Shown here piece after piece: positions 1-64,000 of a stretch of DNA of 64,000 nt (position 1 is its first letter; each line of letters begins with the position of its first letter). The notes beneath the pieces are model-generated. The model was not told the origin of the DNA, did not search any database, and saw only the letters and a program-made list of their open reading frames with translations. The DNA lies in assembly GCF_900109615.1 (NCBI RefSeq), contig NZ_FOIX01000003.1, positions 124,001 through 188,000 of the forward strand. The letters run 5' to 3'. The DNA comes from Kaistella antarctica (GTDB taxonomy: Bacteria > Bacteroidota > Bacteroidia > Flavobacteriales > Weeksellaceae). The position numbers and the translations under genes are program-made.

Positions 1-208
1 CTAGTTTTTCTTTTTCCTCTACTTCTTTGACCGTCAATTTGGTTTTACTGCTTAACAGATCCGTCAGTAAACTTTCTTGCCCAGATTTACGGTGAAGTAC
101 GACGATAATTGGAAATGGTAAAACAGGGTCGATGTCCGGAAGTACTTTTAAAAGAACATCCAAACTGCCGGCAGATCCACCTATAACCAATGCTTCACAG
201 TGTTTCAT
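1..208 (-). CDS. cheB: CheB-type protein-glutamate methylesterase, partial (N-terminus only)
   Basis: The first 69 codons of a gene that continues past the left edge. The translation begins MKHCEALVIGGSAGSLDVLL; the GGSAGS turn followed by VVLHR matches the start of the CheB methylesterase catalytic domain, where the serine of GGSAGS is the family's nucleophile. There is no room for an N-terminal receiver domain before it, so this is a stand-alone esterase domain, as in several Bacteroidota signalling clusters. The start codon directly abuts the stop codon of the upstream CheR gene (TAAATG), which implies co-translation. Family role: removing methyl groups from glutamates on a sensor. Which sensor is meant here is not known, since no chemoreceptor gene is in view. 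Confidence 0.85.
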   Translation of the reverse strand, partial: MKHCEALVIGGSAGSLDVLLKVLPDIDPVLPFPIIVVLHRKSGQESLLTDLLSSKTKLTVKEVEEKEKL

Positions 209-1030
209 TTAATGAATTTTTCGCCAGATTTTATCGGAGTTAAGTCGCTCAAAGTTTTTCGAAACAGCAGAAAAATCTAAGCTTTCTTTTGTTCCTAAAG
301 CGAGATAGCCAAATTTTTCCAGACTGTTATCGAATAACTGGAAGACCTTTGTTTGCAATTCTCGGTCAAAATAAATGATTACATTCCGACATAAAATAAG
401 CTGAAACTCATTAAATGAATTGTCAGAAACCAAGTTGTGGGTGGAAAAAATAATCTTTGTTTTCAAATCATCGTTGAGTTTACCCAAAGAATAATTGGCG
501 GTATAATAATCAGAAAACTGCTCTCGTCCACCAGCCGCAATATAATTCTCCGTATATAATTTTATTTTACTTAAAGGAATCATTTGCTGCGCTGCGTTTT
601 CTAAAACTGCGCTGTTAATGTCTGTCGCATAAATAAGCGATTTGTGCAAAAGATTGAGTTCTTTTAAAAAGATTGCTACAGAGTAGGCCTCTTCACCCGT
701 ACTGCAACCAGCAATCCAAATTCTGATAAAAGGATAGGTTCCAAGTCTTGGTAGAATCTCCGTTTTTAAAGTTTTATAGAATTCGGGATCCCTGAACATC
801 TCAGTAACATTGATGGTTACTTGTTCCAAAAACCTTTTGAAATAGGATGGTTCTGAGCGGATCTTATATTGAAATTCTGCGAAGCTCACAAAATTATCTA
901 ATTCATAAAGCCGAACAATTCTTCGTTTCAGCGATGCACGTGAATATCCCGTAAAGTCGTAACCGTAAATTTCCAAAACATCAGAAAGAAGCGTTTCGAT
1001 ATGTTCGTCAATATGATCTGTAGAATGCAC
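209..1030 (-). CDS. cheR: CheR-type protein-glutamate O-methyltransferase
   Basis: A 273-residue protein of usual CheR length. An N-terminal helical domain (about residues 1-75, with a basic stretch YSRASLKRRI) is followed by FRDPEFY and the SAM-binding loop GCSTGEEAYSVAI (around residue 108), then LILCRNVIIYFD in the catalytic domain. It would methylate sensor glutamates using S-adenosylmethionine and pairs with the CheB gene that starts at its stop codon. It lies 2 bases after the lone receiver gene, so it is part of the same minus-strand operon. No flagellar genes or methyl-accepting receptors are in the window, so the substrate is more likely one of the neighbouring kinases; that is inference. 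Confidence 0.92.
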   Translation of the reverse strand: MHSTDHIDEHIETLLSDVLEIYGYDFTGYSRASLKRRIVRLYELDNFVSFAEFQYKIRSEPSYFKRFLEQVTINVTEMFRDPEFYKTLKTEILPRLGTYPFIRIWIAGCSTGEEAYSVAIFLKELNLLHKSLIYATDINSAVLENAAQQMIPLSKIKLYTENYIAAGGREQFSDYYTANYSLGKLNDDLKTKIIFSTHNLVSDNSFNEFQLILCRNVIIYFDRELQTKVFQLFDNSLEKFGYLALGTKESLDFSAVSKNFERLNSDKIWRKIH

Positions 1031-1032
1031 TA

Positions 1033-1407
1033 TTAATCAATTAATTGGTTGAGTAACAAAACGAGTTCATCCACATCAACTGGTTTAGAAATATAGCCGT
1101 CAGCGCCAGCTTCAATGCATTTTTCACGGTCGCCAGTCATTGCCTGGGCGGTGATCGCAATGATGGGAATGTCTTTCAAGTCTGTGTCGTTTTTCATTTT
1201 CTCAATCGCTTCATAGCCGTCCATTTCGGGCATCATCATATCCATCAAAACGATACCCACGTTTTTGTTTTCGGAAAGCATTTTTAAACCTTGATGAGCA
1301 CTAATAGCGGAAACGCAGCGGAATTTTTTCGACTTTAAAACGGCACTTAGCGCGAAAATATTTCTGCTGTCATCATCGATGATGAGAATTTCTCTTTCGT
1401 TATTCAT
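1033..1407 (-). CDS. Single-domain response regulator (CheY-like receiver)
   Basis: A 124-residue stand-alone receiver domain. It shows the acidic pocket IIDDDSRNIFAL near the N-terminus, the phosphoacceptor aspartate in VLMDMMMPEMDGYE, the conserved T/A switch region (IIAITAQAM) and the lysine of ISKPVD. There is no output domain, so it acts as a phosphate shuttle or protein-interaction switch. Its sequence is strikingly similar to the third receiver of the neighbouring hybrid kinase (DDDVRNIFSL and the same MDMMMPEMDGYE, AMMGDREKCI and YISKPVD segments), suggesting that it arose from that receiver by duplication. It sits 10 bases downstream of the kinase gene and 2 bases upstream of cheR. 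Confidence 0.93.
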   Translation of the reverse strand: MNNEREILIIDDDSRNIFALSAVLKSKKFRCVSAISAHQGLKMLSENKNVGIVLMDMMMPEMDGYEAIEKMKNDTDLKDIPIIAITAQAMTGDREKCIEAGADGYISKPVDVDELVLLLNQLID

Positions 1408-1417
1408 AATGTGAATT

Positions 1418-4400
1418 TTACATTTTATCGTATAACCAAACTCTTAATAAAGAAACCAATTGATCAATGTCGACAGGTTTTGAAATATAATCTGAGGCAC
1501 CAACTGCGATACATTTCTCACGGTCACCCATCATCGCTTTTGATGTAACGGCTAGCACTGGTAAGTTTTTAAATTGAGGTAAAGTTCGAATTTCACGGAT
1601 GGATTCATAACCATCCATTTCTGGCATCATCATATCCATCAAAACAATATCAATTGACGAATCTGAATTTAAAACTTTTAAGGCTTCTTTTCCATCCATG
1701 GCGGGAAGTACTTTCATGCCGTGCAATTCGAGCGCTTTTGTTAATGAGAAAATATTCCTAACATCGTCATCAGCCAATAATACGGTTTTATCTTTTAGAA
1801 TATTTCTTAATTCTCCCGAGTTTTCGAAACCTCTTACTTGATCTTGTTTTTTCTTATTTTTTTCTTCTACGATGTGAAGGAATAAACCGGCTTCATCCAA
1901 AATACGTTGGTAAGAATAGGCTGTTTTTACTACAATAGAATCTGCATATTTTTTTATGCGATTTTCCTCTCCTTTAGAAAGACTTTTCCCAGTAAACACA
2001 ATAATAGGCAGATGCTCTAATCCTTTATTTTGTTTAATGGTTTCTAAGGTTTCATAGGCATTTTTATCTGGCATTCCCATATCCAGAATTACGCAATCGA
2101 TTTCTTGGTTGTGAAGTGCGTCGATACTTTCTGCCACATTATTGACAATATCGGTATTGATATTATTAACGCTTAGGAAGTAACTTAAAGCTTTGGCGTG
2201 CTGTTCATTTTCTTCTACAATCAACACTTTTTTAGGCGAACGGACTAAAGCGTTTTCTAATTTTTTGAAAACTTCCTGCATTTGTTCCAAAGCAAATGGC
2301 TTATTGATGAAATCCACTGCGCCTCTCAATAAACTTTCTTGCTTAAATTTCATGGAGGACATAATATGAACCGGAATCGGTTTGGTAACCGGATTTGATT
2401 TCAGGGCTTCCATCACCTGCCAACCGTCCATAATTGGCAATTGAATATCGAGTAAAATCGCCAGCGGTTTATAGTGTTGCGCCAATTCAATACCGATATC
2501 ACCGCGCACGGTAGCAATCACTTTGTAATTTCGAGATCTCGCAAAATTCAATAATATTTTTGCAAAAGCCGTATCGTCTTCGATGATCAAAATAATCTTG
2601 TCTCCTTCTTCGATATTTTCTCGGTCATCATCAATTGCTTCTGGAATAAATTTAGAAATATATCGTTCTGGTTGCTTTTCTACTTCTACGACAGGATAAA
2701 TTACTTTTTCTAATTCCAGGTGAGGTTCTTCAATTTCTGCGTCTTCAAAATCTACAGGTACGATTAGGGTGAACTGGCTTCCTACGCCTTCTGTACTTTT
2801 TAAATTGATTTCTCCACCGAGCAATCTTGCGAGTTCGCGACTGATAGAAAGTCCCAATCCCGTTCCGCCATATTTGCGTTGTGTAGAACCATCTGCTTGT
2901 TGAAAGGCTTCGAAAACCATCATCAACTTGTCCTCGGCAATCCCAATTCCAGTATCGATTACCGTAAATAAAACTTTCTGTTTCAAGTCATCATTCGAGA
3001 TCTGTAGTTTGATGCTTCCTTCCGAGGTAAATTTAATGGCGTTGGACAAAAGATTTTTTAGAATTTGTTCTAATCGTAGTTTATCCGTATTTATCGTTGC
3101 TAAAGTTTCAGGCTCAATTGTTATAATTAAATCCAGGTTTTTTTCTTTGGCCATTGGTTTAAACAACATTCGCAGATCTGAAGTTATTATTTCTAAAGGA
3201 ACTTCATTTATTTCTAAGGTCATTTTACCGGATTCGATTTTAGAAAGGTCTAAAATTTCGTCGATTAAAGTTAATAATCCTTGACCAGAACTTTGCATTA
3301 CCGTTCCGTACTCCACATATTGTTCATCTAGATCATCACTTTCGGTCATCAATTTTGATAACAATAAAATTGAATTAAGAGGAGTACGTAGTTCGTGAGA
3401 CATGTTCGCTAAAAACTCAGATTTGTATCTGGTGCTTTGCTGCAGCTCAATTGATTTTTGTTGAATATCGATGTTTCGTTCTTCAATCAAAACATTTTTT
3501 TCTTCCAATAAACTCGTTCTCTCCTCAAGCTCTTGATTGCTTTGCATTAATTCTTCCTGCTGAACCCGAAGTTCTTCTTCTGAAGCGAGTAGTTTCTGCG
3601 ACTGCGCTTCCAATTCTGCGTTGATGTTTTCCAATTCTGCATGCTGCGTTTGAAGTTCTTCCGACTGTGCCTGAGTTTCTTCTAACAATTCCTGCATTTT
3701 AATTCTGCTTTGTGCACTGTAAAATGCCAAACCGATATTACCAGCGGTCGCCTGGAGAAATTCTAAATGAAGTGGCGTAAATTCAGTGGTTGATCCCACT
3801 TCAATAACGCCCAACGGCATATTGTATCTGGTAATTGGAATCGCAATAATATTTTTCGGTTTGGTATTTCCCGTGGCATAACTGATGGTTGATTCATTAT
3901 CGGCAATGTCTTCAACCAATATTTTTTTACCAGAACGAAAAGCCTCACCCACAATACCTTGACCAACTTTTAACACTTTTTTCGTGCCGTTGCCTTCCAT
4001 GGCAAAACTACCTTTGAGATGTAAATGATTATCTTCTTTCTGCAGATAAATTGCCGCGACGTTACCGTTGGTGTGTTCGATGATACTCGCCAAAATATCT
4101 GTTGCCAATTTCGCCGTGTTTTTATCGCCAATCGTACGGTCATTCACTTGCGCAATAGCTGAACTTAGCCATTCTTTTTCCGCTAATGAATTAAAAGAAT
4201 TTTGAAGTGATTGAGCCATTTTATTAAGCGGTTCGGCAATACTGCCAAGGTTTTTTTTAGCATTCCGATCCAGTAGAATGTTATAATCACCAGCAGAAAT
4301 CTGAGCGGCTACTTGTCCAATGGCAGCAAGTCTATTTTCACTTTCTTCATTTTTATCTTTAAGTTCATCCGTAAGGTTGTTCTTCTCATTATAATCCTGA

Positions 4401-4999
4401 GAAACTTTGCGGAAAAACACAAGCGTTATCGTAATCGCCAGCAAGGCTGAAAAGATAATCAGTAATGGAGTATAAGAAGCAAGTTTATTCAAGGATTCCG
4501 TACGGGTTTGCAGAATAGCTTTTTCTTCAGCTTGCATACTTTCAATCGAGGTACGGATTTGATCCATATGCTTTTTCCCCGCTAAAAGTTGCGCAGTTGT
4601 TACTGCATTTTTCTGCTTTTTCTCATTTAAATTCCGATCTAATATTTCCACGCGTGCTTCAACATTCGTTTTTAATAAATCAAAATTTTGATTTTGCGCT
4701 TGTGTACCAGAAATTTCAGAGGATAAAACACTTACGGCTCCCGAAATTTTTTCCTTTGCTTTGGTGTAAGGATCAAGAAAAGCAATGTCTTCCGTCAAAA
4801 GATAGCCACGTTGGCCAGTTTCAGCATCTTTAACTAAAGAAAAAAGATGGTCGAGATCTTTAATAATGGTATTGCTTTTTCGCACCATCTGTGAGCTTTC
4901 AATTAAATTTTTGATGCTAAAGAATGACGCGAAGGAACTTATAAGTAAGAGGCCGAGTGATAAGCCGAGTCCAAATAGTAGATTTCTTTTAAAACTCAT
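1418..4999 (-). CDS. CHASE3-HAMP-GAF hybrid sensor histidine kinase with three receiver domains
   Basis: A 1193-residue membrane kinase. In order: transmembrane helix (about 8-28), extracytoplasmic CHASE3-like helical sensor (about 37-170, with DAETGQRGYLLT), second transmembrane helix (about 173-197), HAMP/linker, GAF domain (about 285-425), a long Glu/Gln-rich coiled coil (about 430-525), HisKA with phospho-histidine H535 in FLANMSHELRTPLNS, HATPase_c (NLLSNAIKFT and GTGLGLSI boxes), then three receivers (about 800-915, 920-1040 and 1068-1190). The middle receiver has VEEN instead of a DD pair in its acidic pocket but keeps its aspartate (ILDMGMP). The start overlaps the upstream kinase gene's stop by 4 bases. 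This architecture (CHASE3, GAF, long coil, several receivers, beside cheR/cheB) recurs in Bacteroidota. Its signal is unknown. Confidence 0.93.
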   Translation of the reverse strand: MSFKRNLLFGLGLSLGLLLISSFASFFSIKNLIESSQMVRKSNTIIKDLDHLFSLVKDAETGQRGYLLTEDIAFLDPYTKAKEKISGAVSVLSSEISGTQAQNQNFDLLKTNVEARVEILDRNLNEKKQKNAVTTAQLLAGKKHMDQIRTSIESMQAEEKAILQTRTESLNKLASYTPLLIIFSALLAITITLVFFRKVSQDYNEKNNLTDELKDKNEESENRLAAIGQVAAQISAGDYNILLDRNAKKNLGSIAEPLNKMAQSLQNSFNSLAEKEWLSSAIAQVNDRTIGDKNTAKLATDILASIIEHTNGNVAAIYLQKEDNHLHLKGSFAMEGNGTKKVLKVGQGIVGEAFRSGKKILVEDIADNESTISYATGNTKPKNIIAIPITRYNMPLGVIEVGSTTEFTPLHLEFLQATAGNIGLAFYSAQSRIKMQELLEETQAQSEELQTQHAELENINAELEAQSQKLLASEEELRVQQEELMQSNQELEERTSLLEEKNVLIEERNIDIQQKSIELQQSTRYKSEFLANMSHELRTPLNSILLLSKLMTESDDLDEQYVEYGTVMQSSGQGLLTLIDEILDLSKIESGKMTLEINEVPLEIITSDLRMLFKPMAKEKNLDLIITIEPETLATINTDKLRLEQILKNLLSNAIKFTSEGSIKLQISNDDLKQKVLFTVIDTGIGIAEDKLMMVFEAFQQADGSTQRKYGGTGLGLSISRELARLLGGEINLKSTEGVGSQFTLIVPVDFEDAEIEEPHLELEKVIYPVVEVEKQPERYISKFIPEAIDDDRENIEEGDKIILIIEDDTAFAKILLNFARSRNYKVIATVRGDIGIELAQHYKPLAILLDIQLPIMDGWQVMEALKSNPVTKPIPVHIMSSMKFKQESLLRGAVDFINKPFALEQMQEVFKKLENALVRSPKKVLIVEENEQHAKALSYFLSVNNINTDIVNNVAESIDALHNQEIDCVILDMGMPDKNAYETLETIKQNKGLEHLPIIVFTGKSLSKGEENRIKKYADSIVVKTAYSYQRILDEAGLFLHIVEEKNKKKQDQVRGFENSGELRNILKDKTVLLADDDVRNIFSLTKALELHGMKVLPAMDGKEALKVLNSDSSIDIVLMDMMMPEMDGYESIREIRTLPQFKNLPVLAVTSKAMMGDREKCIAVGASDYISKPVDIDQLVSLLRVWLYDKM

Positions 5000-6132
5000 G
5001 ATAATATTTTGATTGCTTCCTTTTCAGGAGATAATGGTAAATTAAAATAAAATTCAGATCCTTTGCCAGCTGTACTTTTAACGCCTATTTTTCCATTATG
5101 GCGGTCAATGATTTCCTGGCAAATATAGAGTCCGATTCCCAGTCCCTGAAAACGTTCAGAGGTTTCCTCAATCCGATAAAATTTTTCAAAAACCTTGTGC
5201 TGATGTTCTTCAGACATGCCAATTCCAAAATCTCTTACTGAGAAATGAATTTCCTGGTCACGCACTTCTGAACTGATATGAATTTCTTCACCATCGGGAC
5301 CATACTTGATCGCGTTGGTTATAAAATTAATAATGACTTGTTCGATCCGCATTTCATCACCAAAAACCTCACGCGAGAGGCAACCGTTTTTCACAATTTT
5401 AACTTGAGGATTAGATTGCTGCATTATTTCAATAATGTGGTCCAGCGTTTCGTCAAAAGAAAAATACTGTTTGTTGAACTTTAATTTTCCGCTTTCAATT
5501 TTAGAAATATCTAAGAGGTCGGCGATGAGTAAATTTAATTTTTCAATTTGGTTCTGTACCTTATGCAGACGCGTTCGTATGGTTTCCTTATCGTTTTTAT
5601 CCAAACTCCTTTCTAATAACTGAATGTATCCTTTGATACTTGTCATCGGAGTTTTCAGTTCATGACTGGCAATACTTATAAACTCATCTTTCTTGCGCTC
5701 TGCTTCTTTTCGGAATTCAATTTCCTGTCGCAATGTTATTTGCATCTCATTCAGGGCGCGACTTTGCTCATAAATTCGATAGAAGGTTTTCACTTTTAAA
5801 AGAAGAATGTTCATATCAACCGGTTTGCTGATATAATCTAAACCACCGGAGGAATAACCACGCGTGATTAACGTTACATCTGCAGTTGCGGCAGAAAGAA
5901 AGATGATGGCTGTTTCTTTGGCTTTACTGTAGCCAGAAATCGCTTCTGCGACTTCAAAACCATCCATGCCGGGCATTTGAACATCTAGGATAATTAGAAC
6001 GTACGACTTTTTCAGAATTTTTTTCAAAGCCTCTTCTCCAGACGAAGCGGTATCTACTTCGAAATCATTTTTCTCAAGAACCTTTTTCAAGGATATAATG
6101 TTTTCCGGAGAATCATCGACAATTAAAATCAT
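4996..6132 (-). CDS. Receiver-histidine kinase protein (REC-HisKA-HATPase)
   Basis: A 378-residue soluble protein. The receiver domain (about 1-120; IVDDSPENI, phosphoacceptor in IILDVQMPGMDGFE, lysine in ISKPVD) is followed by a short coiled coil, HisKA with H157 (FISIASHELKTPMTSIKG) and HATPase_c (about 255-370; NFITNAIKYG, GIGLYICQEI). No membrane segment is visible. It is the first gene of the signalling operon and shares a 4-base ATGA overlap with the large hybrid kinase gene, implying translational coupling. Proteins of this layout are phosphorylated by another kinase and pass the signal on. The partner kinase is probably the neighbour, by inference. Confidence 0.92.
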   Translation of the reverse strand: MILIVDDSPENIISLKKVLEKNDFEVDTASSGEEALKKILKKSYVLIILDVQMPGMDGFEVAEAISGYSKAKETAIIFLSAATADVTLITRGYSSGGLDYISKPVDMNILLLKVKTFYRIYEQSRALNEMQITLRQEIEFRKEAERKKDEFISIASHELKTPMTSIKGYIQLLERSLDKNDKETIRTRLHKVQNQIEKLNLLIADLLDISKIESGKLKFNKQYFSFDETLDHIIEIMQQSNPQVKIVKNGCLSREVFGDEMRIEQVIINFITNAIKYGPDGEEIHISSEVRDQEIHFSVRDFGIGMSEEHQHKVFEKFYRIEETSERFQGLGIGLYICQEIIDRHNGKIGVKSTAGKGSEFYFNLPLSPEKEAIKILS

Positions 6133-6164
6133 TAGCTATATTTAAATTTAACCACAAAAGTTAA

Positions 6165-6172
6165 CAAATATA
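6165..6172 (-). promoter_or_regulatory. Bacteroidota -7 promoter box for the signalling operon
   Basis: Minus-strand TATATTTG, an exact fit to the TAnnTTTG consensus used by the Bacteroidota primary sigma factor. It lies 32 bases upstream of the REC-kinase start codon, giving a leader of roughly 25 bases. Sequence match only. Confidence 0.55.
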
Positions 6173-6305
6173 ACATATTTAGAAATGCTGACAACAATAA
6201 TGAGCTAGGAGGCGAGTAGTAATTATGTAATAGAAGGTAATCTATTCGACTTAATGATTATGAAATATTTCCAGAATTTTCTATCTTCGTGCAAATCAAA
6301 ATCTA

Positions 6306-7856
6306 ATGAAAACAAAATTCAGCTTACTTTTTATTCTGATATCAGTCTTCGCATTCTCGCAGATTGAAGAAAAGAAACTCGACGAACTTATCCAAAATAC
6401 TTTAAAAACATTCGACGTTCCAGGAATTTCCGTAGGAATTATAAAAGATGGGAAAGTGGTTTATTCCAAAGGGTTTGGCGTAAGATCAATTACCAATAAT
6501 CAAAAGATGACCGATGAAACTTTAGTAGGGATTGCCTCTAATTCGAAAGGTTTCACAGCGACTGCTTTGGCAATGTTAGCCGATGAAGGAAAATTAAAAT
6601 TTGATGATAAAGTGTCCAAATATATTCCCGAATTTCAAATGAATGATGCTTATGTTTCTCAGGAAGTAACCATCAAAGATCTGATAACGCACCGTGCTGG
6701 CCTTGGTTTAGGACAAGGTGATTTAATGTTTTTTCCGGAAGGTGGGCCGCTGACTGTCAATGATATTATTCACAACGTTCGATATTTAAAACCCGAAAAT
6801 TCTTTTAGAAGTACTTTGGATTATAACAATATCATGTTCATTGTTGCAGGTGAAGTGATTCATAGAGTTTCTGGACTCTCGTGGGCAGAATTTATTGAAC
6901 AAAGAATTTTGAAACCAGTTGGTATGACGTCTAGTTACGGAAGTTACAACAGAGCAAAAGCAGCCAATGTTCCGAACATTATCGATGCGCACGCGCCAGT
7001 TGATGGCAAGGTGATTCAAGTTCCTCATGACTGGAATGAAACCGGAAATGCAGCGGGTGGAATTATGAGCAATATTAAAGACATGAACATTTGGGCAGAG
7101 TTTTTAGTAAATGGTTTTACCACGAAAGACGGAAAGAAACTTGTCACCGATAAACAGATTCAGCAATTGTGGAATCTCCAGATTTCTACGCCAGTGGCTT
7201 TAAAAAATCCGTACGATACCAATTTTAACGGGTATGGATTAGGTTGGTTTGTAACCGATGTGAAAGGTCACAAACAGGTTTATCATACTGGCGGTTTGAT
7301 TGGAACGGTAACGCAATTTACTTTAATTCCAGACCTGAAATTAGGGATTGTCGTATTGACCAATCAACAAAGTGGCGCAGCTTTCAGTGCCATTACTAAT
7401 ACTGTGAAAGATGCGTATTTAGGAGTTGCAGATCGAAACTGGCTGAAATTGTATGGCGAAAGAATGGCAAAAATAGAAGCGGAATATGCCAAAGGAAAGA
7501 AAGAAGTTTTCGCAAAATCTGACACCTTTAAAAAAGATAAAAATAGCCAAATTAAAAGTGAACAGATCGCCGGAACTTATACTGATCCATGGTTTGGTGA
7601 TGTAATGGTTTCAAAAGAAGGAAATAGTTTCAGAATTTTCTGTAAGAATTCGCCAAGATTAAAAGGAGAGTTGTTACCATATTCTCCTAACGTAATGATT
7701 GCAAAATGGGATGATAGAAGTTATGATGCCGATGCTTTTGTAAATTTTAATTTAGATGAAAACGGAAAAGCAGAAGGAATGAGATTGAAACCAATTTCCG
7801 ATATCACTGATTTTAGTTTTGATTTTGAAGATCTGGATTTACAGAGAACGAAATAA
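6306..7856 (+). CDS. Secreted beta-lactamase-family serine hydrolase (class C / PBP4* type)
   Basis: A 516-residue protein with an N-terminal signal peptide (about 1-18, MKTKFSLLFILISVFAFSQ) and a serine-hydrolase domain (about 20-380). Active-site motifs are visible: S78-x-x-K81 (SNSK), the YxN-like triad YNN and HTGG in place of KTG. The C-terminal 100 residues form a separate beta-rich domain (AGTYTDPWFGDVMV...), like the DUF3471 domain that often follows this fold. Members include D-aminopeptidases, esterases and PBP4*-like peptidases; the sequence does not say which, and true beta-lactamase activity is not implied. It is a single gene with a near-consensus promoter (TATCTTCG at 6282-6289) and a strong terminator behind it. 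Confidence 0.88.
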   Translation: MKTKFSLLFILISVFAFSQIEEKKLDELIQNTLKTFDVPGISVGIIKDGKVVYSKGFGVRSITNNQKMTDETLVGIASNSKGFTATALAMLADEGKLKFDDKVSKYIPEFQMNDAYVSQEVTIKDLITHRAGLGLGQGDLMFFPEGGPLTVNDIIHNVRYLKPENSFRSTLDYNNIMFIVAGEVIHRVSGLSWAEFIEQRILKPVGMTSSYGSYNRAKAANVPNIIDAHAPVDGKVIQVPHDWNETGNAAGGIMSNIKDMNIWAEFLVNGFTTKDGKKLVTDKQIQQLWNLQISTPVALKNPYDTNFNGYGLGWFVTDVKGHKQVYHTGGLIGTVTQFTLIPDLKLGIVVLTNQQSGAAFSAITNTVKDAYLGVADRNWLKLYGERMAKIEAEYAKGKKEVFAKSDTFKKDKNSQIKSEQIAGTYTDPWFGDVMVSKEGNSFRIFCKNSPRLKGELLPYSPNVMIAKWDDRSYDADAFVNFNLDENGKAEGMRLKPISDITDFSFDFEDLDLQRTK

Positions 7857-7875
7857 ACGAATTTTTTAGAAAATG

Positions 7876-7912
7876 AAAAACCTCACCAAATTATTTTGAT
7901 GAGGTTTTTTTT
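7876..7912. terminator. Intrinsic terminator, convergent (serine hydrolase / sixA-like)
   Basis: A 10-bp perfect stem (AAAAACCTCA at 7876-7885 pairing with TGAGGTTTTT at 7900-7909) with a 14-base loop and T-tracts on both sides. It sits between two convergent genes and could stop transcription in both directions. Confidence 0.85.
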
Positions 7913-7929
7913 ATGTTTTTAAAATATGT

Positions 7930-8406
7930 TTAAATCTTCTTCGGTTCATGAAAATAAATTAATTTCTTCTTGGCGTCGTGAAAGTCTGCCCAGGATTCAC
8001 ACTCAATTTGAAATCCGGCCACGCCGCAAGTTGGGAACATAAACATATCTTCCGACATGCTATTGGCAAAATTGGAGATTCCATTATTATGAGAAAACAT
8101 AGCGACATGATTTAAATTATCATCTAAGCCAAGGGTGATATTTTCGAAATTAGTATCCGATGCATTGTAAAGTTTTGCGATCGTCTCGATCTCGATTTCA
8201 TATTTTTTATTAAATATTTCACAAGTCGTAAGAGCGCGTAAAGCGGGACTTGAAAAGAATTTATCAATGGCGATGTTCTGGTTTTTCAGAAAGTGGGACA
8301 TTTTCTCAGCATCGTGAAATCCTTTCTCCGCCAAAGGTCTGTCAAAATCTTCAGTGTTTTCTGGCCAATCGCTTTTTGCGTGCCTGATGAGAATTAAAGT
8401 TTTCAT
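7930..8406 (-). CDS. SixA-like histidine phosphatase
   Basis: A 158-residue member of the histidine phosphatase (phosphoglycerate mutase-like) superfamily. The N-terminal catalytic motif LIRHAKSDWP contains the RHG-type histidine; other conserved elements are FDRPLAEKG, SSPALRALTTCEIF and the second histidine in VAMFSHNNGISNF. The length fits SixA, which removes phosphate from phosphohistidine in HPt proteins in E. coli. The substrate here is unproven; small-molecule or phosphoprotein targets are both possible. It is a single gene. Confidence 0.85.
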   Translation of the reverse strand: MKTLILIRHAKSDWPENTEDFDRPLAEKGFHDAEKMSHFLKNQNIAIDKFFSSPALRALTTCEIFNKKYEIEIETIAKLYNASDTNFENITLGLDDNLNHVAMFSHNNGISNFANSMSEDMFMFPTCGVAGFQIECESWADFHDAKKKLIYFHEPKKI

Positions 8407-8504
8407 GCGCTCTGTTTTTTAAAACATTAAAATTATAAATTATTTTGATAAGACCTTGTAAAAAAAATGTAAACCTTCACAAAATCATTTCAACAAAATT
8501 TTAT

Positions 8505-8512
8505 TAAATTTG
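8505..8512 (+). promoter_or_regulatory. -7 promoter box of ruvX, near-leaderless geometry
   Basis: TAAATTTG, an exact TAnnTTTG match ending only 6 bases before the ATG of ruvX. Transcription would be expected to start at or next to the start codon. This also argues against an upstream TTG start, which would lie inside the box. Confidence 0.55.
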
Positions 8513-8518
8513 CACACG

Positions 8519-8935
8519 ATGTCACAAATATTAGCAATTGATTATGGAAGAGCGCGGTGCGGAATTGCAGTCACCGATGATATGCAGATCATTGCAAGTG
8601 GTTTGGAAACCGTTCCCACCAAAGAAATTTTTATATTTTTAAAAAATTACTTCAGTTTAAATAAAGTGGAGCAGATTGTAGTCGGACTTCCTACCGATTT
8701 AAAAGGAAATTTAAATGAAGTAGAAGTTCATATTTTAAAATTTATAGAAAAGTTTAAAACTGAATTTCCAACAGTTGAGGTCGCCCGTTTTGATGAACGA
8801 TTTACCTCGAAAATGGCTTCTTTCTTTATCTCCCAAAGTGGTAAGAGTAAGAAGAAGCGCGAAGAAAAAGGATTGATTGATAAAGTGAGTGCAACCATCA
8901 TATTGCAAAATTATTTAGAGCAAATACAAAGATGA
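8519..8935 (+). CDS. ruvX: Putative pre-16S rRNA nuclease / Holliday junction resolvase (RuvX/YqgF)
   Basis: A 138-residue YqgF-family protein with an RNase H-like fold. Family landmarks are the N-terminal AIDYGRARCGIAVTD, the central VVGLPTDLKGN, and the catalytic region VARFDERFTSKMA. The family processes the 5' end of 16S rRNA in E. coli and has resolvase-like structure. I place the start at the ATG after the promoter box instead of a TTG three codons upstream. The stop overlaps the start of def by 4 bases (ATGA), so the two are translationally coupled. Confidence 0.92.
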   Translation: MSQILAIDYGRARCGIAVTDDMQIIASGLETVPTKEIFIFLKNYFSLNKVEQIVVGLPTDLKGNLNEVEVHILKFIEKFKTEFPTVEVARFDERFTSKMASFFISQSGKSKKKREEKGLIDKVSATIILQNYLEQIQR

Positions 8936-9504
8936 TATTACCGATAAGAGCATTTGGAGATGCGATGTTAAGAAAGCATTGCCATGAAATTAACAAGGAT
9001 TATCCCGAGTTAAAAACTTTGGTGGAAAATATGTTCGATACCATGAACAGTGCAAATGGCATTGGTTTGGCAGCTCCCCAAATCGGCTTGGATATTCGTC
9101 TGTTTATCGTAGACGTTTCGCCCTTGGCAGAAGATGAAGATTATGAAGATATCGCCGATGAACTGAAAGATTTCAAGAAGGTTTTCATTAACGCAAAAAT
9201 GTTAGAAGAATCGGGTGAAGAATGGAAATTTAATGAAGGTTGTCTGTCCATTCCCGATGTTCGCGAAGATGTAAAAAGAAAAGAAACAATTGTAATCGAA
9301 TATTATGACGAAAATTTCGTTAAACATACCGACACTTTTTCTGATATGAGAGCGCGTGTAATTCAGCATGAATACGATCATATCGAAGGGATTTTGTTTA
9401 CGGATCATTTGAGTTCTTTAAAGAAAAAATTAGTCAAAGGAAAATTAATGAAGATTTCACAGGGCGATGTTTCGGTGACTTACAAAATGCGTTTTCCGAA
9501 ATAA
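8932..9504 (+). CDS. def: Peptide deformylase
   Basis: A 190-residue cytoplasmic metalloenzyme that removes the formyl group from nascent proteins. All three signature motifs are present: GIGLAAPQ (motif 1), EGCLS with the metal-binding cysteine (motif 2) and QHEYDH with the two metal-binding histidines (motif 3). An acidic insertion (PLAEDEDYEDIADELKDF) sits between motifs 1 and 2, as is common in Bacteroidota enzymes. Coupled to ruvX by a 4-base overlap and followed after 55 bases by the DUF5606 gene. Confidence 0.97.
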   Translation: MILPIRAFGDAMLRKHCHEINKDYPELKTLVENMFDTMNSANGIGLAAPQIGLDIRLFIVDVSPLAEDEDYEDIADELKDFKKVFINAKMLEESGEEWKFNEGCLSIPDVREDVKRKETIVIEYYDENFVKHTDTFSDMRARVIQHEYDHIEGILFTDHLSSLKKKLVKGKLMKISQGDVSVTYKMRFPK

Positions 9505-9559
9505 ATCCAATTTAAGATTGGAATAAAATAAATATTAAATTCAAACAAATAATAAAAAC

Positions 9560-10111
9560 ATGCAGTTAGAAAAGATAATCTCAATTTCCGGGAAACCAGG
9601 ACTTTACAAATTGATTTCGCAGTTGAAAAATGGTTTCATCATCGAAGATGTATTAACCAAGAAAAAAGTAAGTATTTCTAATTCCTCGCAAGTAAGTTTG
9701 CTTGATAATATCGCGATGTTTACGTTTGACAAAGAAGTTCCTTTGTTTGAAGTTTTCGAAAACGTAGCTAAAGATTTTGACTACAAAGAAACTATTTCTC
9801 ACAAATCGACTGATGCAGAATTAAGAGAATTTATGACCAAATCATTGCCAGATTATGACAATGAAAGAGTGTATGTTTCCGACATCAAAAAATTAGCACA
9901 ATGGTATAACATCCTTCACAAAGCAGGCTATATTACTCCAGAAAGTTTTGTAAAATCAGAAGAATCAGCGGCGGAAGAACCTTCAATTACCGATTCGATC
10001 GATTCTAAAAAAGGGGCGACGAAAGCTGATAAAACAACGACTCCAAAAGCAAAAGCATCAACTTCAGCTGCTAAATCAGCACAGAAGAGTACGCATAGAA
10101 AAATGGGATAA
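9560..10111 (+). CDS. DUF5606-type conserved protein with low-complexity basic tail
   Basis: A 183-residue protein. The first 130 or so residues (starting MQLEKIISISGKPGLYKLIS) fit the Bacteroidota family DUF5606, as I recall it: a small beta-barrel-like N-terminal part and a helical part (DYDNERVYVSDIKKLAQWYN). The last 45 residues are a Lys/Ala/Ser/Thr-rich disordered tail (KADKTTTPKAKASTSAAKSA) that could bind nucleic acid. Its position after ruvX-def and before a strong terminator suggests one transcript. The molecular function of the family is unknown to me. Confidence 0.8.
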   Translation: MQLEKIISISGKPGLYKLISQLKNGFIIEDVLTKKKVSISNSSQVSLLDNIAMFTFDKEVPLFEVFENVAKDFDYKETISHKSTDAELREFMTKSLPDYDNERVYVSDIKKLAQWYNILHKAGYITPESFVKSEESAAEEPSITDSIDSKKGATKADKTTTPKAKASTSAAKSAQKSTHRKMG

Positions 10112-10133
10112 TTTCCTTTTTCTTTTTAAATTT

Positions 10134-10170
10134 ACTTTGTCAAAGTTTAAATCTTTGACAAAGTTTTTTG
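10134..10170 (+). terminator. Intrinsic terminator after the ruvX-def-DUF5606 unit
   Basis: A 12-bp perfect stem (ACTTTGTCAAAG, 10134-10145, with CTTTGACAAAGT, 10153-10164), 7-base loop, then TTTTTTG. It marks the end of the operon and separates it from mazG. Confidence 0.88.
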
Positions 10171-10211
10171 TTTTAAGACCTACCGCCATTGTTAGCAATG
10201 CGTTACGTTCT

Positions 10212-10246
10212 ATCATCCATCATCCATCACCAATCATCTATCACTT
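10212..10246 (+). repeat. Heptad repeat array abutting the mazG start codon
   Basis: Five 7-base units (ATCATCC, ATCATCC, ATCACCA, ATCATCT, ATCACTT) run without gap into the ATG of mazG, occupying the usual ribosome-binding position. Confidence 0.75.
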
Positions 10247-11014
10247 ATGAACTCCAGACAAGACCAACTCGACGCGTTCAATCGCTTACTCGATATCATG
10301 AACGATTTACGGCAGAAATGCCCCTGGGATCAAAAGCAGACTTTACAAACACTGCGTCATTTGACTTTGGAAGAAGTGTATGAACTTTCGGATGCTTTGC
10401 TTAATGAAGACTTGCCGGAGATTAAAAAAGAGTTGGGCGATGTTTTATTACATCTGGTTTTCTATGCGAAAATTGGGTCTGAGAAGGGAAGTTTTGATAT
10501 TGCAGATGTCATCAATTCATTAAATGAAAAATTGATTTTCCGTCATCCGCATATTTATGGCGATGTAGAGGTTAAGGATGAAGAAGAAGTAAAACAAAAC
10601 TGGGAAAAACTGAAATTGAAAGAAGGCAACAAATCAGTGCTTTCTGGAGTGACCAAAGGAACGCCGAGTTTAATAAAAGCCTATCGCATTCAAGATAAAG
10701 TAAAAGGAATCGGGTTTGAATTTGCCAACGCTGAAGATGCCTGGAAAAAAGTGGATGAAGAACTGGCAGAATTTCACGCCGAAACTGATTTGGATAAAAA
10801 AGAACAGGAATTAGGTGATGTCTTTTTCTCACTTGTTAATTACGCCAGAATTTCTGGCATAAATCCCGACACAGCCTTAGAACGAACCAATAATAAATTT
10901 ATCAACAGATTTCAGAAAATGGAAAATCTGGCTTTCGCTAAAAATCTAAATTTAGCCGATTTAAGTTTAGAGCAGATGGATGAACTTTGGGAAGAAGCTA
11001 AGAAAAATGAATAA
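10247..11014 (+). CDS. mazG: Nucleoside triphosphate pyrophosphohydrolase MazG
   Basis: A 255-residue protein with the two-domain MazG layout. The N-terminal MazG fold contains CPWDQKQT, EEVYELSDAL and ELGDVLLHLVFYAKIG; the second copy contains DEELAEFHAE and ELGDVFFSLVNYARI. These paired ExxE...ExxD motifs bind Mg and hydrolyse NTPs to NMP plus pyrophosphate. The family cleans up non-canonical or excess nucleotides and can affect (p)ppGpp-linked stress responses. It is transcribed alone, between two terminators, with a heptad array in place of a clear ribosome-binding site. Confidence 0.95.
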   Translation: MNSRQDQLDAFNRLLDIMNDLRQKCPWDQKQTLQTLRHLTLEEVYELSDALLNEDLPEIKKELGDVLLHLVFYAKIGSEKGSFDIADVINSLNEKLIFRHPHIYGDVEVKDEEEVKQNWEKLKLKEGNKSVLSGVTKGTPSLIKAYRIQDKVKGIGFEFANAEDAWKKVDEELAEFHAETDLDKKEQELGDVFFSLVNYARISGINPDTALERTNNKFINRFQKMENLAFAKNLNLADLSLEQMDELWEEAKKNE

Positions 11015-11040
11015 ACCTCCAGATTTCTGAAGGTTTATTA
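11010..11040. terminator. Convergent intrinsic terminator (mazG / lipoprotein)
   Basis: A 13-position stem with one mismatch (AATAAACCTCCAG, 11010-11022, against CTGAAGGTTTATT, 11027-11039) and a 4-base loop, overlapping the mazG stop codon. It lies between convergent genes. Confidence 0.7.
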
Positions 11041-11059
11041 AGATTTATGAATTAATTAT

Positions 11060-11548
11060 TTAGTTAAAATACTTGTGGTATTTCTCCATTGATTCATTTA
11101 ATTCTTCCACGATATGATTCGCATCATCTCTGTTTTCTGCCTTTTTCAATTTGTCAATTTCCTGCATGTGAGGCATTAGCCAGGCGTGCAAAACATCGTG
11201 CGGCGTTCCTTTGATAGTGCAACTTTTTATCAAATTGTCATTGGTGTCGCTCAGGTTTTTCCCCAGCATTTTAAAATCGCCGTTGACGGGATCATAAGCT
11301 TTCACTTGACTTTCCATTTCATTGATGAACGGTTTCATTTCTGCATTCATCGCCCATTTTGCGCCGTCATTGAGCTGCAATTTCACAGATTCATCATGGT
11401 CATCAGATTTTTCTTCCTCATCATGTTTCGCGTTATCTTCCACTGCGATTTGCTCCGTACTTGAAAGTTCAGTTTTTGATTCCTGTTTTTTATCGCAAGA
11501 AACTACGATTGCTAAACCCAATAGCGCTGATAAAATAATCTTTTTCAT
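11060..11548 (-). CDS. Small lipoprotein with acidic/His-rich linker, function unknown
   Basis: A 162-residue protein with a lipoprotein signal peptide: a hydrophobic stretch followed by IVVSC, making C18 the likely lipidated residue. A charged linker rich in Asp, Glu and His (KHDEEEKSDDHDESVKL, about residues 40-56) leads to a helical domain with several histidines (DVLHAWLMPHMQEIDKL, EKYHKYFN). I do not recognise the family. The histidines and acidic linker would suit metal binding, but this is speculation. Its start overlaps the stop of the upstream four-helix membrane protein by 4 bases, so the two are probably made together. Confidence 0.75.
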   Translation of the reverse strand: MKKIILSALLGLAIVVSCDKKQESKTELSSTEQIAVEDNAKHDEEEKSDDHDESVKLQLNDGAKWAMNAEMKPFINEMESQVKAYDPVNGDFKMLGKNLSDTNDNLIKSCTIKGTPHDVLHAWLMPHMQEIDKLKKAENRDDANHIVEELNESMEKYHKYFN

Positions 11549-11916
11549 TTTTTAAAAATTTTTGTTGTTATATATAAAAATAGGGAGGTTACGCCGATTC
11601 GGAAAGCCATTGCTACGATGGTTTTTGTTTCGTACAATCCTCCAGTAGTAATGTGAGTAAATAAATTCATGTAAGCGAGAACGAGAACGATTAAAGAAAC
11701 TACAAGCGGTATTTTCACCCAAGACTTATTGGCTAAAATTGCAAATGCAGTTGTTAAATAAAGAATTCCACAAATCCAGTTTGCCCAGACAACCAGCGGA
11801 ACATAATTTCCTTCTTTTGCTCGAATTCCGAACCAATCAAAAAGCACTGAACTGCTCATAAAAAGCGTCACCAATCCAAAGAGGATGAGAAAGACCAGAA
11901 GTATTGTTTTTTTCAT
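11545..11916 (-). CDS. Four-helix integral membrane protein, function unknown
   Basis: A 123-residue protein with four predicted transmembrane helices (about 4-26, 42-62, 68-88 and 97-117), separated by very short loops. No catalytic or binding motif stands out. The size and layout recall DoxX-like or other small four-helix membrane proteins, but no signature motif confirms that. It is the first gene of a two-gene unit with the lipoprotein downstream (4-base overlap), suggesting a paired role at the cell envelope. Confidence 0.7.
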   Translation of the reverse strand: MKKTILLVFLILFGLVTLFMSSSVLFDWFGIRAKEGNYVPLVVWANWICGILYLTTAFAILANKSWVKIPLVVSLIVLVLAYMNLFTHITTGGLYETKTIVAMAFRIGVTSLFLYITTKIFKK

Positions 11917-12053
11917 AATTATAAGTATTTAAATATAAGGTTTATAAAATTCAATTTCTTATGATTTGGATCAGTCTCACTATTTTTAAACGAATACTTT
12001 TATTTAATTCGGTCTGAAGGCAGAAACAATAATTTGCTTTTAAAATCTAATCT

Positions 12054-13178
12054 CTAACTCGTCTTTTGATAACGTAAAACAGACCAAGTAATCACGATAA
12101 AAGCTAAAGCTGTTATGAATCCGAAGTGCGGTAATAAATCCGTGAAGCCGCTGTTTTTCAACATTATTAAGCGCACGCCATCTACGCCATAAGTTACAGG
12201 ATTTAAATAGGCGATATATTTTGCCCAATCGGTCATGCTTTCGGTTGGGGTAAATAATCCGCTCATTAAGATGAAAATCATCATAAAGAAAAAGACCATG
12301 AACATCGATTGCTGTTGCGTGTCGCTGTAAACCGAGGCCAAAAGTCCCATGCCTAAAATCGCGATAAGGTAAACAGAAATGAACGCGTAGAGTAGCAGAT
12401 AACTGCCCTGCATTTGAACTTTATAGACGAAGATGGTGACCAAAAGTCCTATGGAAAAAGCAACCATGGACAAAATCCAGAACGGTATTAGTTTCCCTAA
12501 AATAAAATCTCGCTTTTTAATTGGTGAAACGTTGATCTGTTCGATGGTACCGATTTCTTTTTCTTCTACGATATTTAAGGCGGTTAAATAGCCGCCGATC
12601 AGAGTGACTAAAAAAGCTAAAATTCCTGGAACCAAAGAAAGTCGATAGTTATAGGTTTCATTGAACAAAAATTTCGGTACGATTTCTAAGCCTGAAATTT
12701 GTTGCGCACTTTCCAGATCGGGATTCATTTCTAATTGCACTTGTTGATTATAACTTTGCAGAATTTGAGCCAAATAACTAGCGGAAAGTCCAGCTTTTGT
12801 TCCGTTAATCGCGTTGATGGCGATCAAAACTTTTTCTTTGTTTTCAACAACTAAATTTTTCTCGAAGTTATTTGGGATTTCCAAAATTAAATCAATCTTA
12901 TCTTTTTCCACTTCTTGGTAAGCATCATTGTAATTCTCACCATAATGCATGATTTTAAAATATCCTGAAGCGGTAATTTTCCGAATCAATTCTCGGGATT
13001 CAGTCGATTTATCGTGATCAACGACGGCAATTTTAATGTCTTTTATTTCATAGTTTGCTGCTAGCGGAAGAATGACCAATTGAATCACTGGCATCACGAA
13101 AATCATAGCCAATATCGATTTGTTCCTGAATATTTGAAGGAATTCTTTTTTGATCAATATGAATAATGTTCTAAACAT
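12054..13178 (-). CDS. ABC-2 type exporter permease (YbhR-like)
   Basis: A 374-residue permease with the classic ABC-2 topology: one N-terminal helix (about 23-43), a large extracytoplasmic domain (about 45-170), then five helices from about residue 180. KEIGTIEQINVSPIKKRDFILGKL, just after the second helix, is the typical cytoplasmic coupling segment. It is homologous to the permease gene upstream, so the two likely form a heterodimer, as YbhS and YbhR do in E. coli. It is the last gene of the exporter operon and is separated from the first permease by a 362-base repeat-filled spacer. Confidence 0.9.
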   Translation of the reverse strand: MFRTLFILIKKEFLQIFRNKSILAMIFVMPVIQLVILPLAANYEIKDIKIAVVDHDKSTESRELIRKITASGYFKIMHYGENYNDAYQEVEKDKIDLILEIPNNFEKNLVVENKEKVLIAINAINGTKAGLSASYLAQILQSYNQQVQLEMNPDLESAQQISGLEIVPKFLFNETYNYRLSLVPGILAFLVTLIGGYLTALNIVEEKEIGTIEQINVSPIKKRDFILGKLIPFWILSMVAFSIGLLVTIFVYKVQMQGSYLLLYAFISVYLIAILGMGLLASVYSDTQQQSMFMVFFFMMIFILMSGLFTPTESMTDWAKYIAYLNPVTYGVDGVRLIMLKNSGFTDLLPHFGFITALAFIVITWSVLRYQKTS

Positions 13179-13540
13179 TTTTTTTTAAATCTATTTAAAC
13201 GCAAAGGCCGCAAAGGGTTTTATACTTTTTGTACTCTTTTTTTATGGGCGCAAAGGCGCTTCGCTTATCAAAGGCTTTTTGTGCCTTTCGTATGTTGATC
13301 GTACTTTTCAATTTATAACAGACCTGCAGCCTCTCGTCTTTAAGGACGAGAGAGCTCTTTTTTATTGGTGGCTGAGCCTGTCGAAACTAAGCCAACAATA
13401 AAAAAAGCGGGAGCCCTTCGGCAAGCTCAGGGTAAACTCAGGCGGAATTGTCTGCCCAAAAAATTATTCTCATTTTTCTACATTTTCGAATACTGCCTAT
13501 CATCTTTTATCTATCAGCGAAGCGGTCCATTATCTTTTAT
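13179..13540. repeat. Repeat-filled 362-bp spacer between the two permease genes
   Basis: Contains no credible gene. Near 13200-13290 are degenerate GCGCAAAGGC-type repeats; at 13331-13352 a perfect 8-bp hairpin (CTCTCGTC/GACGAGAG); at 13371-13384 and 13417-13430 an imperfect inverted pair of the form CTGAGCCTGTCGAA and TTCGGCAAGCTCAG; and at 13495-13555 TATCATC/TTTTATC heptads. This mixture of unrelated repeat families in the middle of an operon suggests a repeat insertion hot spot. The 103-codon plus-strand frame crossing it is not supported as a gene. Confidence 0.7.
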
Positions 13541-14641
13541 CTACTCTAATCTTATTTTAAATCTTTTGACCGATATAAAGAATAACACGAGCATCATTCC
13601 GATGAGAACCAACACGTGTTTCCAGACCACCTCCCAGCCAGTTCCTTTGATCATGATGTTTTTGACAATTTCATAATACCATTTTGCGGGAATGACGTTG
13701 CCGATGATTTGTAGAGGCATTGGCATATTTTCGACCGGGAACATAAAGCCACTGAGCATAATTGTGGGAAGCATGGTTCCGACTAAAGCAATCAACATCG
13801 CGGTTTGCTGGCTATCGGTGACGATTGATATTACGATTCCCAGTAAAAGATTGGTGATGATGAAAATGATGCTGATCGAAAATAGTAAAAGCAGGCTTCC
13901 TTTGATGGGTAAATCGAGGACGGTCACACTTAAAATCAGAATCGAAATCAAAATAATAATCGATAAAATAAAGTAGGGAATTGCCTTGGCTAAAATAATA
14001 ATGTACGGTTTCATTGGTGATACCAGTAGGACTTCCATGGTGCCCATTTCTTTTTCGCGGACAATTGCGATGGCGGTCATCAAGACGCAAATGATTAAAA
14101 GAATTAAAGCCATCACACCAGGAACAAAATTGGGTGCGCCTTTGAGTTGCGGATTGTAGAGCATTCGGATCTCTGGCTGGACGCCGGAATTCGATTGAAT
14201 CGCTTGTTGTCCATAAAAATCCATAATAATATTCGACATGAAACTATAAACTTGGTTTGCCATATTAAGGTCGGTTCCGTCGGTGATGAGTTGGAGTTGG
14301 GCTTTTTTACCACTACTCATATTTTGAGAAAACTTCGCTGGAATGACCAATATCATTTTTGTTTTTCCACCTTTAAAAGCATCTTCTGCTTCATTGATGG
14401 ATTTCAAATCTTGGTCGATATCAAAGTATTGATTAGCGGCGATTTTTGAAATCAGTTCGATGGAGGCTTGGGATTTATCCTGATCGATGACGCCAATTTT
14501 GGTGTCTTTCACTTCCGTACTTAAAGCAAAACCAAAGAGCAAAACCTGCACAATCGGCATTCCGAAAAGGACCAGCAAAGTTCTCTTGTCACGCAGCACG
14601 TGCCAGAATTCTTTTTTTACAAAAGTGATTAACTGTTTCAT
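13541..14641 (-). CDS. ABC-2 type exporter permease (YbhS-like)
   Basis: A 366-residue permease with one N-terminal helix (about 22-42), an extracytoplasmic domain (about 45-165) and five C-terminal helices. The cytoplasmic coupling segment IVREKEMGTMEVLLVSPMKPY follows helix 2. The motif TVLLSGFMFPVENMP-like stretch (LPTIMLSGFMFPVENMP) is typical of drug/antibiotic ABC-2 permeases. It probably pairs with the downstream permease and the two ATPases to export a hydrophobic compound through the HlyD-TolC conduit encoded upstream. Confidence 0.9.
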   Translation of the reverse strand: MKQLITFVKKEFWHVLRDKRTLLVLFGMPIVQVLLFGFALSTEVKDTKIGVIDQDKSQASIELISKIAANQYFDIDQDLKSINEAEDAFKGGKTKMILVIPAKFSQNMSSGKKAQLQLITDGTDLNMANQVYSFMSNIIMDFYGQQAIQSNSGVQPEIRMLYNPQLKGAPNFVPGVMALILLIICVLMTAIAIVREKEMGTMEVLLVSPMKPYIIILAKAIPYFILSIIILISILILSVTVLDLPIKGSLLLLFSISIIFIITNLLLGIVISIVTDSQQTAMLIALVGTMLPTIMLSGFMFPVENMPMPLQIIGNVIPAKWYYEIVKNIMIKGTGWEVVWKHVLVLIGMMLVLFFISVKRFKIRLE

Positions 14642-14647
14642 TTATTT

Positions 14648-14682
14648 AGTTGACAATTGAAAGTTGAAGGTTGACAATTAAT
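14648..14682 (+). repeat. AGTTGAA-type heptad array at the 3' edge of the four-helix gene
   Basis: Five 7-base units: AGTTGAC, AATTGAA, AGTTGAA, GGTTGAC, AATTAAT. They overlap the stop codon of the four-helix gene and lie just upstream of the permease start. Confidence 0.75.
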
Positions 14683-15040
14683 GCCGGCCTAAATTTTCTT
14701 TTGTCGTTTTTACTATTTTTATGAGCATTTTTAAAATTTCTGTACAGTCTTCTGTTATTGAATTATATTCTTTTTCATTAAGGTATTCGCCTTTGTAGAG
14801 TAGGAGCAACCAGTAATCAGTTTCATTGGCTTCTTTTAATGCAATATTCATTTTGTTTAGAAAATCTGCTTTTGATTGTCCGTGTTCTGCTTCTCTAATC
14901 ATTGCACCAATCGCAGTTCCACTTCTTAATAGTTGTTTTGATAAGATATATTCTTTCCTTTCTTGCGTCAATATTTTATAAATTTTAATCAGCCGAATTG
15001 AAAAAACTATCGATTTCTCTGCTACCGTATTATTTTCCAT
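14678..15040 (-). CDS. Four-helix bundle protein (23S rRNA intervening-sequence protein family)
   Basis: A 120-residue helical protein. The pattern SIRLIKIYK...LSKQLLRSGTAIGAMIREAEHGQSKADFLNKMNIALKEANETDYWL matches the four-helix bundle family first noticed in 23S rRNA intervening sequences and related to the accessory Avd protein of diversity-generating retroelements. Its biochemical role is unknown. It has no obvious relation to drug export, yet it sits between the ATPase and permease genes. Both its ends touch heptad repeat arrays of opposite orientation, which suggests that gene and flanks were inserted as a unit; that is inference. Confidence 0.9.
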   Translation of the reverse strand: MENNTVAEKSIVFSIRLIKIYKILTQERKEYILSKQLLRSGTAIGAMIREAEHGQSKADFLNKMNIALKEANETDYWLLLLYKGEYLNEKEYNSITEDCTEILKMLIKIVKTTKENLGRH

Positions 15041-15065
15041 AATTTCTACTTTTAATCATTTTGGT

Positions 15066-15100
15066 TTTCACTTTCAACTTTCCACTATTAACTCTCAACT
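15066..15100 (-). repeat. Heptad array (AGTTGAA on minus strand) between the four-helix and ATPase genes
   Basis: Plus-strand reading gives TTTCACT, TTCAACT, TTCCACT, ATTAACT, CTCAACT, running to the ATPase stop codon. It is the inverse orientation of the array at 14648-14682. Confidence 0.75.
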
Positions 15101-15851
15101 AATCAGATCTTTTCGCTCCGCGTGCTAATTCATAAAAAACATCGTCCATGCTTTTTGCATTGAATTGTTGTTTCAAATTCGCAGGTGTATCTAAAGAAGC
15201 GATTTTTCCGTCTACCATGATTGAAACCCGGTCGCAGTATTCGGCTTCATCCATATAATGCGTGGTTACGAAAATGGTAATACCGCGATCGGACGCATCA
15301 TAAATCATATTCCAGAACTGCCTTCTGGTAACAGGATCAACGCCGCCCGTTGGTTCATCTAAAAATACGATTTGCGGCTCATGAAAAATTGCAACAGAGA
15401 AAGCGAGTTTCTGTTTCCAGCCCAAAGGCAATTGGGAAACAAGTTTGTTTTTTTCATTATCTAAACCCAGTTCTTTGATAAGTTCGTCCCTTTTTATTTT
15501 TAAATCTTTTCGTGGGATTCCATAAATTCCACCGAAGAAGTTGAGGTTTTCTTTAACGGTCAAATTACCGTACAAAGAAAATTTCTGACTCATATAACCG
15601 ATACTCTTTTTAATCTTCTCCGTTTCTTTATAAACGTCAAAACCTGCAACCGTAGCTGTGCCAGAACTGGGAATAGAAAGTCCGCTTAACATTCTCATCG
15701 CCGTAGTTTTTCCAGCACCATTAGCACCAAGAAAACCAAATATTTCTCCTTTTTTGACCTCGAAGCTGATGTGATCCACCGCAGTGAAATCCCCAAAAGT
15801 TTTAGTGATGTTTTCTGCATTTATGGCAATATTTGGATGGTTGGAAGTCAT
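15099..15851 (-). CDS. ABC exporter ATPase (C-terminal-half-of-YbhF type)
   Basis: A 250-residue ATPase with Walker A GANGAGKTT, Q-loop in YMSQKFSLYGNLTV, Walker B IVFLDEPTGG and the H-switch VTTHYMDE. The signature loop reads LPLGWKQKLAF instead of LSGGQ, a degenerate form also typical of the second half of E. coli YbhF as I recall it. It starts one base after the stop of the other ATPase gene, so the two would be made in equal amounts and probably form an asymmetric ATPase heterodimer driving the ABC-2 permease pair. Confidence 0.93.
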   Translation of the reverse strand: MTSNHPNIAINAENITKTFGDFTAVDHISFEVKKGEIFGFLGANGAGKTTAMRMLSGLSIPSSGTATVAGFDVYKETEKIKKSIGYMSQKFSLYGNLTVKENLNFFGGIYGIPRKDLKIKRDELIKELGLDNEKNKLVSQLPLGWKQKLAFSVAIFHEPQIVFLDEPTGGVDPVTRRQFWNMIYDASDRGITIFVTTHYMDEAEYCDRVSIMVDGKIASLDTPANLKQQFNAKSMDDVFYELARGAKRSD

Positions 15852-15852
15852 T

Positions 15853-16779
15853 TTAATGGTTGGATAATAAACGGATGAAACTATCTTCGATACTGGCCTT
15901 TATAGGATTGATTTCTATATTTTCAAATCCTTCTTTTTTTAAATATTCAATGACGGTTGTTGTGTTGAAATTTTCATTTTTCTCCAAACTTAAATGCACG
16001 AATTCTCCGTAGGCGTAAACATTTTTCTTTTGGTCAAACTTTTCCAAAGCGCGCAATACATTGGCTGTTCGTCCTGCCTTCACTTCAAAAAGTAAATCAG
16101 GATAGGAATTGCTTATAGTAGCTGGAGTTTCTATCGAAAGTATTTTACCATTTTGAATTAAGGCGATTCGATCGCACAAAGCAGCTTCATCCATGTAAGG
16201 TGTGGCTACGACAATCGTTATGCCTTGCTTTTTTAAACGTTGTAGCATTTCCCAGAATTCTTTTCTTGAAACGGGATCTACACCTGTAGTTGGTTCGTCC
16301 AGAAATAAGACTTTCGGTTTATGAATTAAAGCGCAACATAAAGCCAGTTTCTGTTTCATTCCACCCGATAATTTTCCGGCTCTGCGATCTTTAAGAGGTT
16401 CGATTTGAATATAAATATCTTTGATTAAATCATAATTCTCTGCAATGGTGGTATTAAAAACGCTGGCGAAAAACTCCAAATTTTCTTCAATCGTTAAATC
16501 CTGATAGAGTGAGAATCGTCCAGGCATGTATCCCAAAATTTTCCGGATTTCTTTATAATCTTTGATCATATCAAAACCTTCAATTGAAGCAGAGCCAGAA
16601 TTGGGTAGAAGAACCGTGGTCAACATTCTGAAAATGGAAGTCTTTCCGGATCCGTCGGGACCAATCAATCCGAATATTTCGCCAGGGTTGACGTCGAAAC
16701 TCACGTCGTCTACCGCGAGGACTTTTTCTTTTGCTTTACCGTAAGTCTTGGTGAGATTGTTGACGATAATTGATTTCAT
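15853..16779 (-). CDS. ABC exporter ATPase (N-terminal-half-of-YbhF type)
   Basis: A 308-residue ATPase with Walker A GPDGSGKTS, signature LSGGMKQKLAL, Walker B VLFLDEPTTG and the switch region VATPYMDE, where a proline replaces the usual catalytic-site histidine (normally THYMDE). A C-terminal extension (about 225-308) follows the nucleotide-binding domain. In this pair one ATPase has a good signature but no H-switch histidine, while the other has a good H-switch but a degenerate signature, so only one composite site is likely to be fully catalytic. In E. coli the two domains are fused in YbhF. Confidence 0.92.
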   Translation of the reverse strand: MKSIIVNNLTKTYGKAKEKVLAVDDVSFDVNPGEIFGLIGPDGSGKTSIFRMLTTVLLPNSGSASIEGFDMIKDYKEIRKILGYMPGRFSLYQDLTIEENLEFFASVFNTTIAENYDLIKDIYIQIEPLKDRRAGKLSGGMKQKLALCCALIHKPKVLFLDEPTTGVDPVSRKEFWEMLQRLKKQGITIVVATPYMDEAALCDRIALIQNGKILSIETPATISNSYPDLLFEVKAGRTANVLRALEKFDQKKNVYAYGEFVHLSLEKNENFNTTTVIEYLKKEGFENIEINPIKASIEDSFIRLLSNH

Positions 16780-16810
16780 TTTGGTTCTGTTTTAACTGAA
16801 ATTTTTTTTT

Positions 16811-16954
16811 ACCACAAAAGTCACAAAAGTTTTTTTTATAGTTGGAACTTATTACGCTTAAAGTTTTAAAAAGATAACTTCGAAAATATTTTGTGGGCTT
16901 TAAAAAGTTATTGTTATATCTATTAAAGCATTTATCTTTTGTGACTTTTGTGGT
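16811..16954. repeat. 144-bp element bounded by 19-bp perfect inverted repeats
   Basis: ACCACAAAAGTCACAAAAG at 16811-16829 is exactly mirrored by CTTTTGTGACTTTTGTGGT at 16936-16954, enclosing 106 AT-rich bases with no reading frame. It fills the spacer between hlyD and the first ATPase gene. The shape is that of a miniature inverted-repeat element. A shorter related string (ACCACAAAAGT) occurs at 6151-6161. Confidence 0.8.
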
Positions 16955-16961
16955 TTAAATA

Positions 16962-17933
16962 TTAAAATTTCACGTCGCCGTACATTCCTATTTTTAAATA
17001 GCCATCGTTTTTTACGTGGATTTTTACGGCGTACACTAAATTGGCTCTTTCATTTTTGGTTTGGATGGTTTTTGGGGTAAACTCGGCTTTTGAACTTATC
17101 CAATAAACTTCGCCAGGAAGTTCTTTGGTTTTTCCTTCGCCTGCGTCTATTAGGATTGTTACTTTTTGACCCACTTTTATTTGGGGCAACTGATCTCCAG
17201 TGATAAATGTTTTTAAAGTCATGATATCCAAAGCAGCCATTTTGAAAATTGGTTTCCCAACCGTCGCAAACTCGCCTTGGTTCAAATATTTGGTTAAAAC
17301 CATTCCAGAGATTGGACTTTCAATCGTATTGTTTTTCAACTGTCCATCGATTTGTTCCACCTTTTTCTGAGTTGGTTTTCTTTCGCTCAAGATGGCGCGG
17401 TTTTGAATGGAGACATTTTCTTTGGTGGTGGAAATCTGCTGTTGCAAAATATTTAACTGACTTTGGGAGGCAGCAATCTGTTTCTGAAGCACTTTTATTT
17501 GTCCGTTGGCATCATCGAGTTGTTTTTTTGTGGCGGCATCTTTAGCCACCAAATTTGCCGTCCTGTTTCTTTCTCTTACGGCATTTTGAAGTTGTTCCTG
17601 TAAAATAGAAACATTGGCAGATTGTCCAGAAATCTGGGATTGTAAAACCTGAATTTGCGGAAGGGCAGAATTGGTTTTTTGCTCAATGGCATCAATGCTG
17701 GCGATGATTTGTTCTTTTTGCAGTTCCACATTCTTTGGATCGATTTCTCCGACTTTTTCATTGAGTGTTAATTGCTGACCTTCTTCTACATTGAGTTGTA
17801 GAATCGTTCCATTCGCTTTGGCAGTAACCATCAATTCATCCGCTTCGAAAGTGCCGGAAGCATCGTAGTTATTATCGGAATTATTGCAGGCAGCGAGAGA
17901 AAATAGGGCTGCAAATAAAATATATTTTTTCAT
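16962..17933 (-). CDS. HlyD/YbhG-type membrane fusion lipoprotein
   Basis: A 323-residue periplasmic adaptor. The signal ends in SLAAC, making C16 a lipidation site, so the protein is anchored by lipid and not by a helix. A biotinyl-lipoyl half (DELMVTAKANGTILQLNVEEGQ), a long coiled-coil hairpin (about 85-200, rich in Gln, with two arms of similar length), the second lipoyl half (NNTIESPISGMVLTKYLNQG) and a beta-barrel domain follow. It would link the ABC-2 transporter in the inner membrane to the TolC-like channel encoded just upstream. Confidence 0.92.
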   Translation of the reverse strand: MKKYILFAALFSLAACNNSDNNYDASGTFEADELMVTAKANGTILQLNVEEGQQLTLNEKVGEIDPKNVELQKEQIIASIDAIEQKTNSALPQIQVLQSQISGQSANVSILQEQLQNAVRERNRTANLVAKDAATKKQLDDANGQIKVLQKQIAASQSQLNILQQQISTTKENVSIQNRAILSERKPTQKKVEQIDGQLKNNTIESPISGMVLTKYLNQGEFATVGKPIFKMAALDIMTLKTFITGDQLPQIKVGQKVTILIDAGEGKTKELPGEVYWISSKAEFTPKTIQTKNERANLVYAVKIHVKNDGYLKIGMYGDVKF

Positions 17934-17966
17934 CGTATTTTTTTTAAAAGAGTTCTTTATTTAATT

Positions 17967-18008
17967 TTCAACCTTCAACCTTCAACTTTCAACTTTCAAC
18001 TACCAACT
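17967..18008 (-). repeat. AGTTGAA-type heptad array between tolC-like and hlyD-like genes
   Basis: Six 7-base units on the plus strand: TTCAACC twice, TTCAACT three times, then ACCAACT, which ends within the stop codon of the tolC-like gene. Confidence 0.85.
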
Positions 18009-19254
18009 ACTGATTAAGTTGTGCTTTGAGATTATACTGGGTTAACAGATATTGGATCTCGTGGGTTATTTTTTGATTTTTGGCGCGGTCAAGTTCATTC
18101 ACTTCACGTAAATAATCATTGCTTGTAATAACGCCGTTTTCCAGTTGTGCTAACGAAGCGTTTTTAATGCTTTCACGTAATTCGATGAGTTCATTGTCCT
18201 TATTAATCAACTGCTGGATTTTATCGAGGTCGTTGTTGTTTTGAATGGTTTGAAACTGCTGATTGAAAAGAAAGTTTTCTTTCTGTACCTCGATTTCCTG
18301 TTGTTGAAGTCCAACCAAAGCCAAATCATTTTTCTTGGTGTAAAATCCAGAGATGGGAATGTTTAAACGAACGCCACCGATGTAGAATAAATCGAATTCA
18401 TTTTTCAACATATTGAATCCCGGCTTCCCGTAACCACCTTGAAAAAATGCTCCGAGTTTTGGAAGGTTTTTGGAATTGATATTTGCCTTCTGCTGTTCTA
18501 AACCTTGTTTTTGTAAATCAAATAGTTTTAGTTCTGCGCGTTTACTTTCATCTTGAATCAGAATTTTATCTGGTTTTTCGAGAGTGGTATTTTCCTCAAT
18601 ATTTTTATTAATGAAAAGAGAAAGCATCTGCAAGAAACTTTTTTTCGTGGATTGAAGTTCCAATTGTTTCTGGTCGAGATTAATGATTTGTGCTTTCAAC
18701 ACATCAACATTACTTCTGAAAATGACGCCGTTTTCTAATTGCGCTTCGGCTTTTTTTAGTCCGCTTGATAAGTCAGATTTGGTTAGTTCTGTTTGTTGAA
18801 GTTGCTCATCGGTTTGAAGAATTCCAAAATAGATCTGGTTGATTCTCATTTCTAATTGATCGGTTTCGACTTCTGTTTTTTGTAATTCTATTTCAGAACT
18901 AATATTTGCCATTTTCTTTTGATTGGCAATCATTCCACCGTCGTAAATGTTTTGCTGAACGTCAGCATAGACTTTATACTGATCCTTGCTTAAAGGTTCG
19001 ATGTTCATATTGGGCAGTTGAATAGGAAACTGAATGACATCGTTTTGATAAGTTGCCTGTCCCACGATTTGGATTTGTGGAAGCCAACCTTTTGCTGCAT
19101 TTTGAATGTTGTATTCTTTGGTTTTCGCAATTAAATCGTGTCTTTTAATGAGCGGATAATTTTGTTTGGCCAAATCGTAACATTCTTCTAAAGTCAATGT
19201 TTGGGCATTGCTAGAGAAGAAAAGTAGGAGGAATATGAGTTTTAAAATTTTCAT
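18007..19254 (-). CDS. TolC-family outer membrane efflux protein
   Basis: A 415-residue protein with a signal peptide (about 1-17, ending NAQ) and the N-terminal TolC hallmark LTLEECYDLAKQNYPLI. Two long coiled-coil halves follow, the second (about 215-415) repeating the first at low similarity, as in all OEP proteins. It forms the trimeric channel through the outer membrane for the HlyD-ABC exporter. First structural gene after the regulator. Its length is normal for Bacteroidota TolC homologs of YbhG-type operons. Confidence 0.93.
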   Translation of the reverse strand: MKILKLIFLLLFFSSNAQTLTLEECYDLAKQNYPLIKRHDLIAKTKEYNIQNAAKGWLPQIQIVGQATYQNDVIQFPIQLPNMNIEPLSKDQYKVYADVQQNIYDGGMIANQKKMANISSEIELQKTEVETDQLEMRINQIYFGILQTDEQLQQTELTKSDLSSGLKKAEAQLENGVIFRSNVDVLKAQIINLDQKQLELQSTKKSFLQMLSLFINKNIEENTTLEKPDKILIQDESKRAELKLFDLQKQGLEQQKANINSKNLPKLGAFFQGGYGKPGFNMLKNEFDLFYIGGVRLNIPISGFYTKKNDLALVGLQQQEIEVQKENFLFNQQFQTIQNNNDLDKIQQLINKDNELIELRESIKNASLAQLENGVITSNDYLREVNELDRAKNQKITHEIQYLLTQYNLKAQLNQ

Positions 19255-19262
19255 TTTAATTT

Positions 19263-19345
19263 TTTAAGCGCAAGGAGCGCAATCTTCTTTAATTATTATT
19301 AAACTAATTACGAACGCAAGGGCGTTAAACTCAGCGAGGTTCGCT
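19263..19345. repeat. Degenerate GCGCAAAG-type dispersed repeat between tetR and tolC
   Basis: Contains GCGCAAGGAGCGCAA and AACGCAAGGGCGTTAAACTCAGCGAGGTTCGC. Similar material lies near 13200, 52840 and 58445. Confidence 0.55.
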
Positions 19346-19943
19346 AGGAATTCAACATCATCTTGATCCACATCGGAACCATCGTTTTTCGTTCTTCCAC
19401 GAATTGTTGAAATTCAGCGTCATTCATTAAGTCGAAAGATTGTAGAATTGGTTTTCCTAAAAAAGGGAAAACAGTCATACTCAGGAAATTTAGTAGGAAA
19501 TGAAAAGGATTCACCTCTGATTTTCTTTCTTTAATCTGCTGCATCAAATAAGAATTATTCAAAACTTTTTCAAAAGGAAGAATTGATTTTACGTCAGAAG
19601 TTTTCTTCTGAATTTCACTTAAGACGAAAATAGGAAGGTTCGGATTTTTGGTTAGAATATCAAAATATTTTGCACTTGCTAAATCTATCTTTTCATCCAA
19701 GGAAGTTTTTTCATTCGTCACGATGGGAATAATTTGTCCGAAGAGCAAAACGATTTTTACTTTCATCACTTGTTCAAATAATTTTTCTTTGGTTCGAAAA
19801 TAGTAATTCAGAAGCGCCAAGTTAATTCCAGCCTCTTCTGCTATGTCACGGGTTCGCGCGCCCGAGAATCCTTTTTCAGTAAAAACCTTGGAGGCAGCAA
19901 GTAAGATTTTGTCTTCCGTGGAAAGTTCTGTTGTGGTCATCAT
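19344..19943 (-). CDS. TetR/AcrR-family regulator (CecR/YbiH-like position)
   Basis: A 199-residue regulator. The N-terminal helix-turn-helix (about residues 10-58: ILLAASKVFTEKGFSGARTRDIAEEAGIN followed by LLNYYFRTKEKLF) is typical TetR DNA-binding sequence; the rest is a helical ligand-binding domain. It is the first gene of the exporter operon and by analogy with E. coli CecR would repress itself and the pump until an inducer binds. A perfect 7-2-7 palindrome upstream is a good operator candidate. The start is one of two adjacent ATG codons (MMTTT). Confidence 0.92.
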   Translation of the reverse strand: MMTTTELSTEDKILLAASKVFTEKGFSGARTRDIAEEAGINLALLNYYFRTKEKLFEQVMKVKIVLLFGQIIPIVTNEKTSLDEKIDLASAKYFDILTKNPNLPIFVLSEIQKKTSDVKSILPFEKVLNNSYLMQQIKERKSEVNPFHFLLNFLSMTVFPFLGKPILQSFDLMNDAEFQQFVEERKTMVPMWIKMMLNS

Positions 19944-19957
19944 TAATAATTCTTTAA

Positions 19958-19965
19958 CAAAGATA
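19958..19965 (-). promoter_or_regulatory. -7 promoter box of the tetR-exporter operon
   Basis: Minus-strand TATCTTTG, an exact TAnnTTTG match, 14 bases upstream of the start codon. A TTTG candidate -33 box lies 21 bases further upstream. Confidence 0.6.
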
Positions 19966-19994
19966 GAATTAAAATTTTGATTTAAACAAATGAA

Positions 19995-20010
19995 TTAATC
20001 AAATGATTAA
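19995..20010. promoter_or_regulatory. Candidate TetR operator (perfect inverted repeat)
   Basis: TTAATCA-AA-TGATTAA, a perfect 7-bp inverted repeat with a 2-base centre, placed just upstream of the -33 region of the tetR promoter. The symmetry and place suit a TetR dimer site. Confidence 0.45.
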
Positions 20011-20040
20011 ATATTGTTTGCTGCGTATTTTTAAATAAGA

Positions 20041-20073
20041 AAAATACCACCAAAATCTTAGATCAGGTGGCAT
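20041..20073 (-). terminator. Terminator of the T9SS cargo gene
   Basis: On the minus strand a short CCACC/GGTGG stem with outer pairs, followed by ATTTTTCTT, 20 bases beyond the stop codon. Confidence 0.6.
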
Positions 20074-20093
20074 CTTATAGAAAAGTAGAAAAG

Positions 20094-21053
20094 CTATTTT
20101 TTGATGAACTGAGTAACTTCTGTATTTCCACTCTTATCAGTCAACTTTAATAAATATTGACCAACTGGAAGACGTGCCACGTTCATCGGTGACTTTCCGG
20201 AAGCTTTTTCTGAAGCAATCATTTGTCCAGTCATATTATAGATTGAATAAGACGTATATTCTTTGTCAGATTTTACATACATCGTATCTTTTACAGGATT
20301 AGGGTAAATAACTGGACTGGCTCCAACTTTCACTGAACTTGCACCCAATTGACCGTCTGCCGTAATTTCCACATAGATAAAGTTCCCTTGGTTAACGTTT
20401 CCCGTAGATTGCCAAAGCGCAGAATACAACGTGCCATAACCTGCTGAACTTGTAGAAACAGCGTGAACACTTCTCGAAGATATACCAGTTCCGCTGTGCC
20501 GTACTTCAATCAATAGATTTCCACCGTTATATTGCCAAGCACTGCTGAATGTAATTTTAAAGCTGAAGTCGTTCGGATTAGATCCGACTGTTAAAGCACC
20601 TGCAGCAATAGGCAAACTTCCCGATCTTACTTTTGTTTGGGTACCCACAACATTGGCAGCAAAATCAAGTTGCCGATTAGCTGGTTCGACACTGTTACTT
20701 AAATAAATATCAAATGCAGCCATAGTCAAAGCTGTTGCTGGCCATGCGTCGGCAGTACTGGCAGGCAAGCGAAATGAAATAGATGTCAGGTTTTTCCCAA
20801 GCAGGGAAGTTAACAAAGAATCGTCGATGATAAATTGTAATTGTCGTGCAGCATTTCCAAAAGGTCCGATGAATGCGCTGCCTTCATTGCTGTTTGGAAC
20901 GACTAATGTTGATTGTGCCTTGGTCTTAATGCTGAAGCCAAACATCATTATTATTCCTAATAGTACGGAGAAGATTCTTTTGGTTAACATCCGCTCCGAA
21001 ATGGTTTTTGTAAAATGATTTCGGTTTTTGTAAAAAGTAATTTTTGTTTTCAT
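20094..21053 (-). CDS. Secreted protein with T9SS C-terminal sorting domain, function unknown
   Basis: A 319-residue protein. An unusually long basic N-terminus (about 25 residues) precedes the hydrophobic signal (IFSVLLGIIMMFGFSIKTKAQ); an internal ATG at codon 22 is an alternative start. The middle 190 residues look all-beta (LTSISFRLPAS, FSFKITFSSAWQYNGGNLLIEV). The last 75 residues are a type A sorting domain (VIYPNPVKDTMYVKSD through QYLLKLTDKSG to the C-terminus) that directs export by the type IX system. I do not recognise the middle domain; adhesin-like beta-sandwiches are common in this position. A TAAATTTG promoter box lies at 21079-21086, before the longer start. Confidence 0.82.
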   Translation of the reverse strand: MKTKITFYKNRNHFTKTISERMLTKRIFSVLLGIIMMFGFSIKTKAQSTLVVPNSNEGSAFIGPFGNAARQLQFIIDDSLLTSLLGKNLTSISFRLPASTADAWPATALTMAAFDIYLSNSVEPANRQLDFAANVVGTQTKVRSGSLPIAAGALTVGSNPNDFSFKITFSSAWQYNGGNLLIEVRHSGTGISSRSVHAVSTSSAGYGTLYSALWQSTGNVNQGNFIYVEITADGQLGASSVKVGASPVIYPNPVKDTMYVKSDKEYTSYSIYNMTGQMIASEKASGKSPMNVARLPVGQYLLKLTDKSGNTEVTQFIKK

Positions 21054-21078
21054 AATTAATAATTTATTTGGTTGAAAA

Positions 21079-21086
21079 CAAATTTA
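21079..21086 (-). promoter_or_regulatory. -7 promoter box of the T9SS cargo gene
   Basis: Minus-strand TAAATTTG, exact consensus, 25 bases upstream of the first ATG. Confidence 0.55.
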
Positions 21087-21190
21087 GGTAAAAATTATAA
21101 AACCAATTTTTTATTCAAATTAGAATAATATACTTAAGAAAAATGCTATTGTATTGCTGATATTAATATGATCCTATTCCTTTAACAAAG

Positions 21191-21220
21191 AAAAACGCAA
21201 CTCCTAAGAATTGCGTTTTG
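21191..21220 (-). terminator. Terminator of the nuo operon
   Basis: A 9-bp perfect stem (AAAACGCAA, 21192-21200, with TTGCGTTTT, 21211-21219) just downstream of the nuoN stop, with a T-tract on the minus strand. Confidence 0.8.
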
Positions 21221-21238
21221 ATATTATTTATAGTTATG

Positions 21239-22618
21239 TTATAAACCGAATTGCTTTGCAAACAAATCTGGGAAAACACCCATCGCAACTAGCGCGAAGA
21301 TGATGAAAACCGCTACTATATTGTAAGTCATCGAAACTTTTTCTGAAGTTTTGAAACTGCTTTCTTTCGGAAAGAACATCACCATGATCAAACGAAGATA
21401 GTAAGCAATTGAAATTGCGGAGCCTAAAACCGCGACCAAAACCAAGAATGGAGATTTGTCGATGGCTTGAGCGAAGATGGCAAATTTCCCCATGAATCCT
21501 GCTGTTAGTGGAATCCCGGCCATTGATAATAAGGAGACCGTTGCAACTACGGCCAAAATTGGTTCGGTATGCGCCAAGCCTTTGAAGGCATTGTAAGAAG
21601 TTTCTCTTTTCAATTTTTCTACCCAGATTAAACACATCATGACACCAACGGTCGCTAGTGAATAAGCAAATAAATAGAAAGCCAAGTTATAACTTGAAAG
21701 GCTATTCATTCCGTAAAAAATCAATGTTAAATAACCAACGTGAGAAACGGAAGAGTAGGCCAACATTCGCTTGGCGTTGCTTTGTGCCAATCCCATAACG
21801 TTTGCCAAAAATAAAGTGATGATGATTAAAACGCCTATGATATTAATCCATTCTCCATTAATACCGATAAATCCAATCGTCATCAATTTAAAGAAAGCGA
21901 AGAAGGCAGAAATTTTCACCACTGACATCATAAATGCGGTGATCAGTGAAGGCGAACCTTGGTAAACATCTGGACTCCACATGTGGAAAGGCGCCAGAGA
22001 AACTTTAAAAGCTAAAGCTACCAACATTAAGATTGCTCCTAAGTTGAACATCAAGTTTTTTGGATTGTTTATCGCAAATTCATGAATCGTGTATAAATCA
22101 AAACTTCCACTGCTTCCGTAAATTAGGGCAACTCCGAATAGAAGGAATCCTGTGGCGAAAGCTCCCATTAGGAAATACTTGATTGAAGCTTCGTTGGAAC
22201 GTAGGTCTGTTTTGTTACTTCCTGCTAAAACGTAAAGCGGAATAGATAGGATTTCAATTCCTAAAAATAAAGTTACTAAGTTTTGGAAACCAAATAAAAT
22301 AACACCTCCACACAAAGAGAACAGCATTAAGGCGTACAATTCTGACTGGTGATTTCGGTGATTGCTAAAGGCAAACCCAGCGATAAAGAAAATAAGGATG
22401 GTGGTTACGATGGCAATTTTAGTAAACAAAGCTGCATTTGCTCCAAACTCATACATGTGCTGAAATTGGTTGAAGAACGAAAGCTCCGGTAAGAAACTAA
22501 CGTAAAAAGCAATCATCAGTCCCAAGATCCCAATGTATCTGGAGAATTTTCCTTGTTCAAAAACACCTGCAAACAATGCGGCAACTGCGGTAAGGAATAT
22601 AATTATTAAAACGCTCAT
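21239..22618 (-). CDS. nuoN: NADH-quinone oxidoreductase subunit N
   Basis: A 459-residue integral membrane protein of complex I, with about 14 helices. It belongs to the antiporter-like subunits; the Lys/Glu pattern of the proton channel is visible in LGIEILSIPLYVLAGS (conserved glutamate) and KVSLAPFHMWSPDVYQGSP (conserved lysine, HMW...DVY signature), with LAYSSVSHVGY later. It is the last gene of the nuo operon and is followed by a terminator. Confidence 0.96.
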   Translation of the reverse strand: MSVLIIIFLTAVAALFAGVFEQGKFSRYIGILGLMIAFYVSFLPELSFFNQFQHMYEFGANAALFTKIAIVTTILIFFIAGFAFSNHRNHQSELYALMLFSLCGGVILFGFQNLVTLFLGIEILSIPLYVLAGSNKTDLRSNEASIKYFLMGAFATGFLLFGVALIYGSSGSFDLYTIHEFAINNPKNLMFNLGAILMLVALAFKVSLAPFHMWSPDVYQGSPSLITAFMMSVVKISAFFAFFKLMTIGFIGINGEWINIIGVLIIITLFLANVMGLAQSNAKRMLAYSSVSHVGYLTLIFYGMNSLSSYNLAFYLFAYSLATVGVMMCLIWVEKLKRETSYNAFKGLAHTEPILAVVATVSLLSMAGIPLTAGFMGKFAIFAQAIDKSPFLVLVAVLGSAISIAYYLRLIMVMFFPKESSFKTSEKVSMTYNIVAVFIIFALVAMGVFPDLFAKQFGL

Positions 22619-22625
22619 TTAGTTT

Positions 22626-22661
22626 AGATTTGAGATTGATAGATTTGAGATTTCAGATTTT
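22626..22661 (+). repeat. AGATTTG-type heptads between nuoM and nuoN
   Basis: Repeated AGATTTG, AGATTGA(T), AGATTTG, AGATTTC, AGATTTT units, with one extra base after the second unit, immediately upstream of the nuoN start (minus strand). Confidence 0.6.
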
Positions 22662-22705
22662 CACCCTTGGTCTCGATCTCTTTATTTCTTAATTATTAAT
22701 TTTTC

Positions 22706-24199
22706 TTAATTCATCATTGAAGTAAAAATAAACTTCAATGAACTGTTCACCATGTCGATAATCGGTTGCGGGAAGATTCCCAAGAGGATTACAAAAACAA
22801 CCAAACTCGCCAAAACGGTAAACTCAACGCCGGTTACATCACCTGCTGTTGCTAAAACTTCGTCATCACCTTCGCCAAACATGGCTTTACCGTAGAATCT
22901 GAAAAGATAAACGGACGAGAAAATCATAGTTGTCCCACCAATTACGGCTGCAGGAATACTGTAATCGAAAATTGATTTTATTAAAATAAACTCTCCTACA
23001 AAGCCATTAGTCAAAGGCATTGCGATTGATCCTAATAAGATAATCATGAATAAAACTGCAAATTTCGGAGCAACTCTGGCCAAACCTCCCATTTGACGAA
23101 TGTCTCTGGTTTTAAATCTTTTATAAAGAATATCAGCACAGTAAAATAAACCAACAACGTTAATCCCGTGAGCGAAAGCTTGCACTAAAGCTCCTTCACC
23201 ACCTTGAATCATTAAAGTTCCTTTCATCGTCAGGATTGCTGAAGCCATAATTCCGGCGGTCATTAATCCAACGTGAGATAAAGAAGAATAAGCAATCAGT
23301 CGTTTGGAGTCATTTTGAATAATGGCTATTAAAGCACCATGAACCACGCCGATAATTGCGAGGACCAAAACAATCTGTCCGGAAATTCCTAAAATGGGTT
23401 CTGGCGTAATCGGTAGTAACCATCTGAGTAAACCGTACACTGCCATCTTCAACATAATCCCCGAAAGTAGCATAGAGCCTTGTGTTGGTGAATAGGTGTA
23501 CGTATCAGCTTGCCAAGAATGGAAAGGGAAAATCGGTAACTTCACGGCAAAGGCAAAGAAGATAAACCAGAAAATCACCGTCTGCGCACCTGAAGTTAAA
23601 TCGGCATTATACAAATCAGTCAACGCAAATGAAGCGGAGTGATTGTAAACGTAGATTAAACCAATCAACATAAATAGGGAACCTACAAAGGTGTACACAA
23701 AGAACCTCGTCGTAAATTGAATTTTTTTGTTTTCCTGACCCCAAATTCCGGCGATTAACCAGATTGGAATTAAGGTTACTTCCCAAAAGATATAGAATAA
23801 TAATCCATCTAAAGAAGTGAAAACTCCGACTAAACCAAACTGCATTAATAATATTAAACCGTAGAAGGTATTTCTATAACCTGGTTTTTCATTAAACGCA
23901 GACAGAATAATAAGCGGTGATAAAATGTTGGTTAATAATAACATCAACATACTCATTCCATCAATCCCGAAATGAAGGTTGCTCTTAATATAACTGGACC
24001 AAGGATAATTGATTTCGTATTGTAAAACACCATCAACGGTAGGTTTATAGTCGAAATTCGAAAGCATGTAAAAGGTCAAGAACATTTGTGCAAATGCAAT
24101 TCCTAATGCGAGATATTTACTGGCGGGATTTTTCCACGCGAACACCAAGACTGAACCTACGAGAGGTAATAGCAGCAATGTTAATAATAGGTATGACAT
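22706..24199 (-). CDS. nuoM: NADH-quinone oxidoreductase subunit M
   Basis: A 497-residue antiporter-like membrane subunit of complex I. Conserved landmarks are FYIFWEVTLIPIWLIAG (channel glutamate), VKLPIFPFHSWQADTYTYSP (channel lysine, PFHSW signature) and LIAYSSLSHVGL. It pumps protons as one of three related subunits (L, M, N). The gap to nuoN (87 bases) contains AGATTTG-type heptads. Confidence 0.96.
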   Translation of the reverse strand: MSYLLLTLLLLPLVGSVLVFAWKNPASKYLALGIAFAQMFLTFYMLSNFDYKPTVDGVLQYEINYPWSSYIKSNLHFGIDGMSMLMLLLTNILSPLIILSAFNEKPGYRNTFYGLILLMQFGLVGVFTSLDGLLFYIFWEVTLIPIWLIAGIWGQENKKIQFTTRFFVYTFVGSLFMLIGLIYVYNHSASFALTDLYNADLTSGAQTVIFWFIFFAFAVKLPIFPFHSWQADTYTYSPTQGSMLLSGIMLKMAVYGLLRWLLPITPEPILGISGQIVLVLAIIGVVHGALIAIIQNDSKRLIAYSSLSHVGLMTAGIMASAILTMKGTLMIQGGEGALVQAFAHGINVVGLFYCADILYKRFKTRDIRQMGGLARVAPKFAVLFMIILLGSIAMPLTNGFVGEFILIKSIFDYSIPAAVIGGTTMIFSSVYLFRFYGKAMFGEGDDEVLATAGDVTGVEFTVLASLVVFVILLGIFPQPIIDMVNSSLKFIFTSMMN

Positions 24200-24202
24200 T
24201 TA

Positions 24203-26098
24203 CTATTGTAATATAAAGTTAACAAATAAGATAATTCCGATGGCCAAAGACATGATGAGAACGTAATTCTCTACATTTCCATTCTGCAGCTTCTTGGCAG
24301 CTCTTCCAGAATCTTCTGCACCGGTACCAATGTAATCCACAAATCTTTTCAGAACGCCTTTGTCGAACATGTTTCCACCAACTCCCAAACCTTCGATAAA
24401 CTTCACAAAAGTTGCGTTGTTCAATTCGTCGATATATAATTTTCTGTTAGACAGTTTTTCCCAACCGGTATAATTTTCATCTGGAGAAGCCATTTTTTTC
24501 TTATCGACGTAGATGTTTTTAACAACGAACCAAACTACGAAAAACATTAAAACAGTTAATCCTAAAAGAATCATCTCGGTCATGAAAGGCACTTCAGCCA
24601 ATTCAACATCATAAACGTAAATGATTTGGAGCCAATCTGCCAATTTTGCATAATTGCCTTGACCAATAAAATGCGGAAGGTTAATGAAACCTCCGATAAT
24701 TGATAATCCAGCAAGAACCATTAACGGAATCGTCATGCTTAAAGGACTTTCATGCAGGTGACTTTTTTGTTCATCAGTTCCTCTAAACTCACCATGGAAG
24801 GTTAAGTAATAGGCTCTGAACATATAAATAGCTGTCATGGCTGCAATTATGAAAAGAATTACCCAGACATAAGGACTTTTACCAAAAGCATTCGCTAATA
24901 TTTCATCTTTAGAAATCATTCCGGAAAAGAAGGGAAATCCTGAAATCGCCAATGTTCCGATAAAGAATGTAATATGCGTAATTGGAATTTTTTTCTTTAA
25001 ACCACCCATGAATCTCATATCCTGTTCGCCACTCATGGCGTGAATTACAGAACCTGAACCTAAGAATAATAAAGCTTTGAAAAAGGCGTGAGTTAACAGG
25101 TGGAACATGGCCACCGTATAGGCTCCAATACCGACTGCAACAAACATAAATCCTAATTGCGAAACGGTAGAATAGGCTAAAACTTTTTTAATGTCATTTT
25201 GTCGAAGACCGATAAACGCAGCAACCAAAGCGGTTAATAATCCGATGAACAGAATCGCGTCCATAGTCGTTGGCGCCAGCGAGAACAGAAAGTTCGAACG
25301 AACAATCAGGTAAATTCCAGCAGTTACCATTGTAGCCGCGTGGATCAATGCTGAAACCGGAGTTGGTCCAGCCATCGCATCAGGAAGCCAAGTGAATAGT
25401 GGAATCTGGGCAGATTTACCAACTGCTCCAATAAATAAACTGGCAGTGATAAAAATAATTATTGTTGAATCTAATTCGAATTTTCCTGAAATTTGAGCAA
25501 CGGAAAGATAATCGATGGCGTTGGTTTGAGCTGCAATCATCAGAATTCCGATGATCATTCCCAAGTCACCAATACGGTTCATGATGAAAGCTTTTCTAGC
25601 TGCTGCACCGTATTCTTTGTTTTTGTACCAGAATCCAATCAGTAAGTAAGAACAAAGTCCAACACCTTCCCAACCGATGAAAAGAATTAAATAATTGCTT
25701 CCCATGACCAGCAGCAACATCATAAAAATGAAGAGGTTCAGGTAAGAAAAGAATTTATGAAAACCTTCGTCAGTGGCCATGTAGCCAATAGAGTAGAGGT
25801 GGATTAAAGAACCAATTCCAGTGATAATCATCACCATCATTAAGGAAAGCTGATCGATTTGAAACCCAAAATTCACTTGAATTCCACTAATCCTAAACCA
25901 TTCGAAAGCTCGTACAATTAAGGGTTGCGAATCTGCCTCAAATTTGAAGAATAAACTCAAAGCAATAATAAATGAGGCAAATACCACCGCCGTGGCAACA
26001 GTTCCGACCAACATTTTCGGAAGTTTTTTTCCAAATAATCCGTTGAACAGAAATCCTGCAAGTGGCAAAAGTATAATCGCGTAAACTAAATTTTCCAT
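24203..26098 (-). CDS. nuoL: NADH-quinone oxidoreductase subunit L
   Basis: A 631-residue protein, the largest antiporter-like membrane subunit of complex I. The core motifs are LILFIGWEGVGLCSYLLIGFW (channel glutamate), KSAQIPLFTWLPDAMAGPTPVSALIHAATMV split here as KSAQIPLFTWLPDAMAGP and PVSALIHAAT, and VLAYSTVSQLGF. The C-terminal part holds the long lateral helix (HL, about 510-600) and a final membrane helix. It lies 3 bases before nuoM, so translation is probably coupled. Confidence 0.97.
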   Translation of the reverse strand: MENLVYAIILLPLAGFLFNGLFGKKLPKMLVGTVATAVVFASFIIALSLFFKFEADSQPLIVRAFEWFRISGIQVNFGFQIDQLSLMMVMIITGIGSLIHLYSIGYMATDEGFHKFFSYLNLFIFMMLLLVMGSNYLILFIGWEGVGLCSYLLIGFWYKNKEYGAAARKAFIMNRIGDLGMIIGILMIAAQTNAIDYLSVAQISGKFELDSTIIIFITASLFIGAVGKSAQIPLFTWLPDAMAGPTPVSALIHAATMVTAGIYLIVRSNFLFSLAPTTMDAILFIGLLTALVAAFIGLRQNDIKKVLAYSTVSQLGFMFVAVGIGAYTVAMFHLLTHAFFKALLFLGSGSVIHAMSGEQDMRFMGGLKKKIPITHITFFIGTLAISGFPFFSGMISKDEILANAFGKSPYVWVILFIIAAMTAIYMFRAYYLTFHGEFRGTDEQKSHLHESPLSMTIPLMVLAGLSIIGGFINLPHFIGQGNYAKLADWLQIIYVYDVELAEVPFMTEMILLGLTVLMFFVVWFVVKNIYVDKKKMASPDENYTGWEKLSNRKLYIDELNNATFVKFIEGLGVGGNMFDKGVLKRFVDYIGTGAEDSGRAAKKLQNGNVENYVLIMSLAIGIILFVNFILQ

Positions 26099-26104
26099 CC
26101 TATA

Positions 26105-26434
26105 TTATCCTCTTAATTTATTAAAAATACTAATGTCTACCGATTTGGTATTTCTGTACAACATGGCAATAATTGCTAAACCAACTGCAACTTCTGCCGC
26201 TGCCACAACCATGATAAAGAAAACCAGGATCTGCCCGTTTCCATCTCCTTTATAAGAAGAGAACGCAGCGAGCAAAAGGTTTACAGAATTCAGCATCAGT
26301 TCTACACAACCTAAAATGATGATGGCATTTTTGCGAATCAACACGCCTAAAACACCAAGGCAAAACAATACAGAACTTAGAATAATAAAATATTCCAGCG
26401 GAACTACTTGTATAAATGAATTTACTTCTCCCAT
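26105..26434 (-). CDS. nuoK: NADH-quinone oxidoreductase subunit K
   Basis: A 109-residue membrane subunit with three helices; GVLIRKNAIIILGCVELMLNSVNLLL carries the conserved glutamate on helix 2 (split: RKNAIIILGCVELMLNSVN), and FIMVVAAAEVAVGLAI the one on helix 3. I start it at the ATG of MGEVNSFIQ, because an upstream in-frame TTG lies inside the nuoJ gene and would make the protein longer than usual. The start is 4 bases after the nuoJ stop. Confidence 0.95.
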   Translation of the reverse strand: MGEVNSFIQVVPLEYFIILSSVLFCLGVLGVLIRKNAIIILGCVELMLNSVNLLLAAFSSYKGDGNGQILVFFIMVVAAAEVAVGLAIIAMLYRNTKSVDISIFNKLRG

Positions 26435-26438
26435 AATT

Positions 26439-26933
26439 CTATAAATCTTTTTTACCAATTAAAACTGCTCCAACAATTCCCGCAAGAATAAGGATGGAAG
26501 CCAACTCAAACGGCAAAACATATTCGTTAAACAATAATCTCCCGAGGTTTTTCGTCAACCCAACTGAAGTATCTACATCGCCGGCAAATGTTTTTTGATT
26601 CAAACCTTTAAAAGCGCCTAAAATTCCGACCAATAATAATCCAGACGTAAATACGCCGATAAATTTCGAAAGGTTTTTCTTTTTGCTTTCATCTTCTTTA
26701 TTCAAATTCAACATCATTAAGATGTAAAGGAATAAAACCATGATGGCTCCAGCATATACGATGATTTGAACAATCCCAAGGAACTGCGCATTCAACAAAA
26801 TATAAAGAGCTGCGATTGAAAAGAACGTCACGATCAGTGATAAAATAGCGTACATCGCGTTTCGTGCAAAGACAAAATAGAACGCACTGACCAGCGCCAA
26901 AAATGAAACGAAGAAGAAGATAATTTGTTCCAT
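26439..26933 (-). CDS. nuoJ: NADH-quinone oxidoreductase subunit J
   Basis: A 164-residue membrane subunit with five helices. Conserved: NAMYAILSLIVTFFSIAALY, AQFLGIVQIIVYAGAIMVLFLY (the pi-bulge helix region near the E-channel) and LASILILAGIVGAVLIGK. It lies one base after the nuoI stop, and nuoK follows closely. Confidence 0.96.
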   Translation of the reverse strand: MEQIIFFFVSFLALVSAFYFVFARNAMYAILSLIVTFFSIAALYILLNAQFLGIVQIIVYAGAIMVLFLYILMMLNLNKEDESKKKNLSKFIGVFTSGLLLVGILGAFKGLNQKTFAGDVDTSVGLTKNLGRLLFNEYVLPFELASILILAGIVGAVLIGKKDL

Positions 26934-26934
26934 A

Positions 26935-27483
26935 TTATTTCACTGATTTTTTTTGCAATTCACTTTGACGAGCGGTAATGTCAATTCTCTCATTGATTTT
27001 TTCAACCAATTTATCTTTGCCGTAAATAAAACTTCCACGGTTGGTTTCTACATCCACCAAACGGTCAGTCATGTAAATCGCTGATTTCGGGCAAGCTTCT
27101 TCGCACATTCCACAGAAAATACAACGGAGCATGTTGATCTCATAAACCTCGGCATATTTTTCTTCTCGGTAAAGATGTTTTTCATCTTTGGTTCTTTCGG
27201 CCGAAATCATGGTAATTGCTTCTGCAGGACAAGCCACGGCGCATAAGCCACAAGAAGTACATCTTTCTCTGCCTTCTTCATCACGCTTCAAAACGTGTTG
27301 CCCGCGCCAAACTTTTGCGATCGGCTTTTTGACTTCAGGATAAGAATAAACTTTTCCTTTTGGGCCCGCTATCGCATGTTTTAAAGTAATCGCCATTCCC
27401 TTAAAGATTTCCGGGAGGTATAATTTTTCCATAAAAGTCATCTCTTTGTTCGAGACTACTTTTGATCTGTTTGTCAGTTTCAT
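26935..27483 (-). CDS. nuoI: NADH-quinone oxidoreductase subunit I (2 x [4Fe-4S])
   Basis: A 182-residue peripheral-arm subunit. Two ferredoxin-type motifs, CTSCGLCAVACP and CIFCGMCEEACP, bind clusters N6a and N6b that hand electrons to NuoB. I start it at the ATG of MKLTNRSKVV; the longer frame depends on a GTG seven codons upstream with no support. The N-terminal amphipathic segment and LKHAIAGPKGKVYSYPEV are as in homologs. Confidence 0.96.
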   Translation of the reverse strand: MKLTNRSKVVSNKEMTFMEKLYLPEIFKGMAITLKHAIAGPKGKVYSYPEVKKPIAKVWRGQHVLKRDEEGRERCTSCGLCAVACPAEAITMISAERTKDEKHLYREEKYAEVYEINMLRCIFCGMCEEACPKSAIYMTDRLVDVETNRGSFIYGKDKLVEKINERIDITARQSELQKKSVK

Positions 27484-27536
27484 ATTGATGGGTTTTAGCG
27501 CCACTTTTCAGTATTGCATTAAAACTTCTTTTTTAA

Positions 27537-28598
27537 TTAATTTGCGAAGAAAACAATTACGGCGGCCGTAATTACTAAGTTCACTAAAGCTAATGGAATC
27601 AAGGTTTTCCAACCCAAATGCATTAATTGATCATATCTAAATCTTGGGATGGTCCAACGGATCCACATGAAGATTAAAATTCCTAAAACGGTTTTCCCTA
27701 ACATCGCAACGATACTTAAGGTGCCGGCAATGTTTTCTCCCCAGTTTTCAGCAACCCAGCTAATCCCGGGATAATTAAATCCACCGAAAAATAAAGTTAC
27801 AATTAAGGCATTAGAGATAAACATATTCACATACTCACCAAACATATATTGTCCGTAATTCATTGAAGAATATTCGGTCATATAACCGTTAACCAATTCC
27901 GATTCACATTCTGGTAAATCAAAAGGGTGACGGTTGGTTTCGGCCATGGCAGCGATGAAAAAGATAATGAAAGCTAAGGGTTGATAGAAAATATTCCAGT
28001 TCATTCCGTCTGCTGGAATGAAACCCCAGAGTTTCCCAGTTCCCTGAGAACTCGTAATGAAATGTAAATCTAAACTTCCTGACATTAAAATAATAGAAAG
28101 AAGCGAAAGCCCCATTGCCAATTCGTAAGAAATCATTTGCGATGAAGCACGGATGGCTCCAATCAATGAATACTTATTATTAGAAGCCCAACCGCCGATC
28201 ATCATTCCGTACACGCCAATAGAAACCATTCCTATTAAGTACAAAACACCAACATCAATATTGGCAACTTGAACATCAAAAGAATTTCCACCGATGTTTA
28301 ATGATTTTCCCCAAGGAATAACGGCTCCTGTGATTAAGGAAATAAACATGGTTAGGGCAGGACCGACATAAAACAGAAAACGGTCAGCACCTTGTGGCAC
28401 GAATCCCTCTTTGAAAAAGAGTTTACCGCCATCTGCTAACGGTTGCAAAATCCCAAAAGGACCAGCTCTGTTCGGACCAATTCTATCCTGAAGAATCGCT
28501 GCTACTTTTCTTTCACCCCACGTCGAATAGGCGGCAATACCTAATGATACGGTGAAAAGTACAACGACTAATATAATCTTAAAAGTAAGTAACTCCAT
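27537..28598 (-). CDS. nuoH: NADH-quinone oxidoreductase subunit H
   Basis: A 353-residue membrane subunit with eight helices, which forms the quinone-binding chamber with NuoB and NuoD. Conserved: AYSTWGERKVAAILQDRIGPNRAGPFG (split: WGERKVAAILQDRIGPNRAG), GWASNNKYSLIGAIRASSQMISYE, AETNRHPFDLPECESELVNGY (split: AETNRHPFDLPE) and WIRWTIPRFRYDQLM. Located between nuoG and nuoI, the normal order. Confidence 0.97.
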   Translation of the reverse strand: MELLTFKIILVVVLFTVSLGIAAYSTWGERKVAAILQDRIGPNRAGPFGILQPLADGGKLFFKEGFVPQGADRFLFYVGPALTMFISLITGAVIPWGKSLNIGGNSFDVQVANIDVGVLYLIGMVSIGVYGMMIGGWASNNKYSLIGAIRASSQMISYELAMGLSLLSIILMSGSLDLHFITSSQGTGKLWGFIPADGMNWNIFYQPLAFIIFFIAAMAETNRHPFDLPECESELVNGYMTEYSSMNYGQYMFGEYVNMFISNALIVTLFFGGFNYPGISWVAENWGENIAGTLSIVAMLGKTVLGILIFMWIRWTIPRFRYDQLMHLGWKTLIPLALVNLVITAAVIVFFAN

Positions 28599-28600
28599 AA

Positions 28601-29599
28601 TTAATTCTCGTCTTTATCGCTCAGTTCTTTTGCATCTGGATTATCCAAAAGACTAATCATGTTTTTAGGTTTTTGGTAGTGATTCAAGGAAATCACTGAA
28701 TGGCGATCGATATGACGTGGTCCTTCAATCGTCCATAACTTTAAATCTTTTTTATGAAATCTACAGTCGTCGCAGATCCAATCCTGAACTTCGTCGTACT
28801 GATTTTTTCTGGCAGTTACTCTAATAACTTCTTCACCTTTCATCCAAACTACGGCTTTTCCTGCACATTTGGTACATTCGCAAGTTCCGTTCATTGGCTT
28901 TGTAAACCAAACTCTGCTCGCAAATCTTGCCGTTCTATCTGTTAAAGCTCCAACTGGACAAACATCAATAACGTTTCCGATGAAATCACTTTCTAAGGCT
29001 TTATTTAAATTAGTCGAGATTTCAGCATGTTCGCCACGGAATAAAATTCCATGTTCTCTACCTTCTGTCAACTGATTTGCCACGAGAACACACCTTGCAC
29101 AAAGGATGCACCGGTTCATATTCAATTTAATATTAGGACCAATATCTTCAGGCTCAAACGTTCTTCTTTCGAATTCTGTTCTTGTCTTTTCTAAACCGTG
29201 CTCGTAACTTAAATCTTGCAAATGACATTCTCCAGCTTGATCACAAATAGGGCAGTCCAGAGGGTGATTGATTAATAAAAATTCGGTTACGGCATGTCTT
29301 GCTTCTTGCGTTTTTTCAGAAGTCAAATTTTTAACTTCCATTCCGTCCATCACGGCTGTTCTGCAACTTGCTGCTAATTTTGGCATTGGTCGCGTATCAG
29401 CATCAGAACCTTTAGATACTTCTACCAAACAAGTTCTGCATCTACCGCCACTATTTTCCAACGGTTTGTAATAACACATTGCCGGCGGAACTGATTTACC
29501 ACCGATTTGTCTGGCTGCTTCCAAAATAGAAGTTCCCGGCACAACTTCAGTCGTCTGTCCGTCGATGGTTATTTTGAATTTTTTAATTTCTTCGCTCAT
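28601..29599 (-). CDS. nuoG: Short NuoG (NADH-quinone oxidoreductase [Fe-S] subunit G) lacking the molybdopterin-type domain
   Basis: A 332-residue protein. Classical NuoG has 650-900 residues. Present are the [2Fe-2S] ferredoxin domain (CYYKPLENSGGRCRTCLVE), the His-Cys [4Fe-4S] ligands (HPLDCPICDQAGECHLQD), the CILCARCV cluster motif and a C-terminal CECTKC...CDDC pair. The large molybdopterin-oxidoreductase-like C-terminal domain is absent, and the gene ends cleanly 2 bases before nuoH. Short NuoG is, as far as I recall, normal in Flavobacteriia. I start it at the ATG of MSEEIKKFKI, not at a TTG five codons upstream. Confidence 0.93.
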   Translation of the reverse strand: MSEEIKKFKITIDGQTTEVVPGTSILEAARQIGGKSVPPAMCYYKPLENSGGRCRTCLVEVSKGSDADTRPMPKLAASCRTAVMDGMEVKNLTSEKTQEARHAVTEFLLINHPLDCPICDQAGECHLQDLSYEHGLEKTRTEFERRTFEPEDIGPNIKLNMNRCILCARCVLVANQLTEGREHGILFRGEHAEISTNLNKALESDFIGNVIDVCPVGALTDRTARFASRVWFTKPMNGTCECTKCAGKAVVWMKGEEVIRVTARKNQYDEVQDWICDDCRFHKKDLKLWTIEGPRHIDRHSVISLNHYQKPKNMISLLDNPDAKELSDKDEN

Positions 29600-29625
29600 T
29601 ATAGATGAATTCAAAAATGAATTTA

Positions 29626-30459
29626 TTATTTTTTTGTATTAAAGGTATATCCAATTCCAAAAGTAACTTGTCCGAAAACGAAATCTTGTTCTGCTTTATC
29701 GGGTTTGTTATTTACAGTGGTTTTAATGTCAAACATATTGATGTACCCGCCTTTTGCTTCTACTCTCGCTACAACATGTTTCCAGAAAACAAAGTTCAAA
29801 CTCGTTCTACCGTCTAAACCAAACCCTGCAACATGGAAGCGGTCGCTTCTTTCATTACCAAATAACTGGACATTGCTTTTGGGAAACATGGGCCCTAAAC
29901 CGCCACCGTAACTCCAAACAATATCAAAGTTTTTTTTATTATAAATGTTCTTATATTTTTCTAAACCAAAACTGATGTAATTTAATCCATCGGTGTGCTC
30001 AAAAAGTAAGAATTTTTCATCTGCCAAATTAACTTGTCCGTTCTGTATCATCGTCGCGTAAGCAGGATCTGAAATTTTTCCTGAGAACTTTACCGTTTGA
30101 TCCTGATCCATTACATATTTCATATGATCAACACCGGCAACAATTGCTAGATTATCTTTAATAAAATAAGCAAATCGCTGATTGGTTTGCGGTATGGTTA
30201 CTCGATCTAACTTAAAATAGTTATAATAAGAAAAGTCAGAAGGGCGATCGTGCGCAACTACTTTATGCAAAATGAAATCATAACCATCTCCTTTAAAATG
30301 AATATCTGAATTGCTGAAGGCCGCTCGATTCCATCCCCAAAAAATAAGCATTTGCCCTTTTTTCGTTAAAGGCTCTTTTTTAAGTTTTACATCTTGACCA
30401 AAGCCAAAACTAAATCCTAAAACTAATGCTACTAAAAATACTACTTTCTTCATGTCCAA
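29626..30459 (-). CDS. Outer-membrane-like beta-rich protein inside the nuo operon, function unknown
   Basis: A 277-residue protein with a signal peptide (about 1-21: a hydrophobic run ending in SFGFGQ). The mature part is beta-strand rich with alternating aromatics (HFKGDGYDFILHKV, FSYYNYFKLDRV, GLNYISFGLEKY) and ends VFGQVTFGIGYTFNTKK, where the alternating pattern and final aromatic resemble the last strand of an outer-membrane barrel. It is not a complex I subunit I know. It sits between nuoF and nuoG with small gaps (43 and 26 bases) and the same strand, so it would be co-transcribed. An alternative start is the second methionine (codon 3). Confidence 0.8.
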   Translation of the reverse strand: MDMKKVVFLVALVLGFSFGFGQDVKLKKEPLTKKGQMLIFWGWNRAAFSNSDIHFKGDGYDFILHKVVAHDRPSDFSYYNYFKLDRVTIPQTNQRFAYFIKDNLAIVAGVDHMKYVMDQDQTVKFSGKISDPAYATMIQNGQVNLADEKFLLFEHTDGLNYISFGLEKYKNIYNKKNFDIVWSYGGGLGPMFPKSNVQLFGNERSDRFHVAGFGLDGRTSLNFVFWKHVVARVEAKGGYINMFDIKTTVNNKPDKAEQDFVFGQVTFGIGYTFNTKK

Positions 30460-30502
30460 AAGAGCATATTACTCCTTATATCTTCTAAATAAAACTTCTT
30501 TC

Positions 30503-31858
30503 TTACTCTGCTTTTACAGCCACCGGAATTGGATCAGCGTAATTTGCTAAACCATAATTTCTTGTTTGGCTTTCTGGATTGTCAATGTACCATTCGAACT
30601 CATCACGGAAATGACGAATCGCTGCAGCAACGGGCCAAGCAGCCGCGTCACCTAGTGGACAAATCGTATTTCCTTCAATCTTTCTCTGAACGTCCCACAA
30701 CAAATCAATATCATTTAAAGTTCCTTCACCACTATGAATTTTTTTCAAAATCTTATACAACCAAGGCGTTCCTTCACGACAAGGAGTACACTGTCCGCAA
30801 CTTTCGTGTGCGTAGAAATGGGCCAAGGTCATGGTATGTTTCACAACGGATTGATCTTCATCTAAAACGATAAATCCACCCGATCCCATCATCGTTCCGG
30901 TAGCAAAACCACCATCAGAAAGGGATTCGTAATTCATGATTCGAGGTTCACCATTAATGGTTCTCAACAATAAATTTGCAGGAACAATCGGTACAGAACT
31001 ACCACCTGGAATACAGGCTTTCAGTTTTTTACCATTCGGAATTCCGCCACAGTATTCATCAGAATAAATAAATTCTTCAACCGTAATGGTCATGTCTATT
31101 TCGTAAACGCCAGGTTTGTTGATGTTTCCACAAGCCGAAATTAATTTAGTACCTGTTGAACGACCAACGCCAATCTTCGCATATTCAGCACCAGTGATAT
31201 TGATAATTGGGACAACAGCAGCAATGGTTTCTACGTTGTTTACAACAGTCGGACATTCCCAAAGACCTTTCACAGCAGGGAAGGGTGGTTTCAAACGAGG
31301 GTTTCCTCTTTTACCTTCCAGAGATTCTAGAAGGGCAGTTTCTTCACCACAAATATAGGCGCCGGCGCCACGATGAACGTAAATTTCTAAATCGAAACCA
31401 GTTCCTAAAATGTTTTTCCCTAAAAATCCGGCAGCTTTCGCTTCGTCTATGGCTTCCTCTAAAATCGCCACAATCCAAGCATATTCGCCACGAATATAAA
31501 TATAACCAGTGTTTGCACCCAAAGCAAATGAGGAAACGATCATTCCTTCAATTAAAAGGTGAGGAATAAATTCCATCAAGTAGCGGTCTTTAAAAGTTCC
31601 CGGTTCAGATTCGTCGGCATTTACGACTAAATATCTGGGCACGCCTTCAGGTTTTGCCAGGAAACTCCATTTCATTCCAGTCGGAAATCCAGCACCACCA
31701 CGACCTCTTAGCCCAGAAGTTTTCACTTCTTCCGTAATTTCGTCAGGAGTCATTTTGAAGGCTTTTTCCACCGCGTCGTAACCACCTTGTTTGCGGTAAA
31801 CTTCGTAGGTGCGAATTCCTTGTATATGGGCGTCTTTAAGTAAAAGTTTTTTACTCAT
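30503..31858 (-). CDS. nuoF: NADH-quinone oxidoreductase subunit F (FMN, NADH-binding)
   Basis: A 451-residue catalytic subunit that oxidises NADH. Landmarks: GRGGAGFPTGMKW (NADH/FMN site), NADESEPGTFKDR, GAGAYICGEETALLESLEG (split: AYICGEETALLESLEG; FMN) and ESCGQCTPCREG with a further cysteine (NTICPLGD) for cluster N3. It is encoded 12 bases after nuoE. Confidence 0.97.
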   Translation of the reverse strand: MSKKLLLKDAHIQGIRTYEVYRKQGGYDAVEKAFKMTPDEITEEVKTSGLRGRGGAGFPTGMKWSFLAKPEGVPRYLVVNADESEPGTFKDRYLMEFIPHLLIEGMIVSSFALGANTGYIYIRGEYAWIVAILEEAIDEAKAAGFLGKNILGTGFDLEIYVHRGAGAYICGEETALLESLEGKRGNPRLKPPFPAVKGLWECPTVVNNVETIAAVVPIINITGAEYAKIGVGRSTGTKLISACGNINKPGVYEIDMTITVEEFIYSDEYCGGIPNGKKLKACIPGGSSVPIVPANLLLRTINGEPRIMNYESLSDGGFATGTMMGSGGFIVLDEDQSVVKHTMTLAHFYAHESCGQCTPCREGTPWLYKILKKIHSGEGTLNDIDLLWDVQRKIEGNTICPLGDAAAWPVAAAIRHFRDEFEWYIDNPESQTRNYGLANYADPIPVAVKAE

Positions 31859-31870
31859 TATTCTTAAAAA

Positions 31871-32380
31871 TTAATCCAAAGCAAGCGTTCCCTGTCTGCA
31901 AAGTTCCAGGATCTCGTTTACTTTTTCTTTTGTTAAATGTTCATGATAAAATTTCCCGACTTGCATCATCGGAGCGTAGCCACAAGCGCCAAGACATTCT
32001 ACGGTCTTCAGTGAAAATAAGCCATCAGCAGAAGTTCCACCCGCAGTGATATTCAAGGTTTCTTTAATGTGTTGGATGATTTCATCGCTACCATTCAGCA
32101 TACAAGGGCCCGTTTGGCAAACTTCCAACACGAATTTTCCCATCGGTTTCATGTTGAACATGCTGTAGAAAGTTGCTACTTCGTAAACCTCAATTGGTTT
32201 TATTTCCAACAGTTCAGCTACGTAATCCATTACTGGAACCTGCAGCCAACCACCAAATTCTTTTTGGGCTAAATGAAGAACTGGAATCAAAGCTGATTTT
32301 TTTCTTTCAGCCGGATATCTTGCGGTAATTTTATGAACCTGAGTTAATGTTTCAGGTGTAAAAGCAATCGTTTCGCTCAC
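31871..32380 (-). CDS. nuoE: NADH-quinone oxidoreductase subunit E ([2Fe-2S])
   Basis: A 169-residue thioredoxin-like ferredoxin subunit. The four ligands of cluster N1a occur as CQTGPCMLNG (two cysteines) and CLGACGYAP (two cysteines). It pairs with NuoF in the NADH dehydrogenase module. The 113-base gap upstream, before nuoD, holds AAATTTT/AAATCTT 7-base units and no gene. Confidence 0.97.
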   Translation of the reverse strand: MSETIAFTPETLTQVHKITARYPAERKKSALIPVLHLAQKEFGGWLQVPVMDYVAELLEIKPIEVYEVATFYSMFNMKPMGKFVLEVCQTGPCMLNGSDEIIQHIKETLNITAGGTSADGLFSLKTVECLGACGYAPMMQVGKFYHEHLTKEKVNEILELCRQGTLALD

Positions 32381-32493
32381 GTTTTTTTAAATTTTAAATT
32401 TTAAATCTTAGAATTTTGAATTCTAAAACTTTAAATATTATCTTAGGAATTCGGATTATTTTAAAAATGATCATCCGAAATTTATAATTCTAA

Positions 32494-33717
32494 TTAGGCG
32501 TCTAATTCACCTGCAATCACATTCATACTGCACAAAGTCAAAATCGCATCTGAGATTGGTGCACCTTGAATCATTTCTGGGTAAGCCTGGTAATAAATAA
32601 AGCAAGGTCTTCTAAAGTGTAATCGGTAAGGAGTTCTTCCACCATCGCTCACTAAATAAAATCCTAATTCACCATTCCCACCTTCAACACTGTGATAGAC
32701 TTCGCCTTTGGGAACTTCCGTTTCACCCATTACAATCTTAAAGTGATAAATTAAAGCTTCCATATTGTTGTAAACATCCGCTTTTTCTGGCAGATAGAAA
32801 TCTGGAAGATCTGCGTGGAAAGGTCCTTCTGGTAAATTGGTGTAGGCTTGTTCGATGATTTTTAAACTTTCCCAAACTTCCTGCTGACGAACCATAAAAC
32901 GGTCGTAAGTATCGCCTGAAGTTCCTACGGGAATAATGAAATCAAAATCTTCATACGAAGAATAAGGAGAAGCAACTCGAACATCGTAATCAACGCCTGC
33001 AGCTCTTAGATTTGGACCTGTAAATCCATAACTTAAAGCACGTTCGGCGGAAATTGGTCCAGATTTTATAGTTCTATCCATAAAGATTCTGTTTCTCTCA
33101 TTTAAATCACAGAAATCTTGCCATACGACAGGGAATGTCTTTAACCAACTAGTCAATAACTCATGGAATTTTGGACTGAAGTCTCGTTCAAATCCTCCAA
33201 TTCTACCCATGTTGGTCGTCAACCTCGCTCCGCAAATTTCCTCATACATTTCATAGACTTTCTCTCTTTCCGAGAAAAGGTAAGTTAAACCTGTAATCGC
33301 TCCGGCATCCATTGCGGTAACTCCGTTGCAAATTAAATGGTCGGTGATTCGTGCTAATTCCATCATTATGACGCGCATGTAATCTACACGCTTAGGAACT
33401 TTGCAACCAATCAGCTTTTCTACAGTCATGTGCCATCCCAAATTATTAATGGGCGCTGAGCAGTAGTTCATTCGATCAGTTAGAGTTGTAATCTGAGTAA
33501 AGTTTCTTCTTTCAGAAATCTTTTCAAAAGCACGGTGAATGTAACCCACAGTTTGCTCTGCATGCAAAATTCTCTCACCGTCCATGGTCAGGACGTTCTG
33601 GAAAATTCCGTGTGTCGCAGGGTGCGTCGGTCCAAGATTTAAGGTGTATAATTGACCGTCAATCTGTTCCTTAGCATCGTGTTGGTTGAGTATATTGGAG
33701 AGTGCGTTGTCTTTCAT
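32494..33717 (-). CDS. nuoD: NADH-quinone oxidoreductase subunit D (49 kDa)
   Basis: A 407-residue quinone-site subunit. Landmarks: LNLGPTHPATHG, YIHRAFEKI, DYMRVIMMELARITDHL, ERALSYGFTGPNLRAAG and the C-terminal FRRPCFIYYQAYP...DA ending typical of the family. NuoC is a separate gene here, unlike in E. coli, where C and D are fused. Confidence 0.97.
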   Translation of the reverse strand: MKDNALSNILNQHDAKEQIDGQLYTLNLGPTHPATHGIFQNVLTMDGERILHAEQTVGYIHRAFEKISERRNFTQITTLTDRMNYCSAPINNLGWHMTVEKLIGCKVPKRVDYMRVIMMELARITDHLICNGVTAMDAGAITGLTYLFSEREKVYEMYEEICGARLTTNMGRIGGFERDFSPKFHELLTSWLKTFPVVWQDFCDLNERNRIFMDRTIKSGPISAERALSYGFTGPNLRAAGVDYDVRVASPYSSYEDFDFIIPVGTSGDTYDRFMVRQQEVWESLKIIEQAYTNLPEGPFHADLPDFYLPEKADVYNNMEALIYHFKIVMGETEVPKGEVYHSVEGGNGELGFYLVSDGGRTPYRLHFRRPCFIYYQAYPEMIQGAPISDAILTLCSMNVIAGELDA

Positions 33718-33745
33718 AATTGATAATTAATTGGTGACAGTTGAT
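33718..33745 (+). repeat. Heptad units between nuoC and nuoD
   Basis: AATTGAT, AATTAAT, TGGTGAC, AGTTGAT: four 7-base units starting at the nuoD start codon boundary. Confidence 0.5.
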
Positions 33746-33779
33746 TGCAATAATCAATGATCATTCATCATCTATATTT

Positions 33780-34274
33780 TTATCTTCCGAACATTTTATC
33801 GTCCTTATCGGTTCTAGAACCATCTTCTAAACGATATTCTTTCAACATTGGGTGATAGCCTAAATCTTCCATATTCAAGATGACTCTTAAATCAGGATGA
33901 CCTTTAAATTTAATTCCGTAAAAATCAAAAGTTTCTCTTTCCATCCAGTTTGCACCAGCGAAAAGTTCTGTCATAGAATCAACTTCCGCATTTTCTCTTG
34001 GCATAAATACTTTCAGGCGAATTCTGAAATTATCCATCATATTATGAAGATGATAAATAACGCCTAGTTCTTTTTCTGGAGTTTCAGGATAGTGAATTCC
34101 ACAAATATCCGTCAGGAAATTAAATTGCAGCGAAGAATCTCTCAAATGATGAATTACCTTTTTAATATCTTCTTTCTTTATTTCTAAAGTTAAAAAATCG
34201 TAAGAGGTTTCATTCGAAATTACGCTATCGGGAAATTCTCTGCTAATGGCTTCTAAAACAAATTCATTCGTCAT
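33780..34274 (-). CDS. nuoC: NADH-quinone oxidoreductase subunit C (30 kDa)
   Basis: A 164-residue peripheral subunit. The family signature ERETFDFYGIKFKGHPDLRVIL is present (WMERETFDFYGIKFKGHPDL region), and the C-terminus ends with LKEYRLEDG. It bridges NuoB and NuoD. It follows nuoB after 5 bases. Confidence 0.95.
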   Translation of the reverse strand: MTNEFVLEAISREFPDSVISNETSYDFLTLEIKKEDIKKVIHHLRDSSLQFNFLTDICGIHYPETPEKELGVIYHLHNMMDNFRIRLKVFMPRENAEVDSMTELFAGANWMERETFDFYGIKFKGHPDLRVILNMEDLGYHPMLKEYRLEDGSRTDKDDKMFGR

Positions 34275-34279
34275 TTGTA

Positions 34280-34837
34280 CTAATCTATATCGTAAGATGC
34301 TAATAATTGCTGATACTCTGGTAAATCTCTTCTGCGGATGCTTTCGCCTTCACAAAGAGCTTGAACCTGCATCACGCCTTCAATAATTTGCTCTGGTCTT
34401 GGCGGACAACCAGGAACGTAAACGTCAACGGGAATTATTTTATCAATTCCCTGCAACACAGAATAGGTATCGAAAATTCCACCGCTAGAAGCGCAAGCGC
34501 CAACTGCAACTACCCATTTTGGTTCTGCCATTTGGGTATAAACTTGTTTTAAAACAGGACCCAATTTTTTCGAGATGGTTCCGCAAACCATTAACATATC
34601 TGCTTGTCTGGGAGAAAAAGAGTTCTTTTCCATTCCAAATCTAGAGGCATCGAAAGTAGGATTAAGCGTCGCCATGAATTCAATTCCACAGCATGAAGTG
34701 GCAAATGGTAAAGGCCAAAGCGAGAACTTTCTTGCCATCCCAATCACACTGCTGAGTTTGGTGGCGAAAAATCCTTCTCCTTCAAAACCTTCGGGCGCTT
34801 CACCGTCCATTCTAATTACTGGTTTATTATCAGACAT
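34280..34837 (-). CDS. nuoB: NADH-quinone oxidoreductase subunit B (PSST, [4Fe-4S] N2)
   Basis: A 185-residue subunit carrying the terminal cluster N2. The unusual consecutive cysteines occur in ATSCCGIEFMA, with the other ligands in VGACASSGG and YVPGCPPRPEQ. It receives electrons from NuoI and reduces quinone at the NuoB/NuoD interface. The gene follows nuoA after 34 bases. Confidence 0.97.
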   Translation of the reverse strand: MSDNKPVIRMDGEAPEGFEGEGFFATKLSSVIGMARKFSLWPLPFATSCCGIEFMATLNPTFDASRFGMEKNSFSPRQADMLMVCGTISKKLGPVLKQVYTQMAEPKWVVAVGACASSGGIFDTYSVLQGIDKIIPVDVYVPGCPPRPEQIIEGVMQVQALCEGESIRRRDLPEYQQLLASYDID

Positions 34838-34871
34838 TTTAATTTTCTTAAAGTTACTAAAGACTCAAAAA

Positions 34872-35243
34872 CTATTTATCCCAATCAAGTGCGCCACGTT
34901 TCCAAACATAGATGAAAGCGAGGAAAAAGACCGAGATAAAGGTAAGAACTGCGAAGAAACCTTCGACTCCAAATTCACGGATGTTCACCGCGTAAGGGTA
35001 GAAAAAGACAATCTCGATATCAAACAGAACAAAAAGCACCGCTGTTAGAAAGTACTTTACAGAAAACGGCGTACGTGCATTTCCTTCTACTTCTACACCA
35101 CATTCGAAAGCTTCATTCTTTTTCAAAGACGTCGCTTTTTGTTGCGGTCCTAAAAAATGAGTTCCTAAAATGGAGAGTAAAACGAAGCCTGCAGCGACTG
35201 CAATCTGAATAATAATCGGGATATAATTTTCGGGAAGATTCAT
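34872..35243 (-). CDS. nuoA: NADH-quinone oxidoreductase subunit A
   Basis: A 123-residue membrane subunit with three helices. The conserved cysteine-bearing loop KNEAFECGVEVEGNARTPFSVKYF and the acidic helix VLFVLFDIEIVFFYPYAV are present (FDIEIVFFYPYA). First gene of the nuo operon, preceded by a consensus promoter box. Confidence 0.96.
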   Translation of the reverse strand: MNLPENYIPIIIQIAVAAGFVLLSILGTHFLGPQQKATSLKKNEAFECGVEVEGNARTPFSVKYFLTAVLFVLFDIEIVFFYPYAVNIREFGVEGFFAVLTFISVFFLAFIYVWKRGALDWDK

Positions 35244-35267
35244 CTTAACATTATTTTCTTAATCTTG

Positions 35268-35275
35268 CAAATTTA
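35268..35275 (-). promoter_or_regulatory. -7 promoter box of the nuo operon
   Basis: Minus-strand TAAATTTG, exact TAnnTTTG match, 24 bases upstream of nuoA. All 14 nuo genes and the embedded outer-membrane-like gene lie on one strand behind it, up to the terminator at 21191-21220. Confidence 0.6.
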
Positions 35276-35358
35276 AGGAATTATGTAATATAGAAAAAAT
35301 TATAACCCGTAAATATCTCTGTTTGCACAGAAAGTTTAAGATGAAAATATTTAAGTGC

Positions 35359-35547
35359 TTACTTATTGGTGGTATCTTTTATTCTTTTCAGAAGCAAGTA
35401 GGCCAGATAACCGATGTAAAGAAATAAAATACTGGCAAATAATATGTTGATGCCTTCATTTATTCGCGCATCTTCCACTTGAAAAAACTGGTTATACAAG
35501 ATGAATGCGACAATCATCGCTGCGTAAATATAAAGTTGCTTTTTCAT
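35359..35547 (-). CDS. Small two-helix membrane protein, function unknown
   Basis: A 62-residue protein with two hydrophobic helices (about 4-20 and 35-54) joined by a short polar loop (VEDARINEG) and ending in a basic tail. It starts 4 bases after the stop of the GNAT-like gene, so it is likely to be translated from the same transcript. The length and hydrophobic pattern are those of real small membrane proteins, but I do not recognise the family. Confidence 0.6.
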   Translation of the reverse strand: MKKQLYIYAAMIVAFILYNQFFQVEDARINEGINILFASILFLYIGYLAYLLLKRIKDTTNK

Positions 35548-35551
35548 TAGC

Positions 35552-36694
35552 CTATAAATTAGTATCGGTTGAAATTTCCATCGAATAGGTGCGGCGCCGT
35601 TTATGATTAACGGGATTATAATCTTGCCAAAGAACTTGTACGCTTTTGTTTTCCTCCAGTTCGGGGTTTGTTTCCAAAATTTTCACGCCTTTTTTACTGA
35701 AATTACGCCAAATCTCTTTAAAAATCAAAGAAGTTACCCCACGTCTTTGATAATCTGGGTGAATTCCGATCAGATAAAAATTAGCGCGCAGATTCTTCTT
35801 TCCGGCCTGTAAAAAATGATACCATCCAAACGGAAACAGCTTGCCATTCGCCTTCTGAAGTGCTTTCGAGTAAGAAGGCATCGTGATAGCAAATGAAATT
35901 AGTTCATCATGTTCATCCACAATGCAAACGATATAATCTTTATCAATAAAATTAAAATATTTATCTCTGTAAGTTTTAATTTGTTCGTCGGTGATCGGAG
36001 TGTAGGTTGAGAGGGTTTTATAAGTTTCATCCAACAACCTAAACATCGGTTCTACATATGGTAAAATTTCTTTTTTATTATTGAATTCTAAGACTTTCAA
36101 TTTGTATTTTTCAGCAATCAAACTGCTAAATTTCTGGACCTTTTCAGATAAAACTACGGGGAAATCCAATTCGAATTCTACCCATTCTTTTTCTTTAACT
36201 AAACCTAATTTTTCCAAATGCTCAGGATAGTATTCAAAGTTGTACAATCCAATCATGGTTGCGATTTTATCAAAACCTAAAGTCAGCATTCCAGATTTAT
36301 CTAAATTGGTGAAACCCATCGGTCCTTCAATTTTCGACATGTTTTTTTCTTTCGCGTAGTCAATGGCTTTTCCGATTAAAGCTTTTGTTACCTCCAAATC
36401 ATCAATGAAATCGAACCAACCGAAACGAATCTTTTTAATGTTCAATTCATTAACCTCTTTGTGATTAATCATTACCGCGATTCTACCAGCGATTTTTCCG
36501 TCTTTATAAGCCAGATATCTTTTGAATTCAGCATAGTCTAAAGCCGCGTTTTCCTTACGATCCCAAATGTTTTTTTCATCATTGATTAAGGGCGGGACAT
36601 AATTTTTGTTACTTTTGTAAAGTTTCATCGGAAACTTGATGAAATTTTTTAAATCATTATCGGTTTTTACTTCAAGAATCGTAATCACATTCAT
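35552..36694 (-). CDS. GNAT-like N-acetyltransferase family protein
   Basis: A 380-residue cytoplasmic protein. The C-terminal half contains a GNAT acetyl-CoA-type segment, LIGIHPDYQRRGVTSLIFKEI (IHPDYQRRGVTSLIF), with beta-strands before it (DYIVCIVDEHDELISFAITM). The N-terminal half (KSNKNYVPPLINDEKNIWDRKENAALDY pattern) is shared by a family of large two-domain proteins in Bacteroidota. The substrate is unknown. An in-frame ATG 11 codons upstream lies before the promoter box at 36714-36721, so I choose the downstream ATG (MNVITILEV). Confidence 0.8.
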   Translation of the reverse strand: MNVITILEVKTDNDLKNFIKFPMKLYKSNKNYVPPLINDEKNIWDRKENAALDYAEFKRYLAYKDGKIAGRIAVMINHKEVNELNIKKIRFGWFDFIDDLEVTKALIGKAIDYAKEKNMSKIEGPMGFTNLDKSGMLTLGFDKIATMIGLYNFEYYPEHLEKLGLVKEKEWVEFELDFPVVLSEKVQKFSSLIAEKYKLKVLEFNNKKEILPYVEPMFRLLDETYKTLSTYTPITDEQIKTYRDKYFNFIDKDYIVCIVDEHDELISFAITMPSYSKALQKANGKLFPFGWYHFLQAGKKNLRANFYLIGIHPDYQRRGVTSLIFKEIWRNFSKKGVKILETNPELEENKSVQVLWQDYNPVNHKRRRTYSMEISTDTNL

Positions 36695-36713
36695 CAATAT
36701 TAGTTTGAAAAAA

Positions 36714-36721
36714 CAAAGATA
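36714..36721 (-). promoter_or_regulatory. -7 promoter box that decides the start of the GNAT-like gene
   Basis: Minus-strand TATCTTTG, exact consensus, 19 bases upstream of the ATG at 36694 and downstream of the alternative ATG at 36727. Confidence 0.5.
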
Positions 36722-36802
36722 ATTCATTCGGCCAAAACTAAAAACTTTGGCACGTTTTTTATTGATACTTTGCAGATATTTAATTTAGAAAAAAATAAAA
36801 AA

Positions 36803-37510
36803 ATGATTGGTTATTATGTAATTATCGGGGTTTCAATGCTCGTCAGCTGGTTAGTCTCGTCCAGATTGAAAGCAAAATTCGAACATTATTCGCAAGTTCA
36901 TTTGCGAAATGGAATGTCGGGTAAAGAGGTCGCAGAAAAAATGTTACGAGACAACAATATTAATGATGTACAAGTAATTTCAGTTCCTGGCCAATTAACT
37001 GACCATTATAATCCTGCAAATAAAACTGTAAATTTATCAGAGGGTGTCTATATGCAGAGAAACGCAGCCGCAGCGGCAGTTGCAGCACACGAATGCGGGC
37101 ACGCCGTTCAACACGCTGTAGGTTATTCAATGTTAAAACTTCGGTCAAAATTAGTTCCGATGGTCAACATCAGTTCTAATTTAATGCAGTTCGTGCTGAT
37201 CGGTGGTATCGTTTTAATGGGAGCTACCAGAACAATTGAAAATCCAAACGGAAACACAACGGTCCTTGCGATTGGTGTTGCTCTTTTTGCTGTTACGACA
37301 CTTTTCGCTTTTGTTACTTTACCCGTAGAATACGATGCAAGTAATCGCGCCATGAAATGGTTGAAAGATACTGGAACAGTAACAACTGAAGAATATGTTG
37401 GTGTGAAGGATTCCTTAACTTGGGCGGCTAGAACCTATGTGGTCGCAGCGCTTGGATCATTGGCGCAACTTCTTTATTGGGCGTCGATGTTGATGGGAAG
37501 AAGAGATTAG
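36803..37510 (+). CDS. Membrane zinc metallopeptidase (YugP family)
   Basis: A 235-residue membrane protein. An N-terminal helix (about 2-18) is followed by a cytoplasmic or periplasmic catalytic part with the zinc motif AAHECGHAVQH (HExxH) and NLSEGVYMQRNAAAAAVAAHE leading into it; two more helices (about 113-135 and 150-172) and a final one near the C-terminus follow, with the third zinc-ligand region LPVEYDASNRAMKWL. This is the YugP/DUF zinc-peptidase family; natural substrates are not established. I start at the ATG of MIGYYVIIG, since an upstream in-frame ATG adds only a short polar stretch. Transcribed divergently from the GNAT-like gene. Confidence 0.88.
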   Translation: MIGYYVIIGVSMLVSWLVSSRLKAKFEHYSQVHLRNGMSGKEVAEKMLRDNNINDVQVISVPGQLTDHYNPANKTVNLSEGVYMQRNAAAAAVAAHECGHAVQHAVGYSMLKLRSKLVPMVNISSNLMQFVLIGGIVLMGATRTIENPNGNTTVLAIGVALFAVTTLFAFVTLPVEYDASNRAMKWLKDTGTVTTEEYVGVKDSLTWAARTYVVAALGSLAQLLYWASMLMGRRD

Positions 37511-37514
37511 AAAA

Positions 37515-37549
37515 AGATAAAAGATGATAGAATAAAGATGAAAGACGGA
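37515..37549 (+). repeat. AGATGAA-type heptad array after the zinc peptidase gene
   Basis: AGATAAA, AGATGAT, AGAATAA, AGATGAA, AGACGGA: five consecutive 7-base units just after the stop codon. Confidence 0.65.
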
Positions 37550-37565
37550 TTGGTAGTTTTCAACT

Positions 37566-38171
37566 TTATGACAAGAATTCGAACGAAATAATTTGCATCT
37601 CAGATAATTGATCTGAGATGTTTTCTTTTTCAGAAGTTTTTAATTTTGCTGAAATGGTGCAGGTTTCCTCGGTTTTAAAATCGATTATTTTTGCCTCAAA
37701 CTTATTTAGTAAAGTAAAAATGACATTTTGCTGATTAAAGTCGAATTGAATTTCAATCTCAGATTGTAATTCTTTGGTGATAATTTCGCAGGATTCTAAA
37801 ATCAATTTTGCAGTTTCTTTATAGGCTTTCACCAAACCGGAAACTCCCAGTTTTGTTCCGCCATAATACCTAACTACGATGAGCAGAATTTGGGTAACAT
37901 TGTTCGCCAGTAACTGATTGTAAATCGGCAAGCCCGCACTTCCTGAAGGTTCGCCATCATCATTCGCCCGATAGTTTTCACCCGTAATTCCTAAACGAAA
38001 AGCGTAGCAGTGATGCGTCGCTTTTGGATGTTCTTCCTTAACTTTTCCCAACGCCTCCTTCACTTCGCTTTCGTTTTCTACGGGAAAGGAAAAGCCAATA
38101 AACTTGCTGCCTTTTTCCTTAAGATGTATGTTTTCGACAGGTGACTTTATGGTGTCAAAGGAAAATTCCAT
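37566..38171 (-). CDS. IMPACT/YigZ family protein
   Basis: A 201-residue protein. The N-terminal UPF0029/IMPACT domain is clear: KGSKFIGFSFPVENE, HHCYAFRLG, NDDGEPSGSAGLPI and VVRYYGGTKLGVSGLVKAYKE (split: VVRYYGGTKLGVSGL). The C-terminal 65 residues form the DUF1949-like ferredoxin fold. YigZ homologs bind RNA/ribosomes or regulate Gcn2 in eukaryotes; the bacterial role is unclear. Its ATG shares one base with the ribD stop (TAATG), a translational-coupling arrangement. Confidence 0.93.
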   Translation of the reverse strand: MEFSFDTIKSPVENIHLKEKGSKFIGFSFPVENESEVKEALGKVKEEHPKATHHCYAFRLGITGENYRANDDGEPSGSAGLPIYNQLLANNVTQILLIVVRYYGGTKLGVSGLVKAYKETAKLILESCEIITKELQSEIEIQFDFNQQNVIFTLLNKFEAKIIDFKTEETCTISAKLKTSEKENISDQLSEMQIISFEFLS

Positions 38172-39196
38172 TAGTGAGAATTTTTATAGAATTCAATCTT
38201 GTTATCGCTAAACTGCTTGGTTTCAAAAATATCAGAACTCAATATTGGAGCTTTCGTTCCATGCATCAAATGAAGTTTATCGTTTTTAATGATGATGGCT
38301 TCATCCCAAAGATTTTGGTCAATAAACTGTTGCAAGGTAAAACTGCCACCTTCGACGATCACCGACTGAATCTGATTTTCAAATAATTTCGCCATTAAGT
38401 TTTCCAGGAAATTTTCTTTTTCTAGTTTAATAAAAGTGATATTTTCTTCGATTGTTTCTTTCTTTGAATTAAAAATGACTGTTACCGCTTCATCATTATA
38501 TAAGTTAAAATCTATAGGAACTTTTAAATCAAAGTCAATCAAAATCCGAATCGGATTTCGGCCAACAATCTCTCTCGTTGTTAAACTGGGATTATCTGTT
38601 AAAGCAGTCTGAGTTCCCACTAAAATAGCATGTTCCTGACTTCTTAATTGATGAACGAATTGCTTGGTCAAGGGATTGCCAATCTGAGTTGGTTTAAAAT
38701 CTTTATCTAAAAAACTATCGCCTGATTCGGCCCATTTTAAAATGATGAATGGTCTTCGTTTTTGATGAAAGGTGAAAAACCGTTTGTTTAATTCCCGACA
38801 TTCTTTTTCTAAAACTCCTGAAAAGAATTCAATTCCTGCATCTTCTAGGATCTGTTTTCCTTTACCATTCACTTTGTCGTGAGAATCCAAAGTTCCGATG
38901 ACCACTTTCTTAAAACCGATTTCCACAATTTTATCAGCGCAGGGCGGTGTTTTTCCAAAATGCGCGCAAGGTTCTAATGAAACATAAATTGTAGATTCTT
39001 TTAACAGGTCAGGATTTTTCACGCTATTGATCGCGTTGATTTCAGCGTGAGCTTGACCTGATTTTTCATGAAAACCTTCGCCGATAATGACATTATTATG
39101 AACGATAACACAGCCCACCAAAGGATTCGGATAAGTTTTACCTAAGGCTTTGTGAGCGAGGTCAAGACAGCGTTGGATGTAATTTTCGTAGTTCAT
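38171..39196 (-). CDS. ribD: Bifunctional riboflavin biosynthesis deaminase/reductase
   Basis: A 341-residue enzyme. The N-terminal deaminase domain (about 1-145) has the zinc-binding motifs GQAHAEINAI and EPCAHFGKTPPC; the C-terminal reductase domain (about 150-341) has ILKWAESGD and VIVEGGSFTLQQFID. It converts the pyrimidine intermediate of riboflavin synthesis in two steps. No FMN riboswitch is recognisable in the short leader. Coupled to the IMPACT gene downstream. Confidence 0.96.
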   Translation of the reverse strand: MNYENYIQRCLDLAHKALGKTYPNPLVGCVIVHNNVIIGEGFHEKSGQAHAEINAINSVKNPDLLKESTIYVSLEPCAHFGKTPPCADKIVEIGFKKVVIGTLDSHDKVNGKGKQILEDAGIEFFSGVLEKECRELNKRFFTFHQKRRPFIILKWAESGDSFLDKDFKPTQIGNPLTKQFVHQLRSQEHAILVGTQTALTDNPSLTTREIVGRNPIRILIDFDLKVPIDFNLYNDEAVTVIFNSKKETIEENITFIKLEKENFLENLMAKLFENQIQSVIVEGGSFTLQQFIDQNLWDEAIIIKNDKLHLMHGTKAPILSSDIFETKQFSDNKIEFYKNSH

Positions 39197-39205
39197 CTGA
39201 ATTAA

Positions 39206-39240
39206 AAAACACCCAACAAGTTGCCGAGTGTTTAATTTTT
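39206..39240 (-). terminator. Terminator before ribD
   Basis: AAACAC/GTGTTT outer stem with an inner CAAC/GTTG stem, followed on the minus strand by TTTTTTAAT. It ends the DUF349-unit transcript. Confidence 0.7.
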
Positions 39241-39251
39241 AAGGTTTAATA

Positions 39252-39842
39252 TTAATTTTGTGGTGCAATCTTGATCTCTGGAATTTTAAACTCAATCATT
39301 GTCGTAATGAGATGATCTCGCTGTCTGGCCAGAGATTTCGCAGACGATTTCAAATCGCCATACATTCTTTTTGCATGAGCCAAAATAAGGAAGCTTTTAT
39401 CGGTTCCGTTTGTATAATTCTTGAAACGATACACATTATACTCAATGTAAGAATCGCCTTTCTCAGGACTTTCAGAAATAAAATAATCGACGATATATTC
39501 TGCACCATCTGGACTTTCAATAACATTGACTTTCGCAAATTTATCTTTTTTCCCTCTTTCTTGAATTCCTTCTACTTTTTGACGAACAGCCAATTCCATC
39601 TCGATTTCTTTATTAAAAAAAGAGAAGTCGAGGAGTTGGGTGAAGTCTTCAATTCGTTCATCAATAGGTAAATATTGCTGCCGAAACAAAGTCTTCGACA
39701 TTGGTTTGCTCCAAGACAAAAAATATTCGGTTCCATCATATTCAATCGGTCCAGGAATAGAAAGTAAATCTGGCACGTTGTCCTGTGCTTTAACAATTGA
39801 TAAAGTACTTATAAATAGGAGTACGAATATTTTTTTTAACAT
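39252..39842 (-). CDS. Secreted protein of unknown function
   Basis: A 196-residue protein with a signal peptide (about 1-19, LFISTLSIVKAQ). The mature protein is mixed alpha/beta (EYDGTEYFLSWSKPMSKTLFRQQYLP; IVDYFISESPEKGDSYIEYNVYRF) without cysteines or known motifs. It starts 5 bases after the stop of the DUF349 gene and is followed by a terminator, so it is the second gene of a two-gene unit. I do not recognise the family. Confidence 0.72.
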   Translation of the reverse strand: MLKKIFVLLFISTLSIVKAQDNVPDLLSIPGPIEYDGTEYFLSWSKPMSKTLFRQQYLPIDERIEDFTQLLDFSFFNKEIEMELAVRQKVEGIQERGKKDKFAKVNVIESPDGAEYIVDYFISESPEKGDSYIEYNVYRFKNYTNGTDKSFLILAHAKRMYGDLKSSAKSLARQRDHLITTMIEFKIPEIKIAPQN

Positions 39843-39847
39843 GATAT

Positions 39848-42085
39848 TTATTGATTATCTCCGATAAGAATACTGTGCAAACTTTGTTTCATGCTTTCGA
39901 GTTGTGATTTTTTATCATCAATCTTCTGAAAAGTTTCTTTTAACAATGGATTGTCTCTTGATGAGTTGCTGAAGAAGCCAAGATTATTTTCCATCTTCAC
40001 GATTTCCGCTTCTAAGTCGGCGATTTGATTTTTAATTTTGCGCGCCTTGTCAGTCACCTGATCTTCAGAAAGTCCTTCTTCTCTTAGATCGTACTCATGA
40101 ATTTTGTTCAGTTTCAATTTATCACGCAACGTTTTATTGAACTCTGTATTGATATTGATTTTCTCTCTCGGTACTTTACCGATGCTATTCCATTTCGATT
40201 TAATCTGCTCGATTTTTTCAACACTTCCTTCTTCGTCACCGATTTCTTTTAATTCGTCTAGAAGTTGTTTTTTATTTTTGAAATTTTCTTTCCAGTTATC
40301 GTTTGCCGTATTATTTTTTTCTCTGTAATTATTAAAGAAAGTGTTGCAAGCCTCGCGGAAATCGTCCCAAACTTTGTTGGTCATGCTTCTTGGTACGTGT
40401 CCTACTTTCTTCCAGTCTTCCTGTAATTTTTTAAAGAGCGGAACAATCGTTTCCCAATCTTCAGACAGCATATTGTCTTTTGCCGTTTGAATTAAATTTA
40501 ATTTCTCATCAAGATTGGTCTGCTGAGAATTCTTTAAACCTTTGTAAAATTCATTTTTCTTAACATTGAAATTACGAAGATGATCTTTAAAATCATTCCA
40601 GTTTTGATTGGAGACTTTTCTCGGAACATTTCCTAATCTGAGAAATTCAGTCCGCAAAGCTTCCACCTTTTTAATTGAGTTTTGCCAATAATTGTGGTTG
40701 GTTTCTTTTTCCCCACCAGCCATCTTTTTAATTTCTTCGATGATCTCATTCTTGCGAATCAGATTTTCAGCTTGTTCCTTTTCGATTTGCTCGGTCAGTT
40801 CTGATTTTCTGTCGTGAATTTTATTCGAAATTTCTTTAAATTCATCCCAGGTTTTTTCTCTAAATTCTTCTGCAACTGGTTCTGCCTCTTCTTTCCAAAG
40901 TTTATGTAAATATTGCAATTCGTTCAGCGCTTTCTGCACGGACGGTTCTAATTGCAACTCTTTGGCTCTTTCAATAATGTGTTGTCTCTTTTCTAAATTA
41001 TGCGCAAATTCCTGCTCCATATATTCTTTGTTCATATCAAGCATTTGATAGAACTGATTGAGATGATGGAAATAATTATTATTGAGTAATTTGAATTCCG
41101 ATTTTGCAACTTGCCCCGCGTTTTTCCAGTCTTCCTTAATTTCGCGAATCGCTTTGAAAAGATTGGTTCCTGCTTCAGTATTGGTATAGAGGTTTTTTAA
41201 ACTGTCAATAATCGACTGACGGTGTTCTAAATTTTTATGATGATTTTCTTCTTGCTTCTTGTGGTATTCATCGTTCTTTTCTCGATAGATATGCAAGATG
41301 CCCGAAAGTTTAGCTTGCGAAGGATGTTGATTGCTGAAAAGCTCGACTGGATTTCCGGCGGCTACAAATTTGTTCTTTAAATCCTCCGTCTGGTCGTGGA
41401 TCAAGTGATTCGCCTGTTCCTTTAACTGATTGAATTTTCTGAAGTGCGCTCCAGCATCCTCTTTATTTACGATGGTTTCCATCGCTGCAAGAACTTCTGC
41501 CAACGACAGTGAGTCGATGCTTTCTAATTCATCTTCGTGACGATTTTGGTGGCTTTCAGGTTTTTTATCGGAAGCAGCAGTGTGAATTTCTGACTTTTCT
41601 AAATTATCAGAAGATTTTGATTCCTCTGTTGGCGATCCTAATTCTTGCTCAGGCTGATTAATGGTTTCTGGATCATCCTGCTTTGGTGTATTGTTTTCTA
41701 CTACATCCTGTTCAGTTACTACCTCTTGCTCAATTGTAGTTTCTGGAGTAGCCGATACATTATCTTGAGGAAGTTCTTCATCTGGACTTAATTCCAGAGC
41801 AACCTCTTCGAGGATCAACTTATTTTCATCGTGATGTTCCTCAATTTTCGGTTCACCTGTTTCTGCGCTTGTTTCTAAAAGTACTTCTCCCAAAACCGGA
41901 ATCTCGTCCTCTGGATCTGTCTGTGGTTCTGGGATCTCTTGCGGTTCTTCTACCGCAGGTTCTTCCATTTCTGCAGGTGGCGCATCTTCTTTTGAACTTG
42001 GAATTTCTAAGGGGTTTTGATCCAAAATATTTTCTTGTTCAGGTTTTTTTTCGTGGTTCTCAGAAAGTGAATCTTCTGTAATCAT
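39848..42085 (-). CDS. DUF349 repeat protein with long acidic N-terminus
   Basis: A 745-residue protein. The first 200 or so residues are disordered and very rich in Glu, Pro and Asp (PAEMEEPAVEEPQEIPEPQ). From about residue 220 on it is almost entirely helical, with five DUF349-type repeats (for example VGHVPRSMTNKVWDDFREA, IGKVPREKINI, LGNVPRKVSNQNWNDFKDH), each about 70 residues with W...W spacing, and a final coiled coil. DUF349 proteins are widespread in Bacteroidota and Actinobacteria; their function is not firmly known. Followed by the secreted-protein gene after 5 bases. Confidence 0.9.
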   Translation of the reverse strand: MITEDSLSENHEKKPEQENILDQNPLEIPSSKEDAPPAEMEEPAVEEPQEIPEPQTDPEDEIPVLGEVLLETSAETGEPKIEEHHDENKLILEEVALELSPDEELPQDNVSATPETTIEQEVVTEQDVVENNTPKQDDPETINQPEQELGSPTEESKSSDNLEKSEIHTAASDKKPESHQNRHEDELESIDSLSLAEVLAAMETIVNKEDAGAHFRKFNQLKEQANHLIHDQTEDLKNKFVAAGNPVELFSNQHPSQAKLSGILHIYREKNDEYHKKQEENHHKNLEHRQSIIDSLKNLYTNTEAGTNLFKAIREIKEDWKNAGQVAKSEFKLLNNNYFHHLNQFYQMLDMNKEYMEQEFAHNLEKRQHIIERAKELQLEPSVQKALNELQYLHKLWKEEAEPVAEEFREKTWDEFKEISNKIHDRKSELTEQIEKEQAENLIRKNEIIEEIKKMAGGEKETNHNYWQNSIKKVEALRTEFLRLGNVPRKVSNQNWNDFKDHLRNFNVKKNEFYKGLKNSQQTNLDEKLNLIQTAKDNMLSEDWETIVPLFKKLQEDWKKVGHVPRSMTNKVWDDFREACNTFFNNYREKNNTANDNWKENFKNKKQLLDELKEIGDEEGSVEKIEQIKSKWNSIGKVPREKININTEFNKTLRDKLKLNKIHEYDLREEGLSEDQVTDKARKIKNQIADLEAEIVKMENNLGFFSNSSRDNPLLKETFQKIDDKKSQLESMKQSLHSILIGDNQ

Positions 42086-42149
42086 AGCAGTCTTTTTATT
42101 AAATTGATCGGTAGTCTATTTTTGATGATAAACCGTGCACTAAATTAAC

Positions 42150-42887
42150 TTATTTTTTTTGAACATTCCAAATTTCCCAGGCTTTTTCTGCTTGTTGTTC
42201 AAGCATATAAAAGCCATTCACGGTTTTTGATCCATTTTGAGCAGCCATTTTTATAAAAGAGGTATACTCAGGATTGTAAATGAGGTCGATGATGAGATGT
42301 TTGGAAGTCAAGTCAGAGAAGGGAAAATCAAGACTATCCTCCACATTGGGAAATGTTCCAACGGGTGTACATTGGATGATCAAAAGATTATCAGCAACCA
42401 TTTCTTTGGTAAGATTCTCAAAATTTAAATCGCCAGTTCTGCTAACAATTTGGTAGGGAATGTCGTGTTTCTCCAGAACGTACTTTACCGCTTTTGCTGC
42501 GCCACCATTGCCTAAAATTAAAGCAGATTGATGAATATCTTTTTGATGTAGGAGCAAGGTTTTTTCAAACCCGAAAGCGTCCGTATTAAATCCTTTCTTA
42601 ATGTCGTCTTTAATGAGAATCGTGTTGACCGCGCCAATTTTTTCAGCTTCATTGCTTAGTTCATCGAGGTAAGGAATTATTTTTTCTTTAAATGGAATGG
42701 TCACATTTAGTCCAGTCAGATTTTGGTTATTGAACACTTGCTCAACATCAGCAATATCATTTAAATCAAAAACCTCATAAGTGTGATTTTTAAGAAATAG
42801 TTTTTTAAACTTGTTTTCAAAATAATTTTTAGAAAAAGAGTAGGAAATATTTTTCCCGATAAGGCCTAATTTGATTTGCTGATCCAT
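42150..42887 (-). CDS. aroE: Shikimate dehydrogenase
   Basis: A 245-residue enzyme of the shikimate pathway, reducing 3-dehydroshikimate with NADPH. Landmarks: SFSKNYFENKF (substrate pocket), TGLNVTIPFKEKIIPYLDEL with the catalytic lysine, GAVNTI, NTDAFGFEKTL and the nucleotide-binding GNGGAAKAVKYVL. The C-terminal GFYMLEQQAEKAWEIW is typical. A TAATTTTG promoter box ends only 4 bases before the start codon. Confidence 0.95.
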   Translation of the reverse strand: MDQQIKLGLIGKNISYSFSKNYFENKFKKLFLKNHTYEVFDLNDIADVEQVFNNQNLTGLNVTIPFKEKIIPYLDELSNEAEKIGAVNTILIKDDIKKGFNTDAFGFEKTLLLHQKDIHQSALILGNGGAAKAVKYVLEKHDIPYQIVSRTGDLNFENLTKEMVADNLLIIQCTPVGTFPNVEDSLDFPFSDLTSKHLIIDLIYNPEYTSFIKMAAQNGSKTVNGFYMLEQQAEKAWEIWNVQKK

Positions 42888-42891
42888 GGTT

Positions 42892-42899
42892 CAAAATTA
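42892..42899 (-). promoter_or_regulatory. -7 promoter box of aroE, leaderless geometry
   Basis: Minus-strand TAATTTTG, exact TAnnTTTG match, ending 4 bases before the aroE ATG; a 5' leader would be absent or only a few bases. Confidence 0.5.
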
Positions 42900-42903
42900 A
42901 AAA

Positions 42904-42930
42904 AAAGACTGATGAAAACCACCAGTCTTT
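42904..42930 (-). terminator. Terminator of the first endonuclease I gene
   Basis: An 8-bp perfect stem (AAAGACTG, 42904-42911, with CAGTCTTT, 42923-42930) followed on the minus strand by TTTTT. Confidence 0.85.
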
Positions 42931-42949
42931 ACAATTATAATATTAATTT

Positions 42950-44995
42950 TTATTGGATAATGAATTTCGCAGATTGAGTGCCTGCTTTCAAAATGTAAAC
43001 TCCTTTTGGTAAGCTTTTAAGCATAATCTTGTTGCTGTTTCTGAATGGTTGTGAAATGGATTGAACCAGTTTCCCACTATAATCAAAAATCTGAGCAGTT
43101 GCAATGTTCGTTAAATCTTTTCCGCTAACGTTCAATTCACCATTCTTAACCGGATTCGGATAAACACTTAATTTAGAATTTGATACCGCAGTTTCTCCCG
43201 TGGCTAAACCATCATCGTAGCAAGTCCATTTCATATCATCGATCATCACTCTGTTAGAAGTGCTGCTATTGACCAAACTAATTTCTACGGTCCCAGAAAT
43301 ATTAATTCCCGTAACAGTTGTAGTAGTTATTGCATCTCCGTATGGAATAGTTTTACCAGTATCAACATCATCAATGAAAATTTTGAAAGTTCCAGTTCCA
43401 CCCTTGAATTTACGTTGAGTAGTTACTGTTAGATTCCCAATTCCATTCGGTGCAGATAACGCCGTCAAGAATCCATCTCTGATCATAATTGCTCTGCCGT
43501 TCAATGTTTCGTCGGTTCTAGAATCTTCAGAAGTCCAAGAAATTCCATTGCTTGTCCAGTTATACGTGGAGTAGGTGGATGGTCCGATTGGCATGGTCTC
43601 AAAATTTTCCTCACCACAGTTTAAACCAATCGAATTGGTTGTTGCAGTTACTGTATTACTCGGTCCCGACATATTTGCGCCAGCATCTTTTGCTACAACA
43701 TAAATAGAGTACGTGGTCGAAGGATTTAAATTGGCAACATTGGTCGTTGTGGAATTGGTGGAGCCCATTAATTGTCCATTCACATTGATGTCATAAGATT
43801 CTACACCAATATTGTCCGTTGAAGCAGTCCATTGAATTTCGATACTGTTTGTTCCTACGGAAAGAACGCTCAAATTGGTTGGATTAGACGGTGCTTCATT
43901 ATCAATAAGCGTTGTTCCGGTTACGGTATTACTTTGCGACGAAAAATTTCCAGCACCATCTGCAGCTGCAACATTGAAAGTATAAGTTGTGCCTTGGGCT
44001 AAACCTGAAACAGTTGCTGTGGCAGTTGGAGCGTTACTGTGAAAAGTTCCATCTACGAAAATCTTATAGTATGTTACCGCAATATTATCTGTAGAAGCCG
44101 TCCAAGATAATTTTGCTGACGAAGTAGACGTAGAAATTAACGCCAAATTCGTTGGGGTAGAAGGAGCTTCGTTGTCAACAACCTGCGTTCCCCAAATTTG
44201 CTCCACCCATTCTGGATGATCAATAAAAGGATTTCTATTTTTTTGGAATACGTAGGACGCATTATTTCTTACAATTTCAGCGGCTGACACAGGATCTTGA
44301 GCAGCCCAAGTCATCAACACCACTTTTTCCCATTCTTGTAATCCAGGATAAGGAGTGTTTCCTAACATGTTTTGTCCACCAAATCCAGAAAGTTTTGATT
44401 CGTAACGGGTGACGAAATACAAGACCATTCTGGCGATATCTCCTTTGAATTCATCGATTGGTTCGAAGACCGTTCCACCAAAACCAGGTGAAACAGAAGA
44501 TCCTACTTTCCCACCATTAGCGGAAGTGTAAGAAGCATTGGCAACCATTCCGAACGGATAATTGCTTCGCATGCCGTTTACTTTTCCATCAGTTGGTCGG
44601 ATATGATGAAGATCGGAAACCATAGGTCTGCTTTTGCCAAAATAACTTTGCGGCACAACGTGTTCGCGGTTATAACAGTCACCTTCATTTTTGTAATTTC
44701 CACATTTCTTGATGCCGTGTCTGTAATTGTATGGATCGGCACCAGTCGGATTTTCAGAATACATGTCTAAAACAGAACCGTCGTTTTCGTAAAAACTATC
44801 AGTGTCTGTGGTAGCATACGCATCCCAGAGACCATCATAACCTTTATCTAGTGCTCCGGCGGTAATAATTTGGCTGAGTTTTGTTTTTAAAGCGGCTCCA
44901 GTTAAGCCTGTGGTGCCATCATAATAAGTGGCAGGTGCTTGCGCTAATGTTATTGAAAACAATAAGCCAAGCAATAAAATGCTAAATTTTCTCAT
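42950..44995 (-). CDS. Secreted endonuclease I with two fibronectin III domains and T9SS sorting domain
   Basis: A 681-residue protein. Signal peptide (about 1-18), endonuclease I domain (about 20-275: CYNREHVVPQSYFG with the catalytic histidine, HHIRPTDGKVNGMRSNYPFG, NPFIDHPEWVEQIWG), two fibronectin type III domains (about 280-365 and 370-455), a jelly-roll-like region (about 460-600) and a C-terminal T9SS type A domain (VYPNPVKNGELNVSG ... KGVYILKAG). It should be exported by the type IX system and degrade extracellular nucleic acid. It is the longest of four adjacent paralogs and the only one with extra domains. Near-consensus promoter box TAACTTTA at 45018-45025. Confidence 0.92.
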   Translation of the reverse strand: MRKFSILLLGLLFSITLAQAPATYYDGTTGLTGAALKTKLSQIITAGALDKGYDGLWDAYATTDTDSFYENDGSVLDMYSENPTGADPYNYRHGIKKCGNYKNEGDCYNREHVVPQSYFGKSRPMVSDLHHIRPTDGKVNGMRSNYPFGMVANASYTSANGGKVGSSVSPGFGGTVFEPIDEFKGDIARMVLYFVTRYESKLSGFGGQNMLGNTPYPGLQEWEKVVLMTWAAQDPVSAAEIVRNNASYVFQKNRNPFIDHPEWVEQIWGTQVVDNEAPSTPTNLALISTSTSSAKLSWTASTDNIAVTYYKIFVDGTFHSNAPTATATVSGLAQGTTYTFNVAAADGAGNFSSQSNTVTGTTLIDNEAPSNPTNLSVLSVGTNSIEIQWTASTDNIGVESYDINVNGQLMGSTNSTTTNVANLNPSTTYSIYVVAKDAGANMSGPSNTVTATTNSIGLNCGEENFETMPIGPSTYSTYNWTSNGISWTSEDSRTDETLNGRAIMIRDGFLTALSAPNGIGNLTVTTQRKFKGGTGTFKIFIDDVDTGKTIPYGDAITTTTVTGINISGTVEISLVNSSTSNRVMIDDMKWTCYDDGLATGETAVSNSKLSVYPNPVKNGELNVSGKDLTNIATAQIFDYSGKLVQSISQPFRNSNKIMLKSLPKGVYILKAGTQSAKFIIQ

Positions 44996-45017
44996 AATAG
45001 TATTAAAATTGGAAAAG

Positions 45018-45025
45018 TAAAGTTA
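45018..45025 (-). promoter_or_regulatory. -7 box of the first endonuclease I gene
   Basis: Minus-strand TAACTTTA in the context CCTAACTTTA, one mismatch to TAnnTTTG; the other paralogs have similar CTAACTTTG-type boxes. Confidence 0.4.
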
Positions 45026-45148
45026 GGCCATATTTATCCACCAGAAATTGTAGAGGCATGATAAGTATTAGATTGCTGACTTTTTCAGAATCAAAAAAAG
45101 GATAAACTCTGGGAAATATTCCTTGTCAATTCAAATTTAAAATAAAAA

Positions 45149-45177
45149 AAACCGACAACTTCAAAAAGTGCCGGTTT
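45149..45177 (-). terminator. Terminator displaced from the second endonuclease I gene by the IS
   Basis: AAACCG/CGGTTT stem with a T-tract on the minus strand. It resembles the ACCGGC/GCCGGT terminator of the third paralog (47808-47832) and lies just downstream (minus strand) of the IS insertion, so it probably once ended the gene now at 46586-47659. Confidence 0.7.
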
Positions 45178-45229
45178 AATTTAATAGCTTGTCCCGTCCT
45201 GAAATAGCGATATACAAAAAACAATCGTT

Positions 45230-45664
45230 ATGGAAGAATTATCACAAAGCGTTTATGTAAAGCGTACACAGAAAGATTACAGTTTAAGTTTAAAACTCCA
45301 GATTGTACAAGAAATTGAAGCTGGTAGATTGGAGATTAAAGAGTGTACCAAGAAATATGGAATTCAATCTCACTCCACCGTATTAATTTGGCTCCGAAAA
45401 TATGGTAACTTTGATTGGGACAATCAAATACCTCATTCTATGCAAAAAACTCCTGAACAACGAATTATGGAATTGGAGGTCGAAGTAAAACTGCTTGAAA
45501 AACAAAAAGCATTACTGGAAAGAGAAGCCTACATTGCCGATAAGAAGGTTATTTTCTTCGATATGATGATTAATATCGCGGAAAGTGAATACCAGATTGA
45601 CGTACGAAAAAACTCCGCAGCCGTACAATCAATAACTTCCGCAGAACAGAAAAAGAAACTTTAG
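45230..45664 (+). CDS. IS3-family transposase OrfA (helix-turn-helix)
   Basis: A 144-residue protein. The N-terminal half has the transposase helix-turn-helix pattern (LQIVQEIEAGRLEIKECTKKYGI followed by STVLIWLRKYGNF), and the C-terminal half is a leucine-zipper-like coil (MELEVEVKLLEKQKALLEREA). It binds the element's ends. The reading frame is intact. A run AAAAAG near its 3' end (around 45650) is a plausible slippage site for -1 frameshifting into orfB, whose frame is open there. Confidence 0.88.
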   Translation: MEELSQSVYVKRTQKDYSLSLKLQIVQEIEAGRLEIKECTKKYGIQSHSTVLIWLRKYGNFDWDNQIPHSMQKTPEQRIMELEVEVKLLEKQKALLEREAYIADKKVIFFDMMINIAESEYQIDVRKNSAAVQSITSAEQKKKL

Positions 45665-45678
45665 TCTTTATCTGTGGA

Positions 45679-46528
45679 TTGTCCGGTATTAATAGACAAG
45701 TCTATTACCGAAGTGAGAAACGTAGTGTAGAGCGCACTGATACTGCTGTAAAAGTAGTTGAGATGGTTGAAGAACTCAGATTTAAGCAGCCTCATCTTGG
45801 AGGCAGGAAATTAAACTTCATGTTAAAGAAGCCACTGAAATCATTGAAAGTAGGTAGAGATAAATTCTTTGATATTCTGCGTGCAAATAATTTATTGATC
45901 ATTCCAAAGAGAAGTTATCACATCACCACCAACTCGCATCATCGATTTAGAAAACATAAAAACCTAATATTGGATTATCAGATTAACAAACCTAATCAGG
46001 TCTGGGTTGCAGACATTACTTATATTGGAAGCAGATCAAATCCGACTTATTTAAGTCTAATAGCAGATGCTTATTCCAAGAAAATAGTCGTCCATCATGT
46101 TGCTGATAAACTGAATACGCAAAGTAGTTTACTGGCATTGAAGAATGCTTTAAAAAACAAAAAAGTGAATTTAGGATTACTCATTCACCATTCAGATCGT
46201 GCTCTTCAATATTGTTCAAATGAATCAAAAATTACTGGAGAAGAACAATATTAAGTGCAGTATGACCCAGAACTCAGATCCTTATGAAAATGCAGTGGCA
46301 GAAAGAATTAATGGAATTTTAAAACAAGAATTTGACATCGATAAATATAATGTAGAGACCAAATTAAGAAGAAGAATTGTAGATGAATCAATTGAAATTT
46401 AAAATGAAGTACGTCCTCATTTTTCTAATCACTACCTAACACCTAATCAAATGCACGACCAAGAAACAATAAAAATGAAAACCTATAAAAACAAAAACCA
46501 AAGCAAAAATGTTTTTGCTTTGGTTTAA
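45679..46528 (+). pseudogene. IS3-family transposase OrfB (DDE integrase), broken
   Basis: The DDE catalytic domain is readable in three pieces. The first piece has the HTH_21-like region (EELRFKQPHLGGRKLNFML), the first Asp in WVADITYIGS and the second Asp in LIADAYSKK. At about 46216-46222 two bases are missing (after YCSNE the frame jumps), and the third acidic residue, in ENAVAERINGILKQE, lies in the new frame. A further stop (TAA at 46400-46402, where homologs would have a Tyr codon) cuts off the tail (NEVRPHFSNHYLTPNQMH). The remnant frame is open upstream into orfA. No functional transposase can be made from it. Confidence 0.88.
46495..46526. terminator. Hairpin at the 3' end of the IS
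   Basis: A 15-bp perfect inverted repeat (AAACCAAAGCAAAAA, 46495-46509; TTTTTGCTTTGGTTT, 46512-46526) with a 2-base loop, overlapping the end of orfB. Likely transcription terminator of the element, active in either direction. Confidence 0.75.
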
Positions 46529-46585
46529 TTATTTATTTTTGCCCTATAATCTGTATCGATTTTTCAGGACTAGTGAGCTAAAAAT

Positions 46586-47659
46586 TTAGTCTACCATAAA
46601 TTTAGAAGTTGCTTGTTCTGTATACAGAATGTAAACGCCTTTTGGTAAATTTTTAAGATTTAATTTATTTCCGTTTTTAAAAGGTTGCGAAATCGTTTGA
46701 ACTAGTTTTCCTGTGGCGTCAAAGATTTTAGCAGTTTCAATTTTATTCAAATCGTTTCCTTTCACATTTAATTCTCCGTTTTTCACAGGATTAGGATATA
46801 AAATTAAAGATGTTTTTGCAGCATTACTTTCACTGGTCGCTAGAGCTGCACCCCAAATGTCTGTAATCCACTGTGGATTGTCGATAAATGGATTACGGTT
46901 TTTTTGAAAAGCATAAGACCCGTTGTTGCGTACGATTTCCCAATCGGAAACAGGATCATTAGCGGCCCAAGTTTTCATTACTTCTAATTCCCAACTTTGC
47001 AAACCTGGGAACGGTGAACCACCTAATAAATTACCGGTATTAAATGTTGAAAGTTTACTTTCATATCTAGTTACGAAGTATAAAACCATTCTTGCAATAT
47101 CACCTTTAAACTCATCAATCGGCTCAAACACAGTACCACCGTAACCTGCAGAACCTGAAGTCCCGACTTTGCTTCCATTTAATGATATTCTTGAAGGATT
47201 GCTCACTACACCGAAAGGATAATTACTTCGGTAACCATTAACTTTTCCATCAGCTGGACGAATATGATGAATATCTGAGACCATAGGTGCATTTTGACTG
47301 AAAAGACTTTGTGGAATAATATGTTCTCTGTTATAGCAACCACCTTCATTTGCTCCAATATCGCCGCACTTTTTCACCCCGTGTTGATAATTGTAAGGAT
47401 CTGGACCGGTGGGGTCTTCCGAATACATATCGAGGACAGAGCCGTCATTCTCATAGAAACTATCGGTGTCTGTGGTTGGGTATGCATTGTAAAGTCCAGC
47501 GTACCCTTTATCCTGGGCGCCGGCCGTGATAATTTGGCTGAGTTTTGTTTTTAGAGCAGGGCCCTCGAGACCAGCGGTGCCATTATAATAATTTGCGGGG
47601 GCTTGTGCTAATGTTAGTGTAAACAAGAGTCCAAGCAATAAAGTAGTAATCTTTTTCAT
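46586..47659 (-). CDS. Secreted endonuclease I with T9SS sorting domain (second paralog)
   Basis: A 357-residue protein. Signal peptide (about 1-18), endonuclease I domain (CYNREHIIPQSLFS, HHIRPADGKVNGYRSNYPFG, NPFIDNPQWITDIWG), then directly a T9SS type A domain (LYPNPVKNGELNVKG ... KGVYILYTE). It is closest to the first paralog: the two share nearly the same N-terminus (LAQAPA.YY.GT.GL) and catalytic core. The IS lies 9 bases beyond its stop codon, between it and its likely original terminator. Confidence 0.93.
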   Translation of the reverse strand: MKKITTLLLGLLFTLTLAQAPANYYNGTAGLEGPALKTKLSQIITAGAQDKGYAGLYNAYPTTDTDSFYENDGSVLDMYSEDPTGPDPYNYQHGVKKCGDIGANEGGCYNREHIIPQSLFSQNAPMVSDIHHIRPADGKVNGYRSNYPFGVVSNPSRISLNGSKVGTSGSAGYGGTVFEPIDEFKGDIARMVLYFVTRYESKLSTFNTGNLLGGSPFPGLQSWELEVMKTWAANDPVSDWEIVRNNGSYAFQKNRNPFIDNPQWITDIWGAALATSESNAAKTSLILYPNPVKNGELNVKGNDLNKIETAKIFDATGKLVQTISQPFKNGNKLNLKNLPKGVYILYTEQATSKFMVD

Positions 47660-47681
47660 AATCTTAATTGAATTAGGTCAA

Positions 47682-47689
47682 CAAATTTA
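47682..47689 (-). promoter_or_regulatory. -7 box of the second endonuclease I gene
   Basis: Minus-strand TAAATTTG, exact consensus, 22 bases upstream of the start codon. Confidence 0.5.
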
Positions 47690-47807
47690 GATAAAATTTA
47701 TTCATTAGAAAGCGAAGCAGTATGATAAGTATTAGACTGAAAAATCATTTCTAAAGTAAAAATCAATTAAATTATCGATTGAGATAGTTTCAGAATCCAT
47801 TAAAAAA

Positions 47808-47832
47808 ACCGGCCACTTTTCTAAGCGCCGGT
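47808..47832 (-). terminator. Terminator of the third endonuclease I gene
   Basis: ACCGGC/GCCGGT 6-bp stem, followed by TTTTTTTAATGG on the minus strand. Confidence 0.75.
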
Positions 47833-47855
47833 GTGTGTAGTATGATTTGTAAAAG

Positions 47856-48962
47856 TTATTGAACAATAAATTTCACTGACTGATTTTCTGTTTTTAAAAT
47901 ATATACTCCTTTTGATTGATCTTTAAGAATGATCTTATTTAAATTTTTAAAATTCTGCTGAACCGTTTGAATTAATTTCCCGTCCATTGAATAAATTTGA
48001 ACCTGAAAAATGTCCTCCAGACCATATCCTGACAAATGCAACTGTCCATTTCTTACCGGATTCGGATAAACCGAAAGTGATTTCTTAAACGAAGATACTT
48101 CAGTTGTTGAAAGGGTAGAAGTCCAAATCATATTCACCCATTCTGGATGATCGATAAAAGGATTTCTGTTTTTCTGTCTGGCAAAAATAGCGTTATTACG
48201 GTCAATTTCTCGCTGCGAAACTGGATCTTGCGCTGCCCATTTGAGCATTAAATTAATATACCATTGCTTATAACCTCTATTTACCGTACCATCCAAGGGA
48301 TTCTGCGCATTATGATATTCTGAAAACGATTGAAGTTTATCTTCATAACGCGTGATAAAGAAAAGGTGCATTCTGGCCAAATCGCCTTTAAATTCATCGA
48401 TTGGTTCGAAAATCGTTCCGCTATATCCTGGGAAATTAGAAGGTCCCACTTTAGTTCCATTAGTAGTCGTCCAGCTTGGTGCCACGGTTTCGCCAAAAGA
48501 ATAGGTTTCTCTTCTGCTGTTCACATAGTAATCAGACGGAATCACAAAGTGCGCATCGTTAACCATAGGGGCTAATTTTCCGTAAAAGCTTTGTGGTAAA
48601 GAATGTTCGCGATTATAGCAAAACCCTTCAACATTCTGATTCGCAGACCCACACTGGTTTCCACCATTTGCGACCGATCCAATGATGTATTCATAAGCAT
48701 CTGGACCAGTTGGGTTTTCAGAATACATATCGAGCAAAGTTCCGTTGTTTTCATAGTATTTATCAACGTCTGAGGTAGCATAAGTCTTCCACAGAGCACC
48801 GTAGCCCAAATCTTTAGAACCGTTAGAAATGATCGTATTTAATTTTGTTTTCAATTCGTAACCAGATAATCCATTTGTTCCGTTATAATATCCAGCTGGA
48901 ATTTGGGCAACCAAAGAACTGGTAATGCCGACTGCAAGTAGTAAAGTAAAAAATTTTCTCAT
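47856..48962 (-). CDS. Secreted endonuclease I with T9SS sorting domain (third paralog)
   Basis: A 368-residue protein with signal peptide (MRKFFTLLLAVGITSSLVAQ), endonuclease I domain (CYNREHSLPQSFYG, HFVIPSDYYVNSRRETYSFG, NPFIDHPEWVNMIW) and T9SS type A domain (VYPNPVRNGQLHLSG ... KGVYILKTE). An upstream in-frame ATG 16 codons earlier adds a polar stretch before the signal peptide and is rejected. The core is closer to the fourth paralog than to the first two. Its leader may contain a strong hairpin (see 49009-49034). Confidence 0.93.
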   Translation of the reverse strand: MRKFFTLLLAVGITSSLVAQIPAGYYNGTNGLSGYELKTKLNTIISNGSKDLGYGALWKTYATSDVDKYYENNGTLLDMYSENPTGPDAYEYIIGSVANGGNQCGSANQNVEGFCYNREHSLPQSFYGKLAPMVNDAHFVIPSDYYVNSRRETYSFGETVAPSWTTTNGTKVGPSNFPGYSGTIFEPIDEFKGDLARMHLFFITRYEDKLQSFSEYHNAQNPLDGTVNRGYKQWYINLMLKWAAQDPVSQREIDRNNAIFARQKNRNPFIDHPEWVNMIWTSTLSTTEVSSFKKSLSVYPNPVRNGQLHLSGYGLEDIFQVQIYSMDGKLIQTVQQNFKNLNKIILKDQSKGVYILKTENQSVKFIVQ

Positions 48963-49008
48963 TGTCGAATAATAATTTTTAGTAAGATTAGAAAATAGCG
49001 TATATAGC

Positions 49009-49034
49009 AAAACTGCTGTATTACAAGCAGTTTT
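49009..49034 (-). terminator. Hairpin between the fourth and third endonuclease I genes
   Basis: AAAACTGC/GCAGTTTT, an 8-bp perfect stem. It may end the upstream gene, but it lies downstream of the third gene's -7 box, so it could also be in that gene's 5' leader. Confidence 0.5.
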
Positions 49035-49044
49035 ACGTAAATAG

Positions 49045-49052
49045 CAAAGTTA
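49045..49052 (-). promoter_or_regulatory. -7 box of the third endonuclease I gene
   Basis: Minus-strand TAACTTTG in the context GCTAACTTTGC, exact consensus, 82 bases upstream of the start. Confidence 0.5.
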
Positions 49053-49164
49053 GCCAAAATATAATTGGACGGTTTTGAGTGACTATAAAACTCAGAGCAT
49101 AACCTTTGAAAAGCTCAACAGTAGAACCTTTTCGAAGATTCAACCATTGAAAATTTAGATCGGC

Positions 49165-50283
49165 TTATTGAACGATAAATTTTAAAGTTTGAGCATTCAC
49201 TTTCAGGAAGTAAACTCCTTTCGGTAAATTCTGAAGAATAATCTTTTTAGAATTTTTAAAGTTTTGATTAACAGTTTGAACTAATTTCCCTTCCATTGAA
49301 TAAATCTGAACCGAAGTAGTCGTGTCTAACCCATAACCAGCCAGATGCAATTCCCCATTTCTAACTGGATTCGGATAAATAGAAATAGTTTTATTTAAAG
49401 CAGCGGTTTCTTGACTGGAAAGGGTAGATGTCCAAATCATATTCACCCATTCTGGATGATCGATAAAGGGATTTCTATTATTTTGCCTGTCGTAGATGGC
49501 GTTGTTTCGGTCAATTTCTTTCTGGGAAACTGGATCTTGGGCCGCCCACTTTAACATCAAGTTAATGTACCATTGCTTGTAGCCACGATCCGTAGTTCCA
49601 TCTATAGGATTAAGCTGTGGAAAAAATCGATCGAAATTCTGTAATTTGTCTTGATATCTCGTTATAAAATAAAGATGCATTCTGGCGAAATCACCTTTAA
49701 ATTCATTGATCGGTTCGAAGACCGTTCCATAATATCCAGGAAAGCTCGACGCGCCAAGTTTACTGCCATTCTTTGAAGTCCAGGTAGGAGAATCAGTTTC
49801 TCCATACGGATAATTCGACCGTTGTTGATTGACAAAAAAGTCAGCAGGAACAACGAAATGCGCATCATTGGCCATTGGAGTCGCATTACCAAAATAAGAT
49901 TTAGGCAAACTGTGCTCCCTATTATAGCATTTTCCTTCAGCAGTGAAATCCACGGTACTACACTGATTTCCGCCATTATAGGATTGCCCTAGCCTGTATT
50001 CGTAAGGATCTGGGCCGCTTGGATTTTCAGAATACATATCTAACACTGATCCGTTATTCTCGTAATATTTATCAACATCAGAGGTGAAGTAAGTTTGCCA
50101 TAATCCACCTGAGCCACTTCCATAGCCCAAATCCAAAGCACCAGCACTGATGATTCCGTAGAGTTCAGATTTTAGTTCGTAGCCACTTAAACCCGCAGCA
50201 CTGTCATAGTATCCCGCAGGAATTTGAGCGAAAGAAGAGGTTGAAATTGTAAGGGAAATAAATAAAGTAAATATTTTTTTCAT
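49165..50283 (-). CDS. Secreted endonuclease I with T9SS sorting domain (fourth paralog)
   Basis: A 372-residue protein. Signal peptide (about 1-19, ending SSFAQ), endonuclease I domain (CYNREHSLPKSYFG, HFVVPADFFVNQQRSNYPYG, NPFIDHPEWVNMIW) and T9SS type A domain (IYPNPVRNGELHLAG ... KGVYFLKV). It is highly similar to the third paralog over its whole length, including the sorting domain. First transcribed member of the array, but each gene has its own promoter box, so they are probably independent units. Confidence 0.93.
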   Translation of the reverse strand: MKKIFTLFISLTISTSSFAQIPAGYYDSAAGLSGYELKSELYGIISAGALDLGYGSGSGGLWQTYFTSDVDKYYENNGSVLDMYSENPSGPDPYEYRLGQSYNGGNQCSTVDFTAEGKCYNREHSLPKSYFGNATPMANDAHFVVPADFFVNQQRSNYPYGETDSPTWTSKNGSKLGASSFPGYYGTVFEPINEFKGDFARMHLYFITRYQDKLQNFDRFFPQLNPIDGTTDRGYKQWYINLMLKWAAQDPVSQKEIDRNNAIYDRQNNRNPFIDHPEWVNMIWTSTLSSQETAALNKTISIYPNPVRNGELHLAGYGLDTTTSVQIYSMEGKLVQTVNQNFKNSKKIILQNLPKGVYFLKVNAQTLKFIVQ

Positions 50284-50365
50284 TTTAAATTGAAGTTTTT
50301 AATGATAATTTAGAAAATAATAAGGTCCAGTAAACCGCTGCTCTGGAGTCATTTAATTCGAAGCA

Positions 50366-50373
50366 CAAAGTTA
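50366..50373 (-). promoter_or_regulatory. -7 box of the fourth endonuclease I gene
   Basis: Minus-strand TAACTTTG, exact consensus, with a TTG 20 bases upstream as a -33 candidate; about 82 bases before the start, as in the third paralog. Confidence 0.55.
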
Positions 50374-50392
50374 CCCAAATAAGTTTGGAAGA

Positions 50393-51604
50393 TCAATTGG
50401 CTTTGAAGTGACTTTTGTTAACTTTCGAGAAAAGTCTGGAGACAAAGAGTCCGAAAACTCCTGCCGTTGCACTTACAATCACATAATTAAGTGGGATAAT
50501 CCGAACCGGAAAAGCCAAGTCGGTATTGCTTCCGGCCTTAAAGAAGCCAGTGTTGATTTGAACATAACACATGATGGTTCCTACAATCAATCCACTGATG
50601 ATCCCAAAGAATACGATCAAAAGTCCCGTGTAGAAATAAACATTTCGCAGAGATTTTAAATTCATTCCCATTGACATCAATGATTTCGCCTGCTCTTTTT
50701 TATCGAGTTGCAAAATGGTAATTGCTCCGGCCAGATTAAACGTGGTAATGAAAATTACGAGCGCAAAAATTAAATAAATAAATAGTTTTTCAGTATTGAT
50801 CATTTTCCAGAAAGCAGCATTTTCCTCCTTCTTGGTTTTTAGTTCGTAGGTTTTGCCGAGCAATTTGGAAAGATCTGCTTTTACTTCATCTGCTTTATTG
50901 GCGTCCTTTAATTTGATTACGATTTGATACGCAGCATCTTTGGGCAGATTCAAAAGTTCCCGAGCCAACTCAATCGGCGCGATGATCGTATTATCAAGTT
51001 GATCGTTTCCAGGAAAAATACCCGACACAAATATTTCGCGTTTTGTGAAAATATCTTCTTCCTTGCTGATCATTCCGACGCCCGGTTTCGGCATCAAAAT
51101 CGTGGCATAATCCGCTCCTTCACCTACGGGAATCGTTAGTCGGTTGTTGAGTTTATTTTCCATCAGCACTTCGTTGGAAAATTTAAAACTTGGATAGGTT
51201 CCGTATAAAATATTTTGATTAATGGGGTTGACGAAAATATAGGCCGAATCTACGCCGCGCAAATTGGCAATATCGCCATTCTCGCGAAAACGCAAGTAGG
51301 CTTTCTCTTCAATCACTTTCGAATAGTGAGCAATCTCCTTATTTCCACCGATGATTTTAGTGGCTTTGTCGATATTCTGCAATACTTTTCCCGATTTATT
51401 TTTCACCGTAAGATCAGAGTGCAGATTGGCAATTAAATCTTGATTCAGATCTTCAAGTCCCGAAAAAACAGAGATGATGATAAACATTGCGGCTACGGCA
51501 ACCAACATCGCCAAAGCTGCCAGCCACGTAATGAAAGTGACGGCCGTGCTTCCTTTTCGAGCCAGCAAATAGCGGGTAGCGATATAAAATGAGGTGTTTT
51601 TCAA
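50393..51604 (-). CDS. FtsX-like ABC transporter permease (LolC/LolE type)
   Basis: A 403-residue membrane protein with one N-terminal helix (about 22-48: FITWLAALAMLVAVAAMFIIISVFSG), a large periplasmic MacB-like domain (about 50-270) and three C-terminal helices (about 275-390, including the FtsX/MacB region DKKEQAKSLMSMGMNLKSLRN). This is the LolC/E fold that extracts lipoproteins from the inner membrane, usually with a LolD ATPase encoded elsewhere. Located 24 bases after rbfA, so probably co-transcribed. Confidence 0.88.
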   Translation of the reverse strand: MKNTSFYIATRYLLARKGSTAVTFITWLAALAMLVAVAAMFIIISVFSGLEDLNQDLIANLHSDLTVKNKSGKVLQNIDKATKIIGGNKEIAHYSKVIEEKAYLRFRENGDIANLRGVDSAYIFVNPINQNILYGTYPSFKFSNEVLMENKLNNRLTIPVGEGADYATILMPKPGVGMISKEEDIFTKREIFVSGIFPGNDQLDNTIIAPIELARELLNLPKDAAYQIVIKLKDANKADEVKADLSKLLGKTYELKTKKEENAAFWKMINTEKLFIYLIFALVIFITTFNLAGAITILQLDKKEQAKSLMSMGMNLKSLRNVYFYTGLLIVFFGIISGLIVGTIMCYVQINTGFFKAGSNTDLAFPVRIIPLNYVIVSATAGVFGLFVSRLFSKVNKSHFKAN

Positions 51605-51628
51605 AAGAAAATAACGTTTTACTAAAGA

Positions 51629-51991
51629 TTAAAGGATTGGATTATCGCCTTCGCCTCTCAATTCTTTTTCAATTTTTTCCACGTCGTCCAAAGTCGTATC
51701 CAGGTAGAAATTCAGTTCTGGAATAATCCGAACCTGCTTGCCCATTTTCTGTCCGATAAAATTGCGGTACTGCGCTTTATTAACCAGAATTTCTTTCATA
51801 ATATCTTTACGGTATTCTGTTGGAAAAATACTCAGGTAAATTTTGGCAATGCTCAAATCTGCCGTTACTTTCACATCAGAAACCGAGATTAAAAAAGACT
51901 GTTTGCTTTCCGAAGCTTGTTTACGGAAATATTCAGCAAAATCTTCTTGAATAACTTGGGCGACTTTTCTTTGTCTGTTGCTTTCGTTCAT
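51629..51991 (-). CDS. rbfA: Ribosome-binding factor A
   Basis: A 120-residue KH-type protein: ESNRQRKVAQVIQEDFAEYF at the N-terminus, then SVSDVKVTADLSIAKIYLSIF and RNFIGQKMGKQVRIIPELNFYLDTTLDD, the usual RbfA pattern. It helps 30S subunit maturation and 16S rRNA 5' processing. A TAAATTTG box ends 4 bases before its ATG, suggesting a leaderless message. Confidence 0.94.
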   Translation of the reverse strand: MNESNRQRKVAQVIQEDFAEYFRKQASESKQSFLISVSDVKVTADLSIAKIYLSIFPTEYRKDIMKEILVNKAQYRNFIGQKMGKQVRIIPELNFYLDTTLDDVEKIEKELRGEGDNPIL

Positions 51992-51995
51992 GCCG

Positions 51996-52003
51996 CAAAT
52001 TTA
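51996..52003 (-). promoter_or_regulatory. -7 promoter box of rbfA, leaderless geometry
   Basis: Minus-strand TAAATTTG, exact consensus, followed by CGGC and then the ATG. Confidence 0.55.
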
Positions 52004-52025
52004 CTACTTTTGTTTGAATTATTTT

Positions 52026-52165
52026 GGGCGTGCCCATTTTTTGCCAACGCTCTTATCCAGCTCCGAAAAATGGTCGGTCTACGGGCAGTCGCTTTTTTCT
52101 GCCCCCGCCAAACCAGCCGCCGAAAAAGAGCTCCAACAATGCCCTCCGCCCTCACGCAAACCCGA
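52026..52165. repeat. GC-rich intergenic element
   Basis: About 140 bases far richer in G and C than the surroundings, starting GGGCGTGCCC and ending near ACGCAAACCCGA. It contains a perfect GGGCAG/CTGCCC hairpin (52083-52088 with 52099-52104). Short frames are open on both strands but no coding signal is convincing. It resembles a type of intergenic element I associate with flavobacterial genomes; I cannot verify this here. Confidence 0.5.
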
Positions 52166-52255
52166 TCTAAAATGAAAACCATTTATTAACTCAAAAATTG
52201 ATCATATCTAAAGTTTTTATATTTCGATTTTTCATTCTACCAAATAAATTTTAAT

Positions 52256-52311
52256 ATTACTCATTACTCATTACTCATTACTCATTACTCATCACTCATC
52301 ATCCATCAATC
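52256..52311 (+). repeat. Heptad array (ATTACTC) abutting the methylmalonyl-CoA epimerase start codon
   Basis: Five perfect ATTACTC units (52256-52290) then ATCACTC, ATCATCC, ATCAATC, ending exactly at the ATG. On the minus strand the unit reads GAGTAAT. Confidence 0.9.
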
Positions 52312-52725
52312 ATGAAACTAGAACACCTCGGTATCGCCGTAAAATCACTATCAACTTCCGACGACTTATTCGCTAAACTATTAGGCAAAGAAAACTACAA
52401 ACAAGAATCAGTAGAAAGAGAAGGAGTCACCACTTCCTTTTACGAACTCGGAGAATCTAAAATTGAACTGCTCGAAGCCACCAATCCAGAAAGTCCCATC
52501 GCCAAATTTTTAGACAAACGCGGGGAAGGAATTCACCACCTCGCTTTTGGTGTCGAAGACATTTACGCAGAAATCGAAAGATTAAAAGCCGCCGGATTTA
52601 TTTTCATCTCCGAAGAACCGAAAGACGGCGCCGACAATAAACTCATCGTTTTCTTACACCCAAAATCCACCAACGGAATTTTAATCGAGTTGTGTCAAGA
52701 GAAAGGGGAAGAGCCAAGTAAATAG
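52312..52725 (+). CDS. mce: Methylmalonyl-CoA epimerase
   Basis: A 137-residue glyoxalase-fold protein: EHLGIAVKSL at the N-terminus (metal-binding His), ESKIELLEATNPESPIAKFL, GEGIHHLAFGVEDI and GILIELCQE carry the metal ligands typical of this family (His, Gln/Glu, His, Glu). It interconverts (R)- and (S)-methylmalonyl-CoA in propionate/branched-chain catabolism. Its upstream region is an eight-unit 7-base array with no normal ribosome-binding site. It is followed by 7-base AGTGAAT repeats. Confidence 0.93.
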   Translation: MKLEHLGIAVKSLSTSDDLFAKLLGKENYKQESVEREGVTTSFYELGESKIELLEATNPESPIAKFLDKRGEGIHHLAFGVEDIYAEIERLKAAGFIFISEEPKDGADNKLIVFLHPKSTNGILIELCQEKGEEPSK

Positions 52726-53009
52726 TAAGAATAGTCAAGTAGTGTGAATGGTCAATAGTGAATAGTGAATTTTTTAGTCAGTCTATTTATCAACTGCTTG
52801 CTCAAGTAAACAATGTACCTTAAATCTCTTGTGATCTTTGCTGAGTGAAACGCCTTTGCGTCCTAAATAGTCATAATATTTTCATCATAATGGTAAGATA
52901 CTTCGCGAACTTTGCGCTAAATAGGAATTTGCATTATTCTAATATTCCTTCAAACAAAACCTAAAACCAATTTTTTCCACAACTTTCTCAGGAAAAACCC
53001 CAAATAAAT
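52726..53009. repeat. Spacer with heptads and dispersed GCGAACTTTGCG repeats
   Basis: No gene visible. Contains AGTGAAT heptads (near 52750-52770), TTTGCTGAGTGAAACGCC followed by TTTGCGTCCTAAATAG (52838-52870), and CGCGAACTTTGCGCTAAATAG (52903-52923). The first of these matches the repeat near 58450. Confidence 0.6.
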
Positions 53010-53039
53010 TTTGATTATTTCAAAAAAACGCTATTTTTG
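53010..53039 (+). promoter_or_regulatory. Promoter of the tRNA gene
   Basis: TTTG (53010-53013) and TATTTTTG (53032-53039), separated by 18 bases, match the Bacteroidota -33/-7 consensus; the tRNA starts 39 bases later. Confidence 0.7.
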
Positions 53040-53078
53040 CAAACCAATTGAGACGGTATTTCTTCGGAAATAAAGTTA

Positions 53079-53152
53079 GGCCCTATAACTCAGCTGGTTA
53101 GAGTAGCTGACTCATAATCAGCAAGTCCCTGGTTCGAGCCCAGGTGGGGCCA
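53079..53152 (+). tRNA. tRNA with CAU anticodon, probably tRNA-Ile2 (or elongator tRNA-Met)
   Basis: A full cloverleaf of 74 nt: acceptor stem GGCCCTA/TGGGGCC, D arm, anticodon stem GCTGA/TCAGC with loop CTCATAA (anticodon CAT at 53113-53115), and T arm CCTGG-TTCGAGC-CCAGG. The 3' CCA is not encoded. The G1-C72 pair excludes initiator tRNA. The G/C-rich acceptor with C4-G69 and C5-G68 is like E. coli ileX, whose CAU anticodon is changed to lysidine by TilS to read AUA; elongator Met cannot be excluded by sequence reading alone. Confidence 0.92.
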
Positions 53153-53167
53153 CAAGATTGGAACAGA

Positions 53168-53199
53168 AGCACTTACCGTGAGGTAGGTGTTTTTTTTTT
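53168..53199 (+). terminator. Terminator of the tRNA gene
   Basis: CACTTACC (53170-53177) and GGTAGGTG (53182-53189) form an 8-bp stem with one G-T pair and a GTGA loop, followed by ten Ts. Confidence 0.85.
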
Positions 53200-53346
53200 A
53201 TACATTACTGTAACTTCTGACTCGTACTAAAAATATTCTTGTGAACATTTATGAGTGACAAATTTATTTTAACATTTTAATTGTAATATTGTTGTGAGAA
53301 CACATGAAGCTTGAATGTTTTATATTATTATAATGAATTCTACTAA

Positions 53347-54459
53347 ATGAAAGAAACTTTTATCAACATCAGTAAAATAATTGAAAGAGATAGTAAATCG
53401 ACTACGTATAAATTTGCTTTATTAAGAGGAACTATAGACATAATTCAAGAAAATTCTCCTTTCATTAAAGTCAAGACGGAAACGGTAGAAATTCCATTAG
53501 GTTTACTAATTATAAAATGGATGATCTACTATTATCCACTTTTGGATAGTTCTATTTTACTTCCTCAAATAAATGGTAAGAATTCAAAACTCGCTTTTCA
53601 AGATAAATTTCTTCCGATAATAAATTATTACAACAGATATGGTGGTTTATCTGCCTTTTATAATGATCTTAGAGTTAAAGGTATTAGTAAAGAAGTTAAT
53701 TCCGAATTTTATGAATTAGTCAAAGAATTGAGAAGGAATATCGTGATAAATCCAATGAAGTTCATTGGGAATTCGATTAATAAAAGTTATTATTCCATAT
53801 ACAATTACCAAACAAACTCAACATTAAGAAACACAGAAGTTCAGAATTCTAATTGGCTTGTTAAAGGTTGCGGCACTTTTTCAATTCCTACTAAATATTT
53901 TGAAGCATTTAAAATTCTTGGAAGTTTTATTAGTGGATCGGATAATGTATTATTTAAATGGGCTGAATTTTCGGTGAATGCAAGTGGTAAAACATTAAGT
54001 TCTGAAAAAATAATATCAGAAATTCTTAAAAGTCCAATTACAGAAAGAGAAATTTCTAGTTCTAAACAATTATATAAGTCCATTTTAAGAGAATCAGGAG
54101 TTGTAGCGTGCGTTTGGACAGGAATTAAAATTAGTAATTACGATATTGACCATGTTATTCCATTTTCAATTTGGAAAAACAATGACCTTTGGAATTTACT
54201 GCCAGCAAAATCAACAATCAATAATAAGAAAAGAGACAAAATTCCATCATCTGAATTAATTACAAAACAGAAAGAGGTAATTATTCATTATTGGGAAATT
54301 ATACATAATGCAGAAGAACAAAGATTTTTGGAGGAAATTCAAATTACACTGTTAGGGAATAGTCTTACCAGTAATTGGCAAAATAATGCATTTAACCAAC
54401 TTTTGAGAACATCAAAATATTTTATTGAAACAAGAGGTTATGAGCCATGGAATATATAA
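53347..54459 (+). CDS. HNH-type endonuclease protein
   Basis: A 370-residue protein. The N-terminal 230 residues are a helical region of unknown function starting with STTYKFALLRGTIDIIQE. The C-terminal part holds an HNH/HNN-like nuclease motif: CVWTGIKISNYDIDHVIPFS with H269, then DLWNLLPA (N283) and TINNKKRDKIP. The cysteine pairs of zinc-type HNH enzymes are missing. The gene is visibly richer in A and T than its neighbours, and the start lies 147 bases after the tRNA terminator. It overlaps the start of the methyltransferase-HIT gene by 13 bases in another frame, which implies coordinated expression. Restriction- or defence-like function is inference; no known R-M family was recognised. 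Confidence 0.82.
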   Translation: MKETFINISKIIERDSKSTTYKFALLRGTIDIIQENSPFIKVKTETVEIPLGLLIIKWMIYYYPLLDSSILLPQINGKNSKLAFQDKFLPIINYYNRYGGLSAFYNDLRVKGISKEVNSEFYELVKELRRNIVINPMKFIGNSINKSYYSIYNYQTNSTLRNTEVQNSNWLVKGCGTFSIPTKYFEAFKILGSFISGSDNVLFKWAEFSVNASGKTLSSEKIISEILKSPITEREISSSKQLYKSILRESGVVACVWTGIKISNYDIDHVIPFSIWKNNDLWNLLPAKSTINNKKRDKIPSSELITKQKEVIIHYWEIIHNAEEQRFLEEIQITLLGNSLTSNWQNNAFNQLLRTSKYFIETRGYEPWNI

Positions 54460-55313
54460 AACGTAATTTAAATAGTCACCTAACCGCAATTGAAAGAACA
54501 TCACTTTCGTACCCTGCTCGCATTCTCCAAAAACAAGACAAATTACTGGGAAAAATTCTTGACTTCGGATGTGGTATTGGTAAAGATGTAGAACTTTTAA
54601 AAGAGAAAGATTTTGATATTATTGGTTACGATCCTTTTTATTTTCCAAATTTCCCGACCGAAAAATTTGACACCATTTTATGTTTTTATGTTCTAAATGT
54701 TCTGCTTCCAGAAGAACAAGCCGAAGTTTTAATGAATGTTTCAAGTTTACTTAAACCAAATGGAAAGGCGTATTACTCGGTCAGAAGAGATATTCAATAT
54801 GAAGGTTTTAGAGTTCATAAAATTCATAAGAAAGAAACATTTCAATGTATTATTAAACTTCCATATTTCACAATATTTAAGAATGAGAATTGTGAAATCT
54901 ACGAATATGAATCCTACACCACTTTAAATAAAGGAAATACAGATTTAAGTCCATTTTTGATAGGAGAGGAAACCAGAGAATTACTCGTTGAAACTGCGAC
55001 TGTTTTTTCTTTCTATGATAAATTCCCAGTTTCAAAGGGACATGCTTTGATTGTTCCGAAAAGACTGGTTTCCAATTATTTCGACTTAACGTTTAAGGAG
55101 CAAACTGCTTGTTGGATTGTTGTCAATAAGGTTAAGAAAATTCTACAAGAAAAATATGATTCTACGGGTTTTAATATTGGAATAAATATAAATGAAGATG
55201 CGGGACAAACAATTTGGCATTCTCATATTCATGTAATTCCGAGGTATAAAGGCGATGTTGAAAATCCACGAGGTGGAATTAGAGGGGTTATTCCTCATAA
55301 TAAAGAATATTAA
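54447..55313 (+). CDS. Methyltransferase-HIT domain fusion protein
   Basis: A 288-residue two-domain protein. Residues 1-160: class I SAM-dependent methyltransferase with motif I ILDFGCGIGKDVELL (D39-G45), GYDPF and a family-typical FDTILCFYVLNVLLP/LLKPNGKAYYSVRRD block. Residues 170-288: HIT domain with FYDKFPVSKGHALIVPKR and the histidine triad H258, H260, H262 in WHSHIHVIPRYKGD. HIT enzymes hydrolyse nucleotide conjugates, for example AMP-lysine or dinucleotides. The fusion suggests a nucleotide-linked modification step. Its ATG lies inside the HNH gene (13-base overlap), so the two form an operon. The substrate is unknown. Confidence 0.88.
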   Translation: MEYIKRNLNSHLTAIERTSLSYPARILQKQDKLLGKILDFGCGIGKDVELLKEKDFDIIGYDPFYFPNFPTEKFDTILCFYVLNVLLPEEQAEVLMNVSSLLKPNGKAYYSVRRDIQYEGFRVHKIHKKETFQCIIKLPYFTIFKNENCEIYEYESYTTLNKGNTDLSPFLIGEETRELLVETATVFSFYDKFPVSKGHALIVPKRLVSNYFDLTFKEQTACWIVVNKVKKILQEKYDSTGFNIGININEDAGQTIWHSHIHVIPRYKGDVENPRGGIRGVIPHNKEY

Positions 55314-55360
55314 AATTTTATAAAAATACTTTTAAGATCAACTTTTCCAACTCATTTCTT

Positions 55361-55368
55361 TAAATTTG
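55361..55368 (+). promoter_or_regulatory. -7 promoter box of the acidic protein gene
   Basis: TAAATTTG, exact consensus, 14 bases before the ATG. Confidence 0.5.
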
Positions 55369-55382
55369 CCTCTTCAATTTTA

Positions 55383-56228
55383 ATGAAGAAATATCCAACC
55401 ATGATCGATAAAAACTTCTATCTCGAAAACCTCTCAGCCTTTGATATTCTCATTCAGGATGAAGATCGCAAACAAGCTGAGGAAGTTATTTTTAGAGTAT
55501 ACAGCATTTTGCAACGCGATAAAATTTGGCTTCGAGACATCGCAACGGAGGAAGAAATCTTTGAAGAAGATGCTGAGCTTTTGGAAGAAGTAGAAGAGGA
55601 ACTAAAAGAACTCGATGAAAAATATAATTTCCGTTTTGATGATTTTTACAAATTAGTTCAGCAAGAGATGAAGAAAATTCAGTCAACTTCAAATCTTAAT
55701 AATTCGGAAGAGGATGAATTCGATTCAGGAGATGAAACTTTTGAAGAGAAAGACGAAGATGAATTTGACGAAATCAATGAAGATTTTGAAATACAAGATG
55801 AAAAAGATTTAGAAGAAGATGAAGACGATGAAGAGAATACCGACACTTTAAGCCATTTATCAGATGAAGAAATAGATCTCGTACCCGAATATATTCTGGC
55901 AAGCGCAAAAACAAGATTTAATTATCCTGAGTTTTTAAAATCATTTCCAATTGCTGATGAAGAATTGGTAGAGGAACAGTTTCTTTTTCCCATCATTGTC
56001 GGAAAAGCATTTGGAGAAACCGATATTGAAATCGCGGGAAAAATTCATTCAAATTTCGTGATGAGTGGTTATCAAATTGAAATGAACGACCTCATCACTA
56101 CGATTGAACAGAAAGGAAAAGAACTGGGATTGGAGATTCTAGTCTTTAAAGTTGCCTCTGATTCTTTACATCAAGGGGCGCATCCAACTGCCGTGGTTGA
56201 ACAGATTTCACAATTATTGAAAGGATAA
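55383..56228 (+). CDS. Highly acidic protein of unknown function
   Basis: A 281-residue protein without membrane segments. The N-terminal part (about 10-100) is helical (EDRKQAEEVIFRVYSILQRDKI), the centre (about 100-165) is an almost uninterrupted Asp/Glu stretch with no hydrophobic core, and the C-terminal part (about 170-281) is a compact mixed fold (IVGKAFGETDIEIAGKIHSNF; HPTAVVEQISQLLKG). I do not recognise a family. An in-frame ATG at codon 7 is a possible alternative start, but the promoter box fits either. Confidence 0.7.
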   Translation: MKKYPTMIDKNFYLENLSAFDILIQDEDRKQAEEVIFRVYSILQRDKIWLRDIATEEEIFEEDAELLEEVEEELKELDEKYNFRFDDFYKLVQQEMKKIQSTSNLNNSEEDEFDSGDETFEEKDEDEFDEINEDFEIQDEKDLEEDEDDEENTDTLSHLSDEEIDLVPEYILASAKTRFNYPEFLKSFPIADEELVEEQFLFPIIVGKAFGETDIEIAGKIHSNFVMSGYQIEMNDLITTIEQKGKELGLEILVFKVASDSLHQGAHPTAVVEQISQLLKG

Positions 56229-56474
56229 TTGTTTCAGAATGCTTTATCTAAAATAACATTAGAAAAAGATTGGTGATTATTTACTGACCTTTTTTATTTT
56301 CATTACGGATTTAAGAAAACAAGAACCGTTAGAAAACACTTGCGCAAAAACTTTGATTTAAAAAGTTTATCAATTATATTGAGCATCCAGTTAAATTAGT
56401 ATGTTTTTGATTTACTGAAGACTGATAATTGTTGCGACGCAGCACCTTTTAAATTATAAAATAAAGAATTAAAA

Positions 56475-57905
56475 ATGATAAATAATTATTTAAACGCAGA
56501 GTTAATATCGAACTCACAAAACGATAATATAAAAACTAATCAGTTAGAATTACTTGTTAATCAAAATGATGAGGTTTCAAACCAATATCCAAAAACGGTG
56601 GGCGAATCGATTACAGAAGCCTTCGAAAAAAAGAAAAATAAAGTAATCATCACCAATGGCGAGGTTCAAAATTTTTTAATCGCTCTTCCAAAAACAGATC
56701 TTGAAAGTTTAAGATTGGCGGGAGCTTCGGCTTTTCAGGCTTTGAAAAATGAGAATTGTAAAGAGGTCAACATTAATGATGTAAAGGATTTAGATGAAAA
56801 TCAAAGAGTCGCTCTTCTTGAAGGTTTGCTTCTGAGCAGCTACAGTTTTTCTAAGTATAAAAAAGAGAAATCAGAACTTCAGATTAAAATTTTCTGTTCT
56901 CCGAAATTCATCGATCAAAAGTCTTTGACTGAATTACAAAAACTTGCACAAGCCGTCTCGATTACAAAAACGATGGTGAATGAACCGCCCCAATTTATGG
57001 ATGCGCTGAAATTCTCAGAATACGCCATAAAAGCAGGAAAACAATTCGGTTTTGAAACAGAAATATTAGGAAAGGCAGAAATTGGAGCCTTGAAAATGGG
57101 CGGACTTTTAGCCGTCAATCAAGGTTCTAGCACGCCGCCAACTTTTAACACTTTTCATTACAAACCAGAAAATGCATTGAATGAAAATCCCTTGGTCTTA
57201 GTGGGCAAAGGCGTTACGTTCGATACGGGTGGTTATTCCATTAAGGTCGGTGGAAATATGACGTCCATGAAATCCGATATGGCGGGTGGCGCCGCGGTGG
57301 TCGGGATTATTTCCGCCGCCGCAGCAAACAAATTACCTTATCATATCATCGGTTTGGTGCCAGCAACGGACAACAAAATTTCGTCTGATGCTTTGGTGGT
57401 CGACGATATCATCACCATGATGGATGGAACTACGGTTGAAGTACAAAATACCGACGCAGAAGGACGTCTGGTTTTGGCTGATGCGCTAACTTATGCAAAA
57501 CGCTTTGACCCTGAACTGGTTATTGATATGGCGACTTTAACCGGAGCTTCGGCGGCCATTACGGGTTCCTTGGGAATTGCTATGGCTGGAAATAATGAAG
57601 AAAATATTACGCAGCTGAAATCTTCCGGAGAAACTACTTACGAGCGATTATTACAATTACCGTTCTGGACAGAGTTTGAAGAATTATTGAAATCAGATAT
57701 TGCCGATTTGAAAAATATTGGGGGACCGATTGGTGGTGCGTCGACGGCGGGAAAATTTCTGGAGCATTTCACCGATTATCCTTGGATTCATTTAGATATT
57801 GCCGGCGCCGCTTTTGTGAAAGAGGCAAAAGGCTATCGTCAAAGTGGTGCAACTGGCGTGGCCGTGCGATTGGTGTATGATTTTATTAAAAATAAATGTA
57901 AATAA
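56475..57905 (+). CDS. Leucyl aminopeptidase (M17 family)
   Basis: A 476-residue cytosolic metallo-aminopeptidase. The N-terminal domain is variable; the C-terminal catalytic domain has GKGVTFDTGGYSIK, the family signature NTDAEGRLVLADAL (residues coordinate two zinc ions) and GPIGGASTAGKFLEHF. It releases N-terminal residues from peptides. The 246-base upstream gap holds no gene and no clear promoter; a terminator follows. Confidence 0.95.
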   Translation: MINNYLNAELISNSQNDNIKTNQLELLVNQNDEVSNQYPKTVGESITEAFEKKKNKVIITNGEVQNFLIALPKTDLESLRLAGASAFQALKNENCKEVNINDVKDLDENQRVALLEGLLLSSYSFSKYKKEKSELQIKIFCSPKFIDQKSLTELQKLAQAVSITKTMVNEPPQFMDALKFSEYAIKAGKQFGFETEILGKAEIGALKMGGLLAVNQGSSTPPTFNTFHYKPENALNENPLVLVGKGVTFDTGGYSIKVGGNMTSMKSDMAGGAAVVGIISAAAANKLPYHIIGLVPATDNKISSDALVVDDIITMMDGTTVEVQNTDAEGRLVLADALTYAKRFDPELVIDMATLTGASAAITGSLGIAMAGNNEENITQLKSSGETTYERLLQLPFWTEFEELLKSDIADLKNIGGPIGGASTAGKFLEHFTDYPWIHLDIAGAAFVKEAKGYRQSGATGVAVRLVYDFIKNKCK

Positions 57906-57963
57906 AAGTTTCAATAATTGATGCGAATTTTATTTATTGACTTCAATTAAAACTTAATTTAAG

Positions 57964-57998
57964 GCGCGGGAGTCTAAAAAATTCCGCGCTTTCTCTTT
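57964..57998 (+). terminator. Terminator of the leucyl aminopeptidase gene
   Basis: GCGCGGGA (57964-57971) with TTCCGCGC (57982-57989), one G-T pair, then TTTCTCTTT. Confidence 0.75.
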
Positions 57999-58046
57999 CT
58001 TAAAATGTTGCTTAAATTGATGACAGTAATTTTAAAATCTGGCTAA

Positions 58047-58352
58047 ATGGAAAAAGAACTCGCACTATCAACTGTTGTCACCAAACTCGAGCTTTCAAAT
58101 AAGAATGTTCAGGAACAATCTTATGAGGCTCAATTTGAGTTATTGAGTCAGTTTATCAATCAGTTGATCCAAACGGATTTCAACCGTTTACTTGTAATTC
58201 TCTATCGCGTGGATATTTCAGAAGAAAAATTAAAATTAAACCTGGCAGAAAATAAAGACCAACAATATTCTTCCCGAATCATTGCCCAAATGCTCATCGA
58301 CCGTGAATTAGAAAAAATTATTTCCCGCGCAAAATATAAAAACAAGGAATAA
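58047..58352 (+). CDS. Small conserved-looking protein, function unknown
   Basis: A 101-residue helical protein (ELLSQFINQLIQTDFNRLLVILYRVDISEEKLKLNLAENKD). No membrane segment, no cysteine, no motif I can name. The clean frame, amphipathic helices and clear start in a gap between two intergenic stretches support a real gene. I suspect it is conserved in Flavobacteriia but cannot check. Confidence 0.6.
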   Translation: MEKELALSTVVTKLELSNKNVQEQSYEAQFELLSQFINQLIQTDFNRLLVILYRVDISEEKLKLNLAENKDQQYSSRIIAQMLIDRELEKIISRAKYKNKE

Positions 58353-58435
58353 ATATTTTCACTTTAATAGTAATTATAGCTTGCACAAATTTCCATAAGT
58401 TCTTATAATAAAATCAACTTTGACCACAGCTAAGA

Positions 58436-58545
58436 ACAATTAACCTTTGCTGAATGAAACGCCCCTGCCTGCCGGCAGGCAGGTTTGCGCTCGTAATTAT
58501 TTAGAAGCATTTAAATTAATTCTTAGCGCCTTTGCGTTAAAAAAA
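58436..58545. repeat. Dispersed repeat carrying a 20-bp palindrome
   Basis: TTTGCTGAATGAAACGCC, then the perfect palindrome CCTGCCTGCCGGCAGGCAGG (58464-58483), then TTTGCGCTCGTAATTATT. Without the palindrome it aligns with the copy near 52838-52870. The rest (CTTAGCGCCTTTGCGTTAAAAAA) is more of the same repeat. Confidence 0.75.
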
Positions 58546-58602
58546 ATTTCAATTAATCAGGAATTTTTTAACCTCTCAACAACCAACCAAAATCCGATTC
58601 CG

Positions 58603-58610
58603 TAAATTTG
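58603..58610 (+). promoter_or_regulatory. -7 promoter box of the SDR gene
   Basis: TAAATTTG, exact consensus, 20 bases before the ATG; an AAGGA ribosome-binding site follows (AATAAGGAATATG). Confidence 0.6.
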
Positions 58611-58630
58611 TCTTCTAAAAAATAAGGAAT

Positions 58631-59344
58631 ATGAATCTAAAAGGAAAAAACGCCATCGTAACCGGTGGAGGCAGAGGACTGGGAAAAGCCGTGGCTTTAC
58701 TTCTAGCTAAAGAAGGCGTGAATATTGGCATTACTGGTAGAAATGAAGAAAATCTAAAGGCGACCGTGGCAGAATTGAAAGCGATAGGAGTTAAAGCTTC
58801 ATATGCCATCTTCAGCATGGACGAAGAATCTGCCGTACAAAAAGGAATTGCAGATTTAGCTAAGGATTTAAGTGGAGTAGATATCCTAATCAATAACGCC
58901 GGGATCGGTGACTTCGGAAGCATCGAAGAAATGCCGACGGAAACTTGGGAACAAGTCATTAAGACCAATCTTTTCGGGGTTTATTATGCGGCAAAAGCAG
59001 TCTATCCATTTTTAAAAGAAAAAGGAGCGGGAGACATTGTCAATGTAGCTTCAACAGCTGGTTTAAAAGGTGGACCCAATATGTCAGCATACGCAGCTTC
59101 GAAAGCGGCCGTCGTTTCTTTATCACAATCAATGATGGCGGAATGGAGAAAACAGAATATCCGCGTCATTACTTTAACGCCAAGTACCATCGCTTCTGAT
59201 ATGTCAATTCAAGGTGGCTTGACCGATGGAAATCCAGACACTGTACTTCAACCCGAAGATTTTGCAGAATGGGTGCGAGATATTTTAAAAATGAATAGAA
59301 GAGCGTTAATCGCCAACGGTTCCATCTTCTCCACAAATCCGTAA
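58631..59344 (+). CDS. Short-chain dehydrogenase/reductase (FabG-like)
   Basis: A 237-residue NAD(P)-dependent oxidoreductase. TGGGRGLGKAVA (cofactor loop), NNAGIG, the catalytic Ser in VASTAGLKGG and YAASKAAV (Tyr-x-x-x-Lys) are all present. Close to 3-oxoacyl-ACP reductases in sequence, but a single gene outside a fatty-acid cluster, so the substrate is uncertain. It has a promoter box and a good ribosome-binding site. The GDPD gene starts 11 bases after its stop. Confidence 0.93.
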   Translation: MNLKGKNAIVTGGGRGLGKAVALLLAKEGVNIGITGRNEENLKATVAELKAIGVKASYAIFSMDEESAVQKGIADLAKDLSGVDILINNAGIGDFGSIEEMPTETWEQVIKTNLFGVYYAAKAVYPFLKEKGAGDIVNVASTAGLKGGPNMSAYAASKAAVVSLSQSMMAEWRKQNIRVITLTPSTIASDMSIQGGLTDGNPDTVLQPEDFAEWVRDILKMNRRALIANGSIFSTNP

Positions 59345-59355
59345 CTGAAATTCCT

Positions 59356-60147
59356 GTGAAATACTCGAGAAAAATTAATTTTCTTTTAAGAGCAACAAAA
59401 GTAGGTTTTGCCTGTTTTTGTTGCTTTTTATTTCAAATGTGTACTATGCAAGTAAAACCTCAACTCATCGCACACCGGGGATATTGGCAAACGAATCCTC
59501 CAACCGTACAAAATTCGATTCAAGCTTTAGATAATGCGCAAAATTTAAAGATTTATGGGACGGAGTTTGACGTTCAAATGTCGAAAGATGGCGTGTTGAT
59601 AATCAATCACGACGAGCATCATTTCGATATGGGAATTTCGGAAACCAATTTTGAGGAATTGATAAACCAAAAATTAAAAAATGGTGAGAATATTCCAACT
59701 TTGAAGGAATATTTAGAAAAAGGGAAGAAGAAACCATCTTTAAAACTCTTCGTAGAACTGAAACCAGCTAATTCCACAGAGAAGGAAAATGAGTTGGTCT
59801 ACAAAACAATTCAAACAGTTAAAGACCTGAACTTGGAATCACAGACCGAATTTATTTCTTTCAGTTTAAATATTTGTGAACGGATCAAAGAATTGGAACC
59901 AACATTTAAAGTTCACTATTTGAATGGAGATCTTTCTCCTTCAGAGATAAAAGCAAAAAAATTAGACGGTATAGATTATCATTATTCAGTTTTCCTGAAC
60001 AATCCGACTTGGATTTCTGAGGCAAAAACTTTTGGATTAAAAACCAATTCCTGGACGGTCAACGATGTTGAAACATTCGAAAAACTAACAAAGCAAGGTA
60101 TTGATTTTGTCACCACCGACATCCCAGATCAACTGAAAAGTAAATAG
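59356..60147 (+). CDS. Glycerophosphodiester phosphodiesterase, membrane-anchored or secreted
   Basis: A 263-residue TIM-barrel hydrolase: IAHRGYW with the catalytic His-Arg, YGTEFDVQMSKDGVLIINHD (metal-binding Glu/Asp and second His) and LFVELKP. A hydrophobic N-terminal segment (about 15-30, FACFCCFLFQMC) would anchor or export it; a lipobox is not convincing. It starts with GTG and follows the SDR by 11 bases, implying one transcript. It hydrolyses glycerophosphodiesters to glycerol-3-phosphate and an alcohol. Confidence 0.9.
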   Translation: MKYSRKINFLLRATKVGFACFCCFLFQMCTMQVKPQLIAHRGYWQTNPPTVQNSIQALDNAQNLKIYGTEFDVQMSKDGVLIINHDEHHFDMGISETNFEELINQKLKNGENIPTLKEYLEKGKKKPSLKLFVELKPANSTEKENELVYKTIQTVKDLNLESQTEFISFSLNICERIKELEPTFKVHYLNGDLSPSEIKAKKLDGIDYHYSVFLNNPTWISEAKTFGLKTNSWTVNDVETFEKLTKQGIDFVTTDIPDQLKSK

Positions 60148-60154
60148 AAAAGCT

Positions 60155-62278
60155 TCACAAAATCATACTCAACTGCACTCTTTTTCGATCTTCATCAACT
60201 TCTACAATTCTCACTTGAACGTGCTGATGCAGTTTCACCACTTCATTCACATCCGACACAAAACCTTCTTTGAGTTGCGAAATATGAACGAGGCCGCTTT
60301 CCTTAATTCCAACATCTACGAAACAACCAAAAGCCGTAATGTTATTCACGATTCCAGGTAGAATCATTCCGGGTTTTAAATTTTTAATGGATTTTACAGA
60401 AGGATCAAACTCAAATACTTTAGCCGATTTTCGTGGATCTAATCCCGGTTTTTCCAGCTCTTTTAAAATATCTTTGATTCCTAAAATACCGATTGTTTCG
60501 GTAATATAATTTTCTGGATTAATGGTTTTAATCTGTTCTTTATTGGCGATGAGGTTTTCTGTTTTCAGTTCCAAATCTTTCGCCATCTTTTCGACAATCG
60601 CATACGCTTCCGGATGAACCGCTGAATTATCTAAAGGATTTTTACCCTGCGTAATTCGAATAAAAGCTGCGGCTTGTTGATAGGCTTTTTCTCCCAACCG
60701 TGGCACTTTCTTTAATTGTTTACGATCTTCAAATGCTCCATTTTCAGCACGATAAGTCACGATGTTTTCCGCCATCTTTTCACCGATTCCAGACACATAA
60801 CTCAATAAAGATTTACTCGCCGTGTTCAAATTAATTCCGACTGAATTCACACATTTCATCACCGTAGAATCCAGTTCGTTTTTGAGTTGCGATTGATCGA
60901 CATCATGTTGATATTGTCCGACGCCAATGGACTTCGCATCAATCTTTACCAGTTCTGCCAACGGATCCGACAATCGTCGTCCGATTGAAATCGCGCCACG
61001 AACCGTCACATCAAAACTGGGAAATTCATCGCGCGCAATTTTACTCGCCGAATACACGGAAGCTCCAGCTTCTGAAACTACAAAAACCTGCGGTGGATTT
61101 TCAAATCCAATTTTTTTAATGAAAAATTCCGTTTCGCGACTGGCCGTTCCGTTCCCAATCGAAATTGCCTCAATTTGATAGGCATTGACCATCGACCGAA
61201 TTTTCTTCATCGCCATGCCCGCATCATTTTGAGGAGCGTGTGGGTAAATGGTTTCGTTGTGCAGTAAATCTCCTTTCTCATCCAGACAAACGATTTTGCA
61301 GCCGCTTTTAAATCCGGGATCAATGGCCAGAATTCTTTTCTCACCCAAAGGTGGCGCGAGTAAAAGTTGACGCAGATTTTCGGCGAAAATTTCAATGGCC
61401 TTTTGATCTGCTTTTTCTTTAGCTTCTTGCAATGCTTCGTTTGAAATGGCAGGCTCCAGCAACCTTTTATAACTGTTTTTAATAGCTAAAGAAATCTGAT
61501 CAGCGCATTCATTATTGGAAGTAATGAGGGCGTTTTCAATAAAGTCAAGTGCTTCTTCTTTATCGATTTCTATTTTTGTTTTTACAAAACCTTCTGTTTC
61601 TGCACGCAGCATCGCCAACAATCGGTGCGATGGAATTCTGTTCAAACTTTCTTCCCAGTCAAAATATTGTGAAAATTTCTGAGCGGCTGCTTCCTCCTTA
61701 TTAGCTTTGACCACTTTTGAAGTGATCAGCGCTTTTCTTTGAAATAACCGGCGAAGATTTTTCCGGACATACCCATTTTCATTAATCCATTCCGCCAAAA
61801 TATCGCGCGCACCTTGCAATGCTTCCTCTTCAGTAGAAACCTGATCGTTAAAATATCTGGATGCTAAATGCTGAAGATCTTGAATATTCTGACTCATGAT
61901 CATCTTTGCCAAAGGTTCTAAGCCTTTTTCTTTTGCGGCATCTGCTTTGGTCTTTCGCTTTTTCTTGTAAGGCAAGTACAAATCTTCCAACTCTTGAAGA
62001 TCAAAACTTTTTTCAATTTTTTGTCGCAAATCTGAAGATAGAGCTCCTTGGTCCTCAATTGTTTTTAAGATGCTTTCTTTTCGCTTTTTGATTTCTTCAA
62101 ACTGTTTATTCAATTTGAAAATAGCTTCAATTTGAACTTCATCAAGGTTTCCCGTGGCATCTTTTCGATATCTCGAAATAAAAGGAATGGTGCAGTCTTC
62201 CGCCAATAGTTTTAGCGTGGCAGTAATGCTTTGGTCGGAAATGTTGAGGGTTCTTTTAATAAAATCAGCGTGCGTCAT
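60155..62278 (-). CDS. tex: Tex-family RNA-binding transcription accessory protein
   Basis: A 707-residue protein of the normal Tex length: N-terminal helical region, a YqgF-like RNase H-like domain in the middle (ILAIDPGFKSGCKIVCLDEKG, ISIGNGTASRETEFF), a helix-hairpin-helix part (LLSYVSGIGEKMAENIVTYRAENG region) and a C-terminal S1 domain (PGIVNNITAFGCFVDVGIKESGLVHISQL, split here). Tex binds nucleic acids and affects transcription and stress tolerance in several bacteria. It is convergent with the GDPD gene with only a few bases between. Confidence 0.95.
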   Translation of the reverse strand: MTHADFIKRTLNISDQSITATLKLLAEDCTIPFISRYRKDATGNLDEVQIEAIFKLNKQFEEIKKRKESILKTIEDQGALSSDLRQKIEKSFDLQELEDLYLPYKKKRKTKADAAKEKGLEPLAKMIMSQNIQDLQHLASRYFNDQVSTEEEALQGARDILAEWINENGYVRKNLRRLFQRKALITSKVVKANKEEAAAQKFSQYFDWEESLNRIPSHRLLAMLRAETEGFVKTKIEIDKEEALDFIENALITSNNECADQISLAIKNSYKRLLEPAISNEALQEAKEKADQKAIEIFAENLRQLLLAPPLGEKRILAIDPGFKSGCKIVCLDEKGDLLHNETIYPHAPQNDAGMAMKKIRSMVNAYQIEAISIGNGTASRETEFFIKKIGFENPPQVFVVSEAGASVYSASKIARDEFPSFDVTVRGAISIGRRLSDPLAELVKIDAKSIGVGQYQHDVDQSQLKNELDSTVMKCVNSVGINLNTASKSLLSYVSGIGEKMAENIVTYRAENGAFEDRKQLKKVPRLGEKAYQQAAAFIRITQGKNPLDNSAVHPEAYAIVEKMAKDLELKTENLIANKEQIKTINPENYITETIGILGIKDILKELEKPGLDPRKSAKVFEFDPSVKSIKNLKPGMILPGIVNNITAFGCFVDVGIKESGLVHISQLKEGFVSDVNEVVKLHQHVQVRIVEVDEDRKRVQLSMIL

Positions 62279-62443
62279 AAAGCGTTTTTGGAAGCGCTAA
62301 AATAGAACTTTTAAGATTAAAAGAAGGGAGCTTTTCCTGAAAAGTCGTTGATGAAAACTCAGTAGAGTTCTTAGGAATTGACTTTAATGGTAATAAAATA
62401 CATTCGTCAAGGTTGAGAAATCTTAAGGTAAATTTCTCTTTCT

Positions 62444-63676
62444 TTAATTTGAAATCTGATCACGGCGGTTTTGAACTTTAATCGTCCACGAATCGAGTAA
62501 ATTCACATATTTGTTCTGATGATCTTGAATTTTCAACTGCTCCAACATATTTAAAAAAGTGGTCTGAATATAATCGTCGTCTTTTCCGTAGTTCCAAATC
62601 GGTTGCAGGCATTGTTCAAACAGCGTCGCAAAATCAGCGGAGGGAATTTGAATCACTTGGTCACCTTCCGCAGTAAAAATAAATTGAGGTAGTTGATTAT
62701 ACATTTTAAATTCAAAAAGAGCAAAGAGCGCATGCATGGATAAAACTGCAGTTCCTGGATCATTAATTCCCGGACTCAAAGCTTTCAATGCGATTTCTGC
62801 TAATTGCCGAAATCCGTATTCTGCATTTCGGTCAATCGGTTGACCCGTGAAAAAATCAGCACAATCTGCTATTTCTTTCGTTATTTCGGAATCAATTACT
62901 TCATCACTATATACTTTCATACATGGCGTTCCTTTTAAAATAAACTGTCCTTGCGGAAAAAGAAAGCTAATTTTAAATTGATGTTGATCTGCTAATTCCA
63001 GCAACTTTTTGTGATTAAAACCTTGAAAATAATCTGATTTCTGAGCTAATATTTGAACGGAATTTCGATTTTGCCAAGGATTTTCTTCCTGCTTTATTTC
63101 TTTAAAATCAGCTTCCATTGTTTTAAATGTTTGTTTACGAACGCGATCAATAACCGTTTCATATTTCACCGTTTGGGTGACATAATCTAAAAAATAAATA
63201 AATAAGAAAATATCGATAACGGTCAACAAAAGAAGCAGATAAATACTGAAAGCGGGCACATAAATCCCACTCGAAATATCCCGAATCGTACTCAATAAAA
63301 ATAAAGCATAGACAATGGTTCCGATATAAATCCCCAGAATTACTTGCTGAAACCGATTTTCAATCATGCTGTTCAGCACGCGATTGCTCATTTGCGATGC
63401 GGCCTGATTTAAGACAATCATCACCATTGAAAAACTGAAAACCGTAAGCGAAATAATAGCGCCCGCGACCGTTGAAATAATCGTTCGGGCTGTGCTTGCA
63501 TCTTTTAAACTTAACCAGCTGAGGTTTGATTTTATTTCTTTGCCGTAATCAGAAAAATCGAAAATTAACATTCCCCACGAAAGCACCAAAAATCCCACCG
63601 CGATAAGTGCCGGATAGAAAGCGATACTCTCAATCATTTTATGGTAATAAATTCTAAGCCACTTGCTGAAACTCAT
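62444..63676 (-). CDS. DUF2254-type membrane protein
   Basis: A 410-residue protein. Four N-terminal helices (about 18-40, 62-90, 110-130 and 140-160) are followed by a soluble C-terminal region (about 180-410) with the conserved RQLAEIALKALSPGINDPGTAVLSMHAL block that defines DUF2254. The function is unknown. It begins 10 bases after the stop of the MscS-type gene, so the two are probably co-transcribed; a link to ion or osmotic balance is inference. Confidence 0.9.
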   Translation of the reverse strand: MSFSKWLRIYYHKMIESIAFYPALIAVGFLVLSWGMLIFDFSDYGKEIKSNLSWLSLKDASTARTIISTVAGAIISLTVFSFSMVMIVLNQAASQMSNRVLNSMIENRFQQVILGIYIGTIVYALFLLSTIRDISSGIYVPAFSIYLLLLLTVIDIFLFIYFLDYVTQTVKYETVIDRVRKQTFKTMEADFKEIKQEENPWQNRNSVQILAQKSDYFQGFNHKKLLELADQHQFKISFLFPQGQFILKGTPCMKVYSDEVIDSEITKEIADCADFFTGQPIDRNAEYGFRQLAEIALKALSPGINDPGTAVLSMHALFALFEFKMYNQLPQFIFTAEGDQVIQIPSADFATLFEQCLQPIWNYGKDDDYIQTTFLNMLEQLKIQDHQNKYVNLLDSWTIKVQNRRDQISN

Positions 63677-63686
63677 TTGATGCTGT

Positions 63687-64000
63687 TTATGGGTTAAGAG
63701 GGAAATCGCTTTTCGTATTTAAAATATCAATCGGAAAAGGTTTGGCTGAATCGTACCATTTAATTTCCTGAATATCAGACGGAAGTGAAAAGCCTTCTTG
63801 CATCAACACTTCTTTGACCAGTCTGATGATTTCACTTTTAATTTCCAAAACTCCTTTTTTATAATCCAAGGTGTCGGCCCAGAAATAGGTGCGCAGATTG
63901 ACGGTACTTGTCGCCAATTCTTCTACTACTGTAAAAGGCTCTTTCTCTTTAATCATAGTCGCCGTCGGTTTAATAGTTTTAAAGATTAGCGAAATTGCTT
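63687..64000 (-). CDS. MscS-family mechanosensitive channel, C-terminal part only (cut by the right edge)
   Basis: The reading frame is open through the window end, so the visible start codon is internal. The readable sequence AISLIFKTIKPTATMIKEKE... and FTVVEELATSTVNLRTYFWAD, followed by KSEIIRLVKEVLMQEGFSLP, matches the beta-rich and alpha/beta cytoplasmic end of MscS-type channels. The membrane domain lies outside the window. Next gene on the transcript is the DUF2254 gene (10-base gap). Confidence 0.75.
   Translation of the reverse strand, partial: AISLIFKTIKPTATMIKEKEPFTVVEELATSTVNLRTYFWADTLDYKKGVLEIKSEIIRLVKEVLMQEGFSLPSDIQEIKWYDSAKPFPIDILNTKSDFPLNP

Follow-up and report, generated by a model that had tools for sequence, protein, structure and literature searches.

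A gene pair of Kaistella antarctica, in which an HNH endonuclease-type gene overlaps a gene for a class I methyltransferase fused to a HIT domain, is best explained as a mobile restriction-type cassette that would combine an exchangeable HNH nuclease with a common enzyme partner; on comparative sequence grounds, this reading is given a probability of about 0.55. The pair would likely be a mobile DNA-restriction (anti-phage) unit of a kind so far undescribed.

The gene pair in its window

The DNA analysed (the window) comprises 64,000 nt of K. antarctica, positions 124,001–188,000 of the forward strand of contig NZ_FOIX01000003.1 (GCF_900109615.1); its relevant features are collected in Table 1. 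Both open reading frames, with the 13-base overlap and the intact histidine triad (H258/H260/H262) noted in a preliminary description, were found in the sequence, and so was the tRNA gene said to lie upstream: it is the single one reported here by ARAGORN, and the HNH gene begins 193 bases after it. No tRNA attachment repeat was found beside the pair within the window. The AT-richness ascribed to the pair holds as well, since G+C contents of ~28% (HNH gene) and ~32% (fusion gene) are the two lowest among the 52 mechanically called open reading frames of at least 150 aa in the window (mean 37.6%, sd 2.8). Of the supposed terminator-bounded position, only the upstream half stood: a hairpin follows the tRNA gene, whereas none was found 3′ of the pair in a search reaching to position 55500. 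Two terminator-like sites occur in 53000–55500 against a mean of 0.8 in shuffled sequence.

Table 1. Features of the gene pair and its surroundings (window coordinates)
Feature	Position	Strand	Remarks
tRNA gene, anticodon CAU, called tRNA-Met	53079..53153	+	ARAGORN; upstream edge of the variable-cargo interval in several genus genomes
Terminator-like hairpin, 3′ of the tRNA gene	53165..53194	+	
HNH_4 endonuclease-type gene, class T1, 370 aa	53347..54459	+	ORF and Pfam
HNH core, residues 255–300 (C255, D268-H269, N283, N292, K295)	54109..54246	+	
Overlap of HNH gene and fusion gene, 13 bases	54447..54459	+	
Methyltransferase-HIT fusion gene, 288 aa	54447..55313	+	
Class I methyltransferase domain, ~residues 1–157	54447..54917	+	fold nearest small-molecule methyltransferases
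HIT domain, ~residues 168–288	54948..55310	+	Fhit/HIT-hydrolase-like
Histidine triad H258-x-H260-x-H262	55218..55232	+	
Acidic-protein gene, downstream edge of the interval	55383..56228	+	present in 16/36 genus genomes

The HNH protein matches Pfam HNH_4 (PF13395) at 37.3 bits (cut-off 22). Its D268-H269 and N292 are in register with the catalytic DH and N residues of Cas9's HNH domain, and H269, P272, W282, N283, and K295 are invariant in a family alignment of 15 diverse rows. The likeness to Cas9 is confined to this core: curated Cas9 models match the HNH part only and stay below cut-off (TIGR01865, 25.7 bits against 100; NF049971, 26.9 bits against 375), and in contrast to Cas9 the window protein is just 370 aa long. 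The C-terminal, Cas9-like HNH domain is predicted to cut DNA. Near the N-terminus lies a TYKFALLR motif (residues 20–27). The classes of HNH genes labelled T1 (that of the window), T2, and T3 here have two main alignable stretches, a (T/S)YK motif near the N-terminus and the HNH core; a fourth type of partner is an HNH_2 protein. The predicted structure is of moderate quality (pLDDT 72). For the N-terminal part, none of 42 Foldseek matches reached E ≤ 0.001, and VIA-align gave winged-helix rows of weak similarity only.

The fusion protein matches Pfam HIT at 73.4 bits (cut-off 21.5) and Methyltransf_23 at 50 bits (cut-off 27). Among the matches listed, its HIT domain lies nearest, in sequence and in fold, to NitFhit, HIT-family proteins, and Ap4A phosphorylase; aprataxin is absent from the 45 sequence matches listed, with Fhit/Ap4A-type enzymes matching instead. 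With an intact HxHxH and a domain score above cut-off, as in the hydrolase branch of the HIT superfamily, the domain is predicted to hydrolyse a nucleotide conjugate. HIT hydrolases are widespread, but to our knowledge their bacterial role is poorly known; an operon link to DNA nucleases offers a direct handle on it. The methyltransferase part matches general class I families of Pfam only and no DNA-methylase family. Over residues 9–96, it resembles TIGR04096 (dnd_rel_methyl, a phosphorothioation-associated putative methyltransferase) at 62.4 bits, below the curated cut-off of 150 bits. This model was discarded as a functional guide: a genome search at E ≤ 1e-15 returned just five fusions themselves, none above cut-off, and no match over cut-off was found in the 395 genomes of the phylum sample described below.

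Recurrence of the pairing

A scan of genome contigs with the fusion confirmed at least 183 relatives, the best 80 of which comprise 24 cyanobacterial loci and 56 non-cyanobacterial loci, the latter assigned by record title to Bacteroidota, Ignavibacteriota, and similar groups. Within these best 80, the open reading frame directly upstream of the fusion matches an HNH-family profile at all 56 non-cyanobacterial loci and at none of the 24 cyanobacterial ones, five of which have less than 1,500 bases of upstream DNA. With start codons chosen mechanically, the HNH gene overlaps the fusion gene at 49 of the 56 loci, by exactly 13 bases at 24, and the gap never exceeds 9 bases. The profile matched in none of 20 control regions, i.e., random stretches of 13 kb taken from contigs themselves holding a related gene; one (G247) was moved by 100 kb, having fallen on the locus itself, two come from a single contig (G358), and one (G147) overlaps a stand-alone-HIT stretch by ~2 kb. 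Defence-type genes occur in the control regions too; a type IIG enzyme is one example, a single C5 methylase another. Set against these controls, the pairing is real and goes beyond chance.

A sample of 395 genomes of the phylum, less selected than loci fetched by similarity, contains the fusion over most of its length in 17 genomes, and at this frequency the pair is a worthwhile defence candidate. One of these (G252) is counted despite an internal stop and reaches residue 268 only. An HNH-type gene adjoins all 17 fusions (in G081 and G110 as judged by coordinates only); it belongs to the profiled HNH family in 15, is an HNH_2 gene in G338, and encodes in G252 an HNH_4 protein fused to a second methyltransferase. 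The co-occurrence elsewhere that the preliminary description had proposed to look for is thus borne out in both samples.

Seen from the nuclease side, the phylum sample holds 34 HNH places, among which a frame of 1062 aa (G143) looks Cas9-like and two (both G081) look like halves of one gene; setting the former aside and merging the latter leaves 32 HNH genes. A fusion or HIT gene stands beside 21 of them, including the methyltransferase-fused gene of G252. Five carry only a methyltransferase fused at the N-terminus (G448, G303, G335, G432, and G357), the methyltransferase being assigned by Pfam in G448 and G252 and by N-terminal sequence in the other four. Since a further five (G038, two in G137 of which one is broken, G306, and G280) have neither a HIT nor a methyltransferase recognised, the partner is not obligatory. 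The last of the 32 runs off the contig end (G424). A NUDIX domain replacing HIT beside the G280 gene (L147) is perhaps part of the next large gene and was not used. The sample also yielded 11 HIT-only matches, ten of which were fetched (G438 was left out). Seven of these ten stand-alone HIT genes follow an HNH-type gene—HNH_2 in G428 and G377, T1 in G323, T3 in G000, G129, G187, and G061—and at the other three loci (G401, G147, and G436) no HNH gene was found beside them. HIT is the wider common element of these pairs.

The histidine triad is kept in 70 of 73 HNH-linked fusions and altered in three (L026, L114, and L155), and the central histidine is missing from all 24 cyanobacterial fusions among the best 80 of at least 183 relatives. 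The idea that HIT dies when the HNH gene is lost was given up, spoiled by L155 and by L114; the latter, the closest relative of the HNH-less cyanobacterial clade, has lost the same histidine, yet retains an HNH gene. Loss of HIT catalysis therefore does not coincide cleanly with loss of the HNH gene, and the cyanobacterial loss, shared by this HNH-linked neighbour, does not constitute independent evidence.

Mobility, neighbours, and exchange of the nuclease

The full fusion is present in 4 of 36 genomes of the genus, and the interval between the tRNA and acidic-protein genes carries other cargo in relatives (nine sites extracted, G024 compared). This cargo includes TIR and patatin-like proteins in G006 (the latter presumed from a motif), a PLD-helicase DUF3427 protein in G009, an open reading frame of similar size in G010, and a partial tRNA copy adjoining an integrase in G033. 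Because the tRNA copy is missing from four of the nine stretches, lying just past the fetched stretch in G007 and G006 and elsewhere in the genome in G017 and G027, synteny is not universal. K. antarctica itself holds a second pair, a T3 HNH gene with a HIT gene on contig C6, right after a serine recombinase. The recombinase follows a truncated ComM-type gene whose missing part lies ~21 kb downstream, and this comM-splitting insert fits an integrated element, one end of which would be formed by the pair. The variable location that had been anticipated is thereby supported by the genus distribution, the alternative cargo, and the second copy; the low G+C of the pair likewise speaks for mobility.

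HIT and HNH genes also meet on plasmids. Six plasmid records gave a HIT match, and in three of them—Polaromonas pPNAP03, Aromatoleum plasmid 2, and Persicobacter pPP10—a profile-confirmed HNH-family gene adjoins it. The order is HIT then HNH on the two betaproteobacterial plasmids, pPNAP03 and Aromatoleum plasmid 2, the latter typed as conjugative. No HNH gene is annotated on two further plasmids, and the sixth record (H2) lay outside the comparison. Related HNH proteins fused to another class I methyltransferase occur on Pseudoalteromonas and Roseomonas plasmids and, from the listing, on an Azospirillum plasmid. In the phage collection, two records of one phage matched in the HIT part only. 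Viral contigs gave 46 loci; among 12 inspected, ten have a separate HIT or methyltransferase gene and none has an HNH partner recognisable by motif, the matched gene not being called in L237 and L268.

It is very improbable that the two genes represent ordinary chromosomal metabolism or chance neighbours. Cyanobacteria do keep the fusion with no HNH gene found (0/24, best 80 of at least 183), as a metabolic role would allow, but for the non-cyanobacterial loci examined both explanations are contradicted by the constant HNH gene (56/56 in the same best 80, against 0/20 controls), the sparse occurrence within the genus, and the mobile contexts. A single-copy, syntenic, and universal pair is likewise contradicted: the distribution is patchy and the places differ, with the HNH gene nevertheless beside the fusion throughout these 56 loci.

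Six families recur as neighbours at the 56 non-cyanobacterial loci (best 80 of at least 183): Wadjet, ResIII-type helicase, RecF/SMC-like ATPase, and DUF1016 at four each, DUF4007 and DUF5131 at three each. At least one of them is present at 15 loci and none at 41. When 17 neighbour seeds were run against the controls, the C5-methylase seeds alone matched, in 1 of 20 regions. At L157, the order is HNH, fusion, C5 methylase, HATPase/Ymh-like, Vsr-like, and at L108 it is HNH_2, HIT, Vsr, C5 methylase, HATPase/Ymh; the C5 methylases of the two loci are 82% identical while the HNH modules differ. Therefore, different HNH plus HIT modules fill the nuclease place in one restriction-modification (R-M) framework. 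A C5 methylase and Vsr adjoin the module in L158, and a C5 methylase does so in L104; relatives of the L157 and L108 C5 methylases were found at none of the 56 loci (best 80 of at least 183). The 106 nearest neighbours matched 224 PADLOC families and 106 control proteins (drawn from 189) matched 36, a tally that is a pointer only because many models per gene inflate it; the PbeA model matches 3 of the 106 neighbours. Neither window protein has a full-length strong PADLOC match, the best being 28 bits (HNH part of Cas9) and 32.6 bits (HIT part, ThsC). The suggested location in defence islands thus holds in part: Wadjet, DUF4007, and C5 methylase/Vsr company speaks for it, the 41 of 56 loci (best 80 of at least 183) with none of the six families against it.

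Two comparisons reveal how the cassette varies. Downstream of the ATP-synthase genes, L045 (Algoriphagus limi, T1) is colinear with L161 (G168, T2): identity is 96% as far as the point 39 bases ahead of the HNH start and resumes, at 92%, 17 bases into the fusion gene. They differ in the HNH gene alone; its products are 28% identical over 159 residues, the fusions 95%. Between the window and G024 (same genus, T2), the fusions are 87% and the HNH proteins 29% identical, the latter over 86 residues; DNA similarity starts 23 bases inside the fusion gene, and the next gene is also shared. Both comparisons imply that the fusion is constant and the nuclease exchangeable. In a quickly built tree of 96 fusion proteins, 35 of whose 93 inner branches have weak support, no fewer than 11 changes of the T1/T2 label are required; the well-supported branches by themselves force 6.

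HNH homing enzymes are common, and the exact replacement of the HNH gene between L045 and L161 could be the work of one: the HNH gene would be a free-standing homing endonuclease, the fusion gene its landing site, and the swap an instance of homing. The HNH-less cyanobacterial fusions (0/24, best 80 of at least 183) could then be empty targets. Homing should leave empty targets, however, and outside cyanobacteria no HNH-less fusion occurs among the 56 loci of the same best 80; moreover, HNH genes also pair with stand-alone HIT genes, adjoin R-M genes, and follow the HIT gene on the two betaproteobacterial plasmids. Homing is considered quite improbable.

An HNH gene next to a methyltransferase gene is the usual R-M arrangement, and the methyltransferase domain might methylate host DNA at the HNH cut site. 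Consistent with this, related HNH proteins are fused to a different class I methyltransferase on proteobacterial plasmids and in six genomes of the phylum sample, and the methyltransferase part resembles TIGR04096 (~62 bits, cut-off 150). In classical restriction systems, however, nuclease and protecting methylase must match, whereas the fusion here is almost unchanged across replacement of the HNH class. HNH-HIT pairs exist that have no methyltransferase, the nearest folds are small-molecule methyltransferases, the sequence falls into general class I families only, and L157 and L158 carry a separate C5 methylase. Because of the HNH swap and the missing DNA-methylase family, classical R-M is rejected as first choice and regarded as improbable. 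The view that the fused enzyme marks a target which the HNH protein reads, put forward in the preliminary description, is not upheld, given 95% identity of the fusion across the swap, HNH-HIT pairs devoid of the methyltransferase, and the absence of a match to a DNA-methylase family; a fusion marking host DNA for its own nuclease is disfavoured. What survives of the two-gene modification or defence unit described there is the mobility and the defence-type company.

Proposed function and relation to known systems

In the mobile cassette favoured here, the exchangeable HNH protein, a predicted cutter of foreign DNA, would work with a near-constant methyltransferase-HIT enzyme that probably services any given nuclease. 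The N-terminal part of the HNH protein, which varies and is weakly winged-helix-like, may sense the target, which the Cas9-like HNH domain would nick or cut; the HIT domain would hydrolyse a nucleotidyl conjugate arising when the nuclease acts, and the methyltransferase, a dispensable part, would act on the same nucleotide-linked product. Since the fusion hardly changes with the nuclease, a role in sequence-matched protection of the host is unlikely; the enzyme should instead act on something common, such as the products of cutting or a common ligand. A change of nuclease class that leaves the partner nearly untouched would imply either sequence-independent self-protection or a partner needed for the cutting step itself.

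The preferred, though doubtful, guess at the HIT substrate is the adenylyl group left by DNA ligase on nuclease-made ends. Its removal would prevent cut invader DNA from being resealed or would clean host ends; the HIT matches, with no aprataxin among the 45 listed, speak against it. The main rival to this nucleotidyl-end guess, with a modest chance of being right, is control by a nucleotide signal, in which HIT would make or destroy a dinucleotide or nucleotide-conjugate ligand gating the HNH protein, as an off-switch or reset. Such control is favoured by the sequence and fold of the HIT domain, nearest among the matches listed to NitFhit, HIT-family proteins, and Ap4A phosphorylase, as well as by the weak match to the ThsC model at 32.6 bits and the precedent of ThsC for HIT in defence (Thoeris; accessible part of PMC8565338), but family matches revealed no nucleotide-signal synthase in the pair or its recurrent neighbours. 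More broadly, and at somewhat less than even odds, the cassettes may constitute a new restriction type, in which a universal Fhit-like HIT partner, alone or methyltransferase-fused, would serve plug-in HNH nucleases, and specificity would change by the nuclease gene alone, free of a matched methylase.

The fusion as such already has a name. It has 2949 matching database proteins at E ≤ 0.001 (the best 120 were listed), some of which may match in one part only, and NCBI calls it "bifunctional class I SAM-dependent methyltransferase/HIT family protein", a name that covers the same fusion but gives neither a function nor an HNH partner. No description of an HNH-HIT or HNH-methyltransferase-HIT unit was found in the literature covered; most subscription papers and bioRxiv lay outside its scope, and it offers no proof of absence. 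The nearest printed relative found is ThsC of type II Thoeris, a recurring HIT gene of a defence system: according to the accessible part of PMC8565338, it is an extra HIT gene in PADLOC, present in 2.4% of Thoeris systems. The match of the window HIT domain to the ThsC model spans residues 197–264. Thoeris differs in its partners, as neither gene of the window pair matches TIR or SIR2 (ThsB/ThsA) in Pfam or PADLOC, no TIR gene accompanies them, and the HIT partner is an HNH nuclease.

Phosphorothioation-linked systems (Dnd, PbeABCD/CxC) resemble the unit in the DUF4007, helicase, and ABC-type ATPase genes found at some loci, and in the methyltransferase part through its weak likeness to TIGR04096. 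In G005, the pair lies within an island of DUF4007, helicase, and ATPase genes resembling the PbeABCD/CxC systems of PMC10853773, whose accessible text also reports HNH nucleases with an N-terminal winged helix (wHTH-SAD-HNH). The terms "HIT domain" and "HIT family" have no occurrences in its main text as accessible, and among the genes immediately flanking the window pair none was recognised as a Dnd gene.

With type II R-M systems (HNH, C5 methylase, Vsr), the unit shares the HNH protein as predicted cutter, and its modules adjoin such genes in L157, L158, L104, and L108. The window pair, in contrast, contains no DNA methylase of a known family, and in units of its type the HIT enzyme is the constant partner, almost unchanged while the nuclease is swapped. 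The HNH and methyltransferase-HIT unit is filed as a putative restriction-type variant outside every named system.

Cyanobacterial fusions and relatives on viral contigs

The methyltransferase-HIT fusions of Cyanobacteria form one clade of 24 loci (L053, L059, L064-L069, L072, L073, L079-L082, L084, L085, L089, L093, L094, L097-L100 and L102), and no HNH gene was found in the DNA examined around any of them. The central histidine of the HIT triad is lost in 24/24 of these fusions; judged from sequence, the HIT part may therefore be left with nucleotide binding alone. Stand-alone relatives of the HIT part are encoded on viral contigs (L224, L226, L231), as are stand-alone relatives of the methyltransferase part (L242, L248, L249, L251, L252, L256, L260), most of which retain the TAI and RRD motifs. 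Several of the viral contigs carrying either kind of relative are very long.

HNH genes in other settings and further features of the window

On contig C6 of the window's own genome (G000), a serine recombinase lies at the left end of a large insert and is adjoined, within the insert, by an HNH-HIT pair (fetched stretch L107, G000:C6:258500-272500). A related HNH nuclease also occurs fused with a different class I methyltransferase (about 550-590 aa), which represents a second mode of coupling a methyltransferase to a predicted nuclease of this family. Within the window, the YNREH-motif genes are apparently tandem copies of a gene for a secreted, putatively endonuclease I-like protein, and the short repeat lies immediately 5′ of a glyoxalase-family gene.

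Locations of the inserted element, the methyltransferase-HNH fusions and other window features
Feature	Location	Strand or remark
Insert, ~21 kb	G000:C6:262133-283951	comM-type gene split by it
Methyltransferase-HNH fusions, phylum sample	L149-L153, L113	
Methyltransferase-HNH fusions, plasmids	L269, L270	
Three related genes in a row, each with YNREH motif	window 46586-50283	-
Short tandem repeat, unit about ATTACTC	window 52255-52299	

A phage HIT gene

In Streptomyces phage phiSASD1 (gp3-gp4, L271), a HIT gene lies immediately 3′ of a gene annotated as AANH-like, the latter being a PAPS reductase according to its RefSeq record. This neighbourhood may hint that HIT enzymes act on adenylated intermediates.
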